From a virus, in IMG/VR virus record IMGVR_UViG_3300047551_001325, positions 1-64,000 of that record: DNA of 64,000 bases; one strand, given 5' to 3'. Positions 1-64,000 of this stretch are shown piece after piece. Position numbers and translations under genes: made by a program. Under the pieces are notes generated by a model. That model was not told the origin of the DNA. It made no database searches and worked only from the letters and a program-made list of their open reading frames with translations. Position 1 is the first letter of the stretch; the number at the start of each line of letters is the position of its first letter.

Positions 1-63
1 CTTGAACGGTGGATACTTGCCCACCACTCGCATGCCGTCTCTCAATTCTTTTGTGCTTGCCAT
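1..63 (-). CDS. N-terminus of a leftward gene cut by the window edge
   Basis: Only the first 21 codons are present (MASTKELRDGMRVVGKYPPF...), and the gene runs off the left end. ATG at 63 is preceded by a purine-rich ribosome site (AAGGAAG) about 6 nt upstream. It is the most downstream visible member of the leftward small-gene series, and an 84-bp gap with a Crp-like box separates it from the next gene. Function cannot be told from this fragment. Confidence 0.6.
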   Translation of the reverse strand, partial: MASTKELRDGMRVVGKYPPFK

Positions 64-136
64 GTTCTTCCTTGTCTCTTGTTGTGTTTGCTTTTGTTAC
101 ATCCCACAAACTTATGTAAAGTTGAGGGAAACTTGA

Positions 137-152
137 TGTGACCTATGTCACT
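137..152. promoter_or_regulatory. Crp/GlxR-like palindromic site
   Basis: TGTGA-CCTATG-TCACT matches 15 of 16 positions of the symmetrical TGTGA-N6-TCACA consensus used by the Crp/Fnr family (Crp and GlxR in actinobacteria). It lies just upstream of the leftward gene starting at 63 and touches the 3' end of the gene ending at 148. The same motif occurs four times at 4664-4737, which argues against chance. That it acts as an operator or activator site is inference. Confidence 0.5.
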
Positions 153-348
153 TGTGGTTCATGTACGACTTGTTGGCAGTAACCAACTTGTCTTTTGCCG
201 AGCAGATGATAGGGGTACTTTTGTGTACACCTAACACGTAGTACTCTGCTTGTTTGAAACCAAGTGCATAGCATTCTGGTTCCAAACAGTAATCGTACGG
301 TCGCTCGTCTGGCATCTCTGCGTTACAAAACGCACAAAGTTTGGACAT
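148..348 (-). CDS. Small zinc-finger-like protein, unknown function
   Basis: 66 aa. The start at 348 (MSKLCAFCNAEMP...) is preferred over an in-frame start at 384 because GGAG lies at the right distance and the longer form would run back into the neighbouring gene. A CxxC pair at residues 5-8 and a second Cys pair near residues 21-26 suggest a small zinc-binding fold. It follows the gene at 359-607 closely and is probably co-transcribed with it. No family recognised. Phage proteins of this type are often host-modulating, but nothing here proves that. Confidence 0.65.
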   Translation of the reverse strand: MSKLCAFCNAEMPDERPYDYCLEPECYALGFKQAEYYVLGVHKSTPIICSAKDKLVTANKSYMNHK

Positions 349-358
349 GATTACTCCT

Positions 359-607
359 TCACTCTTCTCCAAACCAATAGTCAACTATGAACTCAGAATT
401 ATTTGTTATCTCTTTCAACACTTCAAGCAGTTGTGTTGAATGCCTAACGATTACAAAGTCTTCTGTTTGTTCAATTGTTTCTGAATAAAACCAACATTGA
501 ATTGGAGTTGGTTCACCATTCATTTCTACGGACACTGATACACCGTATTGAATGTCTCGTATAACAATTGAAATTCTTGGGTACTCTCCCAATGCTATTG
601 AAATCAT
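359..607 (-). CDS. Hypothetical protein
   Basis: 82 aa, beginning MISIALGEYPRISIVIRDIQ. GGAG lies 5 nt before ATG 607. The sequence alternates hydrophobic and polar residues, as in a small beta-rich soluble protein. There is no signal peptide or metal motif, and no family recognised. It is packed between two other leftward genes (12-nt gap upstream, 10 nt downstream of its stop), consistent with one polycistronic unit. Confidence 0.65.
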   Translation of the reverse strand: MISIALGEYPRISIVIRDIQYGVSVSVEMNGEPTPIQCWFYSETIEQTEDFVIVRHSTQLLEVLKEITNNSEFIVDYWFGEE

Positions 608-619
608 TTGTTCTCCAGT

Positions 620-862
620 TCACTCGGACTCCTTGGGGGGATTGACTGGGTAACGCCGATCATAACGATCGATCTTCTTCAGTTCTTCCATCTTCTTACG
701 CAACCACCGGCGTGTGCCCCAGCGTGTGAGTCCTTGGAACTTCCAAATTTCACGCCAATCGGAGCATTCTCCGGAGTCCGTAACTGCCCGTACGTACAGA
801 CGCCCCACGTGGTGTGTGGAGTTGATCTTGACGATGGTGAACTTGTAACTGTACATTGTCAT
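620..862 (-). CDS. Hypothetical basic protein
   Basis: 80 aa (MTMYSYKFTIVKINSTHHVG...). The C-terminal half is rich in Trp, Arg and Lys (WKFQGLTRWGTRRWLRKKME), giving a strongly basic patch that could bind nucleic acid. GAGG sits upstream of ATG 862. It is 2 nt from the stop of the preceding gene, so translation is probably coupled. A long frame on the opposite strand (608-1192) overlaps it but lacks the ordered ribosome sites seen here. Function unknown. Confidence 0.6.
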   Translation of the reverse strand: MTMYSYKFTIVKINSTHHVGRLYVRAVTDSGECSDWREIWKFQGLTRWGTRRWLRKKMEELKKIDRYDRRYPVNPPKESE

Positions 863-864
863 GT

Positions 865-1110
865 TTATACCTCTTCCGTTTCTGTCCAGGCTGTCCAGAC
901 TGTTGCTTCCAATGTTGTTGCTCCGAGTTTCTCCATGGAGTCTCGGACTATTTTTTCAATGTGGAGTTCTCTCAAATACAAATCCACATCATCCTTGTCT
1001 AACCAAAGATTTATTTCTTCTACCTCCTCTTTAGTTGGGGCAAGGGTCTCTGGAAGATACATGTTTTCATCAATCTCCCAAGTCACTGTCACTGTCACCT
1101 CTTTCTTCAT
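865..1110 (-). CDS. Hypothetical acidic protein
   Basis: 81 aa, beginning MKKEVTVTVTWEIDENMYLP, followed by a Glu/Asp-rich helical stretch. A very strong ribosome site (AGGAGGTGAG) precedes ATG 1110. Its first 41 bases overlap the end of the upstream gene (1070-1414) in another frame, which is a longer overlap than the usual ATGA. No family recognised. Confidence 0.6.
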   Translation of the reverse strand: MKKEVTVTVTWEIDENMYLPETLAPTKEEVEEINLWLDKDDVDLYLRELHIEKIVRDSMEKLGATTLEATVWTAWTETEEV

Positions 1111-1414
1111 TGCTCACCTCCTTTGTTGCTTCAAATACTTCTTGAAGTCTAAGATGCTCTATGAATGGGTCCACACACAACAGAAGGTCTGACAACTCTT
1201 TCGTGTCGTAGAAGTACGCAAAATGGTGCGTCACATCCAATCTGAGTGGCTCTTCGTACCAATACCAAGAACTAGCTGGTAGTGTTTGCCCGTCTTTCTC
1301 AACGGAAAAAGACGGAGTTGGCCCGTCGTATCTAACACATACGACGTAACCATCTACTCCAGTAGGGACTCTACACTGCCCCCACGATGAGACTATTTGT
1401 TTTTGTTTCTTCAT
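1070..1414 (-). CDS. Hypothetical protein
   Basis: 114 aa, start MKKQKQIVSSWGQCRVPTGV. ATG 1414 overlaps the stop of the upstream gene as ATGA and has GGAGGGAG upstream. An in-frame extension back to 1630 exists but would overlap the upstream gene along its full length, so the short form is chosen. The middle is aromatic-rich (SSWYWYEEPLRLDV). Its 3' end overlaps the next gene by 41 bp. Function unknown. Confidence 0.6.
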   Translation of the reverse strand: MKKQKQIVSSWGQCRVPTGVDGYVVCVRYDGPTPSFSVEKDGQTLPASSWYWYEEPLRLDVTHHFAYFYDTKELSDLLLCVDPFIEHLRLQEVFEATKEVSNEERGDSDSDLGD

Positions 1415-1617
1415 TCTCCCTCCAAGTATTCCTGGCCTCGCAAGACCATGCCAACGTACTTGAGTACTACGTCGACTTCCGGTGTTTTGTTGTTGATCCC
1501 AAGGTTTCGCTGAAGCCAGCGGAGGTTGGAATCTTCGGACATGTCTCTTCTTTCCAATGGAACATCCATTGGTATGAGCATCATCCTGATTGCCGCTCTG
1601 ATTGACATTGACGTCAT
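1411..1617 (-). CDS. Hypothetical protein
   Basis: 68 aa, start MTSMSIRAAIRMMLIPMDVP. ATG 1617 forms an ATGA overlap with the stop of the upstream gene and has GGAG in front. It also makes an ATGA overlap with the downstream gene, so three genes are translationally coupled. The C-terminus carries LKYVGMVLRGQEYLEGE. No family recognised. Confidence 0.55.
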   Translation of the reverse strand: MTSMSIRAAIRMMLIPMDVPLERRDMSEDSNLRWLQRNLGINNKTPEVDVVLKYVGMVLRGQEYLEGE

Positions 1618-1952
1618 GATTGTTCTCCATTCATGTAAGCCCACTCGCATTCCATCGAGCAGATCCCAGTGAGTAAGTGCAACTTTTCCTCTGTGGACAT
1701 GTACGAAAGCGTGTCCAAGTATTCCTTGAGTTCGTTCAAGGCTTTGGTGATGTTGTCATCACCTGTCACCCCACCTAAAATTAGCTGGAATTTATCCCCA
1801 ACCTCAGATGGAACTATGTAACTCCACTTATCGTTACACACAGGGCACTTGAACGTACGCAGTACACAAAGTTCTGCGGCCTCTGGAAAGTACGTGTCAT
1901 CCACGACTAGCGTCGTGTCGTGTTCGCTTTCCTTGTGCTTGATGAGTTTCAT
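1614..1952 (-). CDS. Putative zinc-binding protein
   Basis: 112 aa from ATG 1952 (MKLIKHKESEHDTTLVVDDT...), preceded by AAGGAGAAG. A CPVC motif follows two upstream Cys residues, and a further Cys pair lies near the C-terminus (CSMEC). This is compatible with one or two zinc sites. An ATGA overlap joins it to the small gene upstream (1949-2092) and another to the gene downstream. Function unknown. Confidence 0.6.
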   Translation of the reverse strand: MKLIKHKESEHDTTLVVDDTYFPEAAELCVLRTFKCPVCNDKWSYIVPSEVGDKFQLILGGVTGDDNITKALNELKEYLDTLSYMSTEEKLHLLTGICSMECEWAYMNGEQS

Positions 1953-2092
1953 TTCTTCTCCTTGTGATAACGCCTCCGACATGGAGGACAGTTGCATGGG
2001 CTTTGCTTGACATTGACTTTCTCTCTGCCGGCTAAAATAAGTTCAGTCAGCAGATGTCCGCAGGAATACTGCGTTTTGTTTACGGTTGCCAT
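1949..2092 (-). CDS. 47-aa zinc microprotein
   Basis: Short gene MATVNKTQYSCGHLLTELIL..., ending with a tight Cys cluster (CNCPPC) and a basic tail (RRRYHKEKK). The C-x-H plus C-x-C-x-x-C spacing suggests one zinc site. ATG 2092 has AGGGA upstream. Its stop overlaps the next gene's start as ATGA at 1949-1952, which strongly supports both calls. It is the first gene of this leftward set after the terminator at 2143-2187, so a promoter probably lies between 2092 and 2143. Function unknown. Confidence 0.6.
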   Translation of the reverse strand: MATVNKTQYSCGHLLTELILAGREKVNVKQSPCNCPPCRRRYHKEKK

Positions 2093-2142
2093 TTTTATCC
2101 CTTGAAGTCTCAGCTGAAATTTTCAGCCTGATTTTGAATAAC

Positions 2143-2187
2143 AAAAAAACGCTGGCTTCATATGTACAACATTATGAAACCAGCGTT
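2143..2187 (-). terminator. Rho-independent terminator
   Basis: On the minus strand a 14-bp stem (AACGCTGGTTTCAT paired with ATGAAGCCAGCGTT, one G-T wobble) is followed directly by a run of T. It sits 4 nt after the stop of the gene at 2191-2355 and separates that operon from the one starting at 2092. A shorter T run also flanks the other side, so it could work in both directions. Confidence 0.85.
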
Positions 2188-2190
2188 GTT

Positions 2191-2355
2191 TTACTTGTCG
2201 TTGTTCCAGCGGTACTCTCGGTACCACTCACGGAACTCGTTCACTGCCCACGGGATAACCGAGGCGGTAAAGAAGCCAAGCACGAAGAGCCGCCACGGCT
2301 CATCGTATGATAGGACAGCCAGCACGAAGCTGGCAAGGATCATTATCTCCATCAT
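2191..2355 (-). CDS. Small membrane protein
   Basis: 54 aa, MMEIMILASFVLAVLSYDEP..., with two hydrophobic segments (about residues 3-16 and 20-36) followed by an aromatic, charged tail (EFREWYREYRWNNDK). ATG 2355 overlaps the upstream stop as ATGA and has GGGGGTG in front. It is the last gene before the terminator at 2143-2187. The topology would suit a small inner-membrane effector; function unknown. Confidence 0.65.
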   Translation of the reverse strand: MMEIMILASFVLAVLSYDEPWRLFVLGFFTASVIPWAVNEFREWYREYRWNNDK

Positions 2356-2498
2356 TTTTTCACCCCCTTCTTCTTGTCGTTGGCCTTGGTCTTGCACTTC
2401 GCACATAGTTCTGGGTTGTTCCAGGACTTATCTGCGTAGGGCTCGTCAATGTCTGCGGTGTCTTTGTGCCCGCACCGATAGATACATGTGTAAATCAT
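2352..2498 (-). CDS. 48-aa zinc-ribbon-like protein
   Basis: Start MIYTCIYRCGHKDTADIDEP. ATG 2498 is preceded by AAGGGAGACAAC, better than the in-frame start at 2549. Cys residues at C-x3-CGH and C-x2-C (ELCAKCKTKA) form a plausible zinc ribbon, and the tail is Lys-rich. It couples by ATGA to the membrane gene downstream. The structured element at 2522-2630 lies in its 5' leader. Function unknown. Confidence 0.65.
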   Translation of the reverse strand: MIYTCIYRCGHKDTADIDEPYADKSWNNPELCAKCKTKANDKKKGVKK

Positions 2499-2521
2499 GT
2501 TGTCTCCCTTGTTTGTTGGTA

Positions 2522-2630
2522 GGTTGTGGTAGCGGGTTACCTTTCCCAAGGTGTTGTCCCTTGAGGGTCTAACGCAATAAGCGCAGGTAACCCATCTCCC
2601 AGAAAGGACTATGGGCTAGCTACCACAACC
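2522..2630 (-). ncRNA. Candidate structured RNA with nested long stems
   Basis: GGTTGTGGTAGC (2522-2533) is perfectly complementary to 2619-2630, and directly inside it GGGTTACCT (2534-2542) is perfectly complementary to 2585-2593. On one strand the two stems are contiguous; on the other a 25-nt insert (2594-2618) separates them. The apical loop holds further short stems (CCC/GGG, CGC/GCG). Read leftward, it begins 2 nt after tRNA-Arg and ends 23 nt before the gene starting at 2498. It may be a leader RNA, a processing element or an independent sRNA. I do not recognise the class. Confidence 0.5.
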
Positions 2631-2632
2631 AG

Positions 2633-2705
2633 CGCAGTGGGTAGGGGTCGAACCTACAACCTACAGATTAGAAGTCTGTTGCTCTATCCATTGAGCTACC
2701 ACTGC
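2633..2705 (-). tRNA. tRNA-Arg (anticodon UCU)
   Basis: 73 nt on the minus strand. It has a 7-bp acceptor stem GCAGTGG/CCACTGC, discriminator G, D-arm AGCTC...GAGC, anticodon arm ACAGA-CTTCTAA-TCTGT with anticodon TCT, and T-arm GTAGG-TTCGACC-CCTAC. CCA is not encoded. It reads AGA, a codon used freely by the phage genes. Confidence 0.95.
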
Positions 2706-3233
2706 CGGCCATCGGTGGCCTTATAAGATGTGTATAGTATGCTAATGCACCGTGGGCACCTATTAATGCATTTAGCAGGGACCTCAAACAACTTATACTT
2801 ATAAGTTCCTTTGCTGATAATCAGCTACCCACCCGATGACACGTGGGCAATGATTATTAACGAGTAATCATGTCTCGAGTTGTATAAACCCCATAAACTT
2901 ATATACCACCTAAGAGGCAATGGTGGTTTTCGGTTACCACGGCTCCGTATTGTTCCTACAACCAAAGGAAACTAGAACTTGTGTGGGCCTACACGAAGTA
3001 ACGATGTTATGGGTAAACCCCAAATGGGTTTCGTTACAACATTTACCGTATACTGCCACGGCTGCAACCTGGACAACAAGGAATTGGAGGCACTTGTACC
3101 ATTGCCTTGGTTTATAAACCACTACCATATGGGATACCACCCAATACGTTCCCTTGCGCATCTGCACACTTATGACTCTGCAGTGTCATACACATCGCTG
3201 TGTCTAGGTCGGCTGTACATCACCGCCTAAGAT
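2706..3233 (-). ncRNA. 528-nt non-coding, palindrome-rich gap; candidate large structured RNA
   Basis: No convincing gene is seen in any frame; the open frames of 65-83 aa lack ribosome sites and protein-like composition. The stretch is dense in inverted repeats: 2707-2720 (GGCCA/TGGCC), 2790-2807 (AACTTATA-CT-TATAAGTT), 2813-2825 (GCTGAT-A-ATCAGC), 2851-2870, 3015-3031 (AAACCC/GGGTTT) flanked by GTAACG/CGTTAC, and 3109-3120 (GGTTTATAAACC). It lies directly beside tRNA-Arg. Large ornate phage RNAs such as ROOL and GOLLD occur at tRNA loci; assigning this gap to such a class is inference, and the strand is assumed from the neighbours. Confidence 0.4.
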
Positions 3234-3479
3234 CTAGAGTCCGACATGCGGCTTGTACTTTCGTACAAGATCACCCTTGATAGCAGCATGCCGTTCTGAT
3301 GCCCACATGAAGGCGTTGATCTCCTGCATCACATCGACATACTGAATCCAGCCTCTGTGGGCTTCCGAAAGACGTACAATGGCGTCTTCCAGTTCTTTCT
3401 TTGAGTCCAACTCTGGGAGTTTGGCCTCAAGTTCGTCCATAACACGGACGAACTCTGCAAAAGATACTTTGTTAAGCAT
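3234..3479 (-). CDS. Hypothetical protein
   Basis: 81 aa, MLNKVSFAEFVRVMDELEAK..., mostly amphipathic helix with charged heptad-like spacing (ELEAKLPELDSKKELEDAIV). ATG 3479 has AAAGGAATAAG in front. It stands alone between the non-coding gap and tRNA-Met, an unusual isolated position. No family recognised. Confidence 0.65.
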   Translation of the reverse strand: MLNKVSFAEFVRVMDELEAKLPELDSKKELEDAIVRLSEAHRGWIQYVDVMQEINAFMWASERHAAIKGDLVRKYKPHVGL

Positions 3480-3501
3480 CTTATTCCTTTCTACTAGGGA
3501 G

Positions 3502-3574
3502 TGGGGCGTGTAGGGATCGAACCTACGACCAAGGCATTATGAGTGCCCTGCTCTAACCACTGAGCTAACGCCCC
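3502..3574 (-). tRNA. tRNA-Met (anticodon CAU)
   Basis: 73 nt on the minus strand. Acceptor stem GGGGCGT/ACGCCCC, discriminator A, D-arm AGCTC...GAGC, anticodon loop CTCATAA with anticodon CAT, T-arm GTAGG-TTCGATC-CCTAC. The fully paired first acceptor base pair argues against an initiator. It could be elongator Met or, if modified to lysidine, Ile2. Since a tRNA-Ile(UAU) is also encoded at 10344, elongator Met is favoured. Confidence 0.93.
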
Positions 3575-3582
3575 TCTTTACA

Positions 3583-3693
3583 GCGGTAAAGGATTTCACC
3601 GCAGTGTAGGGGAAAAGACTCGCACTTTTCTTCGTAAACAACATTGTGTTGTCACTACCTTACTCTAAGGGAACGATCCCAAAGAATCCCTAC
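3583..3693 (-). ncRNA. Candidate multi-branched RNA in the tRNA-Met leader
   Basis: Between tRNA-Met and the next gene upstream, GTAGGG (3606-3611) pairs with CCCTAC (3688-3693) and encloses three hairpins: GAAAAG/CTTTTC (3612-3630), ACAAC/GTTGT (3638-3652) and GGGA/TCCC (3669-3680). A separate hairpin GCGGT/ACCGC (3583-3602) stands nearer the tRNA. No open reading frame is seen here. It may be a structured leader, an RNA-processing signal or an independent small RNA. Class not recognised. Confidence 0.4.
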
Positions 3694-3706
3694 TTGGTGA
3701 GTAGTT

Positions 3707-3955
3707 TTACGACATACTCAGGGGGTTGAGACAAAGCCTGGGCTTCGCCACGTAACTTTCGATTCCTTTGATCGCCCGATCAAACAGGCGACGAGCGTTC
3801 TCTTCAAGCCAAGGGGCCGTGTGGCCGAACTCGGCTTGCTTCAACCAAATCATGCAGGTTGTGGCATCCTCCTTGAGGCGCATCCACCCTGAGTGGGTGG
3901 TTGGGGTCTCGCTCTCCAAAAGAACGAGAAACTGGTCGATTTCATCTAGTGTCAT
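3707..3955 (-). CDS. Hypothetical protein, start uncertain
   Basis: 82 aa from ATG 3955 (MTLDEIDQFLVLLESETPTT...), which has a near-perfect ribosome site (AGGAGGTGAC). The frame stays open upstream to ATG 4057, adding a 34-residue N-terminus that opens MCASCSTRKP, a CxxC motif also seen in the small protein at 50314-50430. The longer form would fill an otherwise empty 150-bp gap, so both starts are possible. Two Trp-rich helices lie in the middle. Function unknown. Confidence 0.6.
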   Translation of the reverse strand: MTLDEIDQFLVLLESETPTTHSGWMRLKEDATTCMIWLKQAEFGHTAPWLEENARRLFDRAIKGIESYVAKPRLCLNPLSMS

Positions 3956-4106
3956 GTCACCTCCTAGTGACTCGTAGTTGCGCCCGTCTCTCCGGACTGT
4001 CAAGCCTAGTGATTGGGGCACTTCCCCCGGCTTTCGGGTACTACATGACGCGCACATCCCGAAGCGCGTCCCCAAGAACTACTTGATGATGGACTGGGTT
4101 GACCAG

Positions 4107-4406
4107 TTACCATCCCGTGTATGCTGTTACATCGGTGGTCTGGAAGGCGCGAGATATGCCGTCCTTGACACCAATGAAGAGGGGACGATAATTCGGCCCC
4201 CCAGCACTGACCATCTCTGGGAAGTACGCTTCTTCCACATTTTCGAGAATCAACTGGGAGAATGAGGGGTCGGTCACATCGATCTTCCACAAACTATGTC
4301 CGTGGATGAAGGAGTAGTGGCTTCCACTACGCGTGTGGAACTCCCAAGAGGACCACGTAGTGCGGTTATTCCTCCTGTACAGCTGTACCTCATTGGTCAA
4401 TGACAT
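4107..4406 (-). CDS. Hypothetical protein
   Basis: 99 aa, MSLTNEVQLYRRNNRTTWSS..., rich in aromatic residues and His in the first half (WEFHTRSGSHYSFIHGHSLW). ATG 4406 has an excellent ribosome site (TAAGGAGGCC). The upstream small membrane gene ends inside its first codons (stop 4397-4399). No family recognised. Confidence 0.65.
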   Translation of the reverse strand: MSLTNEVQLYRRNNRTTWSSWEFHTRSGSHYSFIHGHSLWKIDVTDPSFSQLILENVEEAYFPEMVSAGGPNYRPLFIGVKDGISRAFQTTDVTAYTGW

Positions 4407-4531
4407 TTTGGCCTCCTTAGCCAATAAGTGCCCCACACAATGGTGGAAGCAATGGTTGATACAGACAACACGATCTTGCCAATGCGTGGATCAGCCAGTC
4501 TCGCAAGGGTAAAAAAGACGGCGATCAACAC
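4397..4531 (-). CDS. Possible 44-aa membrane protein
   Basis: On the minus strand a frame beginning GTG 4531 reads MLIAVFFTLARLADPRIGKI followed by VLSVSTIASTIVWGTYWLRR. That is two hydrophobic segments separated by a charged turn, ending in a basic tail. Its stop lies 10 nt inside the next gene, the tight overlap typical of this phage. No ATG and no strong ribosome site were found, so the start is a guess. It would be the first gene of the leftward operon below the Crp-like array. Confidence 0.4.
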   Translation of the reverse strand: MLIAVFFTLARLADPRIGKIVLSVSTIASTIVWGTYWLRRPKCH

Positions 4532-4614
4532 GCACTGGCGTATGCCATAGACAAACCTATGTGCTCATAGCAACTACAAATGGGGGGTAAGTAGTGCTAA
4601 AGCAGCAGTCACAC

Positions 4615-4632
4615 TTACACAAGGTTGTGTAA
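4615..4632. promoter_or_regulatory. 18-bp palindrome TTACACAA-N2-TTGTGTAA
   Basis: Perfect 8-bp arms around a GG centre, lying between the Crp-like array (4664-4737) and the leftward operon start near 4531. Its sequence differs from the Crp-like boxes, so it may be the operator of a different regulator. Function inferred from symmetry and position only. Confidence 0.4.
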
Positions 4633-4663
4633 CGGCAGCATAGGCCCATACATAGGCACATGT

Positions 4664-4737
4664 TGTGACAATAGTCACATCAATGTGACATTTGTCATAG
4701 GTGAGACAATAGCCACAAGCGTGTGACAATAGTCACA
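4664..4737. promoter_or_regulatory. Array of four Crp/GlxR-like boxes
   Basis: Four 16-bp palindromes start at 4664, 4684, 4702 and 4722, spaced 20, 18 and 20 bp, about two helical turns. The first and last are identical perfect matches to TGTGA-N6-TCACA (N6 = CAATAG). The second (TGTGACATTTGTCATA) and third (TGAGACAATAGCCACA) are degenerate. The phase keeps all sites on one DNA face. The array sits in the 516-bp gene-poor gap 4407-4922, upstream of the leftward small-gene operon. Control by a host Crp-family protein is inferred. Confidence 0.65.
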
Positions 4738-4749
4738 TAGAGCATCTAA

Positions 4750-4767
4750 ACTGGACGGCGCGCCGTT
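4750..4767. repeat. GC-rich palindrome in the gene-free gap
   Basis: ACGGCGCGCCGT, a perfect 12-bp palindrome, lies within 4750-4767. A further inverted repeat (GACGCAA...TTGCGTC, about 4792-4816) follows. No gene is seen between 4738 and the terminator at 4866. These could be parts of a promoter or an RNA hairpin; function unknown. Confidence 0.3.
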
Positions 4768-4865
4768 TGCGACGCTATCCGGTCCAACCAGACGCAAGGA
4801 AGCATGGTTGCGTCACCTTGCCTCTACCCTAGGCAACGGGATTTCTCAGCCGGATTTCGGGCAAC

Positions 4866-4898
4866 AAAGAAAGCCCCCCACCCTTGCGGGCGGGGGGC
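4866..4898 (-). terminator. Strong rho-independent terminator
   Basis: Minus strand: GCCCCCCGCCC and GGGTGGGGGGC form an 11-bp stem (one mismatch) around a GCAA tetraloop, followed by TTTCTTT. It lies 25 nt after the stop of the leftward gene 4923-5474 and isolates that gene as a single-gene transcript. Confidence 0.9.
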
Positions 4899-4922
4899 AG
4901 TCCCTGTGGGGTTGGGGTTGTG

Positions 4923-5474
4923 TCAGACGCCCTTGGCGAGAGCGACGACGAGCGACACCAACTGCTGTTGAGCAGGGGTACGCTGGTCAGCAGGTGTGGT
5001 CAGCAGACTCAGTTGGCACGAAGCCAGTTGAGCCACGGCACGTTCCGTTGCGATGCGAACCTCACGCTGTTGGGGCGTCTCCCCCGTCACCGTGTTGGTT
5101 TCGGTGAGGCGAGCCCAAGCCGCGTTCTGGTCGTTCACGCCGGCGAGCAATGCCTTGAGGACGTCCGAGGACTTCTTCGTCGAGATGAGGCGGTTCCAAA
5201 CCGTCTGTCCCGACTTGGCGTTGCCGACCGCCGGAAGCGAGAAGAAGATTCCCCAAACGATGAGGATTCCTTCCCAGCCCGCCGGAAGCGGTGAGTGCTG
5301 GTACGCCTTGCTGACGAGGTCGCCAATCTCCTTGCGGATTTCGGCTTCCTTGAGTCCCGCGATGGCGGTCGCGTGCGGGCGAAGCCCGTCCCACGACTCT
5401 TTCGCGGTCGCTTTGGCGTTGGACGCTGACGCGTCCGCGACCAGCACCTGCCTGACAGTATCTAACAGTGACAT
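4923..5474 (-). CDS. GC-rich monocistronic protein of unknown function
   Basis: 183 aa, MSLLDTVRQVLVADASASNA..., Ala-rich and largely helical. One hydrophobic stretch near residue 85 (WEGILIVWGIFFSLPAVGNA) could be a membrane segment or a buried helix. ATG 5474 has AAGGGAGAC. Its composition differs from the rest of the window: 5341-5400 is 42/60 G+C by hand count, against 26/60 at 43381-43440. It has its own promoter region and a strong terminator. This suggests either high expression with selected codons or recent acquisition. No family recognised. Confidence 0.75.
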   Translation of the reverse strand: MSLLDTVRQVLVADASASNAKATAKESWDGLRPHATAIAGLKEAEIRKEIGDLVSKAYQHSPLPAGWEGILIVWGIFFSLPAVGNAKSGQTVWNRLISTKKSSDVLKALLAGVNDQNAAWARLTETNTVTGETPQQREVRIATERAVAQLASCQLSLLTTPADQRTPAQQQLVSLVVALAKGV

Positions 5475-5678
5475 GGTTGTCTCCCTTGTGTAGTCTCCGC
5501 ACCGGTTGGTGGGGGACACCTAGGTTATGGGGCGAGCCGGAAACCGTCCTCGGTAGGGCCCACCCCCCAATGAACACCCCACTACGCAATAGACCTATTC
5601 TGCAATTAACCGGTTACAACGTAAATCCGCCCAACCGTCAAATGGTGTAATATAGACCTATTCTTTAAGGAGGTGCTT
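5475..5678. promoter_or_regulatory. Divergent promoter region with 13-bp direct repeat
   Basis: This 204-bp gap separates the leftward gene starting at 5474 from the rightward gene starting at 5679, so it must hold promoters for both. ATAGACCTATTCT occurs twice, at 5589-5601 and 5652-5664. The second copy overlaps a TAATAT sequence (5649-5654) that could be a -10 box, and lies just ahead of the ribosome site AAGGAGG (5668-5674). A regulator binding both copies is plausible but unproven. Confidence 0.4.
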
Positions 5679-6290
5679 ATGTCACACGAGCATTTAACTA
5701 GTGAACAGATGCGGGGTATTCTCCAAAGTATGAAAGAGAACACAGGTGTTGACATTACGCCGGGGTTTGCCCACCTGCCAACTGGTCATACAGTTCCAAT
5801 ACGTCAGCCAGAGTATAGGCATACCCCTTATGATGAACATTATGGTAGTAACTTACACGCAGATATACCTTTAAAAAATAGAAAAATACCGGCTACTCTC
5901 ACTGTTGGCCAAATCGGTCGTGCTAAAGAAAAAGGCCACAAAGCTACAGTTAGAGCTGCTCCATGGGGGTTATACAGTGGTGGAAAAATACGGACTGAAG
6001 GGGACCGCATAGGTTTAGATGAAGAAGGTGCTAAGGAGCATGTTGACAAAGTACTAAGAGATAGGCCAGGTGCAAATCCTCATCCAGGGGACGTAATAGG
6101 TGAAGAAGAAGACCGTAAAAGAACTATGGATGTTCTCAGAAAATATGGGATAGACACAGACAAGGCGTCTGGGCGTAAAGATCATTTCTTAGATGGTTCA
6201 ACAAGCCACTTAAAGGTAGGAAGCACATCTTCTGGACCACTAATAAACCCTAGATATTTTAATTTGCACACCGGTGAATTTGATGACTAA
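5679..6290 (+). CDS. Hypothetical protein, possible virion or injected protein
   Basis: 203 aa from ATG 5679 (MSHEHLTSEQMRGILQSMKE...), with AAGGAGGTG just upstream. Soluble, charged, rich in Gly, His and Arg, with no signal peptide. It ends NLHTGEFDD, and the protein at 8037-8522 opens with similar FDD/FDDE stretches. It heads a rightward group of four unknown genes (5679-8522). No family recognised. Confidence 0.7.
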   Translation: MSHEHLTSEQMRGILQSMKENTGVDITPGFAHLPTGHTVPIRQPEYRHTPYDEHYGSNLHADIPLKNRKIPATLTVGQIGRAKEKGHKATVRAAPWGLYSGGKIRTEGDRIGLDEEGAKEHVDKVLRDRPGANPHPGDVIGEEEDRKRTMDVLRKYGIDTDKASGRKDHFLDGSTSHLKVGSTSSGPLINPRYFNLHTGEFDD

Positions 6291-6324
6291 AACTATTCTA
6301 AACTATTCCTTAAGGAGGTAAGTA

Positions 6325-7170
6325 ATGGTAAGACCACTATTACGCAATGCATCTAATGCATATGGGCTTACCCCAACTTCTGTAGACGACTCAACTCGCC
6401 CTGGTAAAACCTTTGATGTCAGAGATCCAGAGGCACACATTCGCAGACTTATGCACTTTGGAGCTGGTATGGGGGAGCATCTAGCTTCAACACACCCTAT
6501 GTTTAGTAACAAATCGATGTATTTTGGTGCAAACGCTGCCGGCGGTATTAACGACGCAATAACATTTAATGAACACGACACAGATCACCCACTTACAGCA
6601 GGTGTACTTTCAAATACACACGCACGTCTATACGACATGGAAAAAAAGGGTTTGTTGGATAGAAACAAAATGAACATGGCAGTAAATGAGTTAGAGCATC
6701 GTGCTCCAATTAACCACTGGACTAGTACCTTACTACATCCAGATGCTCCAGATAGACGATTTAACCAAATTGTTAATCGTGACCCAACATTAATTCGTGG
6801 AAGTATTAATAAGCAAGTCACACCAACGTCTCTTCTTGGGAATGACTTTGCAACAAACATAAACGTTAATTGGGGTAGTGATATTGGAGATTTATCACTT
6901 TCAGACGCTAGATATCAAGTTCGTGAGAAACTTGCAAACTTTAATAAAACTCGTATAGTAGACCCACAAATTGAAAGTGTAATAAAAACAGCGTTAAACA
7001 ACCCACTAGAAGGTGGTTTTGGAAGACACGGTATAGCTACACGACAAACTCATCCTGAATTGTATTCATCTCAATTTTTTAAAGTTGCAGGAAAACATGG
7101 TGAAGATGTCATAGATCTTGGTACTGGTACTTGGGCCGAAGTCCACCCAGAAGGGTACTTCCCTAATTAA
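6325..7170 (+). CDS. Unknown protein, paralogue of the next gene
   Basis: 281 aa, MVRPLLRNASNAYGLTPTSV..., with AAGGAGG before ATG 6325. It shares with the next protein a DPEAHIRRL...FGAGMG block near residues 34-50, a following FSNK.M.FGAN block, and a C-terminus EDVIDL.TGTWAE..PE.YFP. This order of shared blocks shows tandem duplication and divergence. No catalytic motif is evident. It may be a virion-associated or host-interaction protein; the family is unknown to me. Confidence 0.7.
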   Translation: MVRPLLRNASNAYGLTPTSVDDSTRPGKTFDVRDPEAHIRRLMHFGAGMGEHLASTHPMFSNKSMYFGANAAGGINDAITFNEHDTDHPLTAGVLSNTHARLYDMEKKGLLDRNKMNMAVNELEHRAPINHWTSTLLHPDAPDRRFNQIVNRDPTLIRGSINKQVTPTSLLGNDFATNINVNWGSDIGDLSLSDARYQVREKLANFNKTRIVDPQIESVIKTALNNPLEGGFGRHGIATRQTHPELYSSQFFKVAGKHGEDVIDLGTGTWAEVHPEGYFPN

Positions 7171-7216
7171 TGTATTATTGGTTAGTAAAAATTTGCCGGT
7201 TTGACTGGGGCAGTGT

Positions 7217-8026
7217 ATGGGCTTATTGAGAAATTCAACGGAATCGTGGATTGACATTGATAACAACGGTAGAGGGTTTGATCCTAGTAGAAAATTTAGG
7301 TTAAATGATCCAGAGGCGCATATTCGCAGATTAACCAGTTTTGGGGCTGGCATGGGAGTTAATTTATCATCTACCCGTCCTGCGTTTACTAATAAAGTAA
7401 TGATTATTGGAGCTAACGGTGGTTACTCAGGAGAACCTAACAATCGTCTGGAATTTGACGAGCAAGACGAAGGTTTAATACACCCACTTGGTGTATTACA
7501 TGAAGCGATTGGAAGAATAAACGAACAAAAGAGTAGAGGTCTCATAGATTCACAAGATGCTATTACTGCTGGTTTGCATTTAATGGGTACACACGTACCA
7601 TACCAACATGGAGTACATATCATTCCTGATTTAACTGAGCGTTACCCTAATGAGTATCAGGGTAACACAACCAAACTAATTACCCCTGAACCATCAGAAC
7701 TTCCTAGAGCTCGGCGCGCGGATTGGGAGGCAAATGCTGATGAAACAGGCGGTAACACCTTTAGAACTGCAATGTCTGACTTTAGGCATAAAATTCGTAG
7801 TGAATATAGACGTCCTGGAAATAACATAAGTGACCTTATAAATGCTTCGCTAGCTGACCCTGTAAGAGACGTGTCAAGACGTGGTGCTAACCCAGAACAG
7901 TATAGTTCTCAGTTTCTTAAGATCTTAAGTAAACTGCCAGGACATAACCCCACTGATGAAGACGTTATTGACCTTGAAACTGGTACTTGGGCTAAAATTA
8001 GTCCAGAAGACTACTTTCCGCATTGA
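7217..8026 (+). CDS. Unknown protein, paralogue of the preceding gene
   Basis: 269 aa, MGLLRNSTESWIDIDNNGRG.... Shared blocks with the upstream paralogue: DPEAHIRRL..FGAGMG near residue 31, F.NK.M..GAN near residue 55, and PE.YSSQF.K with EDVIDLETGTWAKISPEDYF at the C-terminus. The central part has diverged strongly. The ribosome site at ATG 7217 is weak (GGGGCAGTGT). The 46-bp gap upstream holds no further gene. Confidence 0.7.
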   Translation: MGLLRNSTESWIDIDNNGRGFDPSRKFRLNDPEAHIRRLTSFGAGMGVNLSSTRPAFTNKVMIIGANGGYSGEPNNRLEFDEQDEGLIHPLGVLHEAIGRINEQKSRGLIDSQDAITAGLHLMGTHVPYQHGVHIIPDLTERYPNEYQGNTTKLITPEPSELPRARRADWEANADETGGNTFRTAMSDFRHKIRSEYRRPGNNISDLINASLADPVRDVSRRGANPEQYSSQFLKILSKLPGHNPTDEDVIDLETGTWAKISPEDYFPH

Positions 8027-8036
8027 TTGGTGACAC

Positions 8037-8522
8037 ATGAATCAAGAATTTGACGACGAAGAATTTGACGATGAGCCAGATGAGTCTACTCCAAAAGAGG
8101 TGCAAAGGCGTAATCATCCGAGCGCTAGTGGGCGTAAGAAGCTTCCACACCTAAGTGAGCGCCAATTTTACGCACAAGACATGCATTTTACTAAAGTAAG
8201 AGAGCTTATATCCCCTGATGGTGAGCGAACACACCGAGAATACGCCATTGGTAGCGATGATTTGGACAAACCATCAATATCTACCCACATAACTCCCTTC
8301 TTTCCAGGGTCAAGTGACTGGAGTGTCACTGTAATTGGGCCAAATGGGCCTGTTAAATCACCATTTAATAGCGTTCCTACCCGTGGTAGGGCCGAAATGG
8401 TAGAACGAGGCATGGTAAGTAGGCTAGCTGGACCCACTGGAAGCACTAAAAAGTCGGCTTTAAGGCAATACGACGAGGTTCAAGATGGCATAAATGCACT
8501 TGAAAATGAAGCAAACAAGTAA
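8037..8522 (+). CDS. Hypothetical protein with acidic N-terminus
   Basis: 161 aa. Residues 1-18 are almost all Asp, Glu, Phe and Pro (MNQEFDDEEFDDEPDESTP), then a basic linker, then a compact region (STHITPFFPGSSDWSVTVIG). It is last in the rightward group and converges with the glycosyltransferase at 8526-9104, leaving only 3 nt between stops. No family recognised. Confidence 0.65.
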   Translation: MNQEFDDEEFDDEPDESTPKEVQRRNHPSASGRKKLPHLSERQFYAQDMHFTKVRELISPDGERTHREYAIGSDDLDKPSISTHITPFFPGSSDWSVTVIGPNGPVKSPFNSVPTRGRAEMVERGMVSRLAGPTGSTKKSALRQYDEVQDGINALENEANK

Positions 8523-8525
8523 AAT

Positions 8526-9104
8526 TTAAGCTAAATTTGGTAATCCTGAGGTATTTTGACCATGATGGTACCAATTCCACGTAATATCGGGTATTCCAAA
8601 GAATTTTGCCCCAAAATCATGCAAACTTTTCCAAAATGGAAAGTCTTGTACTCCCCAATTACCAGTGTTAAGTGTATCTGGACAGAATTTTGCGCCAGAG
8701 TCAAGTATTAGTTGACGCCTAACTAGGCAAGTTATTGGAAAAATATGTGGGTTATTGACGTCCCATTGCCTTCCTCGGTGCATTGGGAAAGGATCAGTGC
8801 CTCCAATTACCTCAAACCATCCCCAAACAACGTCTGCGTTGTTATTTTTAGCGGTGTTTAGTAGCAATTCAAAATGATGAGGAAGAAGTTCATCGTCATC
8901 ATCTAAAAATCCTACCCATTCAGTGGTTGCCATTTCTATGGCACGGTTTCTAGTAACCCATGCACCTGACTTTTCAGTATCTAAAGTAACAACTATTGAT
9001 GATACTGGTGAAGTCTGTGCTAACACACTAGGTATAGCCCGATTTACTAAATATTGTGACCTTTTTTGTATTGATGGTATACAAACAGTAACACCATTTC
9101 CCAT
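8526..9104 (-). CDS. GT2-family glycosyltransferase
   Basis: 192 aa, a compact GT-A-fold glycosyltransferase, shorter than the usual family length of about 250 or more. The N-terminus VTVCIPSIQKR..YLVNRAIPSVLAQT is the nucleotide-sugar binding start. RNRAIEMATTEWVGFLDDDDE carries the metal-binding acidic motif near residues 67-70. A C-terminal W-rich acceptor region follows. It probably transfers a sugar to phage DNA, a virion protein or a host surface polymer. It is the only leftward gene in this region and is divergent from a second GT2 gene. Confidence 0.85.
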   Translation of the reverse strand: MGNGVTVCIPSIQKRSQYLVNRAIPSVLAQTSPVSSIVVTLDTEKSGAWVTRNRAIEMATTEWVGFLDDDDELLPHHFELLLNTAKNNNADVVWGWFEVIGGTDPFPMHRGRQWDVNNPHIFPITCLVRRQLILDSGAKFCPDTLNTGNWGVQDFPFWKSLHDFGAKFFGIPDITWNWYHHGQNTSGLPNLA

Positions 9105-9163
9105 TTTTGCACCTCTTTAATGCTATATTTATACCAAATAGCATGATACTACAGGACTCTTAC

Positions 9164-9817
9164 ATGATAACTAAAGTTGACGTCATAATTCCAACAAAAT
9201 CAAACTTTACAGGATTAGTTAATTTGCTAGATAGCATAAAAAACGATCCAGCTCTAGGGCAAATCGTGATTATTGCCGACGGTGAAAATGCCTATAACAC
9301 GTTGTTAGCAATATCACAAACTTATAAATTTGATTTGTTGTCAGTACCACTTGGTATTGGCATACACAAGATGTGGAATATGGGAATGGACAAGGTTCAG
9401 CCAAACAACCAACATATCGCAATAATTAATGATGATGTTGTGTTATCACCTAATACACTATCTATATCTTGCGACATATTAAACAATAATAGCGATATTG
9501 GACTGTTGTGCCCATGGTCAGATTTGTCATTTCAAGAGTACTTTATGCCAACCTCATCATTTGCTGGTTTTTGCATGATCATGCCGGCTGATTTAGTTAG
9601 CAAATGGCGTTTTGATGAAAGAATGAAGTGGTGGTACGGTGATGACGATGTAAAAAGTTGGGTTAGTAGAGTTGCAAACAAAAAAATTGGTATAACGGGT
9701 AAATGTCACGCAATCGGCAATATGTCTCATACAATAAATGGTGATCCACCGCCAAATTTTCATGCTGCGGTAATTAACGACGAAAAACTGTACAGAGAAA
9801 AATGGGGTAACAGATAA
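9164..9817 (+). CDS. GT2-like glycosyltransferase
   Basis: 217 aa from ATG 9164 (MITKVDVIIPTKSNFTGLVN...). VDVIIPTKSN is the beta-1 start typical of GT2 enzymes, and IAIINDDVVLSPNT is the DxD-type metal site near residue 87. SSFAGFCMIMPADLV and WWYGDDDVKSWV resemble the acceptor and catalytic segments of the family. In-frame starts at 9107 and 9143 exist; 9164 follows GGA and begins the conserved fold. It overlaps the methyltransferase by one base. Acceptor unknown. Confidence 0.8.
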   Translation: MITKVDVIIPTKSNFTGLVNLLDSIKNDPALGQIVIIADGENAYNTLLAISQTYKFDLLSVPLGIGIHKMWNMGMDKVQPNNQHIAIINDDVVLSPNTLSISCDILNNNSDIGLLCPWSDLSFQEYFMPTSSFAGFCMIMPADLVSKWRFDERMKWWYGDDDVKSWVSRVANKKIGITGKCHAIGNMSHTINGDPPPNFHAAVINDEKLYREKWGNR

Positions 9818-10326
9818 TGCATCTTGAAGTGTTTAATTGGACAAATGAAGCATTTACTAATTGGCGTAAAAACACTCTATTTGATAAATACAGTGTTTTA
9901 GAAATCGGCAGTTTAGACATTAACGGATCAATACGCTCTATTTTCTCAGATTCTTCATATTATCTTGGGATTGACATGCAAGAAGGCCCGGGAGTAGATC
10001 TAGTTGCAAACGCTTCTTCATTTATTGTAGAAGAACCAGTTGACATTGTTGTATGTTGCGAAGTGTTTGAACACACTGGTGAATGGCCTCAAATAATTGA
10101 AGTTACTTATAAAAATCTTAAAAAGAATGGAATTTTTATAGGAACCGCTGCTGGTGAAGGTAGAAAACCACACTCAGCTATTGATGAAAACCCAATACGT
10201 GATTGGGAGTATTACTCAAATGTAAAAGCCGAAGATTTGCGTGGTTGTTTAGAGAATTCGCAGTTTAAAAATATTGTTATTAACAACCTTAATAGCGATA
10301 TACGTTGGACTGCTATAAAAATATAA
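9817..10326 (+). CDS. SAM-dependent methyltransferase (class I)
   Basis: 169 aa. VLEIGSLDINGS (about residues 27-38) is motif I of the Rossmann methyltransferases. YLGIDMQEGPGVDLVANA supplies the acidic residue binding the SAM ribose, and DIVVCCEVFEHT is the motif IV/post-motif region seen in small-molecule and sugar methyltransferases. Length is short but complete. Coupled to the glycosyltransferase upstream (stop and start share one base), it probably methylates a sugar or the same glycan product. Confidence 0.85.
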   Translation: MHLEVFNWTNEAFTNWRKNTLFDKYSVLEIGSLDINGSIRSIFSDSSYYLGIDMQEGPGVDLVANASSFIVEEPVDIVVCCEVFEHTGEWPQIIEVTYKNLKKNGIFIGTAAGEGRKPHSAIDENPIRDWEYYSNVKAEDLRGCLENSQFKNIVINNLNSDIRWTAIKI

Positions 10327-10343
10327 AAACAACAAATGTTTGA

Positions 10344-10417
10344 GCCGGATGATGCGTCCGGTTGACGCAAGGTGTCTTATAAACACCCGTAGACGGGTTC
10401 AACTCCCGTATCCGGCA
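10344..10417 (+). tRNA. tRNA-Ile (anticodon UAU)
   Basis: 74 nt. Acceptor GCCGGAT/ATCCGGC, discriminator A, D-arm TGCG...CGCA, anticodon arm GGTGT-CTTATAA-ACACC with anticodon TAT, T-arm ACGGG-TTCAACT-CCCGT. CCA not encoded. It reads AUA directly. Most bacteria read AUA with a lysidine-modified CAU tRNA, so this phage brings a separate solution for its frequent AUA codons. Confidence 0.92.
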
Positions 10418-10421
10418 CTGC

Positions 10422-10427
10422 TACAAT
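10422..10427 (+). promoter_or_regulatory. Extended -10 box TG-C-TACAAT, leaderless start
   Basis: TACAAT, preceded by TGC, ends 6 nt before ATG 10434, so transcription would start at or very near the A of the start codon. The gene has no ribosome site, which fits leaderless translation as is common in actinobacteria. A second case with the same spacing is at 12651-12656. Confidence 0.45.
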
Positions 10428-10433
10428 TGTTAG

Positions 10434-10571
10434 ATGGACAAAAGCCCTGCACAACAATGTGATACGTCTACGCAGTGTGTTTACTGCGGAGGTGAGCTCG
10501 TACCCGAGCACGCGCACTATAAGTGTAAAGAGTGTGGTAGACGTGACGCATGTTGTGAAGGAGTGTATTGA
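10434..10571 (+). CDS. 45-aa zinc-ribbon microprotein
   Basis: MDKSPAQQCDTSTQCVYCGG... followed by YKCKECGRRDACCEG. Two CxxCG knuckles (residues 15-18 and 31-34) form a classic zinc ribbon, and a CC pair lies near the end. No Shine-Dalgarno sequence is present, and a -10 box lies 6 nt upstream. Its stop overlaps the TTG start of the next gene. Function unknown; small zinc ribbons are frequent in phage genomes. Confidence 0.7.
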   Translation: MDKSPAQQCDTSTQCVYCGGELVPEHAHYKCKECGRRDACCEGVY

Positions 10572-11800
10572 TTAAAAAACTATTTGGAAGAACAATAAGT
10601 GTTTTAAGGTGGTCTTTAATAGTTTTAGCAATATTTCCCATAAATACAGCAAAAGCAGAGGCTGAAACCTACACGGTTACTGGGGCAAACGATCTGTGGT
10701 TTACCTACACAGAACCCTCAGACTTTAAGGTTCGCACTTACGCTCAGCAATATGGAATTGACTCCATGCTGTGGTTTTATAACAGCGACGGCGTACTTCT
10801 TGCCCAAAACGACGATTACTTTGGGCTTGACTCATGGCTTGAAGTCCCTGTTCAACCGGGGTCGTATAGGCTTCGCACAGGTGTTTGTTGCGGAAATCCT
10901 GACGCTTGGTATGGGACGTCATATACACTTGAATTAAACAGTACCCCAACCAACACGCCGGAGACTACAACGACATGGCCGGAAACCACAACATCCACGA
11001 CTACAACGACGACAACTTCTACTACTGTCCCCGAAACGACTGTGCCTGTCACGGAACCCCCGACAACCTCGACAACCTCGACAACTACATCGACTACCTC
11101 CACAACTACCTCCACGGTGGTGGAGACGACAACTACGACAACCACTGTGGAGACGACTGTTACATCTGCGCCCCAAACAACATCAACGATTGGGACTACT
11201 GTTGCCCCCACTGTGGCACCTTCTATCCCAGTGACAAGCACGACAAATGCCCCGACTGTGGCTATCCCTCCTCAGGTCTCGTCTACCTCCACCACCACAA
11301 CGGTCGTCTCAACATCTACGAGCACCTCCATACCGGAGTCAACCAGTTCGTCTACCAGCACGACCATACCGACGACTGTACCTGTGGACAATGGCCCACA
11401 GATTTCTGAAGAAGAAATTGTAAATTTAACTGACGAAGAATTAGATAATCTAGTAGAATCTATAGAAGTAAGTGAACTAACCGAGGAATCAATTGCTGCT
11501 GTCTTCAGCGAAGAAGTACTTAGCGAATTAACTGATGACCAGGTAGTAGAACTTATTGACGCAATCGTCCCAGAAGAACTGTCTGAAGAACAAGCCCTGG
11601 CACTGTCTGAAGCGTTAACTAACGCTCCAGATAACGTAAAAGAAGAGTTTGAAGCTGAAGTAGACGTGTTTGGTGGTCAATTTGACACGTATGTACCAAC
11701 AGGGTCTGCTGTGTCTGTAGGAACACGAAGAGTGGTAGTTGCTGCGGCTGCAGCAAGTTTTGCGATGCCCGCCCCTACGAGTTCAAGGAAAGTTAGATGA
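10568..11800 (+). CDS. Secreted Thr-rich (mucin-like) surface protein
   Basis: 410 aa, TTG start at 10568 after GAAGGAG. Residues 1-30 are a Sec signal peptide with an AKA cleavage site. About residues 33-120 form a beta-sandwich resembling pre-peptidase C-terminal domains (SMLWFYNSDGVLLAQNDD, PGSYRLRTGVCCG). About 125-275 is a Thr/Ser/Pro/Val linker of low complexity. The C-terminus is acidic helices (LTDEELDNLVESIEVSELTE) and ends FDTYVPTGSAVSVGTRR plus an Ala-rich segment. Organisation is like actinobacterial secreted proteins, so host acquisition is likely. It may alter the infected cell's surface or decorate the virion. Confidence 0.75.
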   Translation: MIKKLFGRTISVLRWSLIVLAIFPINTAKAEAETYTVTGANDLWFTYTEPSDFKVRTYAQQYGIDSMLWFYNSDGVLLAQNDDYFGLDSWLEVPVQPGSYRLRTGVCCGNPDAWYGTSYTLELNSTPTNTPETTTTWPETTTSTTTTTTTSTTVPETTVPVTEPPTTSTTSTTTSTTSTTTSTVVETTTTTTTVETTVTSAPQTTSTIGTTVAPTVAPSIPVTSTTNAPTVAIPPQVSSTSTTTTVVSTSTSTSIPESTSSSTSTTIPTTVPVDNGPQISEEEIVNLTDEELDNLVESIEVSELTEESIAAVFSEEVLSELTDDQVVELIDAIVPEELSEEQALALSEALTNAPDNVKEEFEAEVDVFGGQFDTYVPTGSAVSVGTRRVVVAAAAASFAMPAPTSSRKVR

Positions 11801-11976
11801 TTAAGAAATTATTTAAAGAAACCTCAGCCCTATCGTGGACACTTGGAGGAACAGCTTTAGTACTAATAACACTTAGCGGTCCAACAAAAGCAGTAGGTTT
11901 GTGGATATCTGCTGTATCATTAGTAATCCACTTTCTTGGTGTGCTTTTTACTAAGGAAACGGAGTCTGAAGAATGA
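11797..11976 (+). CDS. 59-aa membrane protein
   Basis: MIKKLFKETSALSWTLGGTA... with two hydrophobic segments (about residues 15-28 and 34-51) and a short acidic tail (TKETESEE). ATG 11797 overlaps the upstream stop as ATGA, and its own stop overlaps the next start as ATGA. Its first residues (MIKKLF) repeat the start of the preceding protein. It could be a holin or antiholin; unproven. Confidence 0.65.
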   Translation: MIKKLFKETSALSWTLGGTALVLITLSGPTKAVGLWISAVSLVIHFLGVLFTKETESEE

Positions 11977-12092
11977 AAAAAGCTGTATTATTGTTAATAC
12001 CACTACTGGCATTATCAGCCTGTTCGGATAGATATAGGAACCCTGCAGATGACCCAAGAAACCAGACAACGACAAGTGTACCAACCCCGTAA
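11973..12092 (+). CDS. 39-aa lipoprotein
   Basis: MKKAVLLLIPLLALSACSDR... is a complete lipoprotein signal with lipobox LSAC and Cys 17. The mature part is only about 23 residues (polar, Pro/Thr-rich). ATG 11973 is coupled by ATGA to the gene before. The last 44 bases overlap the next gene in another frame. The small nested lipoprotein resembles Rz1-like outer spanin subunits in size and arrangement, but a spanin role would need an outer membrane in the host. Confidence 0.7.
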   Translation: MKKAVLLLIPLLALSACSDRYRNPADDPRNQTTTSVPTP

Positions 12093-12345
12093 ACGCTTAT
12101 CACCAGAAGATCTAGAAGCTAGAACTAGAGCAGTGGTCATTATGACACTAGCTGGCGTCCTTCTGTTCAGTGTGTGCGCCCTGTTGTATTCATTGATTTT
12201 TGTTTATCAACCATCGGAGCAAAGCCCAAATGACGCGGCATTTCTTAAGATACTTGAGCCTCTTATGTTTAGCATTGGTGGCGCCCTTACTGGTTTGGCT
12301 GCTGGGCGTGCTATGTCTGCTGGTAAAAAAGAGGATAACGAGTAA
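12049..12345 (+). CDS. Small membrane protein, holin candidate
   Basis: 98 aa, MTQETRQRQVYQPRKRLSPE... with a basic cytoplasmic head, then two membrane segments (about residues 28-52 and 68-88) containing Gly and Ala (SIGGALTGLAAGRAMSAG), and a charged tail. Its start lies inside the lipoprotein gene and its stop shares a base with the next start. The small-membrane-gene cluster suggests a lysis or superinfection-exclusion role. Confidence 0.65.
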   Translation: MTQETRQRQVYQPRKRLSPEDLEARTRAVVIMTLAGVLLFSVCALLYSLIFVYQPSEQSPNDAAFLKILEPLMFSIGGALTGLAAGRAMSAGKKEDNE

Positions 12346-12587
12346 TGGAACCGGTGTATATCCCTATTGTTGTAGCCTTAATAGGGGGACCAGTAATGTG
12401 GTTTCTACATCGTTTTGATAAACGTAATACCCAGCAACATGGTCAAAACATGAAGGTATTAGAGCGTATCGAAACTAAGCAAGATCGTATGGACGGAAAG
12501 GTAGATCGCCTAGACGAAAAGGTAGATCGGTTAGATGGACGAGTGACAAACCTAGAGTCCGTTAAGACACGCAAGAAAAGTGTATAA
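12345..12587 (+). CDS. Membrane-anchored coiled-coil protein
   Basis: 80 aa. Residues 3-22 form one membrane anchor (YIPIVVALIGGPVMWFLHRF), followed by a coiled coil with a near-exact seven-residue repeat (DRMDGKVDRLDEKVDRLDGRV). The layout recalls XhlA-type accessory lysis proteins and i-spanins, but no specific family is certain. Translation is coupled to the gene before (TAATG). Confidence 0.65.
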   Translation: MEPVYIPIVVALIGGPVMWFLHRFDKRNTQQHGQNMKVLERIETKQDRMDGKVDRLDEKVDRLDGRVTNLESVKTRKKSV

Positions 12588-12608
12588 TTATTAACACGGA
12601 GTCCGACT

Positions 12609-12638
12609 GGGGTGGGCTATCTGAGGGTGGCCCACCCC
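12609..12638 (+). terminator. GC-rich hairpin between operons
   Basis: GGGGTGGGC (12609-12617) pairs perfectly with GCCCACCCC (12630-12638), a 9-bp stem with a 12-nt loop. No T tract follows, so it may be a weak or factor-dependent terminator or a processing hairpin. It separates the small membrane gene cluster from the tail-fibre genes. Confidence 0.5.
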
Positions 12639-12650
12639 ACATTCTTAGGC

Positions 12651-12656
12651 TAGAAT
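12651..12656 (+). promoter_or_regulatory. -10 box TAGAAT, leaderless start
   Basis: TAGAAT ends 6 nt before ATG 12663, so the transcript would begin at the start codon. No ribosome site precedes 12663. The spacing is identical to that at 10422-10434. No -35 hexamer is obvious. Confidence 0.4.
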
Positions 12657-12662
12657 GGCATT

Positions 12663-13400
12663 ATGACTAATACAGTTAACTATTCTATATCTAAAGGCCT
12701 GCCTTGGGAACGTTTGATTATTGTTCGTGATCAACGCACACATAGGGTAATTTTCCCAACCTCAGCTAGGGGCAGTATAAAAACTAGCGTTACTGGTCGT
12801 AAAGAATTCAATATTACCCTTACAGCAGAAGGTGGCATACTTTTAGGCTTAACCGAGGAAGACACCACGGACTTACCAACTGGTGAGTTGGAGTTTGACG
12901 TATTAGCAACTTACCCAAGAAAAGCCCCATATGCAGGGGCTAGCGAGGAAGTAACAAGACCAGTAGCACGGGGTACAATTAGTGTAACGGGCTTGGAAAA
13001 TATTACCCCATTGGAGGACACACAAGCTATGGAAATCAGATTCAAACAGCATGTGGACTTCCGAAGAAACTTTACCTGGAGAGACAGTGCAGGAGTAATC
13101 TTGACGGTGCAAGATGCCTTTATGCAGGCAAAAGACAGTAGTGGTACTACGGTATTAGACCTAAGATGGTATTCATCAACTCCATCTGAAGCAACTGTGA
13201 TTGGGTTAGCTGGTAACAGACGAGGGTACATTGCGCCCATAACAGGAGCAACCCTTGAACTTCATATATCTGATAAAAACACAGTACCAGCTGGTAGACA
13301 TAGTTTTGATATGTTTGTAAAAGATTCTGCCGGAGATTGGGATTGTTTGGCTTCTGGTGTAGTCGTAGTCGAAGAGGCAATATCGGTACCACCATCATGA
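12663..13400 (+). CDS. Baseplate or tail-fibre connector protein
   Basis: 245 aa made of two similar beta-sandwich repeats (about residues 5-110 and 125-240), each with a start like F.R.F..RD..G..I/L and an end like .AG..SFD.FVKD.AGDW. The pattern resembles BppU-type N-terminal domains of phage baseplate upper proteins. It leads the fibre gene block and overlaps the next gene by ATGA, so it may attach the fibres to the baseplate. Assignment by resemblance only. Confidence 0.6.
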   Translation: MTNTVNYSISKGLPWERLIIVRDQRTHRVIFPTSARGSIKTSVTGRKEFNITLTAEGGILLGLTEEDTTDLPTGELEFDVLATYPRKAPYAGASEEVTRPVARGTISVTGLENITPLEDTQAMEIRFKQHVDFRRNFTWRDSAGVILTVQDAFMQAKDSSGTTVLDLRWYSSTPSEATVIGLAGNRRGYIAPITGATLELHISDKNTVPAGRHSFDMFVKDSAGDWDCLASGVVVVEEAISVPPS

Positions 13401-13819
13401 GCACTGTCGACGTCACAAAACCCGCTAATAAATACGTTACAGTTACTAAAACTCAAACCGTATCCAGTGTTGAAAAGGCAGTTGAACAGGTACTTGAGGT
13501 ACACGATCCTGGGGTTGCTGGTCCTTCAAATGTACTTACCATAGGAACTGTAACAACTGGACCCGCAGATGTGACAATAACTGGAGTGTCTCCAAATCAA
13601 GTTCTTAATTTTGTAATACCAGTAGGTGCTTCATACATACATAATCAAATAACTTCTTCAACAACTTGGACAATAAACCACAACCTTGGATTTTTCCCGT
13701 CTGTTTCTGTTGTAGACAGCGGCGGTAACCATGTTATAGGTGATGTAACATATGTATCACAAAACGTTGTAACCGTATCATTCAACTCTTCCTTCGGTGG
13801 AAAAGCGTACCTATCGTGA
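13397..13819 (+). CDS. Small tail-fibre protein
   Basis: 140 aa from ATG 13397, which overlaps the preceding stop. The N-terminal part is helical (SSVEKAVEQVLEV), then a Gly/Thr-rich stretch ending VLNFVIPVG. The C-terminal domain (STTWTINHNLGFFPSVSVVD followed by GGKAYLS) is a small beta domain found at the tips of many phage fibres. Probably a receptor-binding or adaptor piece. Confidence 0.65.
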   Translation: MSTVDVTKPANKYVTVTKTQTVSSVEKAVEQVLEVHDPGVAGPSNVLTIGTVTTGPADVTITGVSPNQVLNFVIPVGASYIHNQITSSTTWTINHNLGFFPSVSVVDSGGNHVIGDVTYVSQNVVTVSFNSSFGGKAYLS

Positions 13820-13825
13820 GGTCTT

Positions 13826-15070
13826 ATGTCTAAGTTTCTTACAAATATTGATTTAACTGGTAATGAATTACAGAACGTTGTAATCCATAACGCCGGCACT
13901 GCACCTACCGCCAGCGCCAAGCTAGGCGGTTTGTACTTTGACACCTCAACTGGTGTCAACAAACTTAAGTACTACAACGGTAGCGCCTGGGTTGAATTAT
14001 CAGTTGGTGCTTCTGGTACATGGCAGCCTTACGATGCCGACCTTTCTGCTATCGCAGCCCTTACTGGAACTTCTGGTTTTCTTAAGACAAACGGTTCTGG
14101 AACTTGGTCGGTTGACACCAACACATATCTGACATCAACAACTGGCGTTACTACGGTAAATGGAAATAGTGGAGCGATTACTAACGTTGCACTAACGACT
14201 GGAACCCTTGCTCAGTTTGCATCCGGCACGACACCCACCGAATTACGCACACTAATATCTGGGACTACAGGGCTTGGAAACCTTGTATTTGCATTATCGC
14301 CCACAATTAGCACCAGTATTATCACCTCCTCTACCTCTTTTGACTTAATCAATACGACGGCAACAACTGTTAACTTTGCTGGTGCAGCTACTGCCGTAAA
14401 CATTGGTGCGGCCAACAGCACCACTACAATTGCTGGCGACCTAGTGGTGAACGGTACTACCACCACCATTAACAGCACAACTGTAACAGTTGACGATCTA
14501 AACATCGTACTTGGTTCTGTCACCACCCCAACTAACACCACCGCAAACGGTGGAGGTATTACCGTTGCAGGTGGTGTTGATGGTAACAAGACCTGGAACT
14601 GGGTGTCTTCTACCAGCTCCTGGACTTCTTCGGAGAACATTGATCTAGCTGCAGGTAAGGTTCTTAAGATTGCCGGTACCCAAGTGCTTTCTGCAACTCA
14701 GTACACTGGTAACTCTTCAACTGCTACTACCGCTACCAACGTAACTGGTGGCGCTGCCGGATCGTTGGTTTACCAAAGCGGTTCTGCTACCACTACTACC
14801 TTGGGTATTGGTACTTCTGGCTACGTCTTAACATCAAGTGGTTCGGCACCACAATGGTCAAAGAAGAAGCACTCCGAAACACTCGCCTCAAGCGCCACTT
14901 CATACTCGATTACTCACGGGTTGGGCACCGCCGATCTTGTAGTAGCAGTTTACGCAGTGTCAACTGGTGAGGTAGTTTACGCAGACATAGTTAACACCAG
15001 CACCACCACAACTCTGTCATTTGCAACAGCACCAAGTACCAACCAGTACCGTGTTGTTATACTTGCTTAA
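13826..15070 (+). CDS. Tail fibre protein
   Basis: 414 aa. N-terminus MSKFLTNIDLTGNELQNVVI and AKLGGLYFDTSTGVNKLKYY are typical of fibres attached to a baseplate. The body is a long Thr/Ser/Gly beta-repeat region (TTTIAGDLVVNGTTTTINST). The tip (about 345-414) is a beta domain (SYSITHGLGTADLVVAVYAV). A trimeric, elongated adhesin is expected. Part of a run of fibre genes from 12663 to 21788. Confidence 0.8.
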   Translation: MSKFLTNIDLTGNELQNVVIHNAGTAPTASAKLGGLYFDTSTGVNKLKYYNGSAWVELSVGASGTWQPYDADLSAIAALTGTSGFLKTNGSGTWSVDTNTYLTSTTGVTTVNGNSGAITNVALTTGTLAQFASGTTPTELRTLISGTTGLGNLVFALSPTISTSIITSSTSFDLINTTATTVNFAGAATAVNIGAANSTTTIAGDLVVNGTTTTINSTTVTVDDLNIVLGSVTTPTNTTANGGGITVAGGVDGNKTWNWVSSTSSWTSSENIDLAAGKVLKIAGTQVLSATQYTGNSSTATTATNVTGGAAGSLVYQSGSATTTTLGIGTSGYVLTSSGSAPQWSKKKHSETLASSATSYSITHGLGTADLVVAVYAVSTGEVVYADIVNTSTTTTLSFATAPSTNQYRVVILA

Positions 15071-15092
15071 TAAGTCGTTTTAAAGGAGCCTT

Positions 15093-18000
15093 ATGGCTAA
15101 CTTTCTAAAGTCCCTCTTTGTTAAGGGGGTTGAAATCGATACTGCCGGTGCATCCACCGGTAACGTCCTTTCATACAACGGTACAAAGTTTGCTCCTGCC
15201 GCTCCTGGGTCTGGGTCTCTTGCATTAGACGATCTATCAGATGTTGTTGTTACTTCTCCGGAAGAGTTCCAAGGTCTTTCATATAACGGAGTATCTTGGG
15301 TAAACAGCCACATCCCGTTAGTTTCGTATGTGCGTAATGCTGAAGCCACCACTATTACTACGGGTACGTGTGTTTATCTTTACGGGGCTACCGGGGATCA
15401 CGCCTCTGTAAAAAGGGCTGACAACACCAGTGACACCACATCATCCAAAACTATTGGTGTTGCTGGTGCAGGCATCACGGCAAGCAACAACGGCCCAATT
15501 GTTACCCGTGGATATGTTGATGGTATAGACCTTTCAACTGGGTATACCGCTGGTGATATCCTATGGCTTGGAACTAACGGGTCTTTTACCAAGACCAAAC
15601 CAACATCTCCAGCGCACTTAGTTTTTATTGGTGTAGTAGTTCGGGCAACCAATAACGGTATTATTTACGTTGCTACTCAAAACGGTTATGAACTGGACGA
15701 ACTACATAATGTCAGTGCTGGGTCTCCCTCAGCGGGGGATTTCCTTAAATACAACGGATCACTGTGGGTAAACGACGCAATTGATCTTGGTACTGATACC
15801 ACTGGAAGTTACGTTGCCTCGTTGGTTGCAGGAACTGGTATTTCTCTTGCTAACAACTCCGGTGAAGGTGCTACTCCAACCATTACAAATACAGGCGTAA
15901 CGAGCATCAATACAACTTTGACTGGCGCGGTTACTGGTGTTGTGACTACTTCCGACACCGGGACAGTTACTTCCGCAATGATTGCTGATGGGACAATTGT
16001 TAATGCGGATGTAAGTACTTCTGCCGCAATTGCCCATAGCAAACTGGCAAATGCAACCGCTGGTCAAGTTCTTTTAGGAACGACAACTACTGGAGTCGTG
16101 ACTGCAACAACTCTTTCGGGAGATGTGACCATTAACGGTGCTGGAGTAACGGCTATTGGGTCTGGTGTTATAGTTAACGCAGATGTAAACGCTTCTGCCG
16201 CTATTGCACTTTCTAAATTGGCAAGTGGTACAGCCGGTCAAGTTGTGGTGGCTAATGCTTCAGGAGTGCCTACATACACCACTATTTCTGGTGATATCAC
16301 TGTATCTTCTACTGGCGTTGCAACTATTGCCGCCAATTCCGTCATACTTGGTACAGACACCACTGGTAACTACATGTCTGACATTTCAGGGACCAGCCCT
16401 GTCTCTGTATCCCATACTCCCGCTGAAGGATCATCAGCAACTGTTTCATTGGCAACTGCGTATGGCGACACCCAGAACCCGTATGGTTCTAAGACTGCCA
16501 ACTACTTCCTAGCTTCACCTGATGGGTCTGCATCTAACCCATCTTTCCGAGCAATGGTCAATGCCGACATCCCGTCAGCATTGACTTCTAAAACATACAA
16601 CGGGTTGACAGTTACTAGTACCACCGGCACATTTACTCTTACTAACACTAAAACTTTATCAGTAACCAACACCCTAACCCTTTCTGGTACAGATTCCACA
16701 ACAATGACATTCCCTGCTACAAGCAGCACTGTCATGACGTTGGCTACCCCCGGAACACTTACTGGCACTTTGACGTTGCGGGCCGGAACTGCCACTGCTG
16801 GTACAGCTCCAATGTACCTTCAAAGTGGAACAAACCTTACAACAGCAGCGGCTGGAGCTCTTGAGTTTGACGGAACAAACTTATACTTTACTCCATCTAC
16901 GTCTCGTAAGACTGTTGCATTTACGGATTCAAACATAACAGGCACAGCTGCCAATATTACGGCTTCGTCAAACACGTCTATTACTTCATTGTCCAACCTA
17001 GCAACTGTTGGAACTATCACTTCAGGTACATGGTCAGGGTCATTTGGTGCGGTTTCCGGCGCAAACCTTACATCGCTTAATGCCAGCAATCTTGGGTCAG
17101 GTACTGTTCCTTCTGCCCGCATTTCCGGTTCCTACAGCGGTATTACCTCAGTTGGTACATTAAGTGGTCTTGCTGTTGCTGGAAATATCTCTTCGCAATC
17201 CGTTACTAACGGTGACATCATACAAATAAGCCCAGTAATGGCTGGTACTACGGGACGTGCGCTTATATTAACCAACGTTGCTCTAACTGCTACTACAAGA
17301 ACTATTACATTTCCAAATGCGGATGGAACTGTTATTACAACAGGAAACCTCACTGGCATCACGGCAGTAGGTACGTTGTCATCTCTTACTGTCGATGGTA
17401 TTTCATCTACCTCAATCACCCTTGGTGACTGGAGTGGAAATGGTGCGTATTCTTCAATAGGTGGGGTAAGCGGTTATCTGCTGTTTGGGTCAACTGGAGA
17501 CAGCAATATTTACCTGCGTTCAAACAATAACAACAATGTTTACATTGGAGCGAATGATCAAAACACACTTCATGTGACAAGCAGTCAAACACTCATTGCA
17601 ACAGGTTCAGCAACAACACCAACATTGGCTATCCAAGGTGATACCAATACAGGTCTCTATTCAGGTCTTGCAGACTGGCTTAACGTGACGTGTGGTGGAA
17701 CTGGAATGGCTACCTTTACGACAAGTGGGCCGTTCTTCGGAACAAACACGACAACTTCAACGGTAACATGGCGTGTTGACACTTTTAACCGCTTAGGAAC
17801 ACCCACTTCAACACGTGAACTAAAGGAGAACATTGAGGATTTGGCAGGCGAGCAAGCACTATCGATTGTTCGAGCATTACGGCCAAGGACATTTACTTGG
17901 AAACCCCAACCGGACGATGGTGAGTTCCTTTCATCTTTGAAACAAGGGGCTGTTCAAGCTGGTTTTATCGTAGAAGAAATTGAAGAAACTACACTGCCGT

Positions 18001-18185
18001 TATCAATGCTTGAATACAAACCCAACATTTCAGACAGTATGACTGAGGACGAAAAGGTTGAAGCAGCTACTAACCTTGCATCGTACATTCCGTATTACTG
18101 GAAAGAATCGCATTTGATTGCAATTCTTGCATCCGCAGTAAAGTCACTAGATGCTAGACTAGCAGTTCTAGAATCAACCCAATAA
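15093..18185 (+). CDS. Long tail fibre with S74 intramolecular chaperone
   Basis: 1030 aa. AAAGGAG precedes ATG 15093. The body is a very long Thr/Ser/Gly-rich repeat typical of trimeric fibres (TGTLTLRAGTATAGTAPMYL). The C-terminal about 130 residues (STRELKENIEDLAGEQALSI ... SHLIAILASAVKSLDARLAV) form the endosialidase-type chaperone (peptidase S74), with the Ser and Lys of the self-cleavage site near residue 905 and a coiled-coil end. The chaperone folds the trimer and then releases itself. Likely the main host-range determinant. Confidence 0.88.
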   Translation: MANFLKSLFVKGVEIDTAGASTGNVLSYNGTKFAPAAPGSGSLALDDLSDVVVTSPEEFQGLSYNGVSWVNSHIPLVSYVRNAEATTITTGTCVYLYGATGDHASVKRADNTSDTTSSKTIGVAGAGITASNNGPIVTRGYVDGIDLSTGYTAGDILWLGTNGSFTKTKPTSPAHLVFIGVVVRATNNGIIYVATQNGYELDELHNVSAGSPSAGDFLKYNGSLWVNDAIDLGTDTTGSYVASLVAGTGISLANNSGEGATPTITNTGVTSINTTLTGAVTGVVTTSDTGTVTSAMIADGTIVNADVSTSAAIAHSKLANATAGQVLLGTTTTGVVTATTLSGDVTINGAGVTAIGSGVIVNADVNASAAIALSKLASGTAGQVVVANASGVPTYTTISGDITVSSTGVATIAANSVILGTDTTGNYMSDISGTSPVSVSHTPAEGSSATVSLATAYGDTQNPYGSKTANYFLASPDGSASNPSFRAMVNADIPSALTSKTYNGLTVTSTTGTFTLTNTKTLSVTNTLTLSGTDSTTMTFPATSSTVMTLATPGTLTGTLTLRAGTATAGTAPMYLQSGTNLTTAAAGALEFDGTNLYFTPSTSRKTVAFTDSNITGTAANITASSNTSITSLSNLATVGTITSGTWSGSFGAVSGANLTSLNASNLGSGTVPSARISGSYSGITSVGTLSGLAVAGNISSQSVTNGDIIQISPVMAGTTGRALILTNVALTATTRTITFPNADGTVITTGNLTGITAVGTLSSLTVDGISSTSITLGDWSGNGAYSSIGGVSGYLLFGSTGDSNIYLRSNNNNNVYIGANDQNTLHVTSSQTLIATGSATTPTLAIQGDTNTGLYSGLADWLNVTCGGTGMATFTTSGPFFGTNTTTSTVTWRVDTFNRLGTPTSTRELKENIEDLAGEQALSIVRALRPRTFTWKPQPDDGEFLSSLKQGAVQAGFIVEEIEETTLPLSMLEYKPNISDSMTEDEKVEAATNLASYIPYYWKESHLIAILASAVKSLDARLAVLESTQ

Positions 18186-18195
18186 GGAGATAATT

Positions 18196-18348
18196 ATGTC
18201 CGATGTACAAGTAGACGTCAATGTTGTTATTGAGTCACTAGCAACTCAGGTTGCTCAGCAAGCCCAGCGTATTGCCATACTAGAGGCTACAATTAATGCT
18301 ATCCAAAAGGCCAAACAGGAGGTCGGTAATGCTGACAAAGCAGAATAA
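18196..18348 (+). CDS. 50-aa coiled-coil protein
   Basis: MSDVQVDVNVVIESLATQVA... continues as a clear heptad helix (QQAQRIAILEATINAIQKAK). AAGGAGATAATT precedes ATG 18196. The last 20 bases overlap the holin-like gene. It may oligomerise with a fibre or with lysis proteins; no family known. Confidence 0.65.
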   Translation: MSDVQVDVNVVIESLATQVAQQAQRIAILEATINAIQKAKQEVGNADKAE

Positions 18349-18517
18349 AGCCCTAATCGCATCTTATGCTCGTAGCGTTCTAGGAGCTGGCGTAGCCACA
18401 TTTAGTGCTACCCAGGACTGGAAGCTAACCCTTAACGCCCTGTGGGCCGCAGCCATTCCTGTGGTCATGCGCTTCCTCAACCCCAAGGACACCGCTTTTG
18501 GTAAGGGGTCCGAGTGA
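18329..18517 (+). CDS. Putative holin
   Basis: 62 aa from ATG 18329 (MLTKQNKALIASYARSVLGA...), with AGGAGG upstream. It has two hydrophobic stretches (about residues 9-24 and 32-47) and ends RFLNPKDTAFGKG. Small proteins with the pattern YARS..GA....W...L.A..A...P...R.LNPKD are frequent next to endolysins in actinophages. It overlaps the endolysin start, so a pore-forming lysis-timing role is likely, though the family assignment is by memory. Confidence 0.65.
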   Translation: MLTKQNKALIASYARSVLGAGVATFSATQDWKLTLNALWAAAIPVVMRFLNPKDTAFGKGSE

Positions 18518-19329
18518 ACTACCCATACATTAAGTTAGTTCTACCCTCAGCCCTAGCAAACCACAAGAACGGACAGCTCCCCCAAGAACTGCTAGCCAAA
18601 GTCAAAACCGGTGGCTTGATGTACAAGCCTGCCGCTGAGCAGTTCGACAAGATGTACGATGCAGCACTAGCTGCTGGTCACAAGCTTAAGAACGTCGGTG
18701 ACTACCGCTCGTTCCAGGGCCAGTTGAACATGTTCATGGACCGCTACGAAACGTCAGACACGGGCCGCGTACCCCAGGTTACCCGTCAGTACGAGGGTAA
18801 GACTTGGTACCTCAAGAAGGGCAAGGCTCCTAGCGCTGCCCCAGACCCCACCGGCAAGAAGGGCTCTAACCATGGTTGGGGCCTTGCTATTGACCTTGGT
18901 TACGAGGCCGGTGGAAAGCTTCAGTCAATGGGTGGAGCTTGCTTCGAGTGGATGTGCGCCAACGCTCCTAAGTGGGGTTTCTACCTTCAGACTGGTGACA
19001 AGAACTCCAAGGAGTTCGAGTCGTGGCACTGGCAATACTGCCTCGGTGATAAGGCCCCAGACGGCACTGTAGCGGCTCCTGTGGAGGCACTCAAGCCCTC
19101 AGGTGGCTCGCCAGAGGCTGGCCCAATGAAGTTTGATTACCCAGGCACCCCAGTACAGCGTGGCTCTAAGGGACCAGCTGCTGCCCTGGTTCAGGCAATC
19201 ATTGGGGCTACCGCAGACGGTGACTTTGGCCCACGCTCAGAACAAGCCCTCAAGGCTTGGCAAACCGCTAATGGGCTCAAAGCAGATGGCATCGTTGGTC
19301 CTGTAACATGGAAGAAAATGTTTGGCTGA
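18514..19329 (+). CDS. Endolysin: M15 peptidase with PG-binding domain
   Basis: 271 aa, GTG start at 18514 overlapping the holin stop. The N-terminal domain (about 1-180) is a VanY/D-Ala-D-Ala carboxypeptidase-like zinc peptidase. SNHGWGLAIDLGY (near residue 118) gives the SxHxxGxAxD ligands, and ESWHWQY (near 168) supplies the catalytic Glu and third His. The C-terminal 65 residues (PVQRGSKGPAAALVQAIIGA ... LKADGIVGPVTWKKMFG) are a peptidoglycan-binding type 1 domain. It cuts the peptide part of murein at lysis. Confidence 0.92.
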   Translation: MNYPYIKLVLPSALANHKNGQLPQELLAKVKTGGLMYKPAAEQFDKMYDAALAAGHKLKNVGDYRSFQGQLNMFMDRYETSDTGRVPQVTRQYEGKTWYLKKGKAPSAAPDPTGKKGSNHGWGLAIDLGYEAGGKLQSMGGACFEWMCANAPKWGFYLQTGDKNSKEFESWHWQYCLGDKAPDGTVAAPVEALKPSGGSPEAGPMKFDYPGTPVQRGSKGPAAALVQAIIGATADGDFGPRSEQALKAWQTANGLKADGIVGPVTWKKMFG

Positions 19330-19341
19330 TAGGAGCCGTAA

Positions 19342-20292
19342 ATGGCAGTTAGAATACAGATGCGTCGTGGTACCACGGCACAGTGGGCTGCAGCAGCAGG
19401 TACAGCTAACGCTGTACTAGCAGCAGGTGAAATAGGCGTAGACACCACAAGTAAACAACTTAAAGTTGGTGATGGTACAACTACTTGGGCTTCTTTACCT
19501 TTCTTTAACTCTGGTACCATCACTGGAGTTGTAGCTGGTACTGGTCTAACTGGAGGTGGAACCTCAGGATCGGTAACACTTACCGTTTCTACGTCAGGCT
19601 CAACTGGGTTAGTTACACGTGGAACATTAACAACTAAAGGCGACATCCTGGTTGCCACAGCTGCAAGTACACCCACCAGATTGGGTGTTGGTACAAATGG
19701 TCAAATGCTGGCAGCTGATTCTAGTCAAACTACGGGCCTTACTTGGGTTAACGGTGCTACAATCGCCGGAACAGAAACATTAACAAATAAAACACTAACC
19801 AGCCCCACCATAAACAATGGGACTATATCCACAGCTACCGTTACCAACCCAACAGTTAGTACTGGTACGTTTACATCACCATCTTTAGTTACACCAGTGT
19901 TTACCTCCCCCATAGAAGTATGGAACGTTGTAGGATCAGCTCCATCAGCTGCTCAAGATATCAACGTAAAGACTTCTACAGCATGGTTGTACACCAGTAA
20001 CGCAACTGCAAACACTGTTTTAAACATACGTGGGGATGGTTTAACAACCTTAAACTCCATGCTTTCTAACAACCAAAGCATTACGGTTGCTGTTGGTGTA
20101 ACAAATGGTACAACTCCTTATTACCCAACTTCTTTAAAAATTGACGGCACAACCATCACTGCAGTTAAATGGCAGGGTGGAACCTCTCCAACGACCGGAA
20201 ACGCAAGCAGTATAGACGTGTATGCTTATACAATAGTAAAAACTGCTACTAACACATATACGGTGCTTGCCTCACAAACTAAGTTTGCGTAA
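19342..20292 (+). CDS. Tail fibre with Mtd-like N-terminal domain
   Basis: 316 aa. MAVRIQMRRGTTAQWAAAAG ... GEIGVDTTSKQLKVGDGTTT is the N-terminal module shared by major tropism determinant and hyaluronidase-like fibre proteins. The middle is Thr/Gly beta repeat (TLTNKTLTSPTINNGTISTA), and the C-terminal about 120 residues form a compact tip (LNSMLSNNQSITVAVGVTNG). Coupled to the next gene by a one-base overlap. No reverse transcriptase or variable repeat accompanies it here. Confidence 0.82.
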   Translation: MAVRIQMRRGTTAQWAAAAGTANAVLAAGEIGVDTTSKQLKVGDGTTTWASLPFFNSGTITGVVAGTGLTGGGTSGSVTLTVSTSGSTGLVTRGTLTTKGDILVATAASTPTRLGVGTNGQMLAADSSQTTGLTWVNGATIAGTETLTNKTLTSPTINNGTISTATVTNPTVSTGTFTSPSLVTPVFTSPIEVWNVVGSAPSAAQDINVKTSTAWLYTSNATANTVLNIRGDGLTTLNSMLSNNQSITVAVGVTNGTTPYYPTSLKIDGTTITAVKWQGGTSPTTGNASSIDVYAYTIVKTATNTYTVLASQTKFA

Positions 20293-21788
20293 TGCCCTTA
20301 ATATCTACGTTTTCCTCTGGGTCATCTCGTTCCCTTGGTTTGGGTAGTGGTATTAGACCTGGCGCTCCAACTATAACCAGTGTTGATTATCTTAATGGTA
20401 CTACTGGGGGGCGTTTATCAGTCTCTTTTACGGAGGGAACAACAGGTACTACAGTTACAACTGATTACCAGTACTCAACTGATAATGGTGTAACGTGGGC
20501 AACCCGTTCTGGTACTGCATCACCAGTAGTAATTACTGGTCTAACAAACGGCACAAACTACACTATAAGACTACGGGCTGTAAACTCAATTGGCCCATCA
20601 AACCAATCCAACTCAATAGTTGGACGTCCAGTGGCTCTACCAGGAGCGCCAACTGTCGCTGTTACCACACACGCAACCGACCTTGGTAAGATAAACGTAG
20701 CTGTAACAGCCGGAACAGCAGGAACAGACAACTTAAATGGTTCTACACCATATGAGTACAGTCTTAATTCAGGGTCTACCTGGACTGGTGTGTCTTCAGC
20801 TAACTTCACTATAAGTGGATTAGCTAATGAAACTTCTTATACTGTTACTGTCAGGGCAATAACCACAAACAACGACCGATCTACTAGTGGTAGTGGTAGT
20901 GGTTCTACAATGGCAATTGCTCCAGTTATACCAACACCCACTAGCTCAATTAGCGGAACAACTGTAACGGTTTCCTGGGGTGCTATAACAGATGCTAATA
21001 GTGGTGTTGCATCGGCAACTCTTTATGAGTTATTTATTGGAAGCAGTAGTGGTTATGTTTCTGGATCAAGTTATTCAATACCCTCTAACCAATGGTCTGG
21101 TGGGTCTACTACATTTACAACACCGTCTAATAGAAGAACCACGCCTAGTGGTGAAAGTTGGTTAGTTACTTATTACATAATAGCTACTGACAATGTTGGG
21201 AAATCTGGACAAGGTAGTACAGCCACTAATAAGTGGACTAAACCACTTGGTACATTTTATATTACTACTTCCAGCCACGGTACATACGGATCAACAGGTG
21301 GTTGGCGTAGTGACCTAGCTAATATTGGAAGCATATTTGTTGGTTGGATTGGTAATACGTATGCATACCAATATGGACACTGGTTTTATGGATCAAATGT
21401 CTATAACACAGCAAAAGGTTTTGTACCAGACAGTGCAACAATTAGAACATATAGAAGCAGTGCTGATGGATGTACTGGCGCAACAGTAGCTTTTGCTACG
21501 CATAACTACGCTTCTCAACCTTCTGGTGCTCCAGCAAATGACATTACATATTACTCTGTAGGTACAGAACAATCTCAAGGTAATGCTAGAGAGTTTGATT
21601 TAAGCGCTGCAACGCGCGGTCGCATGGCGGTTGATTCAAACTTTGGTATGTTTATGTACCCAGGTAACTCTAATGGAACCATAAATGGAACAGCAGCTAC
21701 AAACTGTGCCGGCGGCACTACTTACAGAATCTTTGATTCACCATTTTCGGATGTAAACTCAGGTCGTTTAACACTTGTCTACAACTAA
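20292..21788 (+). CDS. Adhesin with fibronectin type III repeats
   Basis: 498 aa. Three Fn3-like repeats occupy about residues 25-315; the first two contain the YxYSxxNGxTWT and ITGLTNGTNYTIRLRAVN signature, and the third is more diverged (TVTVSWGAITD). The C-terminal about 180 residues form a Gly/Ser/Tyr-rich domain with Cys pairs (SADGCTGATVAFATHNY, TNCAGGTTYRIFDSPF), probably the receptor-binding tip. Fn3 modules in phage fibres bind carbohydrate weakly and act as spacers. Last gene of the fibre block. Confidence 0.82.
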   Translation: MPLISTFSSGSSRSLGLGSGIRPGAPTITSVDYLNGTTGGRLSVSFTEGTTGTTVTTDYQYSTDNGVTWATRSGTASPVVITGLTNGTNYTIRLRAVNSIGPSNQSNSIVGRPVALPGAPTVAVTTHATDLGKINVAVTAGTAGTDNLNGSTPYEYSLNSGSTWTGVSSANFTISGLANETSYTVTVRAITTNNDRSTSGSGSGSTMAIAPVIPTPTSSISGTTVTVSWGAITDANSGVASATLYELFIGSSSGYVSGSSYSIPSNQWSGGSTTFTTPSNRRTTPSGESWLVTYYIIATDNVGKSGQGSTATNKWTKPLGTFYITTSSHGTYGSTGGWRSDLANIGSIFVGWIGNTYAYQYGHWFYGSNVYNTAKGFVPDSATIRTYRSSADGCTGATVAFATHNYASQPSGAPANDITYYSVGTEQSQGNAREFDLSAATRGRMAVDSNFGMFMYPGNSNGTINGTAATNCAGGTTYRIFDSPFSDVNSGRLTLVYN

Positions 21789-21798
21789 GGAGTAGTTT

Positions 21799-22479
21799 AT
21801 GGCTAATGAGCCCATGGACCCAGAAACTCGTAAAAAATTAGCTGCTCTAAAAAAACGTAGAGGTTTAGGCAGAAGTTTAGGAGAAATCTTAGAGGAACAA
21901 GAACCATCAGAAGTTCTTGGAAAAACTTTATTTGCTGATACTTCATCTGATTTTGACACTTTGTGTGAGTCACTAGCTAATAGTATTACTACAGAATTAT
22001 CTGATGAAACTCTTGAGTTTGGCCAAGCTGAGGAATATGGAGAAGGTACTTCTTTAATGAGTACAAGAGTTAAAAGCATCAGATTCTTACCTTATTTTGA
22101 AAAAGTAACATGCGAAGATATAAAAAAGCTTGATAATGCTGAAGAACTTGTACAAAAAAAAGATATACCAATGATCGTTCAACAGCTTGGATTAACGGGA
22201 ATCCTAGAAGTGGTATTTTGGAAATGGGGATCAATTGGGCACTACGGACCAAGTGGTAACTTTCCATACTCAGAATTCTATTTATGTAAATTACAAAAAG
22301 TAGCTTCTGTTGGTAGTAAAGTGCTGGATTGGGAGCGAGACTATGGCTATAGTCAAATTAGCAAGGGTCAACCCCCTGAAGGGCATGAAGAGCGAAAACT
22401 TATAAGAAAAAGTCGAGATTCGTTTGCAGATGAAGCTGCTCAATTTGGTGTAAACATCAGAAGTAGAAGTAGAAAATAA
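21799..22479 (+). CDS. Hypothetical protein
   Basis: 226 aa, MANEPMDPETRKKLAALKKR.... The N-terminus is basic and helical, the middle acidic, and the region near residue 135 (LGLTGILEVVFWKWGSIGHY) is hydrophobic. The C-terminus is strongly basic (FGVNIRSRSRK). AAGGAG precedes ATG 21799. It leads the genes running into the terminase; no family recognised. Confidence 0.65.
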   Translation: MANEPMDPETRKKLAALKKRRGLGRSLGEILEEQEPSEVLGKTLFADTSSDFDTLCESLANSITTELSDETLEFGQAEEYGEGTSLMSTRVKSIRFLPYFEKVTCEDIKKLDNAEELVQKKDIPMIVQQLGLTGILEVVFWKWGSIGHYGPSGNFPYSEFYLCKLQKVASVGSKVLDWERDYGYSQISKGQPPEGHEERKLIRKSRDSFADEAAQFGVNIRSRSRK

Positions 22480-22498
22480 CAAAGAAAGAGCACATATT

Positions 22499-22828
22499 TT
22501 GATAGTTTTACTTAGTTTAATAATAATAAGCTTATGTTTGTATTTACTGTTTAGAAACACTTTAAACAGGCTTCAGTATATAGGGCCTGTTTATTGGATA
22601 ACACGTGATAACACACCAAAAGGAACCCCATTGTTATCTATTGGTTTTATGAGACAAACAAGTTTTCCTTGGAAAATTGGAAAAGGTATACAAGTAAGCT
22701 TACATAATTATTCTTTTCAACTTGGTATTTGTAAAAAATCAAACCATTCCGATGAAACAGAAGGTATCCTGGGGGCCCTAGGTGGTAGGTACTTAGATAC
22801 GTCAACAAAAGATATACGGGAGTGGTAA
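22499..22828 (+). CDS. Membrane-anchored hypothetical protein
   Basis: 109 aa from TTG 22499 after AAAGAAAGAG. Residues 2-18 (IVLLSLIIISLCLYLLF) form an N-terminal membrane anchor. The rest is soluble and basic, with a GILGALGGRY stretch near the end. The stop shares a base with the next ATG. Function unknown. Confidence 0.55.
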   Translation: MIVLLSLIIISLCLYLLFRNTLNRLQYIGPVYWITRDNTPKGTPLLSIGFMRQTSFPWKIGKGIQVSLHNYSFQLGICKKSNHSDETEGILGALGGRYLDTSTKDIREW

Positions 22829-23064
22829 TGTTTTTTAAAAAAGAACAACAAACAAAAACTGTTAAAAAACTTCCTAGGATTGAAAAAATGGATACACCAT
22901 CCATTATTAACTGGATGGATTTGACCATAATGAATCTTGGTCAAACTTTTGATAATTGGCGATACAAAGATCTCCCAGAGGAGGAAGTATCTCAACATTT
23001 GGAGATTGTAAACGGACTTTGGGAAGAACTTTTGAGTAGAAAATCAAATTTGAACAACAAGTAG
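22828..23064 (+). CDS. Hypothetical protein
   Basis: 78 aa, MFFKKEQQTKTVKKLPRIEK.... Basic start, then helical acidic stretches (DLPEEEVSQHLEIVNGLWEE). Start chosen at ATG 22828 because of the TAATG overlap and GGGAG upstream. No family recognised. Confidence 0.6.
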   Translation: MFFKKEQQTKTVKKLPRIEKMDTPSIINWMDLTIMNLGQTFDNWRYKDLPEEEVSQHLEIVNGLWEELLSRKSNLNNK

Positions 23065-23093
23065 TGTATTATTAATCGCATAGGAGATAACTA

Positions 23094-23393
23094 ATGGTAA
23101 ATCTAAATAAACGAGACAAAGAAAACCCTCATCCAAATAGAAAAGCCTTGTTAAGAGGGAACGGAAGAGATCGTGAGTACCTACACGAGTTGGTCAAAAG
23201 TATTAACCATCTTGGGTACGAATTTGGTTCTGTGTCACAAATAGTCTCTGGTGAACCCGAGGATTACGGTTACCTAGTTAGCTTGCCAGATTTGTTCTAT
23301 TTAATTGACAGAATTGCAGAATCTATCGGCATGCCAAAAAAGCCTCTAGACATCCCCAATCAGGGAATACTTTTTACTGACGAAGAAGTATAA
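23094..23393 (+). CDS. Hypothetical protein upstream of terminase
   Basis: 99 aa, MVNLNKRDKENPHPNRKALL..., with AGGAG upstream and a possible -10 (TATTAT, near 23068) in the 29-bp gap. Highly charged N-terminus, then a helical region (VSLPDLFYLIDRIAESIGMP). It directly precedes TerL. A small-terminase role cannot be excluded, but no HTH is obvious. Confidence 0.6.
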   Translation: MVNLNKRDKENPHPNRKALLRGNGRDREYLHELVKSINHLGYEFGSVSQIVSGEPEDYGYLVSLPDLFYLIDRIAESIGMPKKPLDIPNQGILFTDEEV

Positions 23394-23400
23394 TTAAGTA

Positions 23401-24960
23401 ATGCAACAAGTAGCAGAAGAAGGTTCAATACCTGAAGATATTGAAGCTCTAGAGCTTGACGAAACTTCTCAGGAGTTTATTGATCAGTTAGTTATGAAAC
23501 TTATACTCTTTACCGAAGAGTTCTGTAACGTAACTTTTTTCCCGTATCAAATACCTATTGCTTATCGGATGATTGAATCAATAGTAATTGGTGATGGTGA
23601 AGAAATAACACTTGTAGCTACCCGTCAGTCTGGAAAGTCCGAAGTTTTGTCAAACGTTTTGGCATCGATGATGGTGATTCTTCCTAAGCTTTCAAAGGTG
23701 TACCCAACATGGTTGGGTAAGTTTGAAAAAGGCTTTTGGTGTGGAGTTTTTGCCCCGGTTGAAGACCAAGCCGACACTGTGTTTAGTCGTATAGTAAGCA
23801 AGCTTACTAGTGATCATGCAATGGACTTTTTACTTGACCCTGAGATTGACGATAAGGCTACCTCTGGTGGGTCCCGAGGTAAAGGCAGGATCATAAGCCT
23901 TAAGCATTCAGGCTCTCTTTGCCGTATGCAAACTTGTAACCCAAAAGCCAAAATTGAGTCTAAAACATACCATTTTGTGCTTGTGGACGAAGCTCAGGAA
24001 GCTGACGAGTTTATGATTACCAAATCAATTAAACCCATGTTGGCATTCAATAACGGAAGCATTGCATTAACAGGCACAGCTACCAGGAATAAATCTTATT
24101 TTTATAAGATGATTCAATTTAATAAACGCCGCGATGTTAACTCTCGTCGTAACCACAGACAATGCCATTTTGAATACGATTGGAAAACGGCAGCAAAATA
24201 CAACGAAAACTACGCAAAATTCATCTCTAAAGAAAAGATAAGAATCGGAGAAGATTCAGACGAGTTTCAAATGTCTTACTGTAACAAATGGATTCTAGAA
24301 AAAGGAATGTTTGTTTCAGATGAACGTCTATCACGTATGTACGATCAGTCTATGGGCCTTGTAAAACAGTGGTGGAGAACACCAGTCGTTGTTGGCATTG
24401 ACGTAGCTAGATCAAACGACTCAACTGTTGTGACAGTTTGTTGGGTGGACTGGGACCATCCTGATGGTTTTGGGTTCTACGAACATCGAGTTTTAAATTG
24501 GTTGGAGATCAACAATGAAGAATGGGAATCACAGTATTTTGAGATTATTGATTTTCTTCGTAATTATAATGTTTATAGAATTGGTGTTGATGCCCAGGGT
24601 GTTGGAGGTGCTGTAGCCGAGCGCCTACAAATACTTCTTCCAAAAATAGAAGTGCTAGCAGTAACTTCTGACGCCAAAAACCAAAATGAACGCTGGGTTC
24701 ATTTAACAGAGTTAATACAAAGAGATCAGTTGATTATTCCTGGCCATTCAAAAGCACGACGTACACGATCTTGGAAAAGATTTAATCAACAAATGTCAGA
24801 CCTAGAAAAAGTGTACAGAGGACCATATCTTTTAGCTGCGGCCCCTGAGGAAAAAGGCGCTTTTGATGACTACCCAGACTCCCTAGCCATTGCTTGTTCA
24901 ATGTCTGTTGCAGACACTATGCCGATGGTGACGGTATCCGAGAGCCCATTCTTCAGATAA
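23401..24960 (+). CDS. terL: Terminase large subunit
   Basis: 519 aa, the usual TerL length. The ATPase domain has Walker A VATRQSGKSEV (about residues 72-82), Walker B VLVDEAQE (about 192-199) and coupling motif TGTATRN. The nuclease domain has GIDVARSNDST (about 331-341), IGVDAQGVGG (about 394) and DDYPDSLAIA near the C-terminus, supplying the acidic metal ligands of the RNase H fold. It packages DNA through the portal and cuts the concatemer. Confidence 0.95.
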   Translation: MQQVAEEGSIPEDIEALELDETSQEFIDQLVMKLILFTEEFCNVTFFPYQIPIAYRMIESIVIGDGEEITLVATRQSGKSEVLSNVLASMMVILPKLSKVYPTWLGKFEKGFWCGVFAPVEDQADTVFSRIVSKLTSDHAMDFLLDPEIDDKATSGGSRGKGRIISLKHSGSLCRMQTCNPKAKIESKTYHFVLVDEAQEADEFMITKSIKPMLAFNNGSIALTGTATRNKSYFYKMIQFNKRRDVNSRRNHRQCHFEYDWKTAAKYNENYAKFISKEKIRIGEDSDEFQMSYCNKWILEKGMFVSDERLSRMYDQSMGLVKQWWRTPVVVGIDVARSNDSTVVTVCWVDWDHPDGFGFYEHRVLNWLEINNEEWESQYFEIIDFLRNYNVYRIGVDAQGVGGAVAERLQILLPKIEVLAVTSDAKNQNERWVHLTELIQRDQLIIPGHSKARRTRSWKRFNQQMSDLEKVYRGPYLLAAAPEEKGAFDDYPDSLAIACSMSVADTMPMVTVSESPFFR

Positions 24961-24976
24961 GTCCATTAAAACGTGG

Positions 24977-24982
24977 TAATCT
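24977..24982 (+). promoter_or_regulatory. Extended -10 promoter box TG-G-TAATCT
   Basis: TGGTAATCT lies in the 59-bp gap between TerL and the next gene (ATG 25020, ribosome site AGGAGG). Predicted start of transcription near 24989. No clear -35. Prediction by motif only. Confidence 0.35.
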
Positions 24983-25019
24983 ACATATATACACGTCCAT
25001 TCCAACAGGAGGATAACCT

Positions 25020-25421
25020 ATGGCTGTAGCCCCCGCCCCAATGTTCCCAGAAAAGGGTGACCCACAATTTGAGCTTGCACTTGCTCCAAGCATCCCAATG
25101 AACCGTGGTCCACTCCGCTTTGAGGAAGGCGTAGCAACCGACACCGACGTTCCAATGGACTTTAGCATTGGCGCTTATGAGGACACCGCTCCTTCGCCCA
25201 TGCGGATGAACCACAACAATCCCGAGATGTTTTATAAGTACCCTGAGGAAACCATGCGTGAGCGCGCTCACGTAGGTTCCGCTACCTGGATTGAAGCCCC
25301 TGATCACCTCCGTGAGTTTGTTATGGGTTCAATGTCCGGAGATGGCATGCCCCAGTTTGAGTACTCCTATAACACAGGTGGGCACATGAATCTTCCCAAC
25401 AAGACAGTTGTTTCTGGCTGA
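25020..25421 (+). CDS. Hypothetical protein, possibly virion-associated
   Basis: 133 aa, MAVAPAPMFPEKGDPQFELA..., rich in Pro and Met (PSPMRMNHNNPEMFYKYPEE). There is no membrane segment or metal site. Its own promoter-like box and strong ribosome site suggest high expression. The position between TerL and portal would suit a head-associated protein. No family recognised. Confidence 0.65.
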   Translation: MAVAPAPMFPEKGDPQFELALAPSIPMNRGPLRFEEGVATDTDVPMDFSIGAYEDTAPSPMRMNHNNPEMFYKYPEETMRERAHVGSATWIEAPDHLREFVMGSMSGDGMPQFEYSYNTGGHMNLPNKTVVSG

Positions 25422-25434
25422 GATCTGATACAGT

Positions 25435-25460
25435 AAATGCTCCGTCTAAAAGGAGCATTT
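25435..25460 (+). promoter_or_regulatory. Hairpin that hides the ribosome site of the next gene
   Basis: AAATGCTCC (25435-25443) pairs perfectly with GGAGCATTT (25452-25460), directly abutting ATG 25461. The 3' arm contains the Shine-Dalgarno GGAG. An extended -10 (TG-A-TACAGT, 25429-25434) would start transcription near 25441, inside the 5' arm. Read-through transcripts could therefore fold and block translation while local transcripts could not. This logic is known from T4 late genes; here it is inference. Confidence 0.5.
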
Positions 25461-25622
25461 ATGAACATTCTTCAAATAGCAGCAGCTCTGAAGTACCTTC
25501 AGCGTGTAACAGCTCGTGGAGTTGAAGAAGAGCAGGAACTGTACGCATTAATCCAATCACTTTCAAATGCGTTGCATAATGCAAAACCTGTGTATACTAC
25601 AAGTGGCTCAACCGCCGCATAA
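25461..25622 (+). CDS. 53-aa hypothetical protein
   Basis: MNILQIAAALKYLQRVTARG..., a single amphipathic helix with an acidic middle (VEEEQELYALIQSLSNALHN) and a Ser/Thr end. Start at 25461, the base after the hairpin. No family recognised. Confidence 0.6.
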   Translation: MNILQIAAALKYLQRVTARGVEEEQELYALIQSLSNALHNAKPVYTTSGSTAA

Positions 25623-25661
25623 ACACACTCTTAACTAGAGTGGTATCACAAGGAGTATTAG

Positions 25662-25937
25662 ATGTCAGATTCCAACGGTCTTATAAAAGACTTAATGGAG
25701 CGTCATACGGGCTCTATAAAACAAAAGTGCTCGTACACTCGCATCAAAGAAAGCATGCCCGCTGATGAAGCGGAGGCTGTTGAAAACGCAGAGAAAGCCA
25801 TAAAAACTGATTCTGGCAATGGTAGAGCAAAAATCTATTCATGCACTTGGTTGTCAGAAATCCTAACCAAGAATGGCTATTCAATAAGCGCAAGCACAAT
25901 CTCCCGTCATATGAATGGGCGGTGTGGTTGTGAGTGA
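25662..25937 (+). CDS. HTH DNA-binding protein, small terminase candidate
   Basis: 91 aa. The C-terminal 35 residues (CTWLSEILTKNGYSISASTI then SRHMNGRCGCE) form a helix-turn-helix of the kind seen in actinophage HTH proteins, whose recognition helix ends in an H..G.C.C motif. AAGGAG precedes ATG 25662. Position beside TerL and portal makes it the best small-terminase candidate, but it could be a transcription factor. Confidence 0.65.
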   Translation: MSDSNGLIKDLMERHTGSIKQKCSYTRIKESMPADEAEAVENAEKAIKTDSGNGRAKIYSCTWLSEILTKNGYSISASTISRHMNGRCGCE

Positions 25938-26910
25938 TCTTGTCAAAGCCTTAACAATTGCTCCAGAGTGGCCTGTAGTACAACCAGGGCCGTCTGTGCG
26001 TATGCCAAAGCTTTCTACAAAAGCTTCATCAAGTAAAGATGGCTACGAAACATGTGTTGTTCTTCCAGACATGCAAATTGGTTATTTTAGAGCACGTTCT
26101 GGTGAGCTTGAACCAACACACGATGAGAACGCAATAGACATTGCTTTTTCAATTATCAAAAACTTAAATCCAGACTTAGTTGTGCTTGTCGGAGACAACC
26201 TTGATTTTCCTGAGTTTGGAAAGTACAGATTAAGTAGTGCTTATGCACTAACTACACAAGCATCAATTGACAGAGCAACTGTCCTTTGTGCTCAGTTAAG
26301 AACTGTTGCACCAAACGCTAAAATAGTTTGGTTAGCAGGAAACCACGAAGAAAGATTGGTGAACTTTGTCCTCGACAACGCAAAAGCAGCATTCGGAATC
26401 AAACGTGGGGTCAGCCCTGACTCTTGGCCTGTTCTTTCTATCCCTTATCTCTGTCGCTTCGATGATTATGGGGTGGATTATGTACCGGGCTATCCAGCGG
26501 GACAATTTTGGATCAACCAAAGACTCCGTGTCATCCACGGCACAAAAGTACGCAGTAACGGGTCGACAGCGCATGCGTACCTCAACACTGAAAAGTCCTC
26601 AGTTTTATATGGGCACATCCACCGCCGCGAATGGGCAGAACGCTCACGCGACGATTTCGATGGCCCAAAAACCATCATGGCCGCATCCCCTGGTACGTTG
26701 GCAAGATGTGACGGAACCGTACCATCGACAAAAGGATCTATAGATCTAGATGGTAGACCAATGACTATTGTTGAAGATTGGCAACAAGGTATTGGCATTG
26801 TGACCTACCAACCTGGTGAGGGAAACTTTTTCTACGAACAAATTCCATTCCATAATGGAACAGCATTTTTTAGAGGGAAGTTTTACAATGCACAAACCCA
26901 AAAAGTCTAA
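25915..26910 (+). CDS. Calcineurin-like metallophosphoesterase
   Basis: 331 aa from ATG 25915 (GTG 25930 is an alternative; both overlap the gene before). The five motifs are present: LPDMQIGY (D, with Gln in place of the usual His), VGDNLDF, GNHEERL, VIHGT and GHIHRREW, which bind two metal ions. The Gln variant of motif I occurs in other phage enzymes. The substrate could be nucleic acid 3' ends, cyclic nucleotides or a protein phosphate. Its place in the packaging region is unusual. Confidence 0.87.
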   Translation: MGGVVVSDLVKALTIAPEWPVVQPGPSVRMPKLSTKASSSKDGYETCVVLPDMQIGYFRARSGELEPTHDENAIDIAFSIIKNLNPDLVVLVGDNLDFPEFGKYRLSSAYALTTQASIDRATVLCAQLRTVAPNAKIVWLAGNHEERLVNFVLDNAKAAFGIKRGVSPDSWPVLSIPYLCRFDDYGVDYVPGYPAGQFWINQRLRVIHGTKVRSNGSTAHAYLNTEKSSVLYGHIHRREWAERSRDDFDGPKTIMAASPGTLARCDGTVPSTKGSIDLDGRPMTIVEDWQQGIGIVTYQPGEGNFFYEQIPFHNGTAFFRGKFYNAQTQKV

Positions 26911-27238
26911 AAACCCTACTACTCCCAAGTTAGCCATTATCACGTGGTTAGACGCATTTGATGGACCAACTGGGTGGGTAGATCCCTTGGATTATAAACC
27001 CCGCCCAGTTCGTCCCATCTCAGTTGGATGGGTAGTAGACGACTTTTTGAAAGACCATATAACGCTGGTCGGTACCTACTTAGTAGATCTCAATGATTCA
27101 CAAAATCCGGTGTACTATAGCAATCCCTCTCATATCCCTTTGGGAATGGTACAATCAATAACATACATTGACGTTCCAAGTTCAATAGAACAACTCATTA
27201 TTAATGATTTAAACACCAGGGGATTTAATGCCGATTGA
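26888..27238 (+). CDS. Hypothetical protein upstream of portal
   Basis: 116 aa from ATG 26888 (MHKPKKSKNPTTPKLAIITW...), with GAGGGAAG upstream and a 23-bp overlap with the phosphoesterase. ITWLDAFDGPTGWVDPLDYK suggests a small beta barrel (SH3-like). It ends inside the portal gene start (11-bp overlap). Function unknown; similar small proteins with a W.D...GW pattern are common in phages. Confidence 0.6.
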   Translation: MHKPKKSKNPTTPKLAIITWLDAFDGPTGWVDPLDYKPRPVRPISVGWVVDDFLKDHITLVGTYLVDLNDSQNPVYYSNPSHIPLGMVQSITYIDVPSSIEQLIINDLNTRGFNAD

Positions 27239-28919
27239 TTTCTGGTCACCAAGTTACAGAGCTTCTTCTAGTGACTTAACTGTTGCTATATCACCCCTTG
27301 GTTTAGTTGAGTTAGCTGACGAAGAGTTTGAGGTACACGGACCTAGGCTGAACAGATACAGCGCTTGTTGGGCTTGGTACCTTGGTCACCACTGGTCTTA
27401 CCGTCGTGAACAGGGTGAGCAAAACATCACTCTAAATTACACAAGAACGTTTGCTGACTACATTACAAACTTTTGTTTTGGTAAAGGTCTTCAATGGAAA
27501 GTGCCAGAACAAAATGCTGCAATCATTCCCCATCTATTACATAAAGTCTGGGAAATAGACAACTCAAAGCATAATGTGCTTTGGGAAATGGGGCAGTTAG
27601 CCGGCGTTACTGGTGACTGCTTCGTAAAGGTTGCTTACGAAGAGCCATACATTGACCCACTAGGAATCATGAATGAGGGACGAATCAGAGTAATTCCTCT
27701 AAACCCAGCGCACTGTTTTCCCGAGTATCACCCACACGACCGTGATCGACTACTTCGGTTTAAACTTAAATACCGATTCTGGGGTACTTCACCTGAAGGA
27801 ACACGCCAGGTATACACCTTTACAGAAATACTTACTGATGACAGCATTGAACAGTACATCAATGACGAACTAGTAGATCAGTACCCTAATCCAATTGGTC
27901 GTATTCCCGTAGTGCATATACCAAATATGACAATCTCTTCGTCACCTTGGGGTCAGTCTGATATCTGGGATATCATCCCCTTAAACCGTGAGTTAAACGA
28001 AAAGATGACCGAAATATCGGACATCATTAACTATCACGCAGCTCCGGTAACAATCATTATTGGAGCAAAAGCCAGTCAACTTGAACGCGGTCCAAAGAAA
28101 GTTTGGGCAGGTTTGCCAAAGGATGCATCTGTAACCAACCTAGAATCTCGTGGTGACATGGCTGGAGCGCTTCAGTACATTCAATTCTTAAAGCGTGTAA
28201 TGCATGAAATAACAGGTGTACCTGAGACTGCATTAGGTCAATTCCAGCCGGTGTCAAACACGTCTGGTGTGGCGCTGTCTATTCAGTACCAACCTCTAAT
28301 GAACCGCTATAACATGAAACGGATTCACTTTACAAAAGGTCTAGAGAAAGTTAATGAAATAATTATAAGAACTGCTGCTATTTTCCAACCAGAGTTGCTT
28401 ATATACGACCCCTCTAAAGCTGAGGCCCCAGAGGGCGATCAACTACCACAACTAGATCCATCTGATCCCCTTACCTATAAGACACAGGTTCACTGGCCAG
28501 AACCACTGCCAGTTGATGTACTCATTAAACTTAATGAAGCTCAGGCCAAAATGGCAATGGGTCTTGAATCCAAAGAAGGCGCTTTGCGTACTCTTGGTGA
28601 AGAATTCCCACGTGAAAAACTTGCTGAGATTTTTGAAGAACTGCGAGATGACGCTGTTGATCAGGGAGCGCTTGACATGCTTCGCGCACAGATTAACCAA
28701 GCAGTTATGCTTGCCACAGGCTTGTTACCTGGCCCCGAAGGTACCAGCACGGTACCCGCTGGAGGTGCTAATGTAACAAGTGCAGGTTCACCACAATCTG
28801 GAGGTCCATTACCTGGTCCTCAAGCAGTTGGTGGTCCTGTAGAAGGAATGGTAAACAATATAGTTGCAAAGGCATACGGAGCTAGGCTCGCCCAGCGCCG
28901 TGTTCCTGATGAAGAATAA
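27228..28919 (+). CDS. Portal protein
   Basis: 563 aa. LVELADEEFEVHGPRLNRYS and the wing region lead into the stem (WGQSDIWDIIPLNRELNEKM), with crown helices after ITGVPETALGQFQPVSNTSGVAL. The last pattern (GVP...LG....NTSG.AL) is typical of SPP1/HK97-type portals. The C-terminus is Gly/Pro-rich (GPLPGPQAVGGPVEG). Twelve copies would form the DNA channel at the head vertex. Gene order (TerL, portal, scaffold, capsid) confirms it. Confidence 0.9.
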   Translation: MPIDFWSPSYRASSSDLTVAISPLGLVELADEEFEVHGPRLNRYSACWAWYLGHHWSYRREQGEQNITLNYTRTFADYITNFCFGKGLQWKVPEQNAAIIPHLLHKVWEIDNSKHNVLWEMGQLAGVTGDCFVKVAYEEPYIDPLGIMNEGRIRVIPLNPAHCFPEYHPHDRDRLLRFKLKYRFWGTSPEGTRQVYTFTEILTDDSIEQYINDELVDQYPNPIGRIPVVHIPNMTISSSPWGQSDIWDIIPLNRELNEKMTEISDIINYHAAPVTIIIGAKASQLERGPKKVWAGLPKDASVTNLESRGDMAGALQYIQFLKRVMHEITGVPETALGQFQPVSNTSGVALSIQYQPLMNRYNMKRIHFTKGLEKVNEIIIRTAAIFQPELLIYDPSKAEAPEGDQLPQLDPSDPLTYKTQVHWPEPLPVDVLIKLNEAQAKMAMGLESKEGALRTLGEEFPREKLAEIFEELRDDAVDQGALDMLRAQINQAVMLATGLLPGPEGTSTVPAGGANVTSAGSPQSGGPLPGPQAVGGPVEGMVNNIVAKAYGARLAQRRVPDEE

Positions 28920-28969
28920 ATAGTTGTTTTAAAACAGTCATTATCAGCCCAACTAAAAGAGGTTAACTT

Positions 28970-29743
28970 ATGTCAAAATTTGAAGATGGTATTCAGGTTC
29001 CCGTAGATCCGGAAGAAGCGCCGGCTCCAAAGGTTCAGGAAGAAAAGTATTTCTCCGAAGAGGACATCCAAAAGGTGCGCCAACAGGAGAAGGAAAAGAT
29101 GTATAAGCGTCTTGAAGACGCTGACCATCGTGTCAAGTCAATGGAAGAAAAGCTAAACATTCTTAGTAGCGAGCGTGAAAAGGCTATTAAAGAAGCCGAA
29201 GATCGCGCTAAGAAGGAAGCTGAACTCATTCGTCAACGTGAGCTTGAAGAACTGAGCGCCAAAGAACTCCTCATAAAGAAAGAGGATGAGTGGAGCCAGC
29301 GCATCAACCAAGTTGAGCACGAATGGGGCCAGAAGTTTGCTGAGTTAGAAAAGCAACGTCAGGCGCAAGAAGCCATGCTTGATAAGGAGCGCTATCTCCA
29401 GCAACTAGAGTCTTACCGCCAAAGAAGAATCCAGGCGGAATCAGAGACGATCATTCCAGAGCTGCGTGATCTTATTTCAGGTAATACTGAAGAGGAGATT
29501 GAAAACAGCATCACCGTACTTCGTGATAGAAGTACTGCTATAATTGAATCAATCCAGCAGGCGAGTACCCCTCGTTTGAAGGGGGCTCCGGTAACGGCTC
29601 CCCCGTCTGGGCCACTGGACAACCAAACGGATTACCAAACGGTCAGCGCGGAGGATATCCGCAATATGCCGATGGATCAATATGTAAAAATGCGTGAAAG
29701 ATTACTGTCAGCAACACGGACTCAGCAACGAGGACGTTACTAA
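28970..29743 (+). CDS. Capsid scaffolding protein
   Basis: 257 aa, nearly all charged coiled coil (about residues 30-165, with EEKLNILSSEREKAIKEAED as a sample), then a flexible Pro-rich part and a short helical end (MPMDQYVKMRERLLSATRTQ). This composition and the position directly before the major capsid gene identify an internal scaffold. No protease gene is seen beside it, so removal may not need proteolysis. Confidence 0.85.
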   Translation: MSKFEDGIQVPVDPEEAPAPKVQEEKYFSEEDIQKVRQQEKEKMYKRLEDADHRVKSMEEKLNILSSEREKAIKEAEDRAKKEAELIRQRELEELSAKELLIKKEDEWSQRINQVEHEWGQKFAELEKQRQAQEAMLDKERYLQQLESYRQRRIQAESETIIPELRDLISGNTEEEIENSITVLRDRSTAIIESIQQASTPRLKGAPVTAPPSGPLDNQTDYQTVSAEDIRNMPMDQYVKMRERLLSATRTQQRGRY

Positions 29744-29778
29744 ACCCAAACTAACCCTATCCATCGGAGGATATTAAC

Positions 29779-30885
29779 ATGGCATTACCCGCACCCGCAG
29801 GTGGAGCAATTACAGGTACAGCTACCGGTTCAGTGACCGGTTATACTGACGGTAGTTCCGCTCTATCCCCAGCAATCCAGCAAATTTGGTCAAAGGAAAT
29901 CCTTTTCCAGGCCATGCCCGTACTTCGCTTTGAACAGTTCGCTGTTAAGAAGACCGAACTCGGTGTCATGCCCGGTTTGACCATCAACTTCATGCGTTAC
30001 AACAACCTTTCAGTTGATGAGTCAGCAGGAGCTACCCTTAGCGAAGGCACCCGTATGGAGCCCGTAGCTTTGTCCGCAAGCCAAATTCAGATCACCGTAA
30101 GCGAGCATGGTAAGGCTGTGGCTGTTACCGAGTTGCTGCTCAACGCATCTTTCGATGACGTCATGGCATCAGCTTCTCGTCTACTTGGTCGTCACATGGC
30201 CCAGAGCATGGACATCCAAGCTCGTAACACCCTCTACAAGAACGGTGTACCGTTCGGCGGTGGATCAGCAGTTCCTCCAAGCGTTGTGTTTGGTCGTACG
30301 GCTGCTTCTACCCGTGGAGCAATAAGCCCCTACGACGCCGGTACCCTTGGCACCGCTTCTTCACCCGGTTACCTCAGCCCAGCATCCATCAAGGATGCCG
30401 TTGAAGTTCTCGCCGGACAGAACATCCCACGCCTTGGTGACACCTACGTATGTTTCGTACACCCAAGTCAGAGCCGTTCACTTCGTGACTGGCCCGAATT
30501 CATCGAAGTCACCAAGTACGCCGCTCCCGGCAACTTCATGCTTGGTGAAATCGGTCGTTTGTACGACGTAGTTTTCATTGAAACCACCCAAGTCAAGAAG
30601 GGCCTAGATGCTACTGCATCAACTGCTCCTCTGTACGGAATGGGTTCAACCCTTGACACCAGTGCTACTTCTGGTTTCCAAGAAAACGCCGACGCTTACA
30701 ACGCCATCATGATCGGTGACAACGCCTTCGGTCACGCAATCAGCCTACCGGTTGAGCTACGTGACGGTGGTGTCATCGACTTTGGTCGTGAGCACGGTCT
30801 TGCTTGGTACGCCATCTGGGGCTTCGGTGTCATCACCCACGAAAGCCGTGTGATTCTAAACACACTCGGTGGCGCAATTTCCTGA
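29779..30885 (+). CDS. Major capsid protein (HK97 fold)
   Basis: 368 aa; GGAGGATATTAAC precedes ATG 29779. It lies immediately after the scaffold and is followed by a strong hairpin. Features of the family: SPAIQQIWSKEILFQAMPVL at the start, the P-domain helix (ASRLLGRHMAQSMDIQARNT) and the A-domain beta strands (RLGDTYVCFVHPSQSRSLRD). Codon choice is visibly biased towards C-ending codons, as expected for the most abundant protein. Confidence 0.92.
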   Translation: MALPAPAGGAITGTATGSVTGYTDGSSALSPAIQQIWSKEILFQAMPVLRFEQFAVKKTELGVMPGLTINFMRYNNLSVDESAGATLSEGTRMEPVALSASQIQITVSEHGKAVAVTELLLNASFDDVMASASRLLGRHMAQSMDIQARNTLYKNGVPFGGGSAVPPSVVFGRTAASTRGAISPYDAGTLGTASSPGYLSPASIKDAVEVLAGQNIPRLGDTYVCFVHPSQSRSLRDWPEFIEVTKYAAPGNFMLGEIGRLYDVVFIETTQVKKGLDATASTAPLYGMGSTLDTSATSGFQENADAYNAIMIGDNAFGHAISLPVELRDGGVIDFGREHGLAWYAIWGFGVITHESRVILNTLGGAIS

Positions 30886-30907
30886 ACTTAACGTTCAGAT
30901 GATGTAG

Positions 30908-30940
30908 TATGGTGGGGGGTAATTCCCCCACCATATTGCT
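30908..30940 (+). terminator. Hairpin terminator after the capsid gene
   Basis: TATGGTGGGGG (30908-30918) pairs perfectly with CCCCCACCATA (30925-30935), an 11-bp stem with a 6-nt loop, followed by TTGCTTT. It would end part of the transcripts after the capsid gene and so raise capsid mRNA over downstream genes. TAGTAT just before it could also be a -10 box. Confidence 0.8.
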
Positions 30941-30969
30941 TTATATGGTAAAACAAAAAGGAGAATACA

Positions 30970-31227
30970 ATGCCTCGTAAAATTACAACCACTACAAATT
31001 GGGCAGAACCAGCAGAAAATCAGGAAGAAGACGAAGTAGTCGTTGAAGAGCCAATTACGGTTTCTAACACCGACGGTGATCTTGTTAAGGCAAGAGTAAA
31101 AGGTACATGGCTCATGATCTGGGGCCAAGCCAAGTTTGACTTCAAAGACGGTAAGACCTACAAGCTTCCTAAGGATCTTTTTAACTATCTTCGCGCAAAC
31201 GGAAACATCTACGACACTATGGCTTGA
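30970..31227 (+). CDS. Small protein after capsid
   Basis: 85 aa, MPRKITTTTNWAEPAENQEE.... The N-terminal 35 residues are acidic and flexible; the rest (RVKGTWLMIWGQAKFDFKDG then KTYKLPKDLFNYLRANGNIY) is a compact beta-helix fold. AAAGGAG precedes ATG 30970. Its place after the capsid gene suggests a head decoration or head-completion protein, not proven. Confidence 0.65.
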   Translation: MPRKITTTTNWAEPAENQEEDEVVVEEPITVSNTDGDLVKARVKGTWLMIWGQAKFDFKDGKTYKLPKDLFNYLRANGNIYDTMA

Positions 31228-31234
31228 GGTGTAA

Positions 31235-32683
31235 ATGCCTTATATAATCCCCAACGCAACTGATGTTGACGGTACTAAGTTTATTGCCCTTGATCAGGCT
31301 GAGCCAGACTCACTTGATTTTCAAATATTGGGCGATAGATCTACTGGAGTATTGTCTGGTTGTGCCGTAACTGCTTCTACAACATCTGGAGCGGTAGCTA
31401 TCGCTAGTGGGTATGTTGCGCTAAGTGGAGTAGTGTACACAGTATCTGGTGATTCAAGTAAGGCTTTAAGCACCGGCCCGTCATCTGGGTATCGTTTTGA
31501 TGTCGTTGTTATAAGGTGTAACCCTGCAACAAACACATCAGAAATAACCATTATTGATGGTGTACAAAGTGTTACAAACCCAACATATCCAAAGTCTGCT
31601 GCTAGACTACTTACAACAACTGGGGTAAGTACCTCAACTTACATAACAGAAAACGATGTTGTCTTAGCAGTCGTGTTCCGACAAGGAACAACCGCTCCAT
31701 CTAACGCAAACATCATTGACAAACGTGTTAATGTTCCGTCAACTACATCTTTGCGTGGTAGCGCAATACCATCAAACGGCATTGGTTCTGATGGAGACTT
31801 TTATTACAAAACCACGGTTGGAGCCAGCTCTGCTGGGGTTTACGTAAAACGAGATGGGGTTTGGGTTGAACTTTTGTTGAGCGGTGATTCAGGCTCTGTT
31901 ACACCCATTGGCGCAATAATAATGTGGCCAAGTAACTCCACTAGCCCCAACCCAGCTGGTAAATCTTATTGGTTAGAGTGTGACGGAAGTATGGTATCTA
32001 AAGCAACTTATTCAGAGTTGTCCGTATTGCTTGGAACTACTTATGGAGCAGACACTACTACACAGTTTAAACTTCCAAATATGTATTCCGCTACATCAAA
32101 CTTTGTATCTGGCAGTTCAACTGCAGGAACAATTGGTGGTAGTTCAACAATAAATATATCTACTAGTAATTTGCCCGCGCACAGCCACAGTTTGAATGGG
32201 CATACACATCCTGTTGGTGACCACACACACAATATGGCACATGGTCACGGTTCTGGAGAAACAGTGACCAATGGTCAACATAGTCATCAACCTTTGGGTG
32301 GACAAGATGAAACACCATCAGAAGGTATTGGTTTTGTTACTAGGCTTGGTCAAGCAATAACAGGTGTTTTGTACGGTGGTACTTTGGGCTGGTTGAAGGG
32401 GTATGTTGTTCCTGGCTCAGCAACTAATGACTTAATAGCTGATGGTCTTACCGGTGTTGTTGGACAAGGAATGCAAGTTCACTATACATTTAATACTACT
32501 GAGCACACTGGTCATAGGCACGTGTTTGTGACTCCAGATTATACTGGTACAAGTGGCGGCCTTGTTAATGCATCAGCTGCAACCGGAGCCAGCAGTGGTA
32601 ATACGGGAAACACAGGAGATGGTTCTCCAATAACCTATACACCACCAAACATTAGTATGCGCTGGTTTATTAGAGCAAAATGA
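31235..32683 (+). CDS. Tail-collar type fibre with His-rich metal motif
   Basis: 482 aa. Residues 1-170 form an N-terminal attachment domain (MPYIIPNATDVDGTKFIALD). About 220-290 is a Phage Tail Collar domain (PIGAIIMWPS ... WLECDGSMVSKATYSELSVL, TTQFKLPNM). The following stretch repeats H-x-H (HSHSLNGHTHPVGDHTHNMA), as in T4 gp12 and lambdoid fibres, where such motifs coordinate iron in a trimeric needle. It is unusual that this gene sits between the capsid and neck genes. Confidence 0.85.
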   Translation: MPYIIPNATDVDGTKFIALDQAEPDSLDFQILGDRSTGVLSGCAVTASTTSGAVAIASGYVALSGVVYTVSGDSSKALSTGPSSGYRFDVVVIRCNPATNTSEITIIDGVQSVTNPTYPKSAARLLTTTGVSTSTYITENDVVLAVVFRQGTTAPSNANIIDKRVNVPSTTSLRGSAIPSNGIGSDGDFYYKTTVGASSAGVYVKRDGVWVELLLSGDSGSVTPIGAIIMWPSNSTSPNPAGKSYWLECDGSMVSKATYSELSVLLGTTYGADTTTQFKLPNMYSATSNFVSGSSTAGTIGGSSTINISTSNLPAHSHSLNGHTHPVGDHTHNMAHGHGSGETVTNGQHSHQPLGGQDETPSEGIGFVTRLGQAITGVLYGGTLGWLKGYVVPGSATNDLIADGLTGVVGQGMQVHYTFNTTEHTGHRHVFVTPDYTGTSGGLVNASAATGASSGNTGNTGDGSPITYTPPNISMRWFIRAK

Positions 32684-32835
32684 CAGAAAAACTGCCTAAA
32701 CCAACTGGTACTGCTGACCAAATTAAATTACGAAAAGTAACAGCTGTTACGTCTATGCGGGTTGAACAGCCGGCGCTAAACCAACCGTTGCAAAAAACAG
32801 TGCCTGGTAAAGACTCTGCAGATACCCCTACATAA
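32680..32835 (+). CDS. 51-aa hypothetical protein
   Basis: MTEKLPKPTGTADQIKLRKV..., polar, Pro- and Lys-rich, probably disordered. Its ATG overlaps the fibre stop as ATGA. Too short and featureless to assign; position suggests a co-translated accessory. Confidence 0.55.
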   Translation: MTEKLPKPTGTADQIKLRKVTAVTSMRVEQPALNQPLQKTVPGKDSADTPT

Positions 32836-32849
32836 GGTAAACTTATATC

Positions 32850-33650
32850 ATGGCAACAATTACAGACATTGAAAATATAGCAAGAACTTATCTTCGAGAT
32901 TTTCCTAAGTTCTTTCAAACGTCTTTTGATATTGTTGGTAGAACTTATGATTTAAGTCATATAAATGTTGACTCAGACTCACTATGGGTTGCTGTGTACG
33001 CAACGGGATCTGGCTCTGCATCTGCACTTAGCGCAACTGATTATAGTCTTGATGAAAGAAACGGCGTACTAAGACTATCTAATACATATTCTTCTGGAAC
33101 AAAGGTTATGGTAGAAGGCTACTACTATGAATGGGTAACCCCGACCGATTTATCTTTCTACACTCAACGCGCACTAGAAAAACACTTACACACAATTAAC
33201 CTATCGGTTGACCAATTAGCCGATGTAGTGATAAACGCAATTGGTATTGCAGCTATATGTGAATGTTTGTGGGCGTTGATGACTGAATACAGCCGGGACA
33301 TTGACGTCATTACTTCGGAATCCGTGCATATTCCAGCCAGCCAAAGGTTTAGAATGGTTCAAGGTTTGCTGGCACAATGGGAAAAAGAGTACGAACGTCA
33401 CGCCGCAAACCTTAACATTGGATTTGACCGCCTTGAGGTTATGAACTTGCGCAGAGTTTCTCGCACTACTAATCGTCTTGTTCCGTTGTATAAGCAAAAA
33501 GAACTTGGCGATTTTTCTCCAATGGAACGGCTATGGCCAGAAATTGATGATGGCATCGTTACTCCAGAAGTTAAGGGAGACCGACTACGCGAAGACGTGT
33601 ATGTTGACACAACACCACCATCTGGTGCTACTACCAACGCATTCTACTGA
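32850..33650 (+). CDS. Head-tail connector (neck) protein
   Basis: 266 aa. A small beta domain (DSDSLWVAVYATGSGSASAL ... VMVEGYYYEWVTPTDL) is inserted in a helical protein (RALEKHLHTINLSVDQLADV, FRMVQGLLAQWEKEYERHAA). Length and position after the head genes fit an adaptor that binds the portal. Called from context and fold impression. Confidence 0.65.
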   Translation: MATITDIENIARTYLRDFPKFFQTSFDIVGRTYDLSHINVDSDSLWVAVYATGSGSASALSATDYSLDERNGVLRLSNTYSSGTKVMVEGYYYEWVTPTDLSFYTQRALEKHLHTINLSVDQLADVVINAIGIAAICECLWALMTEYSRDIDVITSESVHIPASQRFRMVQGLLAQWEKEYERHAANLNIGFDRLEVMNLRRVSRTTNRLVPLYKQKELGDFSPMERLWPEIDDGIVTPEVKGDRLREDVYVDTTPPSGATTNAFY

Positions 33651-34192
33651 TGAACCTTCATACTGAACTTTCATTAATAAACAAGCATTTCACAAAGCGT
33701 CATAAAGAAGCTGGTGAAGAATTCATTGTATGGTATGAGTTTGTTCCACTAGGAACTTCCGCAGCTACAAACAGTGTGTATGACGATGTGTACGACGAGT
33801 CTCCATCAGGTATTGGTGGACGCAAGTATAAAACTGGTGTTGTTTTACCAGTGCTTTTGGTTTCCGAAGCAGAAGACCAGCGTAGAGCAATTCCAGAAGG
33901 TCGTCTAACTTTAGAAACAATTGATGCTTTTATACCAATAAAAGCTATGCGAGATTCTGGTATATCAAATGTGTGGGAATACCGTGAGCATTTAAACGAC
34001 GTTTTTATGTATGATGGCCGATTTTATTCAGTGTTTGACTACAGGGTTAGGGGCCGCCTAAAAGAGGAAGTGTTTGTACTACTGCAAGGTCAAGAATTGT
34101 ATGTTGACCAGGAGTTTGTCAATGATGACACATTTCCTACTCTTACAAGCAACAACTTGCCGTGGCCTACATCCTTACCTCAAATAGGGTAA
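33650..34192 (+). CDS. Neck/head-closure protein
   Basis: 180 aa, start shares a base with the preceding stop. Mixed alpha/beta protein with the pattern EFIVWYEFVPLG ... VLPVLLVSEAEDQRRAIPEG ... RFYSVFDYRVRGRLKEEVFV. This resembles head-tail stopper proteins (SH3-like barrel with long loop). It would close the portal channel after packaging. Assignment from context. Confidence 0.65.
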   Translation: MNLHTELSLINKHFTKRHKEAGEEFIVWYEFVPLGTSAATNSVYDDVYDESPSGIGGRKYKTGVVLPVLLVSEAEDQRRAIPEGRLTLETIDAFIPIKAMRDSGISNVWEYREHLNDVFMYDGRFYSVFDYRVRGRLKEEVFVLLQGQELYVDQEFVNDDTFPTLTSNNLPWPTSLPQIG

Positions 34193-34202
34193 AATTAAGA
34201 TA

Positions 34203-34222
34203 GTTATAGCGAGCGCTATAAC
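34203..34222. promoter_or_regulatory. 20-bp palindrome before neck gene
   Basis: GTTATAGCG-AG-CGCTATAAC has perfect 9-bp arms around a 2-bp centre. It lies in the 60-bp gap between 34192 and 34253, just after a TAAAAT (near 34190) that could be a -10 box. As RNA its 2-nt loop is too small to close fully, so a protein-binding operator is more likely. No other copy was noticed. Confidence 0.4.
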
Positions 34223-34252
34223 AGTCAACGCCTAGAACTGTAAGGAGACCCA

Positions 34253-34663
34253 ATGTTTGGGAATTCTAAATCTGTATCTCCTACGTCCAGTTCTGACGTT
34301 CAAATCTCAAAGCCAAAACCACGAATGCCGTGGGCTATACATTCCTGGATTACTCGGCTAGAGAAATTTAATGACGGCATTGAAAAAGCCGTAAGTAAGT
34401 ACCAGGAAGAGGTCAGGCAAGAAGCAGCTCCCAACTGGGGTGAAGTTGCATCAACTATAGTGGTTGAGTTTGACAAAAAAACTATGACCGTTAATATTTA
34501 CTCACCACACCCTGATGCAACACATCTTGAATATGGTACACCTGAGGTACCACCAGCACCAGTTATACGTATGGCAGCAATACGAGCTCAGGAAAAGTTA
34601 ATACCATTTATTAAAGAAGAGTTTGCCAAAATTGGGCTATCTAGAGGTGGTGCTCATGCCTAA
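34253..34663 (+). CDS. HK97 gp10-like tail completion protein
   Basis: 136 aa. The C-terminal region (VNIYSPHPDATHLEYGTPEV, PAPVIRMAAIRAQEKLIPFI) contains the A..LEYGT....P.P..R.A pattern of HK97-gp10-like neck proteins, which join tail tube and head. TAAGGAGACC precedes ATG 34253. Overlaps the next gene by 8 bp. Confidence 0.8.
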   Translation: MFGNSKSVSPTSSSDVQISKPKPRMPWAIHSWITRLEKFNDGIEKAVSKYQEEVRQEAAPNWGEVASTIVVEFDKKTMTVNIYSPHPDATHLEYGTPEVPPAPVIRMAAIRAQEKLIPFIKEEFAKIGLSRGGAHA

Positions 34664-35354
34664 TAAGGGATTTCTCCTTGCAGAAGATGCCGCTGTAAAA
34701 AACAGGTTTAGCAACTTAACTGTATCTGACGACAGAAACGCAAGTAGAGAAGTTCAAGTATTTTTTAGATACCCAGAAGGCGAAACAGAGAAAATATACC
34801 CATTTATAACCGTCGAAATGGTGGGGTTATCTCATGACACTCGACGCCAGTTATCAGAGACTACTCTGTATTACAGCAACAGTGCGTCAGCCTCAAATAA
34901 TGCTAATTACATTAATTACTACCCATCAGAATTAACTGCATCTGAGATGTCGTCAATGGTAAATAACTCTAATGTTTTAGCTGTACACTCATTTATACCA
35001 GTTAGTTTGGTTTACCAAATAACCACGCATACCAGAAGCGCTCTGCATGACCGGCAACTTTCAAGTAAAATACTACGTAGAGTAGTGCCGTTTAGGCAGG
35101 GCTTTATTGAAATACCTGAAGATGGTACTATTAGAAGGTTTGATTTGATGTCATGGTCTACTTCTGACCTATTGGATAGAGAATCTGGTTATAGAAAACG
35201 CATATTTAGAAAGATGTTTACAATCCAAATGAACGCTGAGATAGCTGCAACTGATCTGACATCAATCAGGAAGGTAGCTTCTGTAGTTGGTAATATATAT
35301 GATAACGATACGGAAATTCACACCCTAACACCCCAAATTTCAGAGGAGTTTTAA
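34656..35354 (+). CDS. Tail terminator-like protein
   Basis: 232 aa from ATG 34656 with AGAGGTGG upstream. Beta-rich core (EVQVFFRYPEGETEKIYPFI, LAVHSFIPVSLVYQITTHTR) and C-terminal helices. Position directly before the sheath gene fits the terminator that caps tube and sheath in contractile tails. Family inferred from context. Confidence 0.6.
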   Translation: MPNKGFLLAEDAAVKNRFSNLTVSDDRNASREVQVFFRYPEGETEKIYPFITVEMVGLSHDTRRQLSETTLYYSNSASASNNANYINYYPSELTASEMSSMVNNSNVLAVHSFIPVSLVYQITTHTRSALHDRQLSSKILRRVVPFRQGFIEIPEDGTIRRFDLMSWSTSDLLDRESGYRKRIFRKMFTIQMNAEIAATDLTSIRKVASVVGNIYDNDTEIHTLTPQISEEF

Positions 35355-36875
35355 ATGCCTGAATATAAGAATCCAGGAGTATACGTATCCGAGTCGGCAT
35401 TTTTGCCGAAGGTTCGTAGAGGAGTAACCTCAAGATCAGCCGCTGCCTTTTTTGGTGAGGCTTCGCGAGGCCCTTCAGACGCTACTTTAGTGCAATCATG
35501 GTCAGAATATAAGACCCTCTATGGAGATCTTTCTCAAACCTCTGATCTTGGTTTTGCTGTTTACCACTATTTTTCAAACGGTGGTAGAGACGCCTGGATA
35601 ACTCGCGTAATTGGAAGCACTGCAGTAACTGCTACTACGGTTGCAAGATACTACCCTAATGGTTCCGGTAATGCTTCAGCAACACTCTTTACTGCTTCTG
35701 CAAAGAGCAAGGGTGCCTGGGGCAACAGTCTTACTCTTGAATTTTCAAATGGTAACACTGCTGCTACTGGAACAGTAATGCCCAGTTTTAACCTCGTTAT
35801 TAAACTTAGCGGTGAAGAAGTTGAACGTTGGAACGACTTGTCTCCAGACATTTCAAATAGCCGTTACTTTGTTACTATTCTTAATAACTACTCAAGTTAC
35901 CTTGCTAGTGTTGTAGCAGGCTCATCCATTACAGCAAACTCTAGCTGGGTATTTAACTCAACAGCCATAAGCTTTACTAATGGATCTAACGGAAGCGCCG
36001 TACAGGATTCTGACTATGTAACAGCACTAAGTAAACTTGATGCAGTTGAAGGAGTTTTGCTACTTAATGCAGTTAACAAAACTTCTGCAACTATCATTAA
36101 CCAGTTCTTGTCAAAGGCAGAATCGCGTGGTAACTCATTTGTGATCATTGATCCCGACATGACCGCTTCAGATGTTTCTACCATTGGTGGTTCTGTAGTT
36201 GGAAGCTACACAAGTTCTAACTACGGAGCTGTGTATTACCCACACCTAACCATGGTTGATCCTTCTAAGACTGGTCCTGGTGCCGTACGCGCAACTGCTC
36301 CAGGAGGCGCAATTGCTGGTACATACGTCCGCACAGAGATTGAGCGTAATGTTGCCAAAAGCCCAGCTGGTTACAACGTAACTGTTCGCAACGCCCTTGG
36401 TCTTGGTACTTCATTTACTGAGGCCCAAACTGGCACGTTGTACTCAACATACAATGTGAACGTGTTGAAAGCCGTTCCAGGTGGTGGAATCATCATCAAT
36501 GGTGCCCGCACCCTAGACAAGTCAGCTCCAGGCAAGTTCATTTCAGCTCGTAGAACCTTGAACTACCTTAAGCAAGCACTCAAGGAAGGTACTTCATCAG
36601 CAGTGTTTGAACCAAACGACTCAAGACTTTGGGATCAACTCACTGGTTCGGTTTCAGCTTTGCTTGGAGAGTTCTGGCGTCAAGGTGGCCTTAAGGGTAA
36701 GAACGCTTCAGAGGCTTACTACGTAATTTGTGATGAGTCAAACAACACGGCTGTAACAGTTGACAATGGAGAAGTACATATTGAGGTTGGCGTTGCACTC
36801 CAATACCCAGCCGAATTTGTGGTAATAAACCTGTCCCAATGGACCGGTGGTTCAAACGCAACAGAAACACTCTGA
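35355..36875 (+). CDS. Tail sheath protein
   Basis: 506 aa. MPEYKNPGVYVSESA is the classic sheath N-terminus (PGVY.SE). FFGEASRGPSDATLVQSWSE, FSNGGRDAWITRVIG and the C-terminal domain (RALGLGTSF-type region, ISARRTLNYLKQALKEGTSS, EFVVINLSQWTGG) are conserved in the family. It forms the contractile outer tube and proves a myovirus. Begins directly after the preceding stop. Confidence 0.95.
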   Translation: MPEYKNPGVYVSESAFLPKVRRGVTSRSAAAFFGEASRGPSDATLVQSWSEYKTLYGDLSQTSDLGFAVYHYFSNGGRDAWITRVIGSTAVTATTVARYYPNGSGNASATLFTASAKSKGAWGNSLTLEFSNGNTAATGTVMPSFNLVIKLSGEEVERWNDLSPDISNSRYFVTILNNYSSYLASVVAGSSITANSSWVFNSTAISFTNGSNGSAVQDSDYVTALSKLDAVEGVLLLNAVNKTSATIINQFLSKAESRGNSFVIIDPDMTASDVSTIGGSVVGSYTSSNYGAVYYPHLTMVDPSKTGPGAVRATAPGGAIAGTYVRTEIERNVAKSPAGYNVTVRNALGLGTSFTEAQTGTLYSTYNVNVLKAVPGGGIIINGARTLDKSAPGKFISARRTLNYLKQALKEGTSSAVFEPNDSRLWDQLTGSVSALLGEFWRQGGLKGKNASEAYYVICDESNNTAVTVDNGEVHIEVGVALQYPAEFVVINLSQWTGGSNATETL

Positions 36876-36892
36876 TAAGGAGAGATGATTAA

Positions 36893-37510
36893 ATGGCACG
36901 TTCAGCGAGCACAGATCCGGTAAGGAACTTTAAGTTCCAAGTCCAAATTCAACCCACCAGCAACACAAGACTCGCTACTGTCCTAAGCGGGATTGGAGAC
37001 CTTGGTTTTGCGGCCATGACCGGTGTTTCAGTACAGCACCAAATGGTTGGGTACCGAGAGGGTGGGATGAACACCCACACTCATAAACTAGTAGGCCAGT
37101 CCGACTTTGGACCAGTTACATTTAGTCGTGGTGTAATTGCCGAACAAAGCCATTTGTGGAAGTGGTCAGAGTTTATTCACTCATGGAACCAAGCTGCAAA
37201 CAACGCAGGGTCAGATTCTAACGTAGATAATGGTAACGATTATCGTTGCCATATTCTTGTACGTGTGTTTGACCACCCTCACTCAGTTGGTAACTACCAG
37301 GAATCTGGTGTTGTTCCATCATCTGCAACCAACCTTGGTAAAGCACGTCTTGGTATTAAGTTGTTTAACTGCTGGCCTGGTGCCTACACCCTCAGCGACC
37401 TTTCAGCTGGAGACTCAGGCATCATTGTTCAACAATTGACAGTTCACCATGAAGGGTTTAAACTTGCTTGGAACGCAACAGATATTGCTGCCCTTGCATC
37501 TGTTAACTAA
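36893..37510 (+). CDS. Tail tube protein
   Basis: 205 aa, T4 gp19-like. MARSASTDPVRNFKFQVQIQ is the typical first strand, GFAAMTGVSVQHQMVGYREG and THTHKLVGQSDFGPVTFSRG are conserved loop and strand motifs, and it ends with LTVHHEGFKLAW. AAGGAGAGATG precedes the start. Hexameric rings of this protein form the inner tube. Confidence 0.93.
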   Translation: MARSASTDPVRNFKFQVQIQPTSNTRLATVLSGIGDLGFAAMTGVSVQHQMVGYREGGMNTHTHKLVGQSDFGPVTFSRGVIAEQSHLWKWSEFIHSWNQAANNAGSDSNVDNGNDYRCHILVRVFDHPHSVGNYQESGVVPSSATNLGKARLGIKLFNCWPGAYTLSDLSAGDSGIIVQQLTVHHEGFKLAWNATDIAALASVN

Positions 37511-37535
37511 TTTATAAAATAACAAGGAGAACAAA

Positions 37536-38330
37536 TTGGAAAACTCAGTAGAAGTTGAGTCGTTTGATAACGCATTTAAAGACCCAGCACCTTCAATTGC
37601 TTTACCTGAAACAGTAATTGTTGAGCTCCACAGAGGTTTGTTAAACCCCAGCACTGGGCAATGGCAAACAACAGCCGAAGTTCGAGAACTTACAGGTAAA
37701 GACGAAGAGTTTTTAGCATCCCTTGAAAGTAACAAAACAATAACGTACGCCATGTACGTTAATCAATTAGTTAGCCGAGCTACTGTGCGTATTGGTGATA
37801 CACAGATTCAAGGAAACAAATCCCTTATTGAAGAGCTAATCACCGGAGACAGAGACACGTTGTTGCTTGGAATCATTAAGGCAACCTACGGACCAGAGCG
37901 CACTTTTACATATCCATGTGATTCTTGTAGAACACCAAACTCGATAACTATCGAACTTGACACTGACTTTCCAATGCAAACAGCAAAAGAAAATCTACGT
38001 GAACCTTTTGAAGTGGTATTTAAAAAAGGAAAAAAGGTAAAGTTTAGGTACCCAGTCGGTTCAGACAACATTGCAATGGGTAAAGGTGAAACCACAGCTC
38101 AACAAAGTACAATATTAATATCTCGTTGCGTGGTGTGGCCTGAGCACAGAGACTCCCTGTTTAACGAAGAGTGGGCAAAAAACCTATCTATGAACGATAG
38201 AAACCTAGTACTAAAGGCTCTACTTTCACCAAAAGTTGGCCCCAAGCTAGGGGAGGTGAATACCCAGTGCGTGCATTGTGGCGCTGATATAACTGTAAAT
38301 ATCGACTGGGTATCCCTTCTACTCGCCTAA
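37536..38330 (+). CDS. Tail assembly chaperone / T4-baseplate-like protein
   Basis: 264 aa, TTG start with AAGGAG. ETVIVELHRGLLNPSTGQWQ and VRELTGKDEEFLASLESNKT, then YPCDSCRTPNSITIELDTDF and CVHCGADITVNIDW: two CxxC pairs (near residues 128-131 and 245-248) form a zinc site. It resembles the T4_baseplate family (T4 gp26/gp51 hub relatives) and stands where the tail assembly chaperone is expected. A second reading frame overlaps its end (38299-38475), suggesting programmed frameshift. Confidence 0.8.
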   Translation: MENSVEVESFDNAFKDPAPSIALPETVIVELHRGLLNPSTGQWQTTAEVRELTGKDEEFLASLESNKTITYAMYVNQLVSRATVRIGDTQIQGNKSLIEELITGDRDTLLLGIIKATYGPERTFTYPCDSCRTPNSITIELDTDFPMQTAKENLREPFEVVFKKGKKVKFRYPVGSDNIAMGKGETTAQQSTILISRCVVWPEHRDSLFNEEWAKNLSMNDRNLVLKALLSPKVGPKLGEVNTQCVHCGADITVNIDWVSLLLA

Positions 38331-38475
38331 TCTAAAAAGTATATACTGGGAATACGAAGGTGTGGCCTCTGTATACAAAGGGTTTAGTTTAAACGACATA
38401 CAGGACATGAGCGTCCGCCAAAGAGATTTTTGGTTTCGTATGGCTAAGTGGCGACTAACGGACGGAGGTGGTTAA
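38299..38475 (+). CDS. Frameshifted C-terminal extension of the tail assembly chaperone
   Basis: In the +1 frame relative to the preceding gene, an open stretch of 58 codons runs from 38299 to a stop at 38473-38475. It reads ...YPFYSPNLKSIYWEYEGVAS then VYKGFSLNDIQDMSVRQRDF and WFRMAKWRLT, clearly protein-like. No ATG, GTG or TTG opens it before YPFYSPN, so it needs a +1 (or -2) shift in the 32-nt overlap 38299-38330. A slip at GCC before the TAA stop, or at TCC-C/CTT-C, is possible. The stop overlaps the tape-measure ATG. Fused chaperones made by frameshift precede tape measures in many tailed phages. Confidence 0.8.
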   Translation: MSTGYPFYSPNLKSIYWEYEGVASVYKGFSLNDIQDMSVRQRDFWFRMAKWRLTDGGG

Positions 38476-41400
38476 TGGCAACTGATGACGACATTCAGAA
38501 AATGGTTTCAAAAGAAACCCAGTCGATGGCTAGAGCTGAAGTTGGTATTAACGCCGACACCACCGATCTAAAAAACATTACAGACGCCCTCAAGAAAGCA
38601 AAAGAAGAGGGAGAACGTCTAGCTGTATCTTTGGGCAAAGCTGTACAAGCTATGAAGAGCTTGAAAGAAATGGGCCTTGTTCAAGTATACGACCAGTCCG
38701 CGCATTGGAGCGGTGGTCAAGGAGGAGCAGGAGGTGCCGGCCAATTAAGTGTTGGAAGCACTCCCGTAGCTGGGTCTAAGCCAAGCCACCCAGCTCCTGT
38801 TGTTCCAGCACCAAACGCTGTTGTTGCGGCAGGAGGAGCTTCACCAGGTATATCAGCGGTTGCAGCTGGGTCACCACTTGGTTCCGGATTTGCGGCGCAG
38901 TTCTTAAGAGGAGCAGCAGGTGCTGGAGCACCAGGTGTTCCTGGAATCCTCGGTGGTGGTGGTACTGGTGCAATTGGTACTGCCGGACAGCTTGGAGCAG
39001 GTGGTTTTGGGGCCGGAAACATTGGAGCAATAGTTGGCAGTCTAGGTAGCCAAATTGTCCAAGCAATTGACAAACGTGTTGAATCTGGCAGAGCCTACAC
39101 CTTAGCCGCAGACAAGAGCACATTGGTTATGCAGCAACTCACTGGTATGAGCCAAAGTGGGGTTATGAATAACTTAAGAATGCCATTAACCCAATACAAA
39201 CTTGGCGTTAACGGCATCAATGAGATGATGGACTTACAAGCAAGGACGGGCATAAACGCGGCTGGACAGGCTAGAAGCGTTGAGTTCATGAGAACCCTGA
39301 GTGGGTTTACAATGGGGGCTGCTGGAGCTACTGGAATCATTGAAAGCCTTGCTGATCCAGAGACTGTAAACAAAATGTTTATGATGACTGGTATGAGTTT
39401 AATTGGACCAGGTGGTAAACAGCGTTCAACTCAGTCCCTGATTGAAAACCTTGCAAAACGCGCTGGGTTAATGGACCCTAAACTTGCAGCAACAGCAATG
39501 GCCCCGGGTTCGGTATCAAGAGCAACCCTTTCACAAATGGGTGTTACTGGCGATATGCAAGAACAAGTTTTAAGATTTGCCCAATCAAACGCAGCGTTTC
39601 GTAAACGTGGTGGAAAAGGTACATACGATCCAACAAAAGAAGAAGATCGTAAACTTATGGGTATTGACGACACCTTCGCTATGGAGGCAGAGGAGACCCA
39701 ACGCAGACGAGGCAAGCGTGAAGAACAGTTTTATAGAGACCAAGCGGACGCTTATGCAAAACTTGAAAGGCAGACCCAAAGACTTACTGACGCTATGGCT
39801 AAGTTTGAACACGCAATGGAAGGGATTATTGGTGCAAGAACCGGAAGTCGAGTAGGTCAAAAGTTGCTTGGTGGATTAGCCGGTGCAGGAGGAATGGGTT
39901 TACTTGGCATGGGTGTTGCAACTTTAGCTACTGGTGGAGCTGCTGGTGGGTTATTGCTTGGTGGAGCCGTTCTTAGCGGCATAGGAAAAATACTTGGTGA
40001 CCCCAACACAAGTGATGACTTTGCATCGTCTATCTGGACACCACGTTCAAGTAGTTCTACTGTTGTTGGTAGCAGTACAGCTACTGTGCCAGCAGGCACA
40101 CCAGCAATACCTATAACTCCTGATGTCCCTGCGGCAATAACTCCAGACCCAGAAACCGCTCCTTTGCAGCTTTGGGAAGCTGGTCAATACGATGTGTTTA
40201 GGACTGGGTTAAAGTCAACCTTTAGCGATTCATTTTTGCAAACTCAATATAGCGGTAAAAGTGAACACACTATAAAAAATAGTGGTGAGTTTAATGAGTT
40301 AAATGGTGCCCTTAGAAAAGCCATAAACAGTATGGCTGACAGGGCAATGGTTGAGGCTGGCTTGGACATCAACCTTGTAAGCGGTCGCCGTTCTACCGAT
40401 GAACAGTTAAAACTTTTCCTTGAAAGATACCAAGTAGCACCACCTGGGGTAAAAGAATACAAAGACGCTTTTGATGGTAAATACTATAAAGTTAAAAACT
40501 TTTATGGTTCTAATTGGATGAAAAAGCCTCAAAATAGTGATCCTCCAGTAGCTGTGCCAGGAACTTCTTTACATGAAATTGGAATGGCCGCAGACATTGA
40601 TATGTCTGATCCAAGAGTTGCTCAGTGGGTAAGAAACAACAAATGGAGATTTAACCTAGTCAATGGAGAAGGCGAAGAACACCACTTGCAGCTTGCTTGG
40701 ACAAAAGATATGACCTTAAGTCAATTCTTAGGAAAAACAGGTTTAAGTATTGAACAGGCAACTAAGAACACACATGTTGCTATGCAAGGTAGCAGTCGTT
40801 ACACAAACTCATTTAGACCTGGATTTGGAGTAGATATAAATAGATTTTCTGAAGCGCTTCTTAGAAGATGGGGTTACACAGTAACACCAGAGAAGGTAAT
40901 GCTTCTTAGAGCATGGTCAGATAAAGAAGGAACAGGTGGTTCCTATAACCCAATGAACGTCATTTCTGGAAACAACAGAGTTGATCCGTCTACTGGATAC
41001 GAGAGAGCCGAAACAAACTATAACAGTAATGGTGGTGGCATGTATCCAGTACAAAACTTTGATAGTTTTGAACAAGGCGTTGAGTACACTGCTCTTCATT
41101 TAGGCACAAACAACCAAGCACTTATGGGAATCTTGGCTCAACCACGTCCAACAATTGACCAAATTAGAACAGTGCTGTCATCTGTAAACAGAAAAACAAT
41201 GCTTAACATTTTTAACGGGTATGCAAATCGCTACCAAGATCCTGACTATGGGGTAAAAGGGCTCTACAATATAAATGGAATGGATTTTGGAAAAAAACTA
41301 GCTGGTTATTCTGGAGATCCACAGCGATCAATGAGTGGTTCTACATTGTCTCCAATTTCTATGCCATCAACTGCTGCTGCTGCAACTCCGGTTGTTGGTA

Positions 41401-41570
41401 ATAACCCTGTAGTTCAACAAGGTAGCACTATAACTATATCTCCAGTAATTAACATGACTACTACTGGGGCTTCAGGCAGTGTTAGTGAATATGACCTAAG
41501 ATTAATGGCAAAACGAATTGCCAAATTAATTGAACAAGAAACCAACCTTGATAAAATTAGGAGATCATAG
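38475..41570 (+). CDS. Tape measure protein with cell-wall hydrolase domains
   Basis: 1031 aa from ATG 38475 (GGAGGTGG). The N-terminal about 100 residues are coiled coil, then a Gly/Ala/Pro-rich hydrophobic part with membrane-like segments (LLGMGVATLATGGAAGGLLL). About 610-760 is an M15 peptidase domain: SLHEIGMAADIDM near residue 697 and EEHHLQLAW near 735 give the zinc and catalytic residues. About 770-930 looks like a lysozyme/transglycosylase fold (LLRAWSDKEGTGGSYNPMNV). It sets tail length and locally opens murein during injection. Confidence 0.88.
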   Translation: MATDDDIQKMVSKETQSMARAEVGINADTTDLKNITDALKKAKEEGERLAVSLGKAVQAMKSLKEMGLVQVYDQSAHWSGGQGGAGGAGQLSVGSTPVAGSKPSHPAPVVPAPNAVVAAGGASPGISAVAAGSPLGSGFAAQFLRGAAGAGAPGVPGILGGGGTGAIGTAGQLGAGGFGAGNIGAIVGSLGSQIVQAIDKRVESGRAYTLAADKSTLVMQQLTGMSQSGVMNNLRMPLTQYKLGVNGINEMMDLQARTGINAAGQARSVEFMRTLSGFTMGAAGATGIIESLADPETVNKMFMMTGMSLIGPGGKQRSTQSLIENLAKRAGLMDPKLAATAMAPGSVSRATLSQMGVTGDMQEQVLRFAQSNAAFRKRGGKGTYDPTKEEDRKLMGIDDTFAMEAEETQRRRGKREEQFYRDQADAYAKLERQTQRLTDAMAKFEHAMEGIIGARTGSRVGQKLLGGLAGAGGMGLLGMGVATLATGGAAGGLLLGGAVLSGIGKILGDPNTSDDFASSIWTPRSSSSTVVGSSTATVPAGTPAIPITPDVPAAITPDPETAPLQLWEAGQYDVFRTGLKSTFSDSFLQTQYSGKSEHTIKNSGEFNELNGALRKAINSMADRAMVEAGLDINLVSGRRSTDEQLKLFLERYQVAPPGVKEYKDAFDGKYYKVKNFYGSNWMKKPQNSDPPVAVPGTSLHEIGMAADIDMSDPRVAQWVRNNKWRFNLVNGEGEEHHLQLAWTKDMTLSQFLGKTGLSIEQATKNTHVAMQGSSRYTNSFRPGFGVDINRFSEALLRRWGYTVTPEKVMLLRAWSDKEGTGGSYNPMNVISGNNRVDPSTGYERAETNYNSNGGGMYPVQNFDSFEQGVEYTALHLGTNNQALMGILAQPRPTIDQIRTVLSSVNRKTMLNIFNGYANRYQDPDYGVKGLYNINGMDFGKKLAGYSGDPQRSMSGSTLSPISMPSTAAAATPVVGNNPVVQQGSTITISPVINMTTTGASGSVSEYDLRLMAKRIAKLIEQETNLDKIRRS

Positions 41571-41572
41571 TC

Positions 41573-43846
41573 ATGGCTTATAAGACTGATCGTAATAGCT
41601 TATTTAGTCAGCTTCCTCCTGGCGTAAGACAGGGTGAAGTCACTAACGGTCAAACCGTTGAAAACCAAGCATTTCAATTTCCAACTAATATTGCTAGGGT
41701 TGCTAGTAGTGCTAATCTACAAAAAGGTGCATTGTCCGACGCTAACGCTGAGAGCGTTACATTAACGCGTGGATTTATGCGAAACCTAATGACCGATCTT
41801 GGTGAAAACCAACCAAGATTCCCTGACGTTAGGTGTTTTTTTCAGTTTAACCCACAGGATATTGAACACGTAATTGAAGCACGAAAAGACATGTATCTTC
41901 CGATACTCCAAGATCCTCAACAGCTACGCCAACCAATGGCCGGTAATGCAATGTTCAACTTTGAACTAATCTTTGACAGGACAATGGAAGTTAACACACA
42001 GACATACAAAACCGTTTCTCGTGGTGGTGAACCTATACCAGATTCAACATCACCAGGTACTGTTGGTGTGTTTCATGATTTAAGAGTGTTGTATTCAATA
42101 ATAGGCCAAGGCCTTAGTGAAGAGCTACTAGCCGCACAGCAAGTAAAACTAAAAAATGATGCTAAAGCATTTGCTATAAAAAACTATAGTTCTTTAAACG
42201 TTCAATACAACGCAGAAAGTGACGCGTTCACGTCAAATAAAACTCTTACAAACCCAGAAGACGATGTGTATTCCGATGATCCCAACTCAGTTGCAACTGC
42301 CGACTTCCTAAACAAACTAACGTCTGATCCAACGTCAATTAACAGTTTCCTTGCTGATTTTAATATTGGAAACTCTGCATTTTTAATACCGCAACCATGT
42401 CGAGTAGTGTTCTCCCCTGTGTTTATGGTTGATGGATTTGTTATGGGTACCAAAGTATTGTTTACTAAATTTAGTACAAAAATGATACCTACTCAATGCA
42501 AAGTATATATAACTATGCAAGCAACTTATTTAGGGTTTGCTAGAGCAAAAACATTTGTAACTGAGCAACTTGATGAAACAGCTAGGCAAAACACCGAGGA
42601 TGAACGCACGGCGGTTTCCGAGGTTGGAGCCGTAGGTACTGAACTTTCTTCAGCTGTTTCAAACACAGTAGTAGGGTTTTCTAGTGATCCAAGGGTAATC
42701 ACACAACCAAGTGGTTCTTCTTCTGGTGAAAACTCTATAGTGTATTATGAATCAAAATTAAATAACATATCAACTCGTGTTGGCTGGGCTTACCAACCAT
42801 TATGGTTATTTGCTACAAAAGACTTTTGGTATACTCGCCCAACTGTAGCCCAGTATGTTGGAGCACCACCAGGTGTTGGTTCAAAAGAGTTCGTAGTTGG
42901 AAGTGGAGAGTATGACCCAACGTACTCACTACAGTCCCCTACATACACTAGAACTCCCGCGTTTCAACCGCAACTTTCAGTGCGTGTCTGCCCAAGTGAA
43001 GCAGACAAAACTAGAATAAAAGAAAAGATATTTGAAGCACTGCAGTCATCAAATCCAAAACTTAACTTTGAAATAAAAGTTCATTTTTTTGGGCCATTTT
43101 CAACCGAAGGTGCTGCTAATTCATTTTTGTCTACAAACATAGGACAAACGCCTTTTCAATCTCTCTCAAAAGAGTCAATTAGTGCTCTCTATGTAGGAAA
43201 GTATGGAATTACTAAAGAGATTGGCACAAAAGAAAAATGGGATGATTACGCAAAAGATCCGCAAAACTGGTCGATGGACATGGGTTCTTCTAATGACGAT
43301 ACAAACAAACGTAACACGGCTCCAAACCCTATTACAATAAATACTAAAAATTCATCAAATATTTCTATAGCAGATGCTGTGGACTCAAGAATTACAGCTG
43401 CATACGCTTCTGCTGTTTCTGAGTATGGGAGTACTGTAAACAATGCAATAAACTACACAAAAGCTCTGTACTACGATGGTGTATCCAGCAAAGTTGAAAA
43501 AGTAGACCCTAGGTGGAATGGTACAACTAATAATTTTAGAGATCAAATAGGAATGCCTGTAGAGGTTTACCAAATCACTACTGGGTATGCTAATCAGCAA
43601 GGAAGCGCTGCAGATAGATTGGACTCTCTTCTTCAACTAGTTGACTCTGTTCACCAATTGAGCAGTAAATACTTTGCGGTTGTTGTCGACGCAGTTGTTA
43701 AATACTCTATTGAAACAGAAGCTGGTATCTACAAACAGGCATCTCCCGGTGGTGTTAGATCATCGTTTGTTGCTTTGGGGGGAACAATTGGAAAACAAAC
43801 GTCACTTAACTTTGGATGGGGAGGGTTGGCAATAGTGCCAATTTGA
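41573..43846 (+). CDS. Large tail/baseplate hub-associated protein
   Basis: 757 aa. CFFQFNPQDIEHVIEARKDM near residue 90 recalls the N-terminal part of LysM-hub proteins in contractile systems. A beta-rich central part (FLIPQPCRVVFSPVFMVDGF) resembles gp53/Afp7-like baseplate proteins. The C-terminal part is variable, with an M15-like or adhesin-like region not evident. Position between tape measure and LysM gene supports a hub role. Exact family uncertain. Confidence 0.65.
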   Translation: MAYKTDRNSLFSQLPPGVRQGEVTNGQTVENQAFQFPTNIARVASSANLQKGALSDANAESVTLTRGFMRNLMTDLGENQPRFPDVRCFFQFNPQDIEHVIEARKDMYLPILQDPQQLRQPMAGNAMFNFELIFDRTMEVNTQTYKTVSRGGEPIPDSTSPGTVGVFHDLRVLYSIIGQGLSEELLAAQQVKLKNDAKAFAIKNYSSLNVQYNAESDAFTSNKTLTNPEDDVYSDDPNSVATADFLNKLTSDPTSINSFLADFNIGNSAFLIPQPCRVVFSPVFMVDGFVMGTKVLFTKFSTKMIPTQCKVYITMQATYLGFARAKTFVTEQLDETARQNTEDERTAVSEVGAVGTELSSAVSNTVVGFSSDPRVITQPSGSSSGENSIVYYESKLNNISTRVGWAYQPLWLFATKDFWYTRPTVAQYVGAPPGVGSKEFVVGSGEYDPTYSLQSPTYTRTPAFQPQLSVRVCPSEADKTRIKEKIFEALQSSNPKLNFEIKVHFFGPFSTEGAANSFLSTNIGQTPFQSLSKESISALYVGKYGITKEIGTKEKWDDYAKDPQNWSMDMGSSNDDTNKRNTAPNPITINTKNSSNISIADAVDSRITAAYASAVSEYGSTVNNAINYTKALYYDGVSSKVEKVDPRWNGTTNNFRDQIGMPVEVYQITTGYANQQGSAADRLDSLLQLVDSVHQLSSKYFAVVVDAVVKYSIETEAGIYKQASPGGVRSSFVALGGTIGKQTSLNFGWGGLAIVPI

Positions 43847-43849
43847 TAT

Positions 43850-44095
43850 ATGAAAACAAAATATTTATCATCCGACAGATACACTCTTGATGACTCCGGA
43901 CAAACAGCTTCAAGAACGCGCTTTATTGCTAGTGGCTATTCCGTGTACACATCAGTACAGGGTGACACTTTTATGTCATTAAGCATCCGATTTTTAGGAG
44001 ATCAATCGCGTTACTGGGAAATTGCCGACATTAATCCTCAAGTTGAATGGCCAGATAGGATACCTGTTGGAACAACACTTAGGATTCCAATATGA
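43850..44095 (+). CDS. LysM-type baseplate protein
   Basis: 81 aa. GYSVYTSVQGDTFMSLSIRF then LGDQSRYWEIADINPQVEWP ... IPVGTTLRIPI is a single LysM-like domain, as in P2 gpX or the LysM part of T4 gp53. It links tail tube to hub. Its stop overlaps the next start by ATGA. Confidence 0.85.
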   Translation: MKTKYLSSDRYTLDDSGQTASRTRFIASGYSVYTSVQGDTFMSLSIRFLGDQSRYWEIADINPQVEWPDRIPVGTTLRIPI

Positions 44096-45255
44096 TTGGA
44101 CCGTCAATAAATAAGTTTTCTGCAAACTGTGTGTTTAAACTAAACGGTGTTGCTGTTGACTATTCAACAATTATTGAACATGAACTGGCTCTTTCTGAAA
44201 ACAAACATGATCTACTTATAGTCACAATGGCCGGTGTTCCGGCAGCTGCCGTAACAGACTACATTGGAGTTCCCGTTTCTTTTTCTCTTGGAGAAGGTTT
44301 TGGAACATCTCAAAAGTTTGTTGGGTATGTATCATACGTAGAGCCAATGCATAACGCCAAAGATGGGTTGATCAACAAAAGCCCAATACAACTTGTAAAA
44401 GTTTACTGCATTGGTGCTTCAATGGTTATGAAAGAAGTTAGATCAAAAGTTTGGGAAAATCCAACACTGTCGGAAATAGTCACATTTATAGCCGAGACTC
44501 ATGGGTTTAGTGCCGACTTTCCAAAGGAAGACTACCGACCACTTAGATTGGTTCAATCAAACGAAAGTGACTGGTCTTTCTTAAATAGAGTTTGCAAAAA
44601 GTTTGGTTTGTCATTTTCCCTGCATGGAACACATCTCCATTTATGGGATCGTAATAAGTTTACTGGGAGAACTTCATCATTCCACAGGGCTTTAACCAGC
44701 AACAACACTCAAGATAACCGCCCATTTTATGTTCTTAACTTTGAAGCAACTCTTGGAAAGATATCGTCTTCCGGCGATAGAAGTAGAAGTGTTGTTACTG
44801 TTCTAGATTCGCAAAACAATATACATGTAGTTGTTGATGAATCGTCAGAGTATTTTCCAGGGTCATCTGATTCTCCAAAATTGTTTAAAAAACCACTTAC
44901 CCTTTCTTTAAACTCATTGGAAGAAGGAATAAGAACTATTGATTCTTACGATAAATACAACTCAATTTATAACGCAAAAATTAATGTAATGTATGGCGGA
45001 GGAGCTGTACCCGGTGGCATACTTTACCTTGATGGGTTTTCATCAAAATTTGACGGATTTTGGTACATATCTGATGTTACGCATTTTATTAAATCTGAAA
45101 ACTATGTAACAGAATTAGTTTTAGCAAAATCAGAAGAATTTAGTGAAATTATAGATACATCTAATGTCACTAGTTTTAAAGAACCACCGGAGTACAAAAT
45201 GAATTTTAATGAGCAGTGGGTTGCCAGCACAGTAAAGGTCTCTGAATATGCCTAG
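44092..45255 (+). CDS. Baseplate hub protein (gpD/gp27-like)
   Basis: 387 aa. VNGVAVDYSTIIEHELALSE-type first barrel, VKVYCIGASMVMKEVRSKVW, IVTFIAETHGFSADF and QSNESDWSFLNRVCKKFGLS are hallmarks of the phage late control gene D / VgrG N-terminal family (the SD.. W.FL.R.....G motif). The trimeric hub adapts the six-fold tube to the three-fold spike. Overlaps the spike gene by 8 bp. Confidence 0.9.
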   Translation: MIGPSINKFSANCVFKLNGVAVDYSTIIEHELALSENKHDLLIVTMAGVPAAAVTDYIGVPVSFSLGEGFGTSQKFVGYVSYVEPMHNAKDGLINKSPIQLVKVYCIGASMVMKEVRSKVWENPTLSEIVTFIAETHGFSADFPKEDYRPLRLVQSNESDWSFLNRVCKKFGLSFSLHGTHLHLWDRNKFTGRTSSFHRALTSNNTQDNRPFYVLNFEATLGKISSSGDRSRSVVTVLDSQNNIHVVVDESSEYFPGSSDSPKLFKKPLTLSLNSLEEGIRTIDSYDKYNSIYNAKINVMYGGGAVPGGILYLDGFSSKFDGFWYISDVTHFIKSENYVTELVLAKSEEFSEIIDTSNVTSFKEPPEYKMNFNEQWVASTVKVSEYA

Positions 45256-45481
45256 TTCTGATATAACCCTTCACAGAGCTTTGGTAGTTCGTCGATCTGG
45301 AAACGATATCTACGTTAAGATACCAAGCCTATTGGGCGCTACCGAATCAATCGCAGTACACACCCCAAAGACTCCTTCCGCAAATTGGCCTCCTGCAGAT
45401 AACTCCCAGATAATCGTGGCAGTTGAAGGGGAAAACTTTAATAAAGTGTATGCTGTATCAAATATAGATATTGGAATTTAG
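45248..45481 (+). CDS. Baseplate spike OB-fold protein
   Basis: 77 aa, MPSSDITLHRALVVRRSGND..., with V/I..GND.YVKIPSL and WPPADNSQIIVAVEGENFNK, an OB-fold like the gp5/gpV spike N-terminal domain. It lacks the beta-helical needle and any tip, so it is a minimal plug. The needle may be supplied by another protein. Confidence 0.75.
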   Translation: MPSSDITLHRALVVRRSGNDIYVKIPSLLGATESIAVHTPKTPSANWPPADNSQIIVAVEGENFNKVYAVSNIDIGI

Positions 45482-45494
45482 TTTGAGGTGATCT

Positions 45495-45893
45495 ATGAAA
45501 TCAATAAAAATACCATTCTCTTTTGTTGGTGGAAAAGTTAACGCAACCACAGATGAATCTTCTATTGCTAACCAAAAAATAGAAAGTGTTCTGACAACCT
45601 CACGAGGAGAACGCATTTTAAATCAAACTTTTGGAAGTGACATAAAGAAGCTTGTTAACGAAGTACCTACCGATAGCATTTTAGCTGATGCTAAAATAGA
45701 ATCTATGTATGACTTAAAAAGTCAAGTATCTGGTGTACAAATAATTGATATGAATTTTGATCTTGATTCACTAACTAGCGACGACCCAACACTAAATGTG
45801 TATGTTACATACAAACTACCGTTGGGTACATTTAGAACTGGAAGAGTTAAACTTGCTGTTCCTGGAATAATTACAGAAGATACGATTGTGTAG
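45495..45893 (+). CDS. Baseplate wedge protein (gp25/gpW-like)
   Basis: 132 aa. IANQKIESVLTTSRGERILN then QTFGSDIKKLVNEVP matches the GPW_gp25 family (L.T..GER.....FGS.....), which nucleates sheath assembly at the baseplate. GAGGTGATCT precedes ATG 45495. Length typical. Confidence 0.92.
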   Translation: MKSIKIPFSFVGGKVNATTDESSIANQKIESVLTTSRGERILNQTFGSDIKKLVNEVPTDSILADAKIESMYDLKSQVSGVQIIDMNFDLDSLTSDDPTLNVYVTYKLPLGTFRTGRVKLAVPGIITEDTIV

Positions 45894-45900
45894 GTAACTA

Positions 45901-47373
45901 ATGGCATCTGATCAAACATTCAACTACGCAAGTAGAACATACGGAACAATCCGACAAGACCTTCTGGCTCGGGCATCAACCGTTGTCCCCGAATGGACTG
46001 ACCGAGATGCATCTGATTTTGGTATGTTGTTTGTAGACCTATGGTCTTATATGGGCGACATCATACACTACTATGTCGATAGGACTGGTAGAGAGTCTTT
46101 TATATCAACTGCTACGCAAAGAGAGAGCCTTATTGCATACGCAAACATGTTTGGGTACAAACCAAGCGGTAGAGAATCAGCAAGAGGTTCTGTGTATATT
46201 TCAAACTCTTCTGGTGCATCTGCATACACTTTGCCAATAAACTCCCAGTTGCGTGCTACTTACGACAACATTAACTACAACTTTTACACCACAAACGCAA
46301 TAACTATTGCGCCAGGTACTACTGAAGAAGTAGAAATAGTTGAAGGTAAAATAACCACTAATGATGTTTTAACAACATCTTCTTCTGGTGCTCCAAACCA
46401 ATCCTATATCCTTACAAATGCAGACCCAGCAATTTCCACTATTGAATTAACGGTCACTGAGGACGGCGTTGATGTACCCTACCTACAATACGCAGATGCT
46501 CAAGATATGTCATCTGGATCAAGAGGTTTTCTTGTAAAGCTCACCTCAGCAGGAACAGTCCAAATAACTTTTGGTAACCGTATTAATGGGTTTGTGCCGC
46601 CGGCTGGATCTAGGATAACAGCCTCGTACACTAGAAGTTCTGGCGTAAATGGAAACCTTGGTTCTAACTTAATAACTTCGTTTGTTGAATCACACCCTAG
46701 TTACATAACTATTTCCTCTTCCACTACAACAACTGGTGGAACCAACGGGGAGACTGCGGAGAGTCTTAAAGCCAACATTATCTCGTCAATACGCACGCAA
46801 GATAGGGCCGTAACTCTCCAAGACTACGCTGATATAGCTAAAAGTGTTTCTGGTGTTTACAAAGCTGTGGCTGCATACACACCAGCGTCTGCTGGAAGTT
46901 CGGCTGGAGCTTCTGTAACTGTTTATGCATTGCCATATGTGAGTGACTTTTTAACAACGTCTAGTTACTCAATTACTGTTCCATCTACCATTAAAACAGA
47001 CGTAGTAGACAAGTTGTCCACTAGAAGTATGGTTGGTGTTACGCCAGTCGCTGCAAGTTCAGTTACCTTGCGACGATTAGATATTATTGCATCTATACAA
47101 GTTTCGGAAGGGTTTGTAAAAAGCTGGGTTGAAGCAAATGTAAGAAACGCCCTGGACGGATTATTTACATTTGATAACGCAGACTTTGGAAAAGAAATAA
47201 AAAAGGGTGAAGTTTACAAACTTTTGATGAACCTTACTGGTGTTGACTACATTGACATATCATCTTTTGTAATAAAAGATGGGTCAAATAACACTATTAC
47301 TGCTCTTGATCCAGCACACGTACTACGAAAGGGGACTATAACACTTACGTTCTCTGGAGGGATGGGTAGCTAA
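45901..47373 (+). CDS. Baseplate J-like protein (gpJ/gp6)
   Basis: 490 aa. WTDRDASDFGMLFVDLWSYM, YYVDRTGRESFISTATQRES and LIAYANMFGYKPSG form the conserved N-terminal helical domain; FGNRINGFVPPAGSRITASY and TQDRAVTLQDYADIAKSVSG the gpJ core. It is the main wedge component. The gp25-gpJ-gpI order is canonical. Confidence 0.93.
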   Translation: MASDQTFNYASRTYGTIRQDLLARASTVVPEWTDRDASDFGMLFVDLWSYMGDIIHYYVDRTGRESFISTATQRESLIAYANMFGYKPSGRESARGSVYISNSSGASAYTLPINSQLRATYDNINYNFYTTNAITIAPGTTEEVEIVEGKITTNDVLTTSSSGAPNQSYILTNADPAISTIELTVTEDGVDVPYLQYADAQDMSSGSRGFLVKLTSAGTVQITFGNRINGFVPPAGSRITASYTRSSGVNGNLGSNLITSFVESHPSYITISSSTTTTGGTNGETAESLKANIISSIRTQDRAVTLQDYADIAKSVSGVYKAVAAYTPASAGSSAGASVTVYALPYVSDFLTTSSYSITVPSTIKTDVVDKLSTRSMVGVTPVAASSVTLRRLDIIASIQVSEGFVKSWVEANVRNALDGLFTFDNADFGKEIKKGEVYKLLMNLTGVDYIDISSFVIKDGSNNTITALDPAHVLRKGTITLTFSGGMGS

Positions 47374-47376
47374 CAA

Positions 47377-49167
47377 ATGGCCCGCAAATCCTTTGTAGTT
47401 AGAAGTACAGCACCTAGCGGTGGTTCATACCTACAGTACTACCCATCTGGAGCTTCTTTAGGTTCAGCTAGTGCTACTGGAGCAGCATCTGCTGCCTATA
47501 TACGCGGAGATGGCGTTCAAGTACCACCTACTCTAGGTACGGCTGTACCGGTTGGTAATACGCTATACAACGCTGCTTATTTTGAAGCAGCGGCTTCTAG
47601 TTACAATGAAGTAACACTGTCTTGGGATTTAACTCTGTATGATACAGACCCAACTAACCCGTCCTCTACAAGACCATACTCAGTATTGATTGTGTATTCA
47701 AACTATGGTTGCCCAGACACTATCGATGAGGGTTCCATAATAGTTGAAACGCGTAACATATCTAGTTTTGTTCATACAGAAGTTATAGGTGTATGGGCTT
47801 ACTATTCAATGTTTATTAGATATAGATCTTATGAAGGAGACGACTACTATGAGATCGTTTCAAAGATGCCAGTACTACTACCCAGTAACCAGGATTCTTT
47901 GGAAGATCTATACTCAAAAATTCCTGAACACTACCGGGCTTTAGACGAGGCAGATTCAGGGCATTTACAAAAATATTTGTCAATATTCAGTTGGGACTTG
48001 GACAAAATTAAATCTACGCTACGGTATGCATTAGCAATGCGTGACCCATTGGTGTCCGATGAAGAATTACTTAACTATGTGGCTCAAGATTTAGGAGTGA
48101 CACTAACAACAGATGACGTAGGTTCTCAACGTTTAAGAGATTACTTAATAAGTTTTTCAAAACTTAAAAAGAAAGCAGGATCAAAAACATCTATTGAAGC
48201 ACACCTTGAAGCTTTGTGTGGAGCAGATGTAATATTAAACGAATCTGCTAAAACAATAAAAGTATACCCACAAAGAATAAACCTTTTATCTGACCCAGCA
48301 TTCACCAGTGGAGTTGCATCTGGCCTTGATGGTGGAGAGCCAACTGTAACAAACAGTGCAATAGCATATGATTCTGGTGTCTTAGGAGATTCACAGACCG
48401 TGGTGTACAGTGGTGGATCAACGCCAAACGAAACACTTAGCTCAGGAGTTGCCACTACCGAACGGTGGTCAAGTTTTCCAGACCCAATAGACACTACCTA
48501 TACGTACCTTGAGACAGCCTCTACGGCAAGTCCTGGTTCTCCAAAATACATAAAAGTAATAGGTGGAGACATTCTGTATTTTTCAATCTCTGTACCTCCT
48601 GAAACAGATGTTGCTGCGTATATACAAGATTCTATTAACTCAGTATCTTTGTATGCACCAGGGGGTGCCTCTGGAGGATCTGCTGGGTTAATAACCACGG
48701 ATAGCACTGCTCAAATTTATGCTGGAAAAAGTTATTGGAGATTAGAAGTACCTTCTTCTGTAACGTCCTACACAAATGCTGTTTTAAGCATACGCTTTGC
48801 TAACTCTGTTGGATCGGTGTCTATATCTTATAATGACTTCCAATACGCCCTTCTTGAAAGAGACTATATTGGAGAATACTTTGATGGAAACACATCTCGT
48901 GGTGGGTGGTTGATCGGGTCAACTGGCTCAATATCAGACTATCGTTGGAAGGGGACAGCAAACGATTCTGAATCCGTGTACTCATCCAACTGGGCAAAGA
49001 CTCAAAATGTAATAGACAGACTCCTTCAGTTCATAATCCCCGTAACCGAATCAATTTCTTCTGGAACCCTGTACAGTAATGGTTACTACAAAAACACAAG
49101 TAACGTTATTTCAAAGATACCAACTTACAAATACGTAATAACATACGACAACATACCAGGAGTTTAA
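47377..49167 (+). CDS. Baseplate/tail protein I-like with C-terminal carbohydrate-binding-like part
   Basis: 596 aa. IPEHYRALDEADSGHLQKYL, LRYALAMRDPLVSDEELLNY and DYLISFSKLKKKAGSKTSIE match the gpI core (LP..Y...D.......L....), here in the middle (about 185-290). The N-terminal 180 residues are a beta domain (TLSWDLTLYDTDPTNPS), and the C-terminal about 300 form a beta-sandwich with SYWRLEVPSSV-like strands, as in carbohydrate-binding modules. It caps the wedge and may carry fibres. Confidence 0.8.
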   Translation: MARKSFVVRSTAPSGGSYLQYYPSGASLGSASATGAASAAYIRGDGVQVPPTLGTAVPVGNTLYNAAYFEAAASSYNEVTLSWDLTLYDTDPTNPSSTRPYSVLIVYSNYGCPDTIDEGSIIVETRNISSFVHTEVIGVWAYYSMFIRYRSYEGDDYYEIVSKMPVLLPSNQDSLEDLYSKIPEHYRALDEADSGHLQKYLSIFSWDLDKIKSTLRYALAMRDPLVSDEELLNYVAQDLGVTLTTDDVGSQRLRDYLISFSKLKKKAGSKTSIEAHLEALCGADVILNESAKTIKVYPQRINLLSDPAFTSGVASGLDGGEPTVTNSAIAYDSGVLGDSQTVVYSGGSTPNETLSSGVATTERWSSFPDPIDTTYTYLETASTASPGSPKYIKVIGGDILYFSISVPPETDVAAYIQDSINSVSLYAPGGASGGSAGLITTDSTAQIYAGKSYWRLEVPSSVTSYTNAVLSIRFANSVGSVSISYNDFQYALLERDYIGEYFDGNTSRGGWLIGSTGSISDYRWKGTANDSESVYSSNWAKTQNVIDRLLQFIIPVTESISSGTLYSNGYYKNTSNVISKIPTYKYVITYDNIPGV

Positions 49168-49168
49168 A

Positions 49169-49423
49169 ATGGATTTGATTATAGCTGGGTTAGCTGTATA
49201 CAAAGTATTACAGTTTATTGATTCCTTGCTACCAAAAGAAGCCATGCCATGGGTAAAACTACTTGCATCACTGTCACTGTCGTACGGTGCATGCGCATTA
49301 ATTTCTACCGAGAATATTTTAATTAATGGAGCGGCAGTTGCCGCACTATCTGGTACAGTGCACTCAGTCCTTCGCTTGTTAACTCTAAGTGGAGACGCAG
49401 CTTCCAGAAAAAATATTAGATAG
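49169..49423 (+). CDS. Small membrane protein
   Basis: 84 aa, MDLIIAGLAVYKVLQFIDSL..., with hydrophobic segments near residues 3-18, 26-45 and 50-68. It follows the baseplate genes directly (start 1 nt after the preceding stop). Phage proteins of this size and position can be holins or membrane-associated tail factors; undetermined. Confidence 0.65.
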   Translation: MDLIIAGLAVYKVLQFIDSLLPKEAMPWVKLLASLSLSYGACALISTENILINGAAVAALSGTVHSVLRLLTLSGDAASRKNIR

Positions 49424-49431
49424 GAGATTTA

Positions 49432-50232
49432 GTGGGTACTAACACAACTTACGGAATACTCGGAACTTCTGATGTTCCAAGAGAGGTCATCGTTGCGTCA
49501 CTGACGGACAGTGGTAAAGGCCGATATGTAATTCCTTGGTACGGAACTAAAAAGATATCCCCAGCTCTTGAGTATGTTTACGATTGGCTGTTGGATAACG
49601 AGATGGAATACGTAGTCATCGAAGCTACTGATGGTAGACCGTTGCCAAACGCAATTAAAAAGTCAGCTGCATCTGTAGAACAAACGGATGAAGTAGACAT
49701 GGAAATCATGTCTCTTCTTGAGGCAACAAAGGACAGTGCTGCATTAATTATGTGGGATGAGTCAAACCCACAGCGTTCATTGTTTTTGGCATCAACAGCG
49801 TTGGGTATGGGTATTAAGTCTCTTGAGCTTACAAACGGATTAGTGCCGATAATTGTAGAAGATTCAGATTTAATCATACCCGCTTCTAACAATCAGTCTG
49901 GTGTTATGCAATTAACAACCAAGAGCAACACTGACGCACACATTGATAACTTGTTAAATCTAGACACAAGTAGTTTTGATAGAGAAACACTTGAGGTTAT
50001 GCCAGCAGTATCCGTTAAACGAATGGCTGCAAACGCAGGGTTTAACGTTAAGACAAAAGAGGAAGCAATTAATGCCTTGACAGGAACACCTATTGAAGAA
50101 CAGATTGCTAGTTTGGATGTAGGAACTGTTTTGTTAATGTTTAATGATGGTACAGAACTTGGATTTTCCATGAATAAAGATCTACTAAAAAAGATCATGG
50201 ATGTAGTTTTAGATCATCAAGCAAACTTGTAA
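49432..50232 (+). CDS. Hypothetical protein at the end of the structural operon
   Basis: 266 aa, GTG start at 49432 after AGGAGATTTA. The first part (TYGILGTSDVPREVIVASLT, GRYVIPWYGTKKISPALEYV) alternates strands and helices like a nucleotide- or ligand-binding alpha/beta fold, with an acidic middle (VEQTDEVDMEIMSLLE). A C-terminal helix-rich region follows. No catalytic motif is certain. It is the last gene before the terminator. Confidence 0.65.
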   Translation: MGTNTTYGILGTSDVPREVIVASLTDSGKGRYVIPWYGTKKISPALEYVYDWLLDNEMEYVVIEATDGRPLPNAIKKSAASVEQTDEVDMEIMSLLEATKDSAALIMWDESNPQRSLFLASTALGMGIKSLELTNGLVPIIVEDSDLIIPASNNQSGVMQLTTKSNTDAHIDNLLNLDTSSFDRETLEVMPAVSVKRMAANAGFNVKTKEEAINALTGTPIEEQIASLDVGTVLLMFNDGTELGFSMNKDLLKKIMDVVLDHQANL

Positions 50233-50251
50233 TCTGCACAAGTTGCAAATA

Positions 50252-50282
50252 AAAAAGCCCCAGGTTTTTCCTGGGGCTTTTT
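50252..50282. terminator. Bidirectional rho-independent terminator
   Basis: AAAAAGCCCCAGG (50252-50264) pairs perfectly with CCTGGGGCTTTTT (50270-50282) around a T5 loop. T runs stand on both strands, so it ends the rightward structural operon (stop 50232) and the leftward operon (last stop 50314). Confidence 0.95.
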
Positions 50283-50313
50283 CTTTACCTACAACTGCAG
50301 GTAATCAATGAGT

Positions 50314-50430
50314 TCACTTCTTTTTGGGGGCTGCCTTCTTGGCAGGTGCTGACTTCTTGCCCTTGGCGGGACCTTTGCCGTAACCGGGGTCCTTCTTGTC
50401 CTTGAGGCCACATCCACATGATGCACACAT
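50314..50430 (-). CDS. 38-aa zinc-knuckle protein with Lys-rich tail
   Basis: MCASCGCGLKDKKDPGYGKG... then about 18 residues almost all Lys, Ala and Pro. C2, C5 and C7 would form part of a zinc site; the tail should bind nucleic acid. GGGAGGTAAG precedes ATG 50430. It is the last gene of the leftward Dps operon, which is otherwise made of basic small proteins. Confidence 0.7.
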   Translation of the reverse strand: MCASCGCGLKDKKDPGYGKGPAKGKKSAPAKKAAPKKK

Positions 50431-50431
50431 A

Positions 50432-50680
50432 CTACTTACCTCCCTTCCTATGTTTTGCTGTTTTCTTAGCAATTGCTTCAGGCTGTTTTACAAACTGTTT
50501 ACCTTCGCTGTTGCCTTTTGCTTTAGCTCTATTTGTAGCAGCTTTTTCTGCAGGAGACAACGAATCCCAAGCTTTATCTGGAAGATAACGTTTTTTTCCT
50601 TTTGACTCTGATCCGTCTGAGGTTCGCCACTTTTCTTTAGTCCACTTGTCAAGATCTTTTTGTGGTTCCTTCTTGGCCAT
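50432..50680 (-). CDS. Small basic protein, DUF5872-like
   Basis: 82 aa, MAKKEPQKDLDKWTKEKWRT.... DKWTKEKWRT.DG...KGKKRYLPDKAWDSLSPAEKAAT is a pattern I recall from DUF5872 proteins, found in phages and large viruses. The end is Lys-rich (AIAKKTAKHRKGGK). Start at 50680 (the ribosome site AAGGA lies in the preceding stop region). Role unknown; possible DNA binding or packaging with virions. Confidence 0.7.
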   Translation of the reverse strand: MAKKEPQKDLDKWTKEKWRTSDGSESKGKKRYLPDKAWDSLSPAEKAATNRAKAKGNSEGKQFVKQPEAIAKKTAKHRKGGK

Positions 50681-50682
50681 GA

Positions 50683-50874
50683 TTAATCCTTGTAACCGCC
50701 GCCAGCTTCTTTATAACGCTTGGCTAGCAGTTGTGCTTTGCGTGCTGACCATTCACCAGGGTCTCCTCCCTTGGTGCCAGCTTTGATCTCATTGAACAAG
50801 CGTTTACGTAGAGCGGGTTTGGTGTAGTTGCCGGCTTCGTTGACTTTTGATTCAGTTTTCTTTTTAGCGGCCAT
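50683..50874 (-). CDS. Small basic protein (GEWSARKAQLLAKRYK family)
   Basis: 63 aa from ATG 50874 (MAAKKKTESKVNEAGNYTKP...), which shares a base with the preceding stop. KRLFNEIKAGTKGGDPGEWS and ARKAQLLAKRYKEAGGGYK form a compact conserved motif seen in many marine and freshwater phages. Net positive charge. Function unknown. Confidence 0.75.
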   Translation of the reverse strand: MAAKKKTESKVNEAGNYTKPALRKRLFNEIKAGTKGGDPGEWSARKAQLLAKRYKEAGGGYKD

Positions 50875-51161
50875 CAGCAATCCCACTTACGCAAAGACTT
50901 GTTAATCCGTGAATTGGGATCATTTGCTGTCTTCTTTGAAGTGTTCTTCTTCTTCATACCTTCCATGCGTGCACAAAAAGAGTCACGTCTGGCAGCGTCC
51001 TTCTTGGATTTAGCTGCCTTTTCTTTTGACACGGGTGGTTTTAGGTCGCTACCTGGGTGCTCCCGCTCATAAGATCTGCGGCCTTCAGCATTAAGACCAC
51101 CCTCAGGATTTTTTCCTTCAGATCTAGTCCAAGCAGCGGACTTTTTCTTTTTAGCAGTCAT
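50874..51161 (-). CDS. Small basic protein, DUF6321-like
   Basis: 95 aa from ATG 51161 (MTAKKKKSAAWTRSEGKNPE...). AWTRSEGKNPEGGLN.EGRRSYEREHPGS, then DSFCARMEGMKKKN and TANDPNSRINKSLRKWDC, which I recall as DUF6321. The Cys in FCARM and the terminal Cys are conserved there. Highly basic. Probably a virion or DNA-associated factor, function not established. Confidence 0.75.
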   Translation of the reverse strand: MTAKKKKSAAWTRSEGKNPEGGLNAEGRRSYEREHPGSDLKPPVSKEKAAKSKKDAARRDSFCARMEGMKKKNTSKKTANDPNSRINKSLRKWDC

Positions 51162-51168
51162 AGTTACC

Positions 51169-51603
51169 TCACTTAGTCGAAGCGCGGAGTTGCCACGCCC
51201 ATTTTTTGTGCATGTCAATTCGTCCAGATATAAAATCCGCAATACCTTGTTCATCTGCTTTAGTTGCTTTTTTAAAGGTATCATTAAGTGATTTAATTAC
51301 AGATTCATTGGCGGTAAGCAAAGCTTTTGCCATTGCTTTTGGGGACGGTTCAACATCTTTAAACTGTACCGTAGTTAACTCATTAAACTTCTTTAAACTA
51401 AATGGAGCGTAGTCATCTAACTTACGGATGTTCTCTGCAATAGGGTCGATGCTCCCGTAGGCGTCTTCATAGATGTCTGAGAACAAATCGTGGTATTGAC
51501 TGAAGTCAGGCCCTTCTACATTCCAATGGTACCCATGGGCCATAAAGTAAAATGTAACTACGTCCGACACGAGTACTTTTAAAGCTTTAATTAATTCTTC
51601 CAT
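51169..51603 (-). CDS. Dps-like ferritin-fold protein
   Basis: 144 aa from ATG 51603 (AGGAGCACA). MAHGYHWNVEGPDFSQYHDL then FSDIYEDAYGSIDPIAENIR carries the Dps ferroxidase signature (H..HWN..G..F...H..F...Y.D......D..AE.IR), one of whose His is a Gly/Tyr here. A Trp-containing helix (RIDMHKKWAWQLRAS) ends it. Dps dodecamers oxidise iron and protect or compact DNA. In phage it may shield the genome from host oxidants or condense DNA. First gene of the leftward operon, with an extended -10 at 51632-51640. Confidence 0.88.
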   Translation of the reverse strand: MEELIKALKVLVSDVVTFYFMAHGYHWNVEGPDFSQYHDLFSDIYEDAYGSIDPIAENIRKLDDYAPFSLKKFNELTTVQFKDVEPSPKAMAKALLTANESVIKSLNDTFKKATKADEQGIADFISGRIDMHKKWAWQLRASTK

Positions 51604-51631
51604 TGTGCTCCTAGTCAAACGGTCACCCCAA

Positions 51632-51640
51632 ATAATACCA
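51632..51640 (-). promoter_or_regulatory. Extended -10 promoter for the Dps operon
   Basis: Minus strand TG-G-TATTAT, 28 nt before ATG 51603. On the other strand the same bases read TAATAC, which could serve the divergent initiator gene, so the promoters may overlap and compete. Motif-based. Confidence 0.5.
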
Positions 51641-51691
51641 TCTCGACAATGGTTGCGGACAGCAACAGGTGGCGCTAACCTCAGTGGTCCA

Positions 51692-52945
51692 ATGGGAACT
51701 AATAACGTATTTGGTGGGCGTTTTGTCGCTGTACCTGAGTGGGCATTGACCTACGTAAACGAGCACGGACAGCCACGTGATCTACAGATACTAACATGTA
51801 TTGTGTCAATGATAAACTTTCATGACAAGTCTGTAACCGTGTCTGTGACTGAGCTGGCAAAGATTGCCCACACATCAAAAGAAACTGTAAAACGATCACT
51901 AAAATGGTTAGCTGACAACTTTGTAATCAGTGTAACTGTTGATAAAAAACCAAACCCAAACACATACACAGTACATTACACTCAGCAAGTGATGGGGTCA
52001 TCAGTGACCCCATCTAGGGTCATGGATGACCCATTCATGGGGGCATCAGTGACCCCTACTACGGTAGGGGATAGGGTCGTACATGACCCTATTAAAACGC
52101 TTGAACTGCCAGCGTGTGAGGGGTTTTCTGAAACTCCTAGAGTAATACTATTACTAAACAGAGAAAATACAGAAGTACTACAAAAGGCCGATGGCGGAGA
52201 TGGTAAGGTTAATGACATGATTTTAGGCGCAGATCCAAACGATGTTGTGAAGAGTGATGAACCGGTTAAACGCAAGCCACGTCCTGAAGTAAATCACTTA
52301 GTAAACTACTTTGTTTATCATCCACGATCAGTAATGGCGTGTTCGTACACGTTTCAAGAAACACAAATACTCAGAAGAACTATACGGTTACTCCTAGACT
52401 CTGGGCTTACACGGGCATCAATTGCAAAAATGATTGACAAGTTCTTTAGCACCGACCGAATGCGCTCAGCAGATTCTCCTGTACACATGTTCTCAAGCAA
52501 AGCAGTTCAACAATCTTTGATGGACAAAGTTGAAACTGAATTAGATGAGAACACCAACCCAGTTCTGACATTGATGCTCAATGACTTCAACAGAGATAAT
52601 GTACATCTACCGTGGGATTCATCAGCAGACGAGCATCTTCGTAAAACAGTTATCATGTCTGGAATGGATGCTTGTTATCGCTATCCAGAAGTAGTTGCTA
52701 AAGTAATTGAATCCTACACAGACTTCTCTCATCCAGAGTTTAAACGTAAACTATCTGCACTTAACTCTCTGGTTAAGTGGCACTTAAACGAAGAGGACTG
52801 CGATAAAGAAGAACTTTTAAAAATTCTTTCTGATACCACACTTCCAAAAGAGTTGCTTGCAAAAACTAGGTCAACCCTTAGACCAGCAGCTGATACGATT
52901 GTTTCAGCAATTTACAATTATCGAAGAGGTTCTCATGGGGTATGA
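51692..52945 (+). CDS. Replication initiator with winged-helix domain (lambda O-like)
   Basis: 417 aa from ATG 51692; no strong ribosome site, and an upstream GTG 51605 is possible. Residues about 20-100 (RDLQILTCIVSMINFHDKSV, SVTELAKIAHTSKETVKRSL) form a winged helix as in lambda O and plasmid or phage initiators. The gene itself contains an array of palindromes (51991-52090) encoding a low-complexity linker. The C-terminal region is helical and probably binds the helicase loader. It leads the replication module, followed by an AAA+ loader and a DnaB-like helicase, the lambda O-P order. Confidence 0.8.
   Translation: MGTNNVFGGRFVAVPEWALTYVNEHGQPRDLQILTCIVSMINFHDKSVTVSVTELAKIAHTSKETVKRSLKWLADNFVISVTVDKKPNPNTYTVHYTQQVMGSSVTPSRVMDDPFMGASVTPTTVGDRVVHDPIKTLELPACEGFSETPRVILLLNRENTEVLQKADGGDGKVNDMILGADPNDVVKSDEPVKRKPRPEVNHLVNYFVYHPRSVMACSYTFQETQILRRTIRLLLDSGLTRASIAKMIDKFFSTDRMRSADSPVHMFSSKAVQQSLMDKVETELDENTNPVLTLMLNDFNRDNVHLPWDSSADEHLRKTVIMSGMDACYRYPEVVAKVIESYTDFSHPEFKRKLSALNSLVKWHLNEEDCDKEELLKILSDTTLPKELLAKTRSTLRPAADTIVSAIYNYRRGSHGV
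51991..52090. other. Putative replication origin: palindromic iterons inside the initiator gene
   Basis: Four related inverted repeats: 51991-52014 (10-bp arms GATGGGGTCA/TGACCCCATC), 52017-52032 (GGGTCAT/ATGACCC), 52039-52056 (GGGGGCATCA-GTGACCCC, one change from the first) and 52073-52090 (AGGGTC/GACCCT). Centres are about 22, 23 and 34 bp apart. A different palindrome CCCCTAC/GTAGGGG lies at 52053-52070. An AT-rich stretch follows (about 52091-52190). Initiator-gene-internal iterons next to an AT-rich unwinding region are the arrangement of the lambda origin. Confidence 0.7.
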
Positions 52946-53150
52946 CGGTATGTTTGCGTTTGCAAGTTTTGAAGACCTTATCAACTTTGTGACTTGGGTC
53001 ACAGCATCGTTTGATGACCCACAAGAGTTCATGGAATGGGTAGAGTCACGGACCTCAGACTTTTCAAAAATTGACAATGAATTTTGGAGCATAATTGAAA
53101 ATGGCTATTACACGGAAAGTACCAACACAGACGTTCCCGGTTCCGACTGA
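52935..53150 (+). CDS. 71-aa acidic hypothetical protein
   Basis: MGYDGMFAFASFEDLINFVT..., strongly acidic and aromatic (TASFDDPQEFMEWVESRTSD). ATG 52935 overlaps the initiator stop, and its end overlaps the loader gene. No family recognised; sits between initiator and loader, so a regulator of their interaction is possible. Confidence 0.6.
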   Translation: MGYDGMFAFASFEDLINFVTWVTASFDDPQEFMEWVESRTSDFSKIDNEFWSIIENGYYTESTNTDVPGSD

Positions 53151-53730
53151 TTGGAAATCTGAAAAGTGGTGGCGTAACCGCTCAAAAGACGAACGTGTGT
53201 TCCACACACGCATACCAGCAAGATGGACGAGCTTCGCTCTAGAAAATCTAGAAGTAAGTGACTCCACTAAATCTGAAGTATCAAAGTGGTTGAATAATTA
53301 TCAACCAGGTGACAGTCTTTTCCTACACGGAAAATCAGGTTGTGGAAAGAGTGTTGTTGCTCAAGCAGTCCTATCTGAGATTGTTTCTAACCACGAGCTT
53401 TCTGGCCGCTTTGTAAGTAGCGATCGGTATATCGACATGCTCAAAGATACATTTGAACAGGATGGTGGACTACTTCCTGAAATGTACTCAATGCCATACT
53501 TACTGAAGTACATTCAAGGTGTCTTTGATGTTGTCATGCTTGATGGTGTTGGTCAAGAAAGAGAAACTGATTTCTCAACACACGAAATCGGTAGCCTCAT
53601 TAGGCGCAGATATGAAGACACCAGATCAATGATCATCACAACAACGATGGGTGTAATGGACTTCAATCGACGTTATGGGGATCGGGTAAAGGTCGCAACA
53701 ACGGAGATGACAGAGATTAGAGTTTCGTAA
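53101..53730 (+). CDS. AAA+ helicase loader (DnaC/IstB-like)
   Basis: 209 aa. Walker A FLHGKSGCGKSVVAQAV (about residues 75-91), Walker B FDVVMLDGVGQE (about 139-150), sensor 1 MIITTTM, and arginine residues near RRRYEDTRS form a complete P-loop ATPase of the DnaC type. It loads the replicative helicase at the origin. It directly follows the initiator, as lambda P follows O, though lambda P is not itself an ATPase. Shares a base with the next gene. Confidence 0.9.
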   Translation: MAITRKVPTQTFPVPTDWKSEKWWRNRSKDERVFHTRIPARWTSFALENLEVSDSTKSEVSKWLNNYQPGDSLFLHGKSGCGKSVVAQAVLSEIVSNHELSGRFVSSDRYIDMLKDTFEQDGGLLPEMYSMPYLLKYIQGVFDVVMLDGVGQERETDFSTHEIGSLIRRRYEDTRSMIITTTMGVMDFNRRYGDRVKVATTEMTEIRVS

Positions 53731-54173
53731 TGGAACGCGGAGACATATCCGATTACACAATTATTTCCCAAGCCTGTATCTGGGAAGGCGTACTTGCTAA
53801 TCCACCTGAAGGGCTTACTTCTAAAACTCGTTATCGTTTCTACGAGCGTGCCAACAACTGGGATTCAGCCATACCAATGTGGAAACCAAATGACTTGTCC
53901 GTCAGATCAATTGCTGACTGCACCAACAGATTGCATATTGGTACTGACGTGATCACATTTCTATCTCAAGATGCTGTAGACCCCATCTATAACTGGTTGC
54001 TCAGAAAAGGAATTACTACTACCGTGTTGTATTACCCCTCAGCTGAGGAGTATGCTCTTGACCTTCGCTACAACCGTGGAATAAAAACCGTCTACGTTGC
54101 CAACGATGACGACGCACTAACGATAGGGTTACGAGCCCATGTCGTACAACCAAACACTGCTTGGAGAATCTGA
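53730..54173 (+). CDS. Hypothetical protein in the replication module
   Basis: 147 aa, MERGDISDYTIISQACIWEG.... Alpha/beta pattern with LRKGITTTVLYYPSAEEYAL and IKTVYVANDDDALTIGLRAH, possibly a nucleotide-binding or PIN/receiver-like fold, but no motif is certain. Starts on the base that ends the loader and stops on the base that starts the helicase. Confidence 0.6.
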   Translation: MERGDISDYTIISQACIWEGVLANPPEGLTSKTRYRFYERANNWDSAIPMWKPNDLSVRSIADCTNRLHIGTDVITFLSQDAVDPIYNWLLRKGITTTVLYYPSAEEYALDLRYNRGIKTVYVANDDDALTIGLRAHVVQPNTAWRI

Positions 54174-55426
54174 TGGCTTCCAGTGAGCTGTATTTAGTTT
54201 CAAAAATAATTCAAGAAAAAGATATAACTACTCCGGTACGAGCCGGACTAAAACCAGACCACTTTACTGGTTCTTGGGTTGAGGTTTGGTCTTGGTTGCT
54301 TGACTTCCAACGTACTCACGGTGCAGTTCCTACTGAACGTGTGTTTTCACAAGAGTTTGGCGACATACATCTTGAGGATGCATCCGGAGAAACTTTCTCC
54401 AGACTTATTGATGAAGTCCTCGCTGCGTACCGGCAGAGAACCATCATGGATTCTCTATCCCATGCAATCCCCGCGATCAACAACAACGACATTGATGAAG
54501 CAATGTCAGCCCTTGCGGCGGGTCTTCAAAAAGCCTCAGTTGAATCATCACGTCTTAGAGACATTGACATTATTCAAAACTGGGAAAACAGAATGTCGCG
54601 TTATGAAGAGATGCGTAATACACCAAATGCTCTTCGTGGCATACCTACAGGTTTTCATGGGCTAGACAGAATCACACACGGTCTTCGTCCGCAACAGTTT
54701 ATTGTGTTTGCAGGAGAACCAAAGCGAGGAAAATCTTTGTTTGCATTGATCCTTGCCAACTCCGCTCACATCCATGGAAAGCGCCCATTGTTTGTTTCTT
54801 TTGAAATGAGCATTGAGGAACAAGAGGCTCGTTATGACTCTCTTATTTCTAAAGTTCCGTATACGCGTATCCTTTCGGGCGACCTGTCTAACTCTGATAT
54901 GGCAAAGATCAAACGTGCGCTGAGTATAAGAAAGAACATGCAACCCTTTGTGTTTAGCGAGGACACATCGTCGTTGACAACAGTTACAGCACTGGCAGGA
55001 AAGGTTCAGGAATATCAACCAGACTTGCTTGTTGTAGATGGTGTGTACCTGATGGACGACGAAGAGGGTGAGGCAAAAGGCTCACCACAGGCTTTAACAA
55101 ATATCACCAGAGCGTTGAAGCGACTTGCCCAACGATTTGATATTCCGGTAGTTGCAACAACACAGGTGTTGTCATGGAAGCTACAGAACAGAAAAACACG
55201 AGCCGTAACCGCGGACGCAATCGGTTACACATCTTCGTTTGCTCAAGACGCAGACTTGATACTTGGTGTAGAACGAAATCCTGATGTAGACGATCAAGCG
55301 ATTATCAGAGTTGTGCTAGCAAGAACTGCCCCAACTGGAGAAGTACACGTAAAATGGGATTGGGCTACCATGGAGTTTGAGGAAGTAAACGATTATGACG
55401 ACTACATCAACCCATCATTCGATTAA
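54173..55426 (+). CDS. Replicative DNA helicase (DnaB-like)
   Basis: 417 aa. The N-terminal part resembles DnaB N-domains (LYLVSKIIQEKDITTPVRAG). The RecA core has Walker A VFAGEPKRGKSLFALILANS (about residues 178-197), SFEMSIEEQEAR (motif 1a), Walker B LLVVDGVYLM (about 284) and VVATTQVL (motif 3), then the arginine-rich end region. A hexamer unwinding DNA ahead of the polymerase. ATG 54173 has GGAGAATCTG; the longer frame start is not needed. Confidence 0.93.
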   Translation: MASSELYLVSKIIQEKDITTPVRAGLKPDHFTGSWVEVWSWLLDFQRTHGAVPTERVFSQEFGDIHLEDASGETFSRLIDEVLAAYRQRTIMDSLSHAIPAINNNDIDEAMSALAAGLQKASVESSRLRDIDIIQNWENRMSRYEEMRNTPNALRGIPTGFHGLDRITHGLRPQQFIVFAGEPKRGKSLFALILANSAHIHGKRPLFVSFEMSIEEQEARYDSLISKVPYTRILSGDLSNSDMAKIKRALSIRKNMQPFVFSEDTSSLTTVTALAGKVQEYQPDLLVVDGVYLMDDEEGEAKGSPQALTNITRALKRLAQRFDIPVVATTQVLSWKLQNRKTRAVTADAIGYTSSFAQDADLILGVERNPDVDDQAIIRVVLARTAPTGEVHVKWDWATMEFEEVNDYDDYINPSFD

Positions 55427-56312
55427 CCTAGCTCAAGTTCTTGAGTCGGTTGGCGTTGAGATTAAGCGCGTTGGCGACAGAGAGATAACAGGCAAATGCC
55501 CTGTGCACATTCGTACTGTTGGACGCCAAGATAACTCCCCGTCATGGAGCATGAACGCCACAACAGGTTTGTGGATATGCTTTTCATGTGGTGCTCGCGG
55601 GTCGTTATCATCGTTACTCTATGAACTTACTGGTGATTCTGATTCTCTAGGCATACAGAAGATGCTTGTTGAATCTTCTTTTGAAGCTTTAAAAGCACCA
55701 AAAGTTCAACAAGAAGAAGTTTACGTAGACCGCGATGCATTCTTTGGTTTTGCAAGAGTGCCAGAAGCACTTTGTGCATCAAGAAACCTTGATCCAGAAC
55801 TAACCCACAAACACGGCGTACGCTGGAACAAAGACCGTAGGGCGTGGGCCATACCGATTATGTCGCCTACCGGAAGACTAGAGGGGTGGCAAGAGAAGAG
55901 ACTTGGCAGTGTTCTTAATTATCCAAATGGTGTAAAGAAATCTAAAACACTTTTTGGTATTGAGCGTTTTAAAAGCAAGACAGCCGTCCTTGTAGAATCC
56001 CCACTTGACGTAGTTAGGTTTGCAGCCATAGGAACTGATGCTCAAGCGTTAGGTACATTTGGTGCTTATGTATCCGATGAACAACTTAGATTAACTTTGT
56101 ATGTTGCCGACAAAATTGTCGTAGCAATGGACAACGATGACGCAGGCGTTGCTTCTAGCAAGAAGATATACAAAGCACTAGGTACCCCACGAGCAGGTCT
56201 TTTGTGGTGGAACTATAGTAATTCAAACTGCAAAGACATAGGTGACATGGAAGACGAGGAAATTAAGGTAGGATTAGATACCGCAACTGTCCTACCACCT
56301 TGGATTACCTAA
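55395..56312 (+). CDS. DNA primase (DnaG-like)
   Basis: 305 aa. Zinc domain with CPVH ... CFSCGARGSL near residues 35-80 (CHCC-type). TOPRIM domain with AVLVESPLDVVRFAAIGT (about 197-214), ALGTFGAY and KIVVAMDNDDAGV (about 240-252). Compact form without a long C-terminus. Starts 32 bp inside the helicase gene. Confidence 0.93.
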   Translation: MTTTSTHHSINLAQVLESVGVEIKRVGDREITGKCPVHIRTVGRQDNSPSWSMNATTGLWICFSCGARGSLSSLLYELTGDSDSLGIQKMLVESSFEALKAPKVQQEEVYVDRDAFFGFARVPEALCASRNLDPELTHKHGVRWNKDRRAWAIPIMSPTGRLEGWQEKRLGSVLNYPNGVKKSKTLFGIERFKSKTAVLVESPLDVVRFAAIGTDAQALGTFGAYVSDEQLRLTLYVADKIVVAMDNDDAGVASSKKIYKALGTPRAGLLWWNYSNSNCKDIGDMEDEEIKVGLDTATVLPPWIT

Positions 56313-56313
56313 T

Positions 56314-57861
56314 ATGTTTACAGGATCACTATACCCATATCAAGAGGAGTCTGTTGAGAAGATGCTCGACAGAGGTCAAGTACTACTTGGGTTGGTGATG
56401 GGTGCTGGTAAGACTGTTACAACCATCGCCGCAATAGAGTCTTTGTTTGACGCTAACGAAATAGACCGTTGCCTAGTCGTAACACCAGCATCACTTAAAT
56501 ACCAGTGGAAACGAGAGATTGAACGTTTTACTAACTCTCGTGTAACTGTAATTGACGGTACTGTAAAGGAACGAGAGCGGTGTTGGAAGTCAGCGTTATC
56601 GGCAAAATATGTAATTGTAAACCCCGAGTGTTTGATTCGCGACCTGGTGCTATTTAAAAAAGTTGATTGTCAAGCCATAGTGGTAGACGAGGCAACAATG
56701 CTTAAATCTAGAGTCAGCAAACGCTCAAAGTTGGTAAAGAAAATTGCAAAGCCTATGCTCTATCGGTATGCCTTAACCGGTCAACCAATCGAAAACAAGC
56801 CAGAGGAATTGTTCTCAATTATGGAGTTTGTTGACCCAAGTGTTCTTGGCGCGTTTACAGACTTTGATAGAACATTTATCGTACGAGATCATTGGGGCAA
56901 ACCACTTAGGTATCGAAACCTTGCGGAACTTCACAAGTCTTTGACGCATTGTATGATCAGAAAGACAAGAGAAGATATTGCAGATCAACTACCAGAGATT
57001 ATCCATCAAGTAATACCTGTGCCATTTGACGAAGCTGGTGCTTCTTTGTACAGGTCTATATCAAAAGATTTGCTTTACCATCTACAACAAGCAATGTCTA
57101 AACACGGTGGATCTTTTAATCTATGGAAGCATTACAACGACCCGGAATCAAACGAAGCTCAGGGTCAAATAATGTCTAGGTTAACTGTGCTAAGAATGTT
57201 ATGTGATAATCCACAATTAGTAGTTAGATCTTCAGAAATCTACGCTGATCCAAAAAGGCCCGACGAGGGTAGCGCTTATGCTCATGATATATATTCTAGG
57301 GGGCTTATGTCTAAAGTTACAGCTGCTCCCAAACTTGACGCTGTAGTGGAGTACATTCAGGAAGTCCTATCAGCTGACCCTAAAAACAAGGTTGTATTAT
57401 TTTCTTTCTTTAAAGAAAACTTAAGACTAATACAACAAGCAACCTCAAAGTTAACAAATAGTGTGTTGTTTATGGGAGGAATGAGCGCTGAAGAAAAGGA
57501 TAAAGCCAAGCAGCTTTTTGGTAACGATGCAAACACTCGTTTGTTTTTATCCTCGGATGCCGGTGGGTACGGAGTAGACTTGCCAATGGCAAACTACTTA
57601 ATATCATACGACCTACCATGGAGCAGCGGTAAGTTGGAACAGAGAGAAGCCAGAATCATTAGATTGTCTTCACAATTTCCTCACGTAACTATTGCAACTT
57701 TTGTTATGCAGGGTAGTATTGAAGAGAGACAGTATGAGATGCTTCAACAAAAACGTTCAATCAACGAAGCGTTTGTTGATGGTAAGCACCATGATCATAA
57801 AGGTGGCTTTGACATAACGTTAGGGAGTCTCTCAAACTTCTTAAAACAATCACACGTATAG
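56314..57861 (+). CDS. SNF2-like superfamily II helicase
   Basis: 515 aa. Motif I LVMGAGKTVTTIAAIESL (about residues 27-44), motif II VVDEATMLKS (about 123), motif III ALTGQPIENKPEELFSIM, and a C-terminal helicase domain with LFLSSDAGGYGVDLPMANYL (motif V) and QREARIIRLSSQ (motif VI). Such proteins translocate on duplex DNA and act in replication restart or recombination; T4 UvsW is a functional comparator. No extra nuclease domain. Confidence 0.92.
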   Translation: MFTGSLYPYQEESVEKMLDRGQVLLGLVMGAGKTVTTIAAIESLFDANEIDRCLVVTPASLKYQWKREIERFTNSRVTVIDGTVKERERCWKSALSAKYVIVNPECLIRDLVLFKKVDCQAIVVDEATMLKSRVSKRSKLVKKIAKPMLYRYALTGQPIENKPEELFSIMEFVDPSVLGAFTDFDRTFIVRDHWGKPLRYRNLAELHKSLTHCMIRKTREDIADQLPEIIHQVIPVPFDEAGASLYRSISKDLLYHLQQAMSKHGGSFNLWKHYNDPESNEAQGQIMSRLTVLRMLCDNPQLVVRSSEIYADPKRPDEGSAYAHDIYSRGLMSKVTAAPKLDAVVEYIQEVLSADPKNKVVLFSFFKENLRLIQQATSKLTNSVLFMGGMSAEEKDKAKQLFGNDANTRLFLSSDAGGYGVDLPMANYLISYDLPWSSGKLEQREARIIRLSSQFPHVTIATFVMQGSIEERQYEMLQQKRSINEAFVDGKHHDHKGGFDITLGSLSNFLKQSHV

Positions 57862-57868
57862 GAGAACC

Positions 57869-58309
57869 ATGGAAAAGGTTGTTGAAATTGCACGTAAATA
57901 CCCAGAGCAAGAGTTAGCTCTGATCAGCAAAGAGTACAATGATCTAAAGAGTTTGATTGATAAGTACCAAACAAGACTTGATCAGCTTAAGAAAGAGTTG
58001 AACCAACAAGCAGACCTTTTTGGAGATGAAGACGACAAAGGCCACAAGTGGCTTAGAGCTGGCAATTTTCAAATAAAAAGAGAACGTAGAGTTTCTGTAA
58101 ACCTTGATGTTAATGGCGCAGAAGTTTGGGCAAAAGATAACAACATCTGGGATGACATATCAGAAGTAGTGCGTGTCCTTGATGAAGACAAACTACTAGG
58201 CAAAGTTTGGGAAAATCCTGAACTAAAGCCGGCACTAGACAACCTGTATGTAAAGAAAGAAACCTGGGCGTTTAAGCTTTCAGAAAGCAAGAGCTATGAC
58301 GACGAATGA
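57869..58309 (+). CDS. Coiled-coil protein (Gp157-like)
   Basis: 146 aa. Residues about 15-55 are coiled coil (SKEYNDLKSLIDKYQTRLDQ), followed by a domain with GHKWLRAGNFQIKRERRVSV and ETWAFKLSESKS. The pattern is similar to siphovirus Gp157-type proteins found beside recombination genes. GGAGAACC precedes ATG 57869. Role unknown. Confidence 0.65.
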   Translation: MEKVVEIARKYPEQELALISKEYNDLKSLIDKYQTRLDQLKKELNQQADLFGDEDDKGHKWLRAGNFQIKRERRVSVNLDVNGAEVWAKDNNIWDDISEVVRVLDEDKLLGKVWENPELKPALDNLYVKKETWAFKLSESKSYDDE

Positions 58310-58469
58310 CATTTACAACTGGTTAAAAGATCACGCAGTAGTACACACTGGATCTGGTGATACCTACGATGTAGTAAGGTTTAAAGAAGCAATCTCTTTG
58401 ATTGAGTTCTTAATGGAAGAACGTGATTATTGGAAGAACGCATACATGGAGGCAACTAGTGCCCCGTGA
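58296..58469 (+). CDS. 57-aa hypothetical protein
   Basis: MTTNDIYNWLKDHAVVHTGS..., helical with an acidic, aromatic second half (SLIEFLMEERDYWKNAYMEA). ATG 58296 overlaps the gene before by 14 bp, and it overlaps the next start by 11 bp. No ribosome site is obvious beyond GAAAGCAAGAG. Function unknown. Confidence 0.55.
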   Translation: MTTNDIYNWLKDHAVVHTGSGDTYDVVRFKEAISLIEFLMEERDYWKNAYMEATSAP

Positions 58470-58893
58470 TCCTCTTGACCTATTTAACGACCTTCCTGAT
58501 TTCCCTGGAAAAACACCACCTAAAAACCGTTCTATAAAAAAGTCAGATAATAGGCTTGAGGATAGATTCAACGGAGCAAAAGGTAAGGTCTTTAGGATAG
58601 GTGGAGAAGAGCGTATGTTCTTCTCAGTAGGAGAACTTGCTAAATGCTTGAATCGTAAACCAGTAACTATTAGGATGTGGGAGCAACAAGGGTGGATACC
58701 AAAAGCCACCTACAGAACACCAACACCCAAAGGCGAACAAATTCCTGGAAAAACTTTAAAAGGTCGTAGACTTTACAGTTTGGAACAGGTAGAGTTCTTG
58801 ATGGATGCCCTAGAGCATTTCAAGATAGACGATCCCAACAAGGCCAATTGGGATGGTTTTAGAAAACACATAAAAAACAAGTGGCCCAACTAA
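58459..58893 (+). CDS. MerR-like HTH DNA-binding protein
   Basis: 144 aa, GTG start at 58459 with GGAGGC. Residues about 50-75 (FFSVGELAKCLNRKPVTIRM then WEQQGWIPKATYRTP) form the MerR-type winged helix (F...GELA..L......IR.WE..G..P), ending GRRLYSLEQVEFLMDALEHF. The N-terminal 45 residues are Pro/Lys-rich. It may regulate replication genes or assist the fork. Confidence 0.85.
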   Translation: MPRDPLDLFNDLPDFPGKTPPKNRSIKKSDNRLEDRFNGAKGKVFRIGGEERMFFSVGELAKCLNRKPVTIRMWEQQGWIPKATYRTPTPKGEQIPGKTLKGRRLYSLEQVEFLMDALEHFKIDDPNKANWDGFRKHIKNKWPN

Positions 58894-58912
58894 CAAAAGA
58901 AAAGAGAAAAAC

Positions 58913-59608
58913 ATGTCAAGATACGATGATGACGAAACAGAAATGATGGACGAGGAAGCTGCAGCGCCGCGTCGGCGTCTGACGGTAGTAGAGGATGAAG
59001 AAACGCCGGCCCCGGTTGCTGCTTCAAACTCAATCCGTAGAGGATGGGGTGCGGTTGAGCAGGCAAAATCTGCAGACTCTCCTTACGCACAACGTCTTCG
59101 TGTTAGCGAAGACCCAATCATCATCAAGTTTCTTGAAGATGAGCCCTATGCAACATACAGACAGCATTGGATTGAACGAACCGGACAGAAGTCATTTACC
59201 TGCATTGCAGACCTAGACCCAAAGGGTTGCCCACTGTGTGATGCTGGTAGTCGGCCTTCAACTAGATTTGCGTTCAATGTTGTTTTGTTGTCTCCCGACT
59301 CAGAACCAGTGTTGAAGTCCTACGAAGTAGGTCCTCGCGTCATTGACCAGCTCAAGAACTTCCACATCGACCCACGTCAGGGTCCTTTGTCAAAGCACTT
59401 CTGGGCAGTAAGTCGCTCCGGTAAGGGAGCTACCTCGGCAACCAACCACCAACTGGTCAAGGAGCGTGACTTGGAAGAATGGAATATTGATGTGCTTGAT
59501 GAAGCAGACTTCAAAGTTCTTCGCAAGTCGGTGTACACCTCAGATATCATTCAGATACCCGTCCGTAAGGACTTGATCCAAATCGCATTGGAAGACCTGT
59601 CTGACTGA
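58913..59608 (+). CDS. Single-stranded DNA-binding protein
   Basis: 231 aa. The acidic N-terminus (MSRYDDDETEMMDEEAAAPR) is followed by an OB-like core: IIIKFLEDEPYATYRQHWIE, FTCIADLDPKGCPLCDAGSR (CxxC, probable zinc as in T4 gp32), and FNVVLLSPDSEPVLKSYEVG. Placed immediately before the polymerase. It coats and protects template strands. Confidence 0.8.
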   Translation: MSRYDDDETEMMDEEAAAPRRRLTVVEDEETPAPVAASNSIRRGWGAVEQAKSADSPYAQRLRVSEDPIIIKFLEDEPYATYRQHWIERTGQKSFTCIADLDPKGCPLCDAGSRPSTRFAFNVVLLSPDSEPVLKSYEVGPRVIDQLKNFHIDPRQGPLSKHFWAVSRSGKGATSATNHQLVKERDLEEWNIDVLDEADFKVLRKSVYTSDIIQIPVRKDLIQIALEDLSD

Positions 59609-59609
59609 G

Positions 59610-61697
59610 ATGACAAACCTAACGAACGACGTGGGGGGTCTTATGGCCCCCCACGTGGTGTCTTCAATAGAAGAACTACACGAGATAGTCCAACACATAC
59701 AAAGTGTTGGAGCTTTTGCTTTTGACGTAGAAACACGTGGCAACGTTGAACGTCACAGTGATGTGCTTGCGTGGATTGAACAAGAGTGGAAGCAACACGA
59801 AAGCACTTTAAAAACAACTTCCGAAGAAGTCTTAGCTAGATCAAAAGAGGCCATCATCTTAAGATGGCAAAACACCTTGGCCCTTGATCCAATGCGAAAC
59901 GAAGTGTTTTGGATAGGCATAGCAACGGAAGGAAAATCATGGGCTATCCCAATGGGTCATCCAAATGGGGAAATCCTTGTACCCGAAGAGCGTGGAGATG
60001 GAACAACCGTACCTCCCCCTGGGTATCGCAAACTTTTAGCAAATGGCAAAGAATCTCTAGCAAAAGCTAGGTACTATATACCAGCACAGTACTCAGAAGC
60101 CCCAGAGCAACTATCACGCACCGATGTGTTTCAAGCTCTAGAACCCCTGTTCTTTAGTGATCTGGTTAAGGTGGGGCACAACATCAAGTTCGATGCTAGG
60201 TCAATACGTAAGTATTACAATGACTGTCTGCCGCACGGGCCGTTTGTAGACACGATGATCATTCAACACATTCTCAACGAGAACTTGCTTGAATACAGTC
60301 TTGACAAACTTATTGCCCATAACTTTGGTGGCTTTAATCCTTACTACATGGATGGAAAAATAGGAGCCATAATTACTCAGGTTCCATTCTCCAAAGCAGT
60401 TAGGTATGTGCATCTAGACGTTAAGTGGACTTGGCATTTGTACAAACTTCTTTGGCAGAAGATTCAAAACAAGGAAGAACTGTTGTCATGTCTACGTCAA
60501 GACATGGATGTAATCCGTGTTCTAATGGACATGGAGGACACAGGCATACCCGTAGACCATAGGTCTATGACAAAACTTGGCAAAGAACTAGACACACATC
60601 TAAACGAACTTCTTCTACAAATGATGGATTACGCACCACCTGGTTTTAATCCAGATAGTCCAAAGCACAAACAACAGTTACTGTTTAGTGGCAAACGTGA
60701 GGGCGGGTTAGGCCTAAAGCCAACTAAATATACTGAAAAAGGTTCAGCATCAGTTGATGAGGAAGCTTTGCGCAACTTAGAAAACAAACATCCTGTAGTA
60801 CCATTATTACTTGATTGGGCAGAAACAAAGAAAACAAAGTCTACTTATGTAGACGGTCTACTTACTAAACTGCACAAAGGTTCTCTTCATCCATCTTTTC
60901 ACCTACACAGAACTGCTACTGGAAGACTTTCATCTAGTAACCCAAACTTGCAAAACATTCCAAGAGACAGCAGCGTACGAGGACTGTTTGTAGCCCATCC
61001 TGGTTATGTTCTCCTTGTAGCTGACTATGACCAGATTGAATTGCGTGTTATGTGCATGTTCTCTGGAGACAAGAAGATGAGTGAGTTCTTCCTTAACAAC
61101 GAAGATATTCATGCTGGAGCAGCGGCTTTGATCTTAGGCAAAGATGTGTCTGAGATTACACCAGAAGAACGTCAGCTTGGTAAAGGTGTCAACTTCTTGA
61201 CAGCGTATGGTGGTGGTCCACAAAAACTTGCCAGAACTACCGGAGTAGACGTTGAGCATGCCCGTTCAGTAATTGACCAGTATTACAAACAGTTTTCTGG
61301 AATTACAAAATGGAAAAAGAGTGTAATAGAATCGGGTATCAAGAATGGTTACGTTGAAACTATCTCCGGTAGACGCCGGCGTTTACCCGATCTACGGTCA
61401 GACGACAACTCCCTAAAATCTAGGGCAGAGCGCCAAGCAGTCAACGCTGTAGTTCAAGGGTCTGCCGCTGATATTTGTAAAAAAGCTATGATCGATGTAA
61501 ACGCTCTTTTGCAAGACACAGGAGCCAAAATCCTGGTACAGGTGCATGACGAATTGGTGGCCATGGTTCCTGAGGACTTGGTAGACGAGCTACAGCCCAA
61601 GTTTATTATGTCCATGGGAGATGGTAATATTATTAATGGTATTCCATTAAAAGTTTCATGCCACTCAGCCTATAATTGGTCGGAGGCGAAAGGGTAA
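59610..61697 (+). CDS. polA: DNA polymerase I-family (family A) polymerase
   Basis: 695 aa. 3'-5' exonuclease: FAFDVETRGN (Exo I, about residues 34-43), VGHNIKFDARSIRK (Exo II, about 189-202). Polymerase: HLHRTATGRLSSSNPNLQNI, VADYDQIELRVMCMFSGD (motif A, about 470-487), RQLGKGVNFLTAYGGGPQKL (motif B) and VQVHDELVAMVP (motif C, about 645-656). No 5'-3' nuclease domain. It copies the phage genome. Overlaps the next gene at TAATG. Confidence 0.97.
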   Translation: MTNLTNDVGGLMAPHVVSSIEELHEIVQHIQSVGAFAFDVETRGNVERHSDVLAWIEQEWKQHESTLKTTSEEVLARSKEAIILRWQNTLALDPMRNEVFWIGIATEGKSWAIPMGHPNGEILVPEERGDGTTVPPPGYRKLLANGKESLAKARYYIPAQYSEAPEQLSRTDVFQALEPLFFSDLVKVGHNIKFDARSIRKYYNDCLPHGPFVDTMIIQHILNENLLEYSLDKLIAHNFGGFNPYYMDGKIGAIITQVPFSKAVRYVHLDVKWTWHLYKLLWQKIQNKEELLSCLRQDMDVIRVLMDMEDTGIPVDHRSMTKLGKELDTHLNELLLQMMDYAPPGFNPDSPKHKQQLLFSGKREGGLGLKPTKYTEKGSASVDEEALRNLENKHPVVPLLLDWAETKKTKSTYVDGLLTKLHKGSLHPSFHLHRTATGRLSSSNPNLQNIPRDSSVRGLFVAHPGYVLLVADYDQIELRVMCMFSGDKKMSEFFLNNEDIHAGAAALILGKDVSEITPEERQLGKGVNFLTAYGGGPQKLARTTGVDVEHARSVIDQYYKQFSGITKWKKSVIESGIKNGYVETISGRRRRLPDLRSDDNSLKSRAERQAVNAVVQGSAADICKKAMIDVNALLQDTGAKILVQVHDELVAMVPEDLVDELQPKFIMSMGDGNIINGIPLKVSCHSAYNWSEAKG

Positions 61698-62155
61698 TGA
61701 TGTCCTCAAGTCCAGTAGAAGAGCGCAATTTTTATCTAACCCTTTCTATATTAGAAGGGCAGAAACTTGCTCATGCGGCTGGGTTTTCTGTGCCATCTGC
61801 CGATGTCCAGGAACACGAGATTATGGACATTATGCAAAAGTGGTTTACATTGTCCCATGCTGGAATACTAGATAGTGTAAAAGAATGTGCTAACTGGATG
61901 ATTAATGTAATCAAAGATACAAATGATCTAGATGACGAAAGTTTGGCCGCAACCGAAAACATCATAACTGCATTTGGTATAGCTGCCATATCTCATTTGA
62001 TTGACCAAGAGATGTTGAGCATACTAGAACCAGAAAACTATGACCCATCATTAGTTGAAACTAATATTGTGTCCTTGCTAGGCTTTATGCTATCGTCATC
62101 ACTATCAGATGACGACGAGTTAGATCTAGAGGATGGTGAAGAAGATGAGCAGTGA
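61697..62155 (+). CDS. Hypothetical acidic protein
   Basis: 152 aa (MMSSSPVEERNFYLTLSILE...). Mostly helical, with a long acidic tail (LSDDDELDLEDGEEDEQ). No motif recognised. Start at 61697 shares one base with the polymerase stop; GGAGG lies upstream. It may bind polymerase or SSB. Confidence 0.6.
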   Translation: MMSSSPVEERNFYLTLSILEGQKLAHAAGFSVPSADVQEHEIMDIMQKWFTLSHAGILDSVKECANWMINVIKDTNDLDDESLAATENIITAFGIAAISHLIDQEMLSILEPENYDPSLVETNIVSLLGFMLSSSLSDDDELDLEDGEEDEQ

Positions 62156-62555
62156 TTGGTGGTCAAAACGTTTAAGTAGCAATCAACCTGCTGCCTCTAG
62201 ACCTACTACAACATCTATGCCACCAGTGACACCACCCATACGCATACCATCAGGGTTGGTTCACTCAAATCCACAACCTTATCAAGACACGACTATCCCC
62301 CAACAACACAATCCTAATGAACCCATAACTATGGGAGAAGCCCTCAGACAACCCCACCTATGGGAAGGTCGTGGAGAAGCTGCTAAAAAACAAGGCAACC
62401 TAACTTGCCCAGACTGTGGTAGTGGTAACGTTTTTGTGCGCACAGCAAAAGGTGGGAATACAACAATCAACGGAAACAGCCCAGCTCCACGATGCTTTGA
62501 ATGCGGTTGGAATGGGATGTACGACCAAGCCTCCCAATCTTCTTGGGGAGTATAA
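62145..62555 (+). CDS. Zinc-ribbon protein with Pro-rich N-terminus
   Basis: 136 aa from ATG 62145 (alternative GTG 62133). The first 80 residues are Pro/Ser/Thr-rich and likely disordered. The C-terminal part has CPDCGSGNVFVRTAKGGNT and PRCFECGWNGMY, two CxxC knuckles forming one zinc ribbon, as in transcription-factor-like and replication-accessory proteins. Function unknown. Confidence 0.7.
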   Translation: MSSDWWSKRLSSNQPAASRPTTTSMPPVTPPIRIPSGLVHSNPQPYQDTTIPQQHNPNEPITMGEALRQPHLWEGRGEAAKKQGNLTCPDCGSGNVFVRTAKGGNTTINGNSPAPRCFECGWNGMYDQASQSSWGV

Positions 62556-62569
62556 CAACAAGGAAAACA

Positions 62570-63589
62570 ATGAAAAGTGAAACTAGCCGTGAGAGCCTTG
62601 AATCAATCATCTCTTCTATCAACAAGAAGTACGGTGAGAATGTAATAGTACAAGGTAACCAAGTAAAAGAAGAAGTACCACGCATTACTACTGGTGTGTT
62701 GGCGTTTGATTTAATGCTTGGTGGAGGGTGGCCCATGAACCAATGGTCTGAAATCATTGGTGATGAATCATCCGGTAAAACAGCTCTTGCATACAAGACT
62801 ATTGCAGCAAACCAAGCCGCTGACCCAGAGTGGGTAGCAATGTGGATTGCTGCTGAAGAGTTTGTTCCAGACTACGCTAAGGCGATTGGTGTTGACCTTG
62901 ATCGTCTGTGGGTAGTTGAGACCAATGTTATGGAACAGGTCTACGATCTAATTCTACGAGCTATGGAAAATAGGGCTGTTGATTGTATAGTTCTTGATTC
63001 ACTCCCAGCCTTAGTACCTGGTGATGAAGCTGAGAAGATGATGGATGAGTTCTCCATGGGTCTTGGGGCCAGACTTACTGGTAAGTTCTTCCGCAAGAGC
63101 AGCAAGGCTCAGAAGCGTTCATTGATTAATGACGACCGTGGGTGTACCGGGTTGATCATCAATCAGTGGCGTGAAAAGATTGGTGTTATGTATGGTGACC
63201 CCAGAACCACACCAGGTGGTAAAGCTAAAAACTTCCACTACTTCGTTAGACTAGAAGTAAAGAGAGATGAATGGTTGAAGTTTAAAGACGAACCAGTTGG
63301 TCAAACCATCAAAGCTCGTACAATGAAGAACAAGACATACAGACCACAACAGGTTGCTGTTGTTGACTTTTACTTTGCTGATTGCCAATCATTTAAACTT
63401 GGTGACTTTGACGTTATCAAAGACATAGTAAACATCTGTATTGCAACAGACATAATTACAAGAGCTGGTGCCTACTACAACTACAAAGACCAAAAGTGGC
63501 AAGGAAAAGATGCCCTATTGCTTGGTGTTCGTGAAGATCTAGAGTTACAATCAGAGCTCAAAGAGAAAGCAAAGGAGTATTTCCTATGA
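62570..63589 (+). CDS. RecA-like recombinase
   Basis: 339 aa. ATG 62570 with AAGGAAAAC; longer in-frame starts overlap the gene before. ITTGVLAFDLMLGGGWPMNQ and SEIIGDESSGKTALAYKTI contain the Walker A (near residue 63-70). VDCIVLDSLPALVPG is Walker B, and GCTGLIINQWREKIGVMYGD plus TTPGGKAKNFHYFVRLEVKR is the DNA-binding loop/ATP-cap region (T.PGG.A..). Promotes strand exchange for replication restart and recombination. Confidence 0.95.
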   Translation: MKSETSRESLESIISSINKKYGENVIVQGNQVKEEVPRITTGVLAFDLMLGGGWPMNQWSEIIGDESSGKTALAYKTIAANQAADPEWVAMWIAAEEFVPDYAKAIGVDLDRLWVVETNVMEQVYDLILRAMENRAVDCIVLDSLPALVPGDEAEKMMDEFSMGLGARLTGKFFRKSSKAQKRSLINDDRGCTGLIINQWREKIGVMYGDPRTTPGGKAKNFHYFVRLEVKRDEWLKFKDEPVGQTIKARTMKNKTYRPQQVAVVDFYFADCQSFKLGDFDVIKDIVNICIATDIITRAGAYYNYKDQKWQGKDALLLGVREDLELQSELKEKAKEYFL

Positions 63590-63921
63590 TATTTGGTAGA
63601 GAAGAAAAGCAGAGCATAATGAAGGCTTCAAAAAAGCAGGAAAAGCGCTCAGCAAAAATCTATAAGGGTAGCCGTAATGCTGGTTCAGGTTCTGGTTGGT
63701 TGCGTAAGAATGATGTACGTACCCATGAACTACTAATTGAGAATAAACTTACAAACAACCTAAAGTCTTACTCAATCAAAGCCAGTGAGCTTGTGGACTT
63801 AACACAACGAGGTGTATTGGAAGATCGCTTGCCGGTAATGCAGTTTGACTTGGGTGGAAAGCACTATGTCATTCTCAACGAAGCTGACTTTCAAATGCTT
63901 ATAGGAGTAGACGGGAACTGA
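63586..63921 (+). CDS. Holliday-junction-resolvase-like nuclease
   Basis: 111 aa, ATGA-coupled to the recombinase. RSAKIYKGSRNAGSGSGWLR and KNDVRTHELLIENKLTNNLK contain a PD-(D/E)XK-like D..(9-10)..E-x-K motif (D in DVR, ExK in IENK), then YSIKASELVDL and GGKHYVILNEADF. This matches small resolvase-type phage endonucleases, called by motif. Position beside RecA supports a recombination role. Confidence 0.75.
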   Translation: MIFGREEKQSIMKASKKQEKRSAKIYKGSRNAGSGSGWLRKNDVRTHELLIENKLTNNLKSYSIKASELVDLTQRGVLEDRLPVMQFDLGGKHYVILNEADFQMLIGVDGN

Positions 63922-63923
63922 CC

Positions 63924-64000
63924 GTGACAGACACTCCTTGGTACGCCAAGACTTACAAAGAATCAATTAAGTCCAAAGGCCGGATACTTCCAGTAATACA
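63924..64000 (+). CDS. N-terminus of a gene cut by the right edge
   Basis: GTG 63924 after GGGAACTGACC opens MTDTPWYAKTYKESIKSKGR..., 25 complete codons visible. It lies 2 nt after the resolvase-like gene and belongs to the same rightward operon. Function cannot be told. Confidence 0.55.
   Translation, partial: MTDTPWYAKTYKESIKSKGRILPVI

Follow-up and report, generated by a model that had tools for sequence, protein, structure and literature searches.

The DNA analysed here, a stretch of 64 kb (the window) from a 73.5-kb virus record, very probably contains the replication origin of a phage, laid out inside the initiator gene in the manner of the O gene of phage lambda. This reading follows from an O-like winged helix, iterons placed within the coding sequence for a disordered linker, conservation of the synonymous sites there, persistence of the iterons down to 26% identity, an AT-rich element, and adjoining genes for a loader, a helicase and a primase. 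The locus is a further case of a known in-gene origin design; the new element is a two-gene form of the initiator with switching half-sites. The features are listed in Table 1.

Table 1. Features of the initiator locus and its surroundings (window coordinates)
Feature	Position	Strand	Description
Dps/ferritin-like gene	51172-51618	-	PF00210 7e-19; PHROG 3636 1e-26; divergent, just upstream of initiator
Replication initiator gene	51692..52945	+	ORF; PHROG replication-initiation families; AlphaFold2 model
Iteron 1	51991..52014, palindrome 51993-52010	.	GATGGGGTCATCAGTGACCCCATC; 0 mismatches to core
Iteron 2	52015..52034, palindrome 52015-52032	.	core GGGTCATGGATGACCC at 52017-52032; 0 mismatches
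Iteron 3	52038..52057, palindrome 52038-52055	.	core GGGGCATCAGTGACCC at 52040-52055; 1 mismatch
Extra palindrome, different sequence	52053-52070	.	CCCCTACTACGGTAGGGG, CCCCTAC-TACG-GTAGGGG; between iterons 3 and 4
Iteron 4	52071..52092, palindrome 52072-52089	.	ATAGGGTCGTACATGACCCTAT; 1 mismatch to core
AT-rich element, candidate unwinding element	52139..52187	.	TAN trinucleotide run, codons GTA ATA CTA TTA CTA
Short GC-rich inverted repeat	52186..52196	.	after AT-rich element; read from sequences; low confidence
DnaC-like AAA+ helicase loader	53101..53730	+	PHROG 50 E=2.6e-17; Pfam IstB_IS21 2.7e-6
Small conserved gene between loader and DnaB	53730..54173	+	relatives' annotation
DnaB-like replicative helicase	54161..55426, analysed from ATG at 54173	+	PHROG 19 E=3.1e-66; Pfam DnaB_C 3e-37
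DnaG-like primase	55395..56312	+	PHROG 47 E=3.7e-35; Toprim and CHC2 domains

As described in the earlier note, four inverted repeats are arranged in tandem within the gene for a winged-helix protein, here of 417 amino acids. They share the consensus GGGTCA-N4-TGACCC, have their cores between 51995 and 52089, and are spaced 22, 23 and 34 nt from start to start. Elsewhere in the 64 kb a single site with at most two mismatches was found, at 26408, against about two scattered ones expected by chance, and a motif scan of the whole 73.5-kb record revealed no second cluster. Synonymous-codon shuffling of the initiator gene (n = 500) yielded 0.92 sites on average and 3 at most; none of the 500 shuffles reached four. 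In a de novo search for palindrome families the initiator gene scored 10, its shuffles at most 5 and three control genes of the window 3-4. The extra palindrome of different sequence is kept in L002-L004 and absent from L005 and L010.

The AlphaFold2 model of the initiator, of modest overall confidence (pLDDT 67.7), comprises a winged helix (residues about 12-97), a disordered linker (99-194) and a helical C-domain (198-414), residues 99-181 and 183-194 being below 50. The codons of the iterons and of the AT-rich element are thus predicted to fall in the disordered linker between the two domains. By itself the window protein gave weak PHROG matches (270 at 6e-4, 678 at 0.018). Its family relatives matched PHROG replication-initiation families at up to 1e-17, the E values for 391, 678 and 8540, 'replication initiation O-like', being about 2e-17 to 1e-16, and the winged helix of the split clade described below, the sole query with named relatives, matched O proteins of named phages with E values down to 3e-6. 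By sequence comparison the winged helix is homologous to the phage O-like initiator families; a distant likeness to DnaD-like families (PHROG 186) was also detected. A profile comparison with lambda O gave no signal, possibly because the lambda side was a single sequence. The searches revealed no recognised relative of the C-domain, and Foldseek in the PDB returned only generic winged helices, weakly.

Relatives were gathered by scanning viral contigs with the window initiator and with DnaB. The full-length initiators recovered share between 99% and about 26% identity with that of the window. None of cultured origin was found, and tblastn of the window and L055 initiators against named phages gave no match. 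In nearly all full-length relatives, down to 26% identity, palindromes were present at the same linker position. Five core positions were invariant in 118/118 sites of the GGGTCA type, and the spacings (22, 23, 33, 34 or 45 nt) were near multiples of 11. Two to five sites of one clear half-site type were carried in the linker region by 65 of 67 distinct initiators. Of 18 large records, 15 contain one iteron cluster per genome; the remaining three are members of a GTGTCA clade. Between the initiator genes of the window and of its 84%-identical relative L005, the codons of conserved residues were identical for 83% in the linker against 53-54% elsewhere (p = 9e-6), whereas amino-acid identity was lower in the linker (71%) than outside it (86-88%). 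The earlier note had asked whether synonymous sites in the repeats are conserved among related phages; synonymous identity was raised in seven pairs, this one included (74-92% in the linker versus 47-69% elsewhere, p 3e-6 to 3e-3). The linker is the least conserved part at the amino-acid level in most pairs. A linker that is kept while the palindromes are lost had been named as evidence against an origin; the relatives show the reverse, and in dozens of uncultured ones the DNA sites persist despite an altered protein or a gene split at that very spot. Shuffles and synonymous identity together indicate that the iterons are conserved at the DNA level, independently of the encoded peptide.

These data bear on the idea that selection on the protein maintains a repeated peptide here and that the symmetry of the DNA is a by-product. 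Iterons 1 and 3 do encode similar peptides (GSSVTP and GASVTP), and in some relatives shuffles reach the observed number of sites (56/500 in L029, 98/500 in L034). However, the codon frames of iterons 1-4 are 0, 1, 0 and 1, and a single motif in the DNA gives GSSVTP or RVMDDP, depending on the frame; the remaining frame would make a stop codon of the TGA in the right half-site. This alternation of two frames in one gene argues against a peptide-driven repeat, as do the diverging amino acids and retained synonymous sites of a linker that is predicted to be disordered. A peptide repeat is therefore hardly credible, and the earlier claim that the protein does not demand the symmetry of the DNA holds. 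As the peptide alone makes palindromes likely in L029, L034, L037 and L055, the shuffle test rests on the whole set of relatives.

Alternatively, the palindromes might act at the RNA level, forming hairpins in the initiator mRNA that serve translation control, protection or processing. The predicted fold of the 256-nt RNA of this region is much more stable than those of shuffled sequences (z = -5.4), which is inevitable for tandem palindromes. Hairpins would need only pairing, whereas it is the half-site sequence itself that is near invariant and common to the copies within a gene, and comparable arrays recur in the O-type genes of other phages. This makes a role as hairpins very improbable.

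It could also be argued that the palindromes are operators by which the winged-helix protein or another regulator represses or times the replication operon, the origin being elsewhere. Winged helices of such shape resemble the MarR and ArsR regulators, and symmetrical sites suit a dimeric repressor. The sites are, however, positioned 300-400 nt inside the gene, away from the promoter, and copies of them are absent from other promoters in the genome. In addition, the nearest protein families are replication initiators and an AT-rich element follows the iteron array in the relatives examined. Operators in place of an origin are consequently unlikely, while autoregulation may be a second role of the iterons.

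An AT-rich stretch after the repeats, as proposed in the earlier note, is indeed present, but it begins about 50-55 nt past the last iteron and not directly after it. Its best 40 nt are 75% AT and its TAN-run statistic is 5, against a shuffle mean of 2.47 (2/300 shuffles reach 5). At the same place, relatives on the branch of the window reached 78-85% AT over 40 nt, and those on the L055-L071 branch mostly 68-75%. The element was found in the relatives examined and exceeds synonymous shuffles in most genes. The short GC-rich inverted repeat behind it, a low-confidence feature, is weak in the window and stronger in several relatives. In L055 and L058-L071 an inverted repeat of 34 nt, ACAAAGGGAAATGTCTAAAGACATTTCCCTTTGT or a variant of it, is located about 60-95 nt past the last iteron; changes in its arms are matched, and GGGCTTCGCCC follows directly. 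The TAN runs, which arise from NTA codons and are seen at 52141-52155 in the window and in relatives, resemble the DnaA-trios or the DnaD recognition element of Bacillus subtilis, an AT-rich unwinding stretch with a T at every third base (TnnT; PMC10201434). This is kept as a resemblance only, and a scan of one relative, L029, gave no DnaA-box-like match.

For lambda it was described that every iteron, an inverted repeat of 18 bp, binds two molecules of O and that the AT-rich region unwinds (PMC6022878, PMC7466680). O still complements when its AT-rich part carries in-frame deletions (PMC6022878), which fits a linker that tolerates change. The annotated iterons (starts at 39034, 39054, 39078 and 39101 in NC_001416; O codons 117-145) were recovered by the palindrome scan. 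The lambda origin (39034-39118) and the window locus have in common four 18-bp iterons of hyphenated symmetry in linker codons (in lambda some 20-24 nt apart), an AT-rich stretch after them and a loader gene downstream; in O, too, the AT-rich stretch is followed by an inverted repeat. They differ in the half-site and in the AT-rich element, which is adjacent in lambda and about 55 nt off in the window. The C-domain is not detectably related, in a comparison against the single lambda O sequence, the loader is DnaC-like and not P, and the window phage is large and contractile-tailed and has its own DnaB and DnaG. The design had been called exactly that of lambda O, which is fair for the layout and does not extend to the C-domain, the loader type or the phage's own DnaB and DnaG. 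Related winged helices are present in gp41 of Geobacillus phage vB_GthS_PT9.1, gp14 of Pectobacterium phage ZF40 and O of Pseudomonas phage PseuP_222. In the corresponding part of their genes the scan detected 2-4 tandem palindromes, and helicase or loader genes lie downstream. Their half-sites, spacers and C-terminal parts are different and the phages are smaller. Tandem palindromes in the O-/DnaD-like genes of these three phages imply that the in-gene design is of a known kind.

In the origin model a dimeric winged-helix initiator would bind the four palindromic iterons in the linker codons of its own gene, and the assembled complex would melt the AT-rich element, which starts some 55 nt further on. 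The C-domain would then recruit the DnaC-like loader, which would place the phage's own DnaB helicase, followed by the DnaG primase. We infer binding, dimerisation, melting, loader contact and the start of replication at this locus; that a dimer occupies each iteron is suggested by the symmetry of the site alone. Skew was uninformative: at third codon positions, GC and AT skew in four relatives of 92-94 kb exhibited no clear switch near the site.

The AAA+ loader and DnaB-like helicase reported downstream were both identified by their PHROG matches, and the loader-DnaB-DnaG operon is conserved among annotated relatives. The small gene between loader and helicase occurs in all relatives of one annotated set, in most of another and in contig L096 of an Armatimonadota metagenome-assembled genome (MAG). 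In several relatives minus-strand ORFs of about 144 amino acids are found at the position of the Dps/ferritin-like gene. A tail sheath gene (PHROG 23, E=3.8e-47) bears out the contractile tail. The description of the phage as probably actinobacterial could not be established: the nearest named DnaB proteins, those of Streptomyces phages, are only 36% identical, and these phages have no detectable initiator homolog. A search of genome contigs for the host gave a single DnaB match of 35%, in the Armatimonadota MAG, which does not amount to a host call. At 4205-4251 of L096 an initiator-like gene contains a tandem pair of palindromes (AGAGTGCCAAATTGGCATTCTC) whose half-site is a different one; their score was also reached by shuffles.

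In a sister clade (DnaB about 62-66%) the iterons read GTGTCA-N4-TGACAC and are located at the 3' end of the gene for a winged-helix protein of about 150-175 amino acids. The next, overlapping gene encodes a protein of 132-138 amino acids that matches the C-domain profile (E = 2e-8 in L072; others weaker, 3e-5 to 6e-3), that of L078 being tied to the C-domain only through its split-clade relatives. A winged-helix scan gave 67 loci, nearly all with four sites. In a tree of 67 distinct winged-helix domains, built on 111 columns and with many forks open, 25 fused and 41 split forms are separate, with at least two changes between them. The half-site types GGGTCA, GTGTCA, GTGACA, GTGACT and GTATCT were distinguished, both arms and all copies changing in step; coordinated switches to GTGACA (twice), GTGACT and GTATCT could be placed on the tree. 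L054 sits on a long branch and has an iteron type of its own, with two sites that approximate GGACA-N4-TGTCC. In this clade, then, the initiator is probably made of two proteins, with the origin marking the seam of the split or fusion, and the half-sites have switched several times, all copies together and in step with the initiator. The two-gene initiator, split just after the iterons and with switching half-sites, is new at the family level; no description of it was found in the open-licence papers searched.

On this reading, the lambda type of self-contained origin also occurs in large phages with contractile tails that form a widespread clade, and the combination of iterons and an AT-rich element inside an initiator gene offers a portable means of predicting origins. 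The coordinated switches and the two-gene form are natural variants for testing how initiator and sites change together. If the reading of a two-protein initiator is true, the clade would offer a natural series in which to follow the co-evolution of initiator and origin, together with a minimal O-type initiator in two pieces. In L072-L091 and others, the two proteins of the split initiator both have a D-x-R-L motif at their ends, perhaps a shared docking tail.
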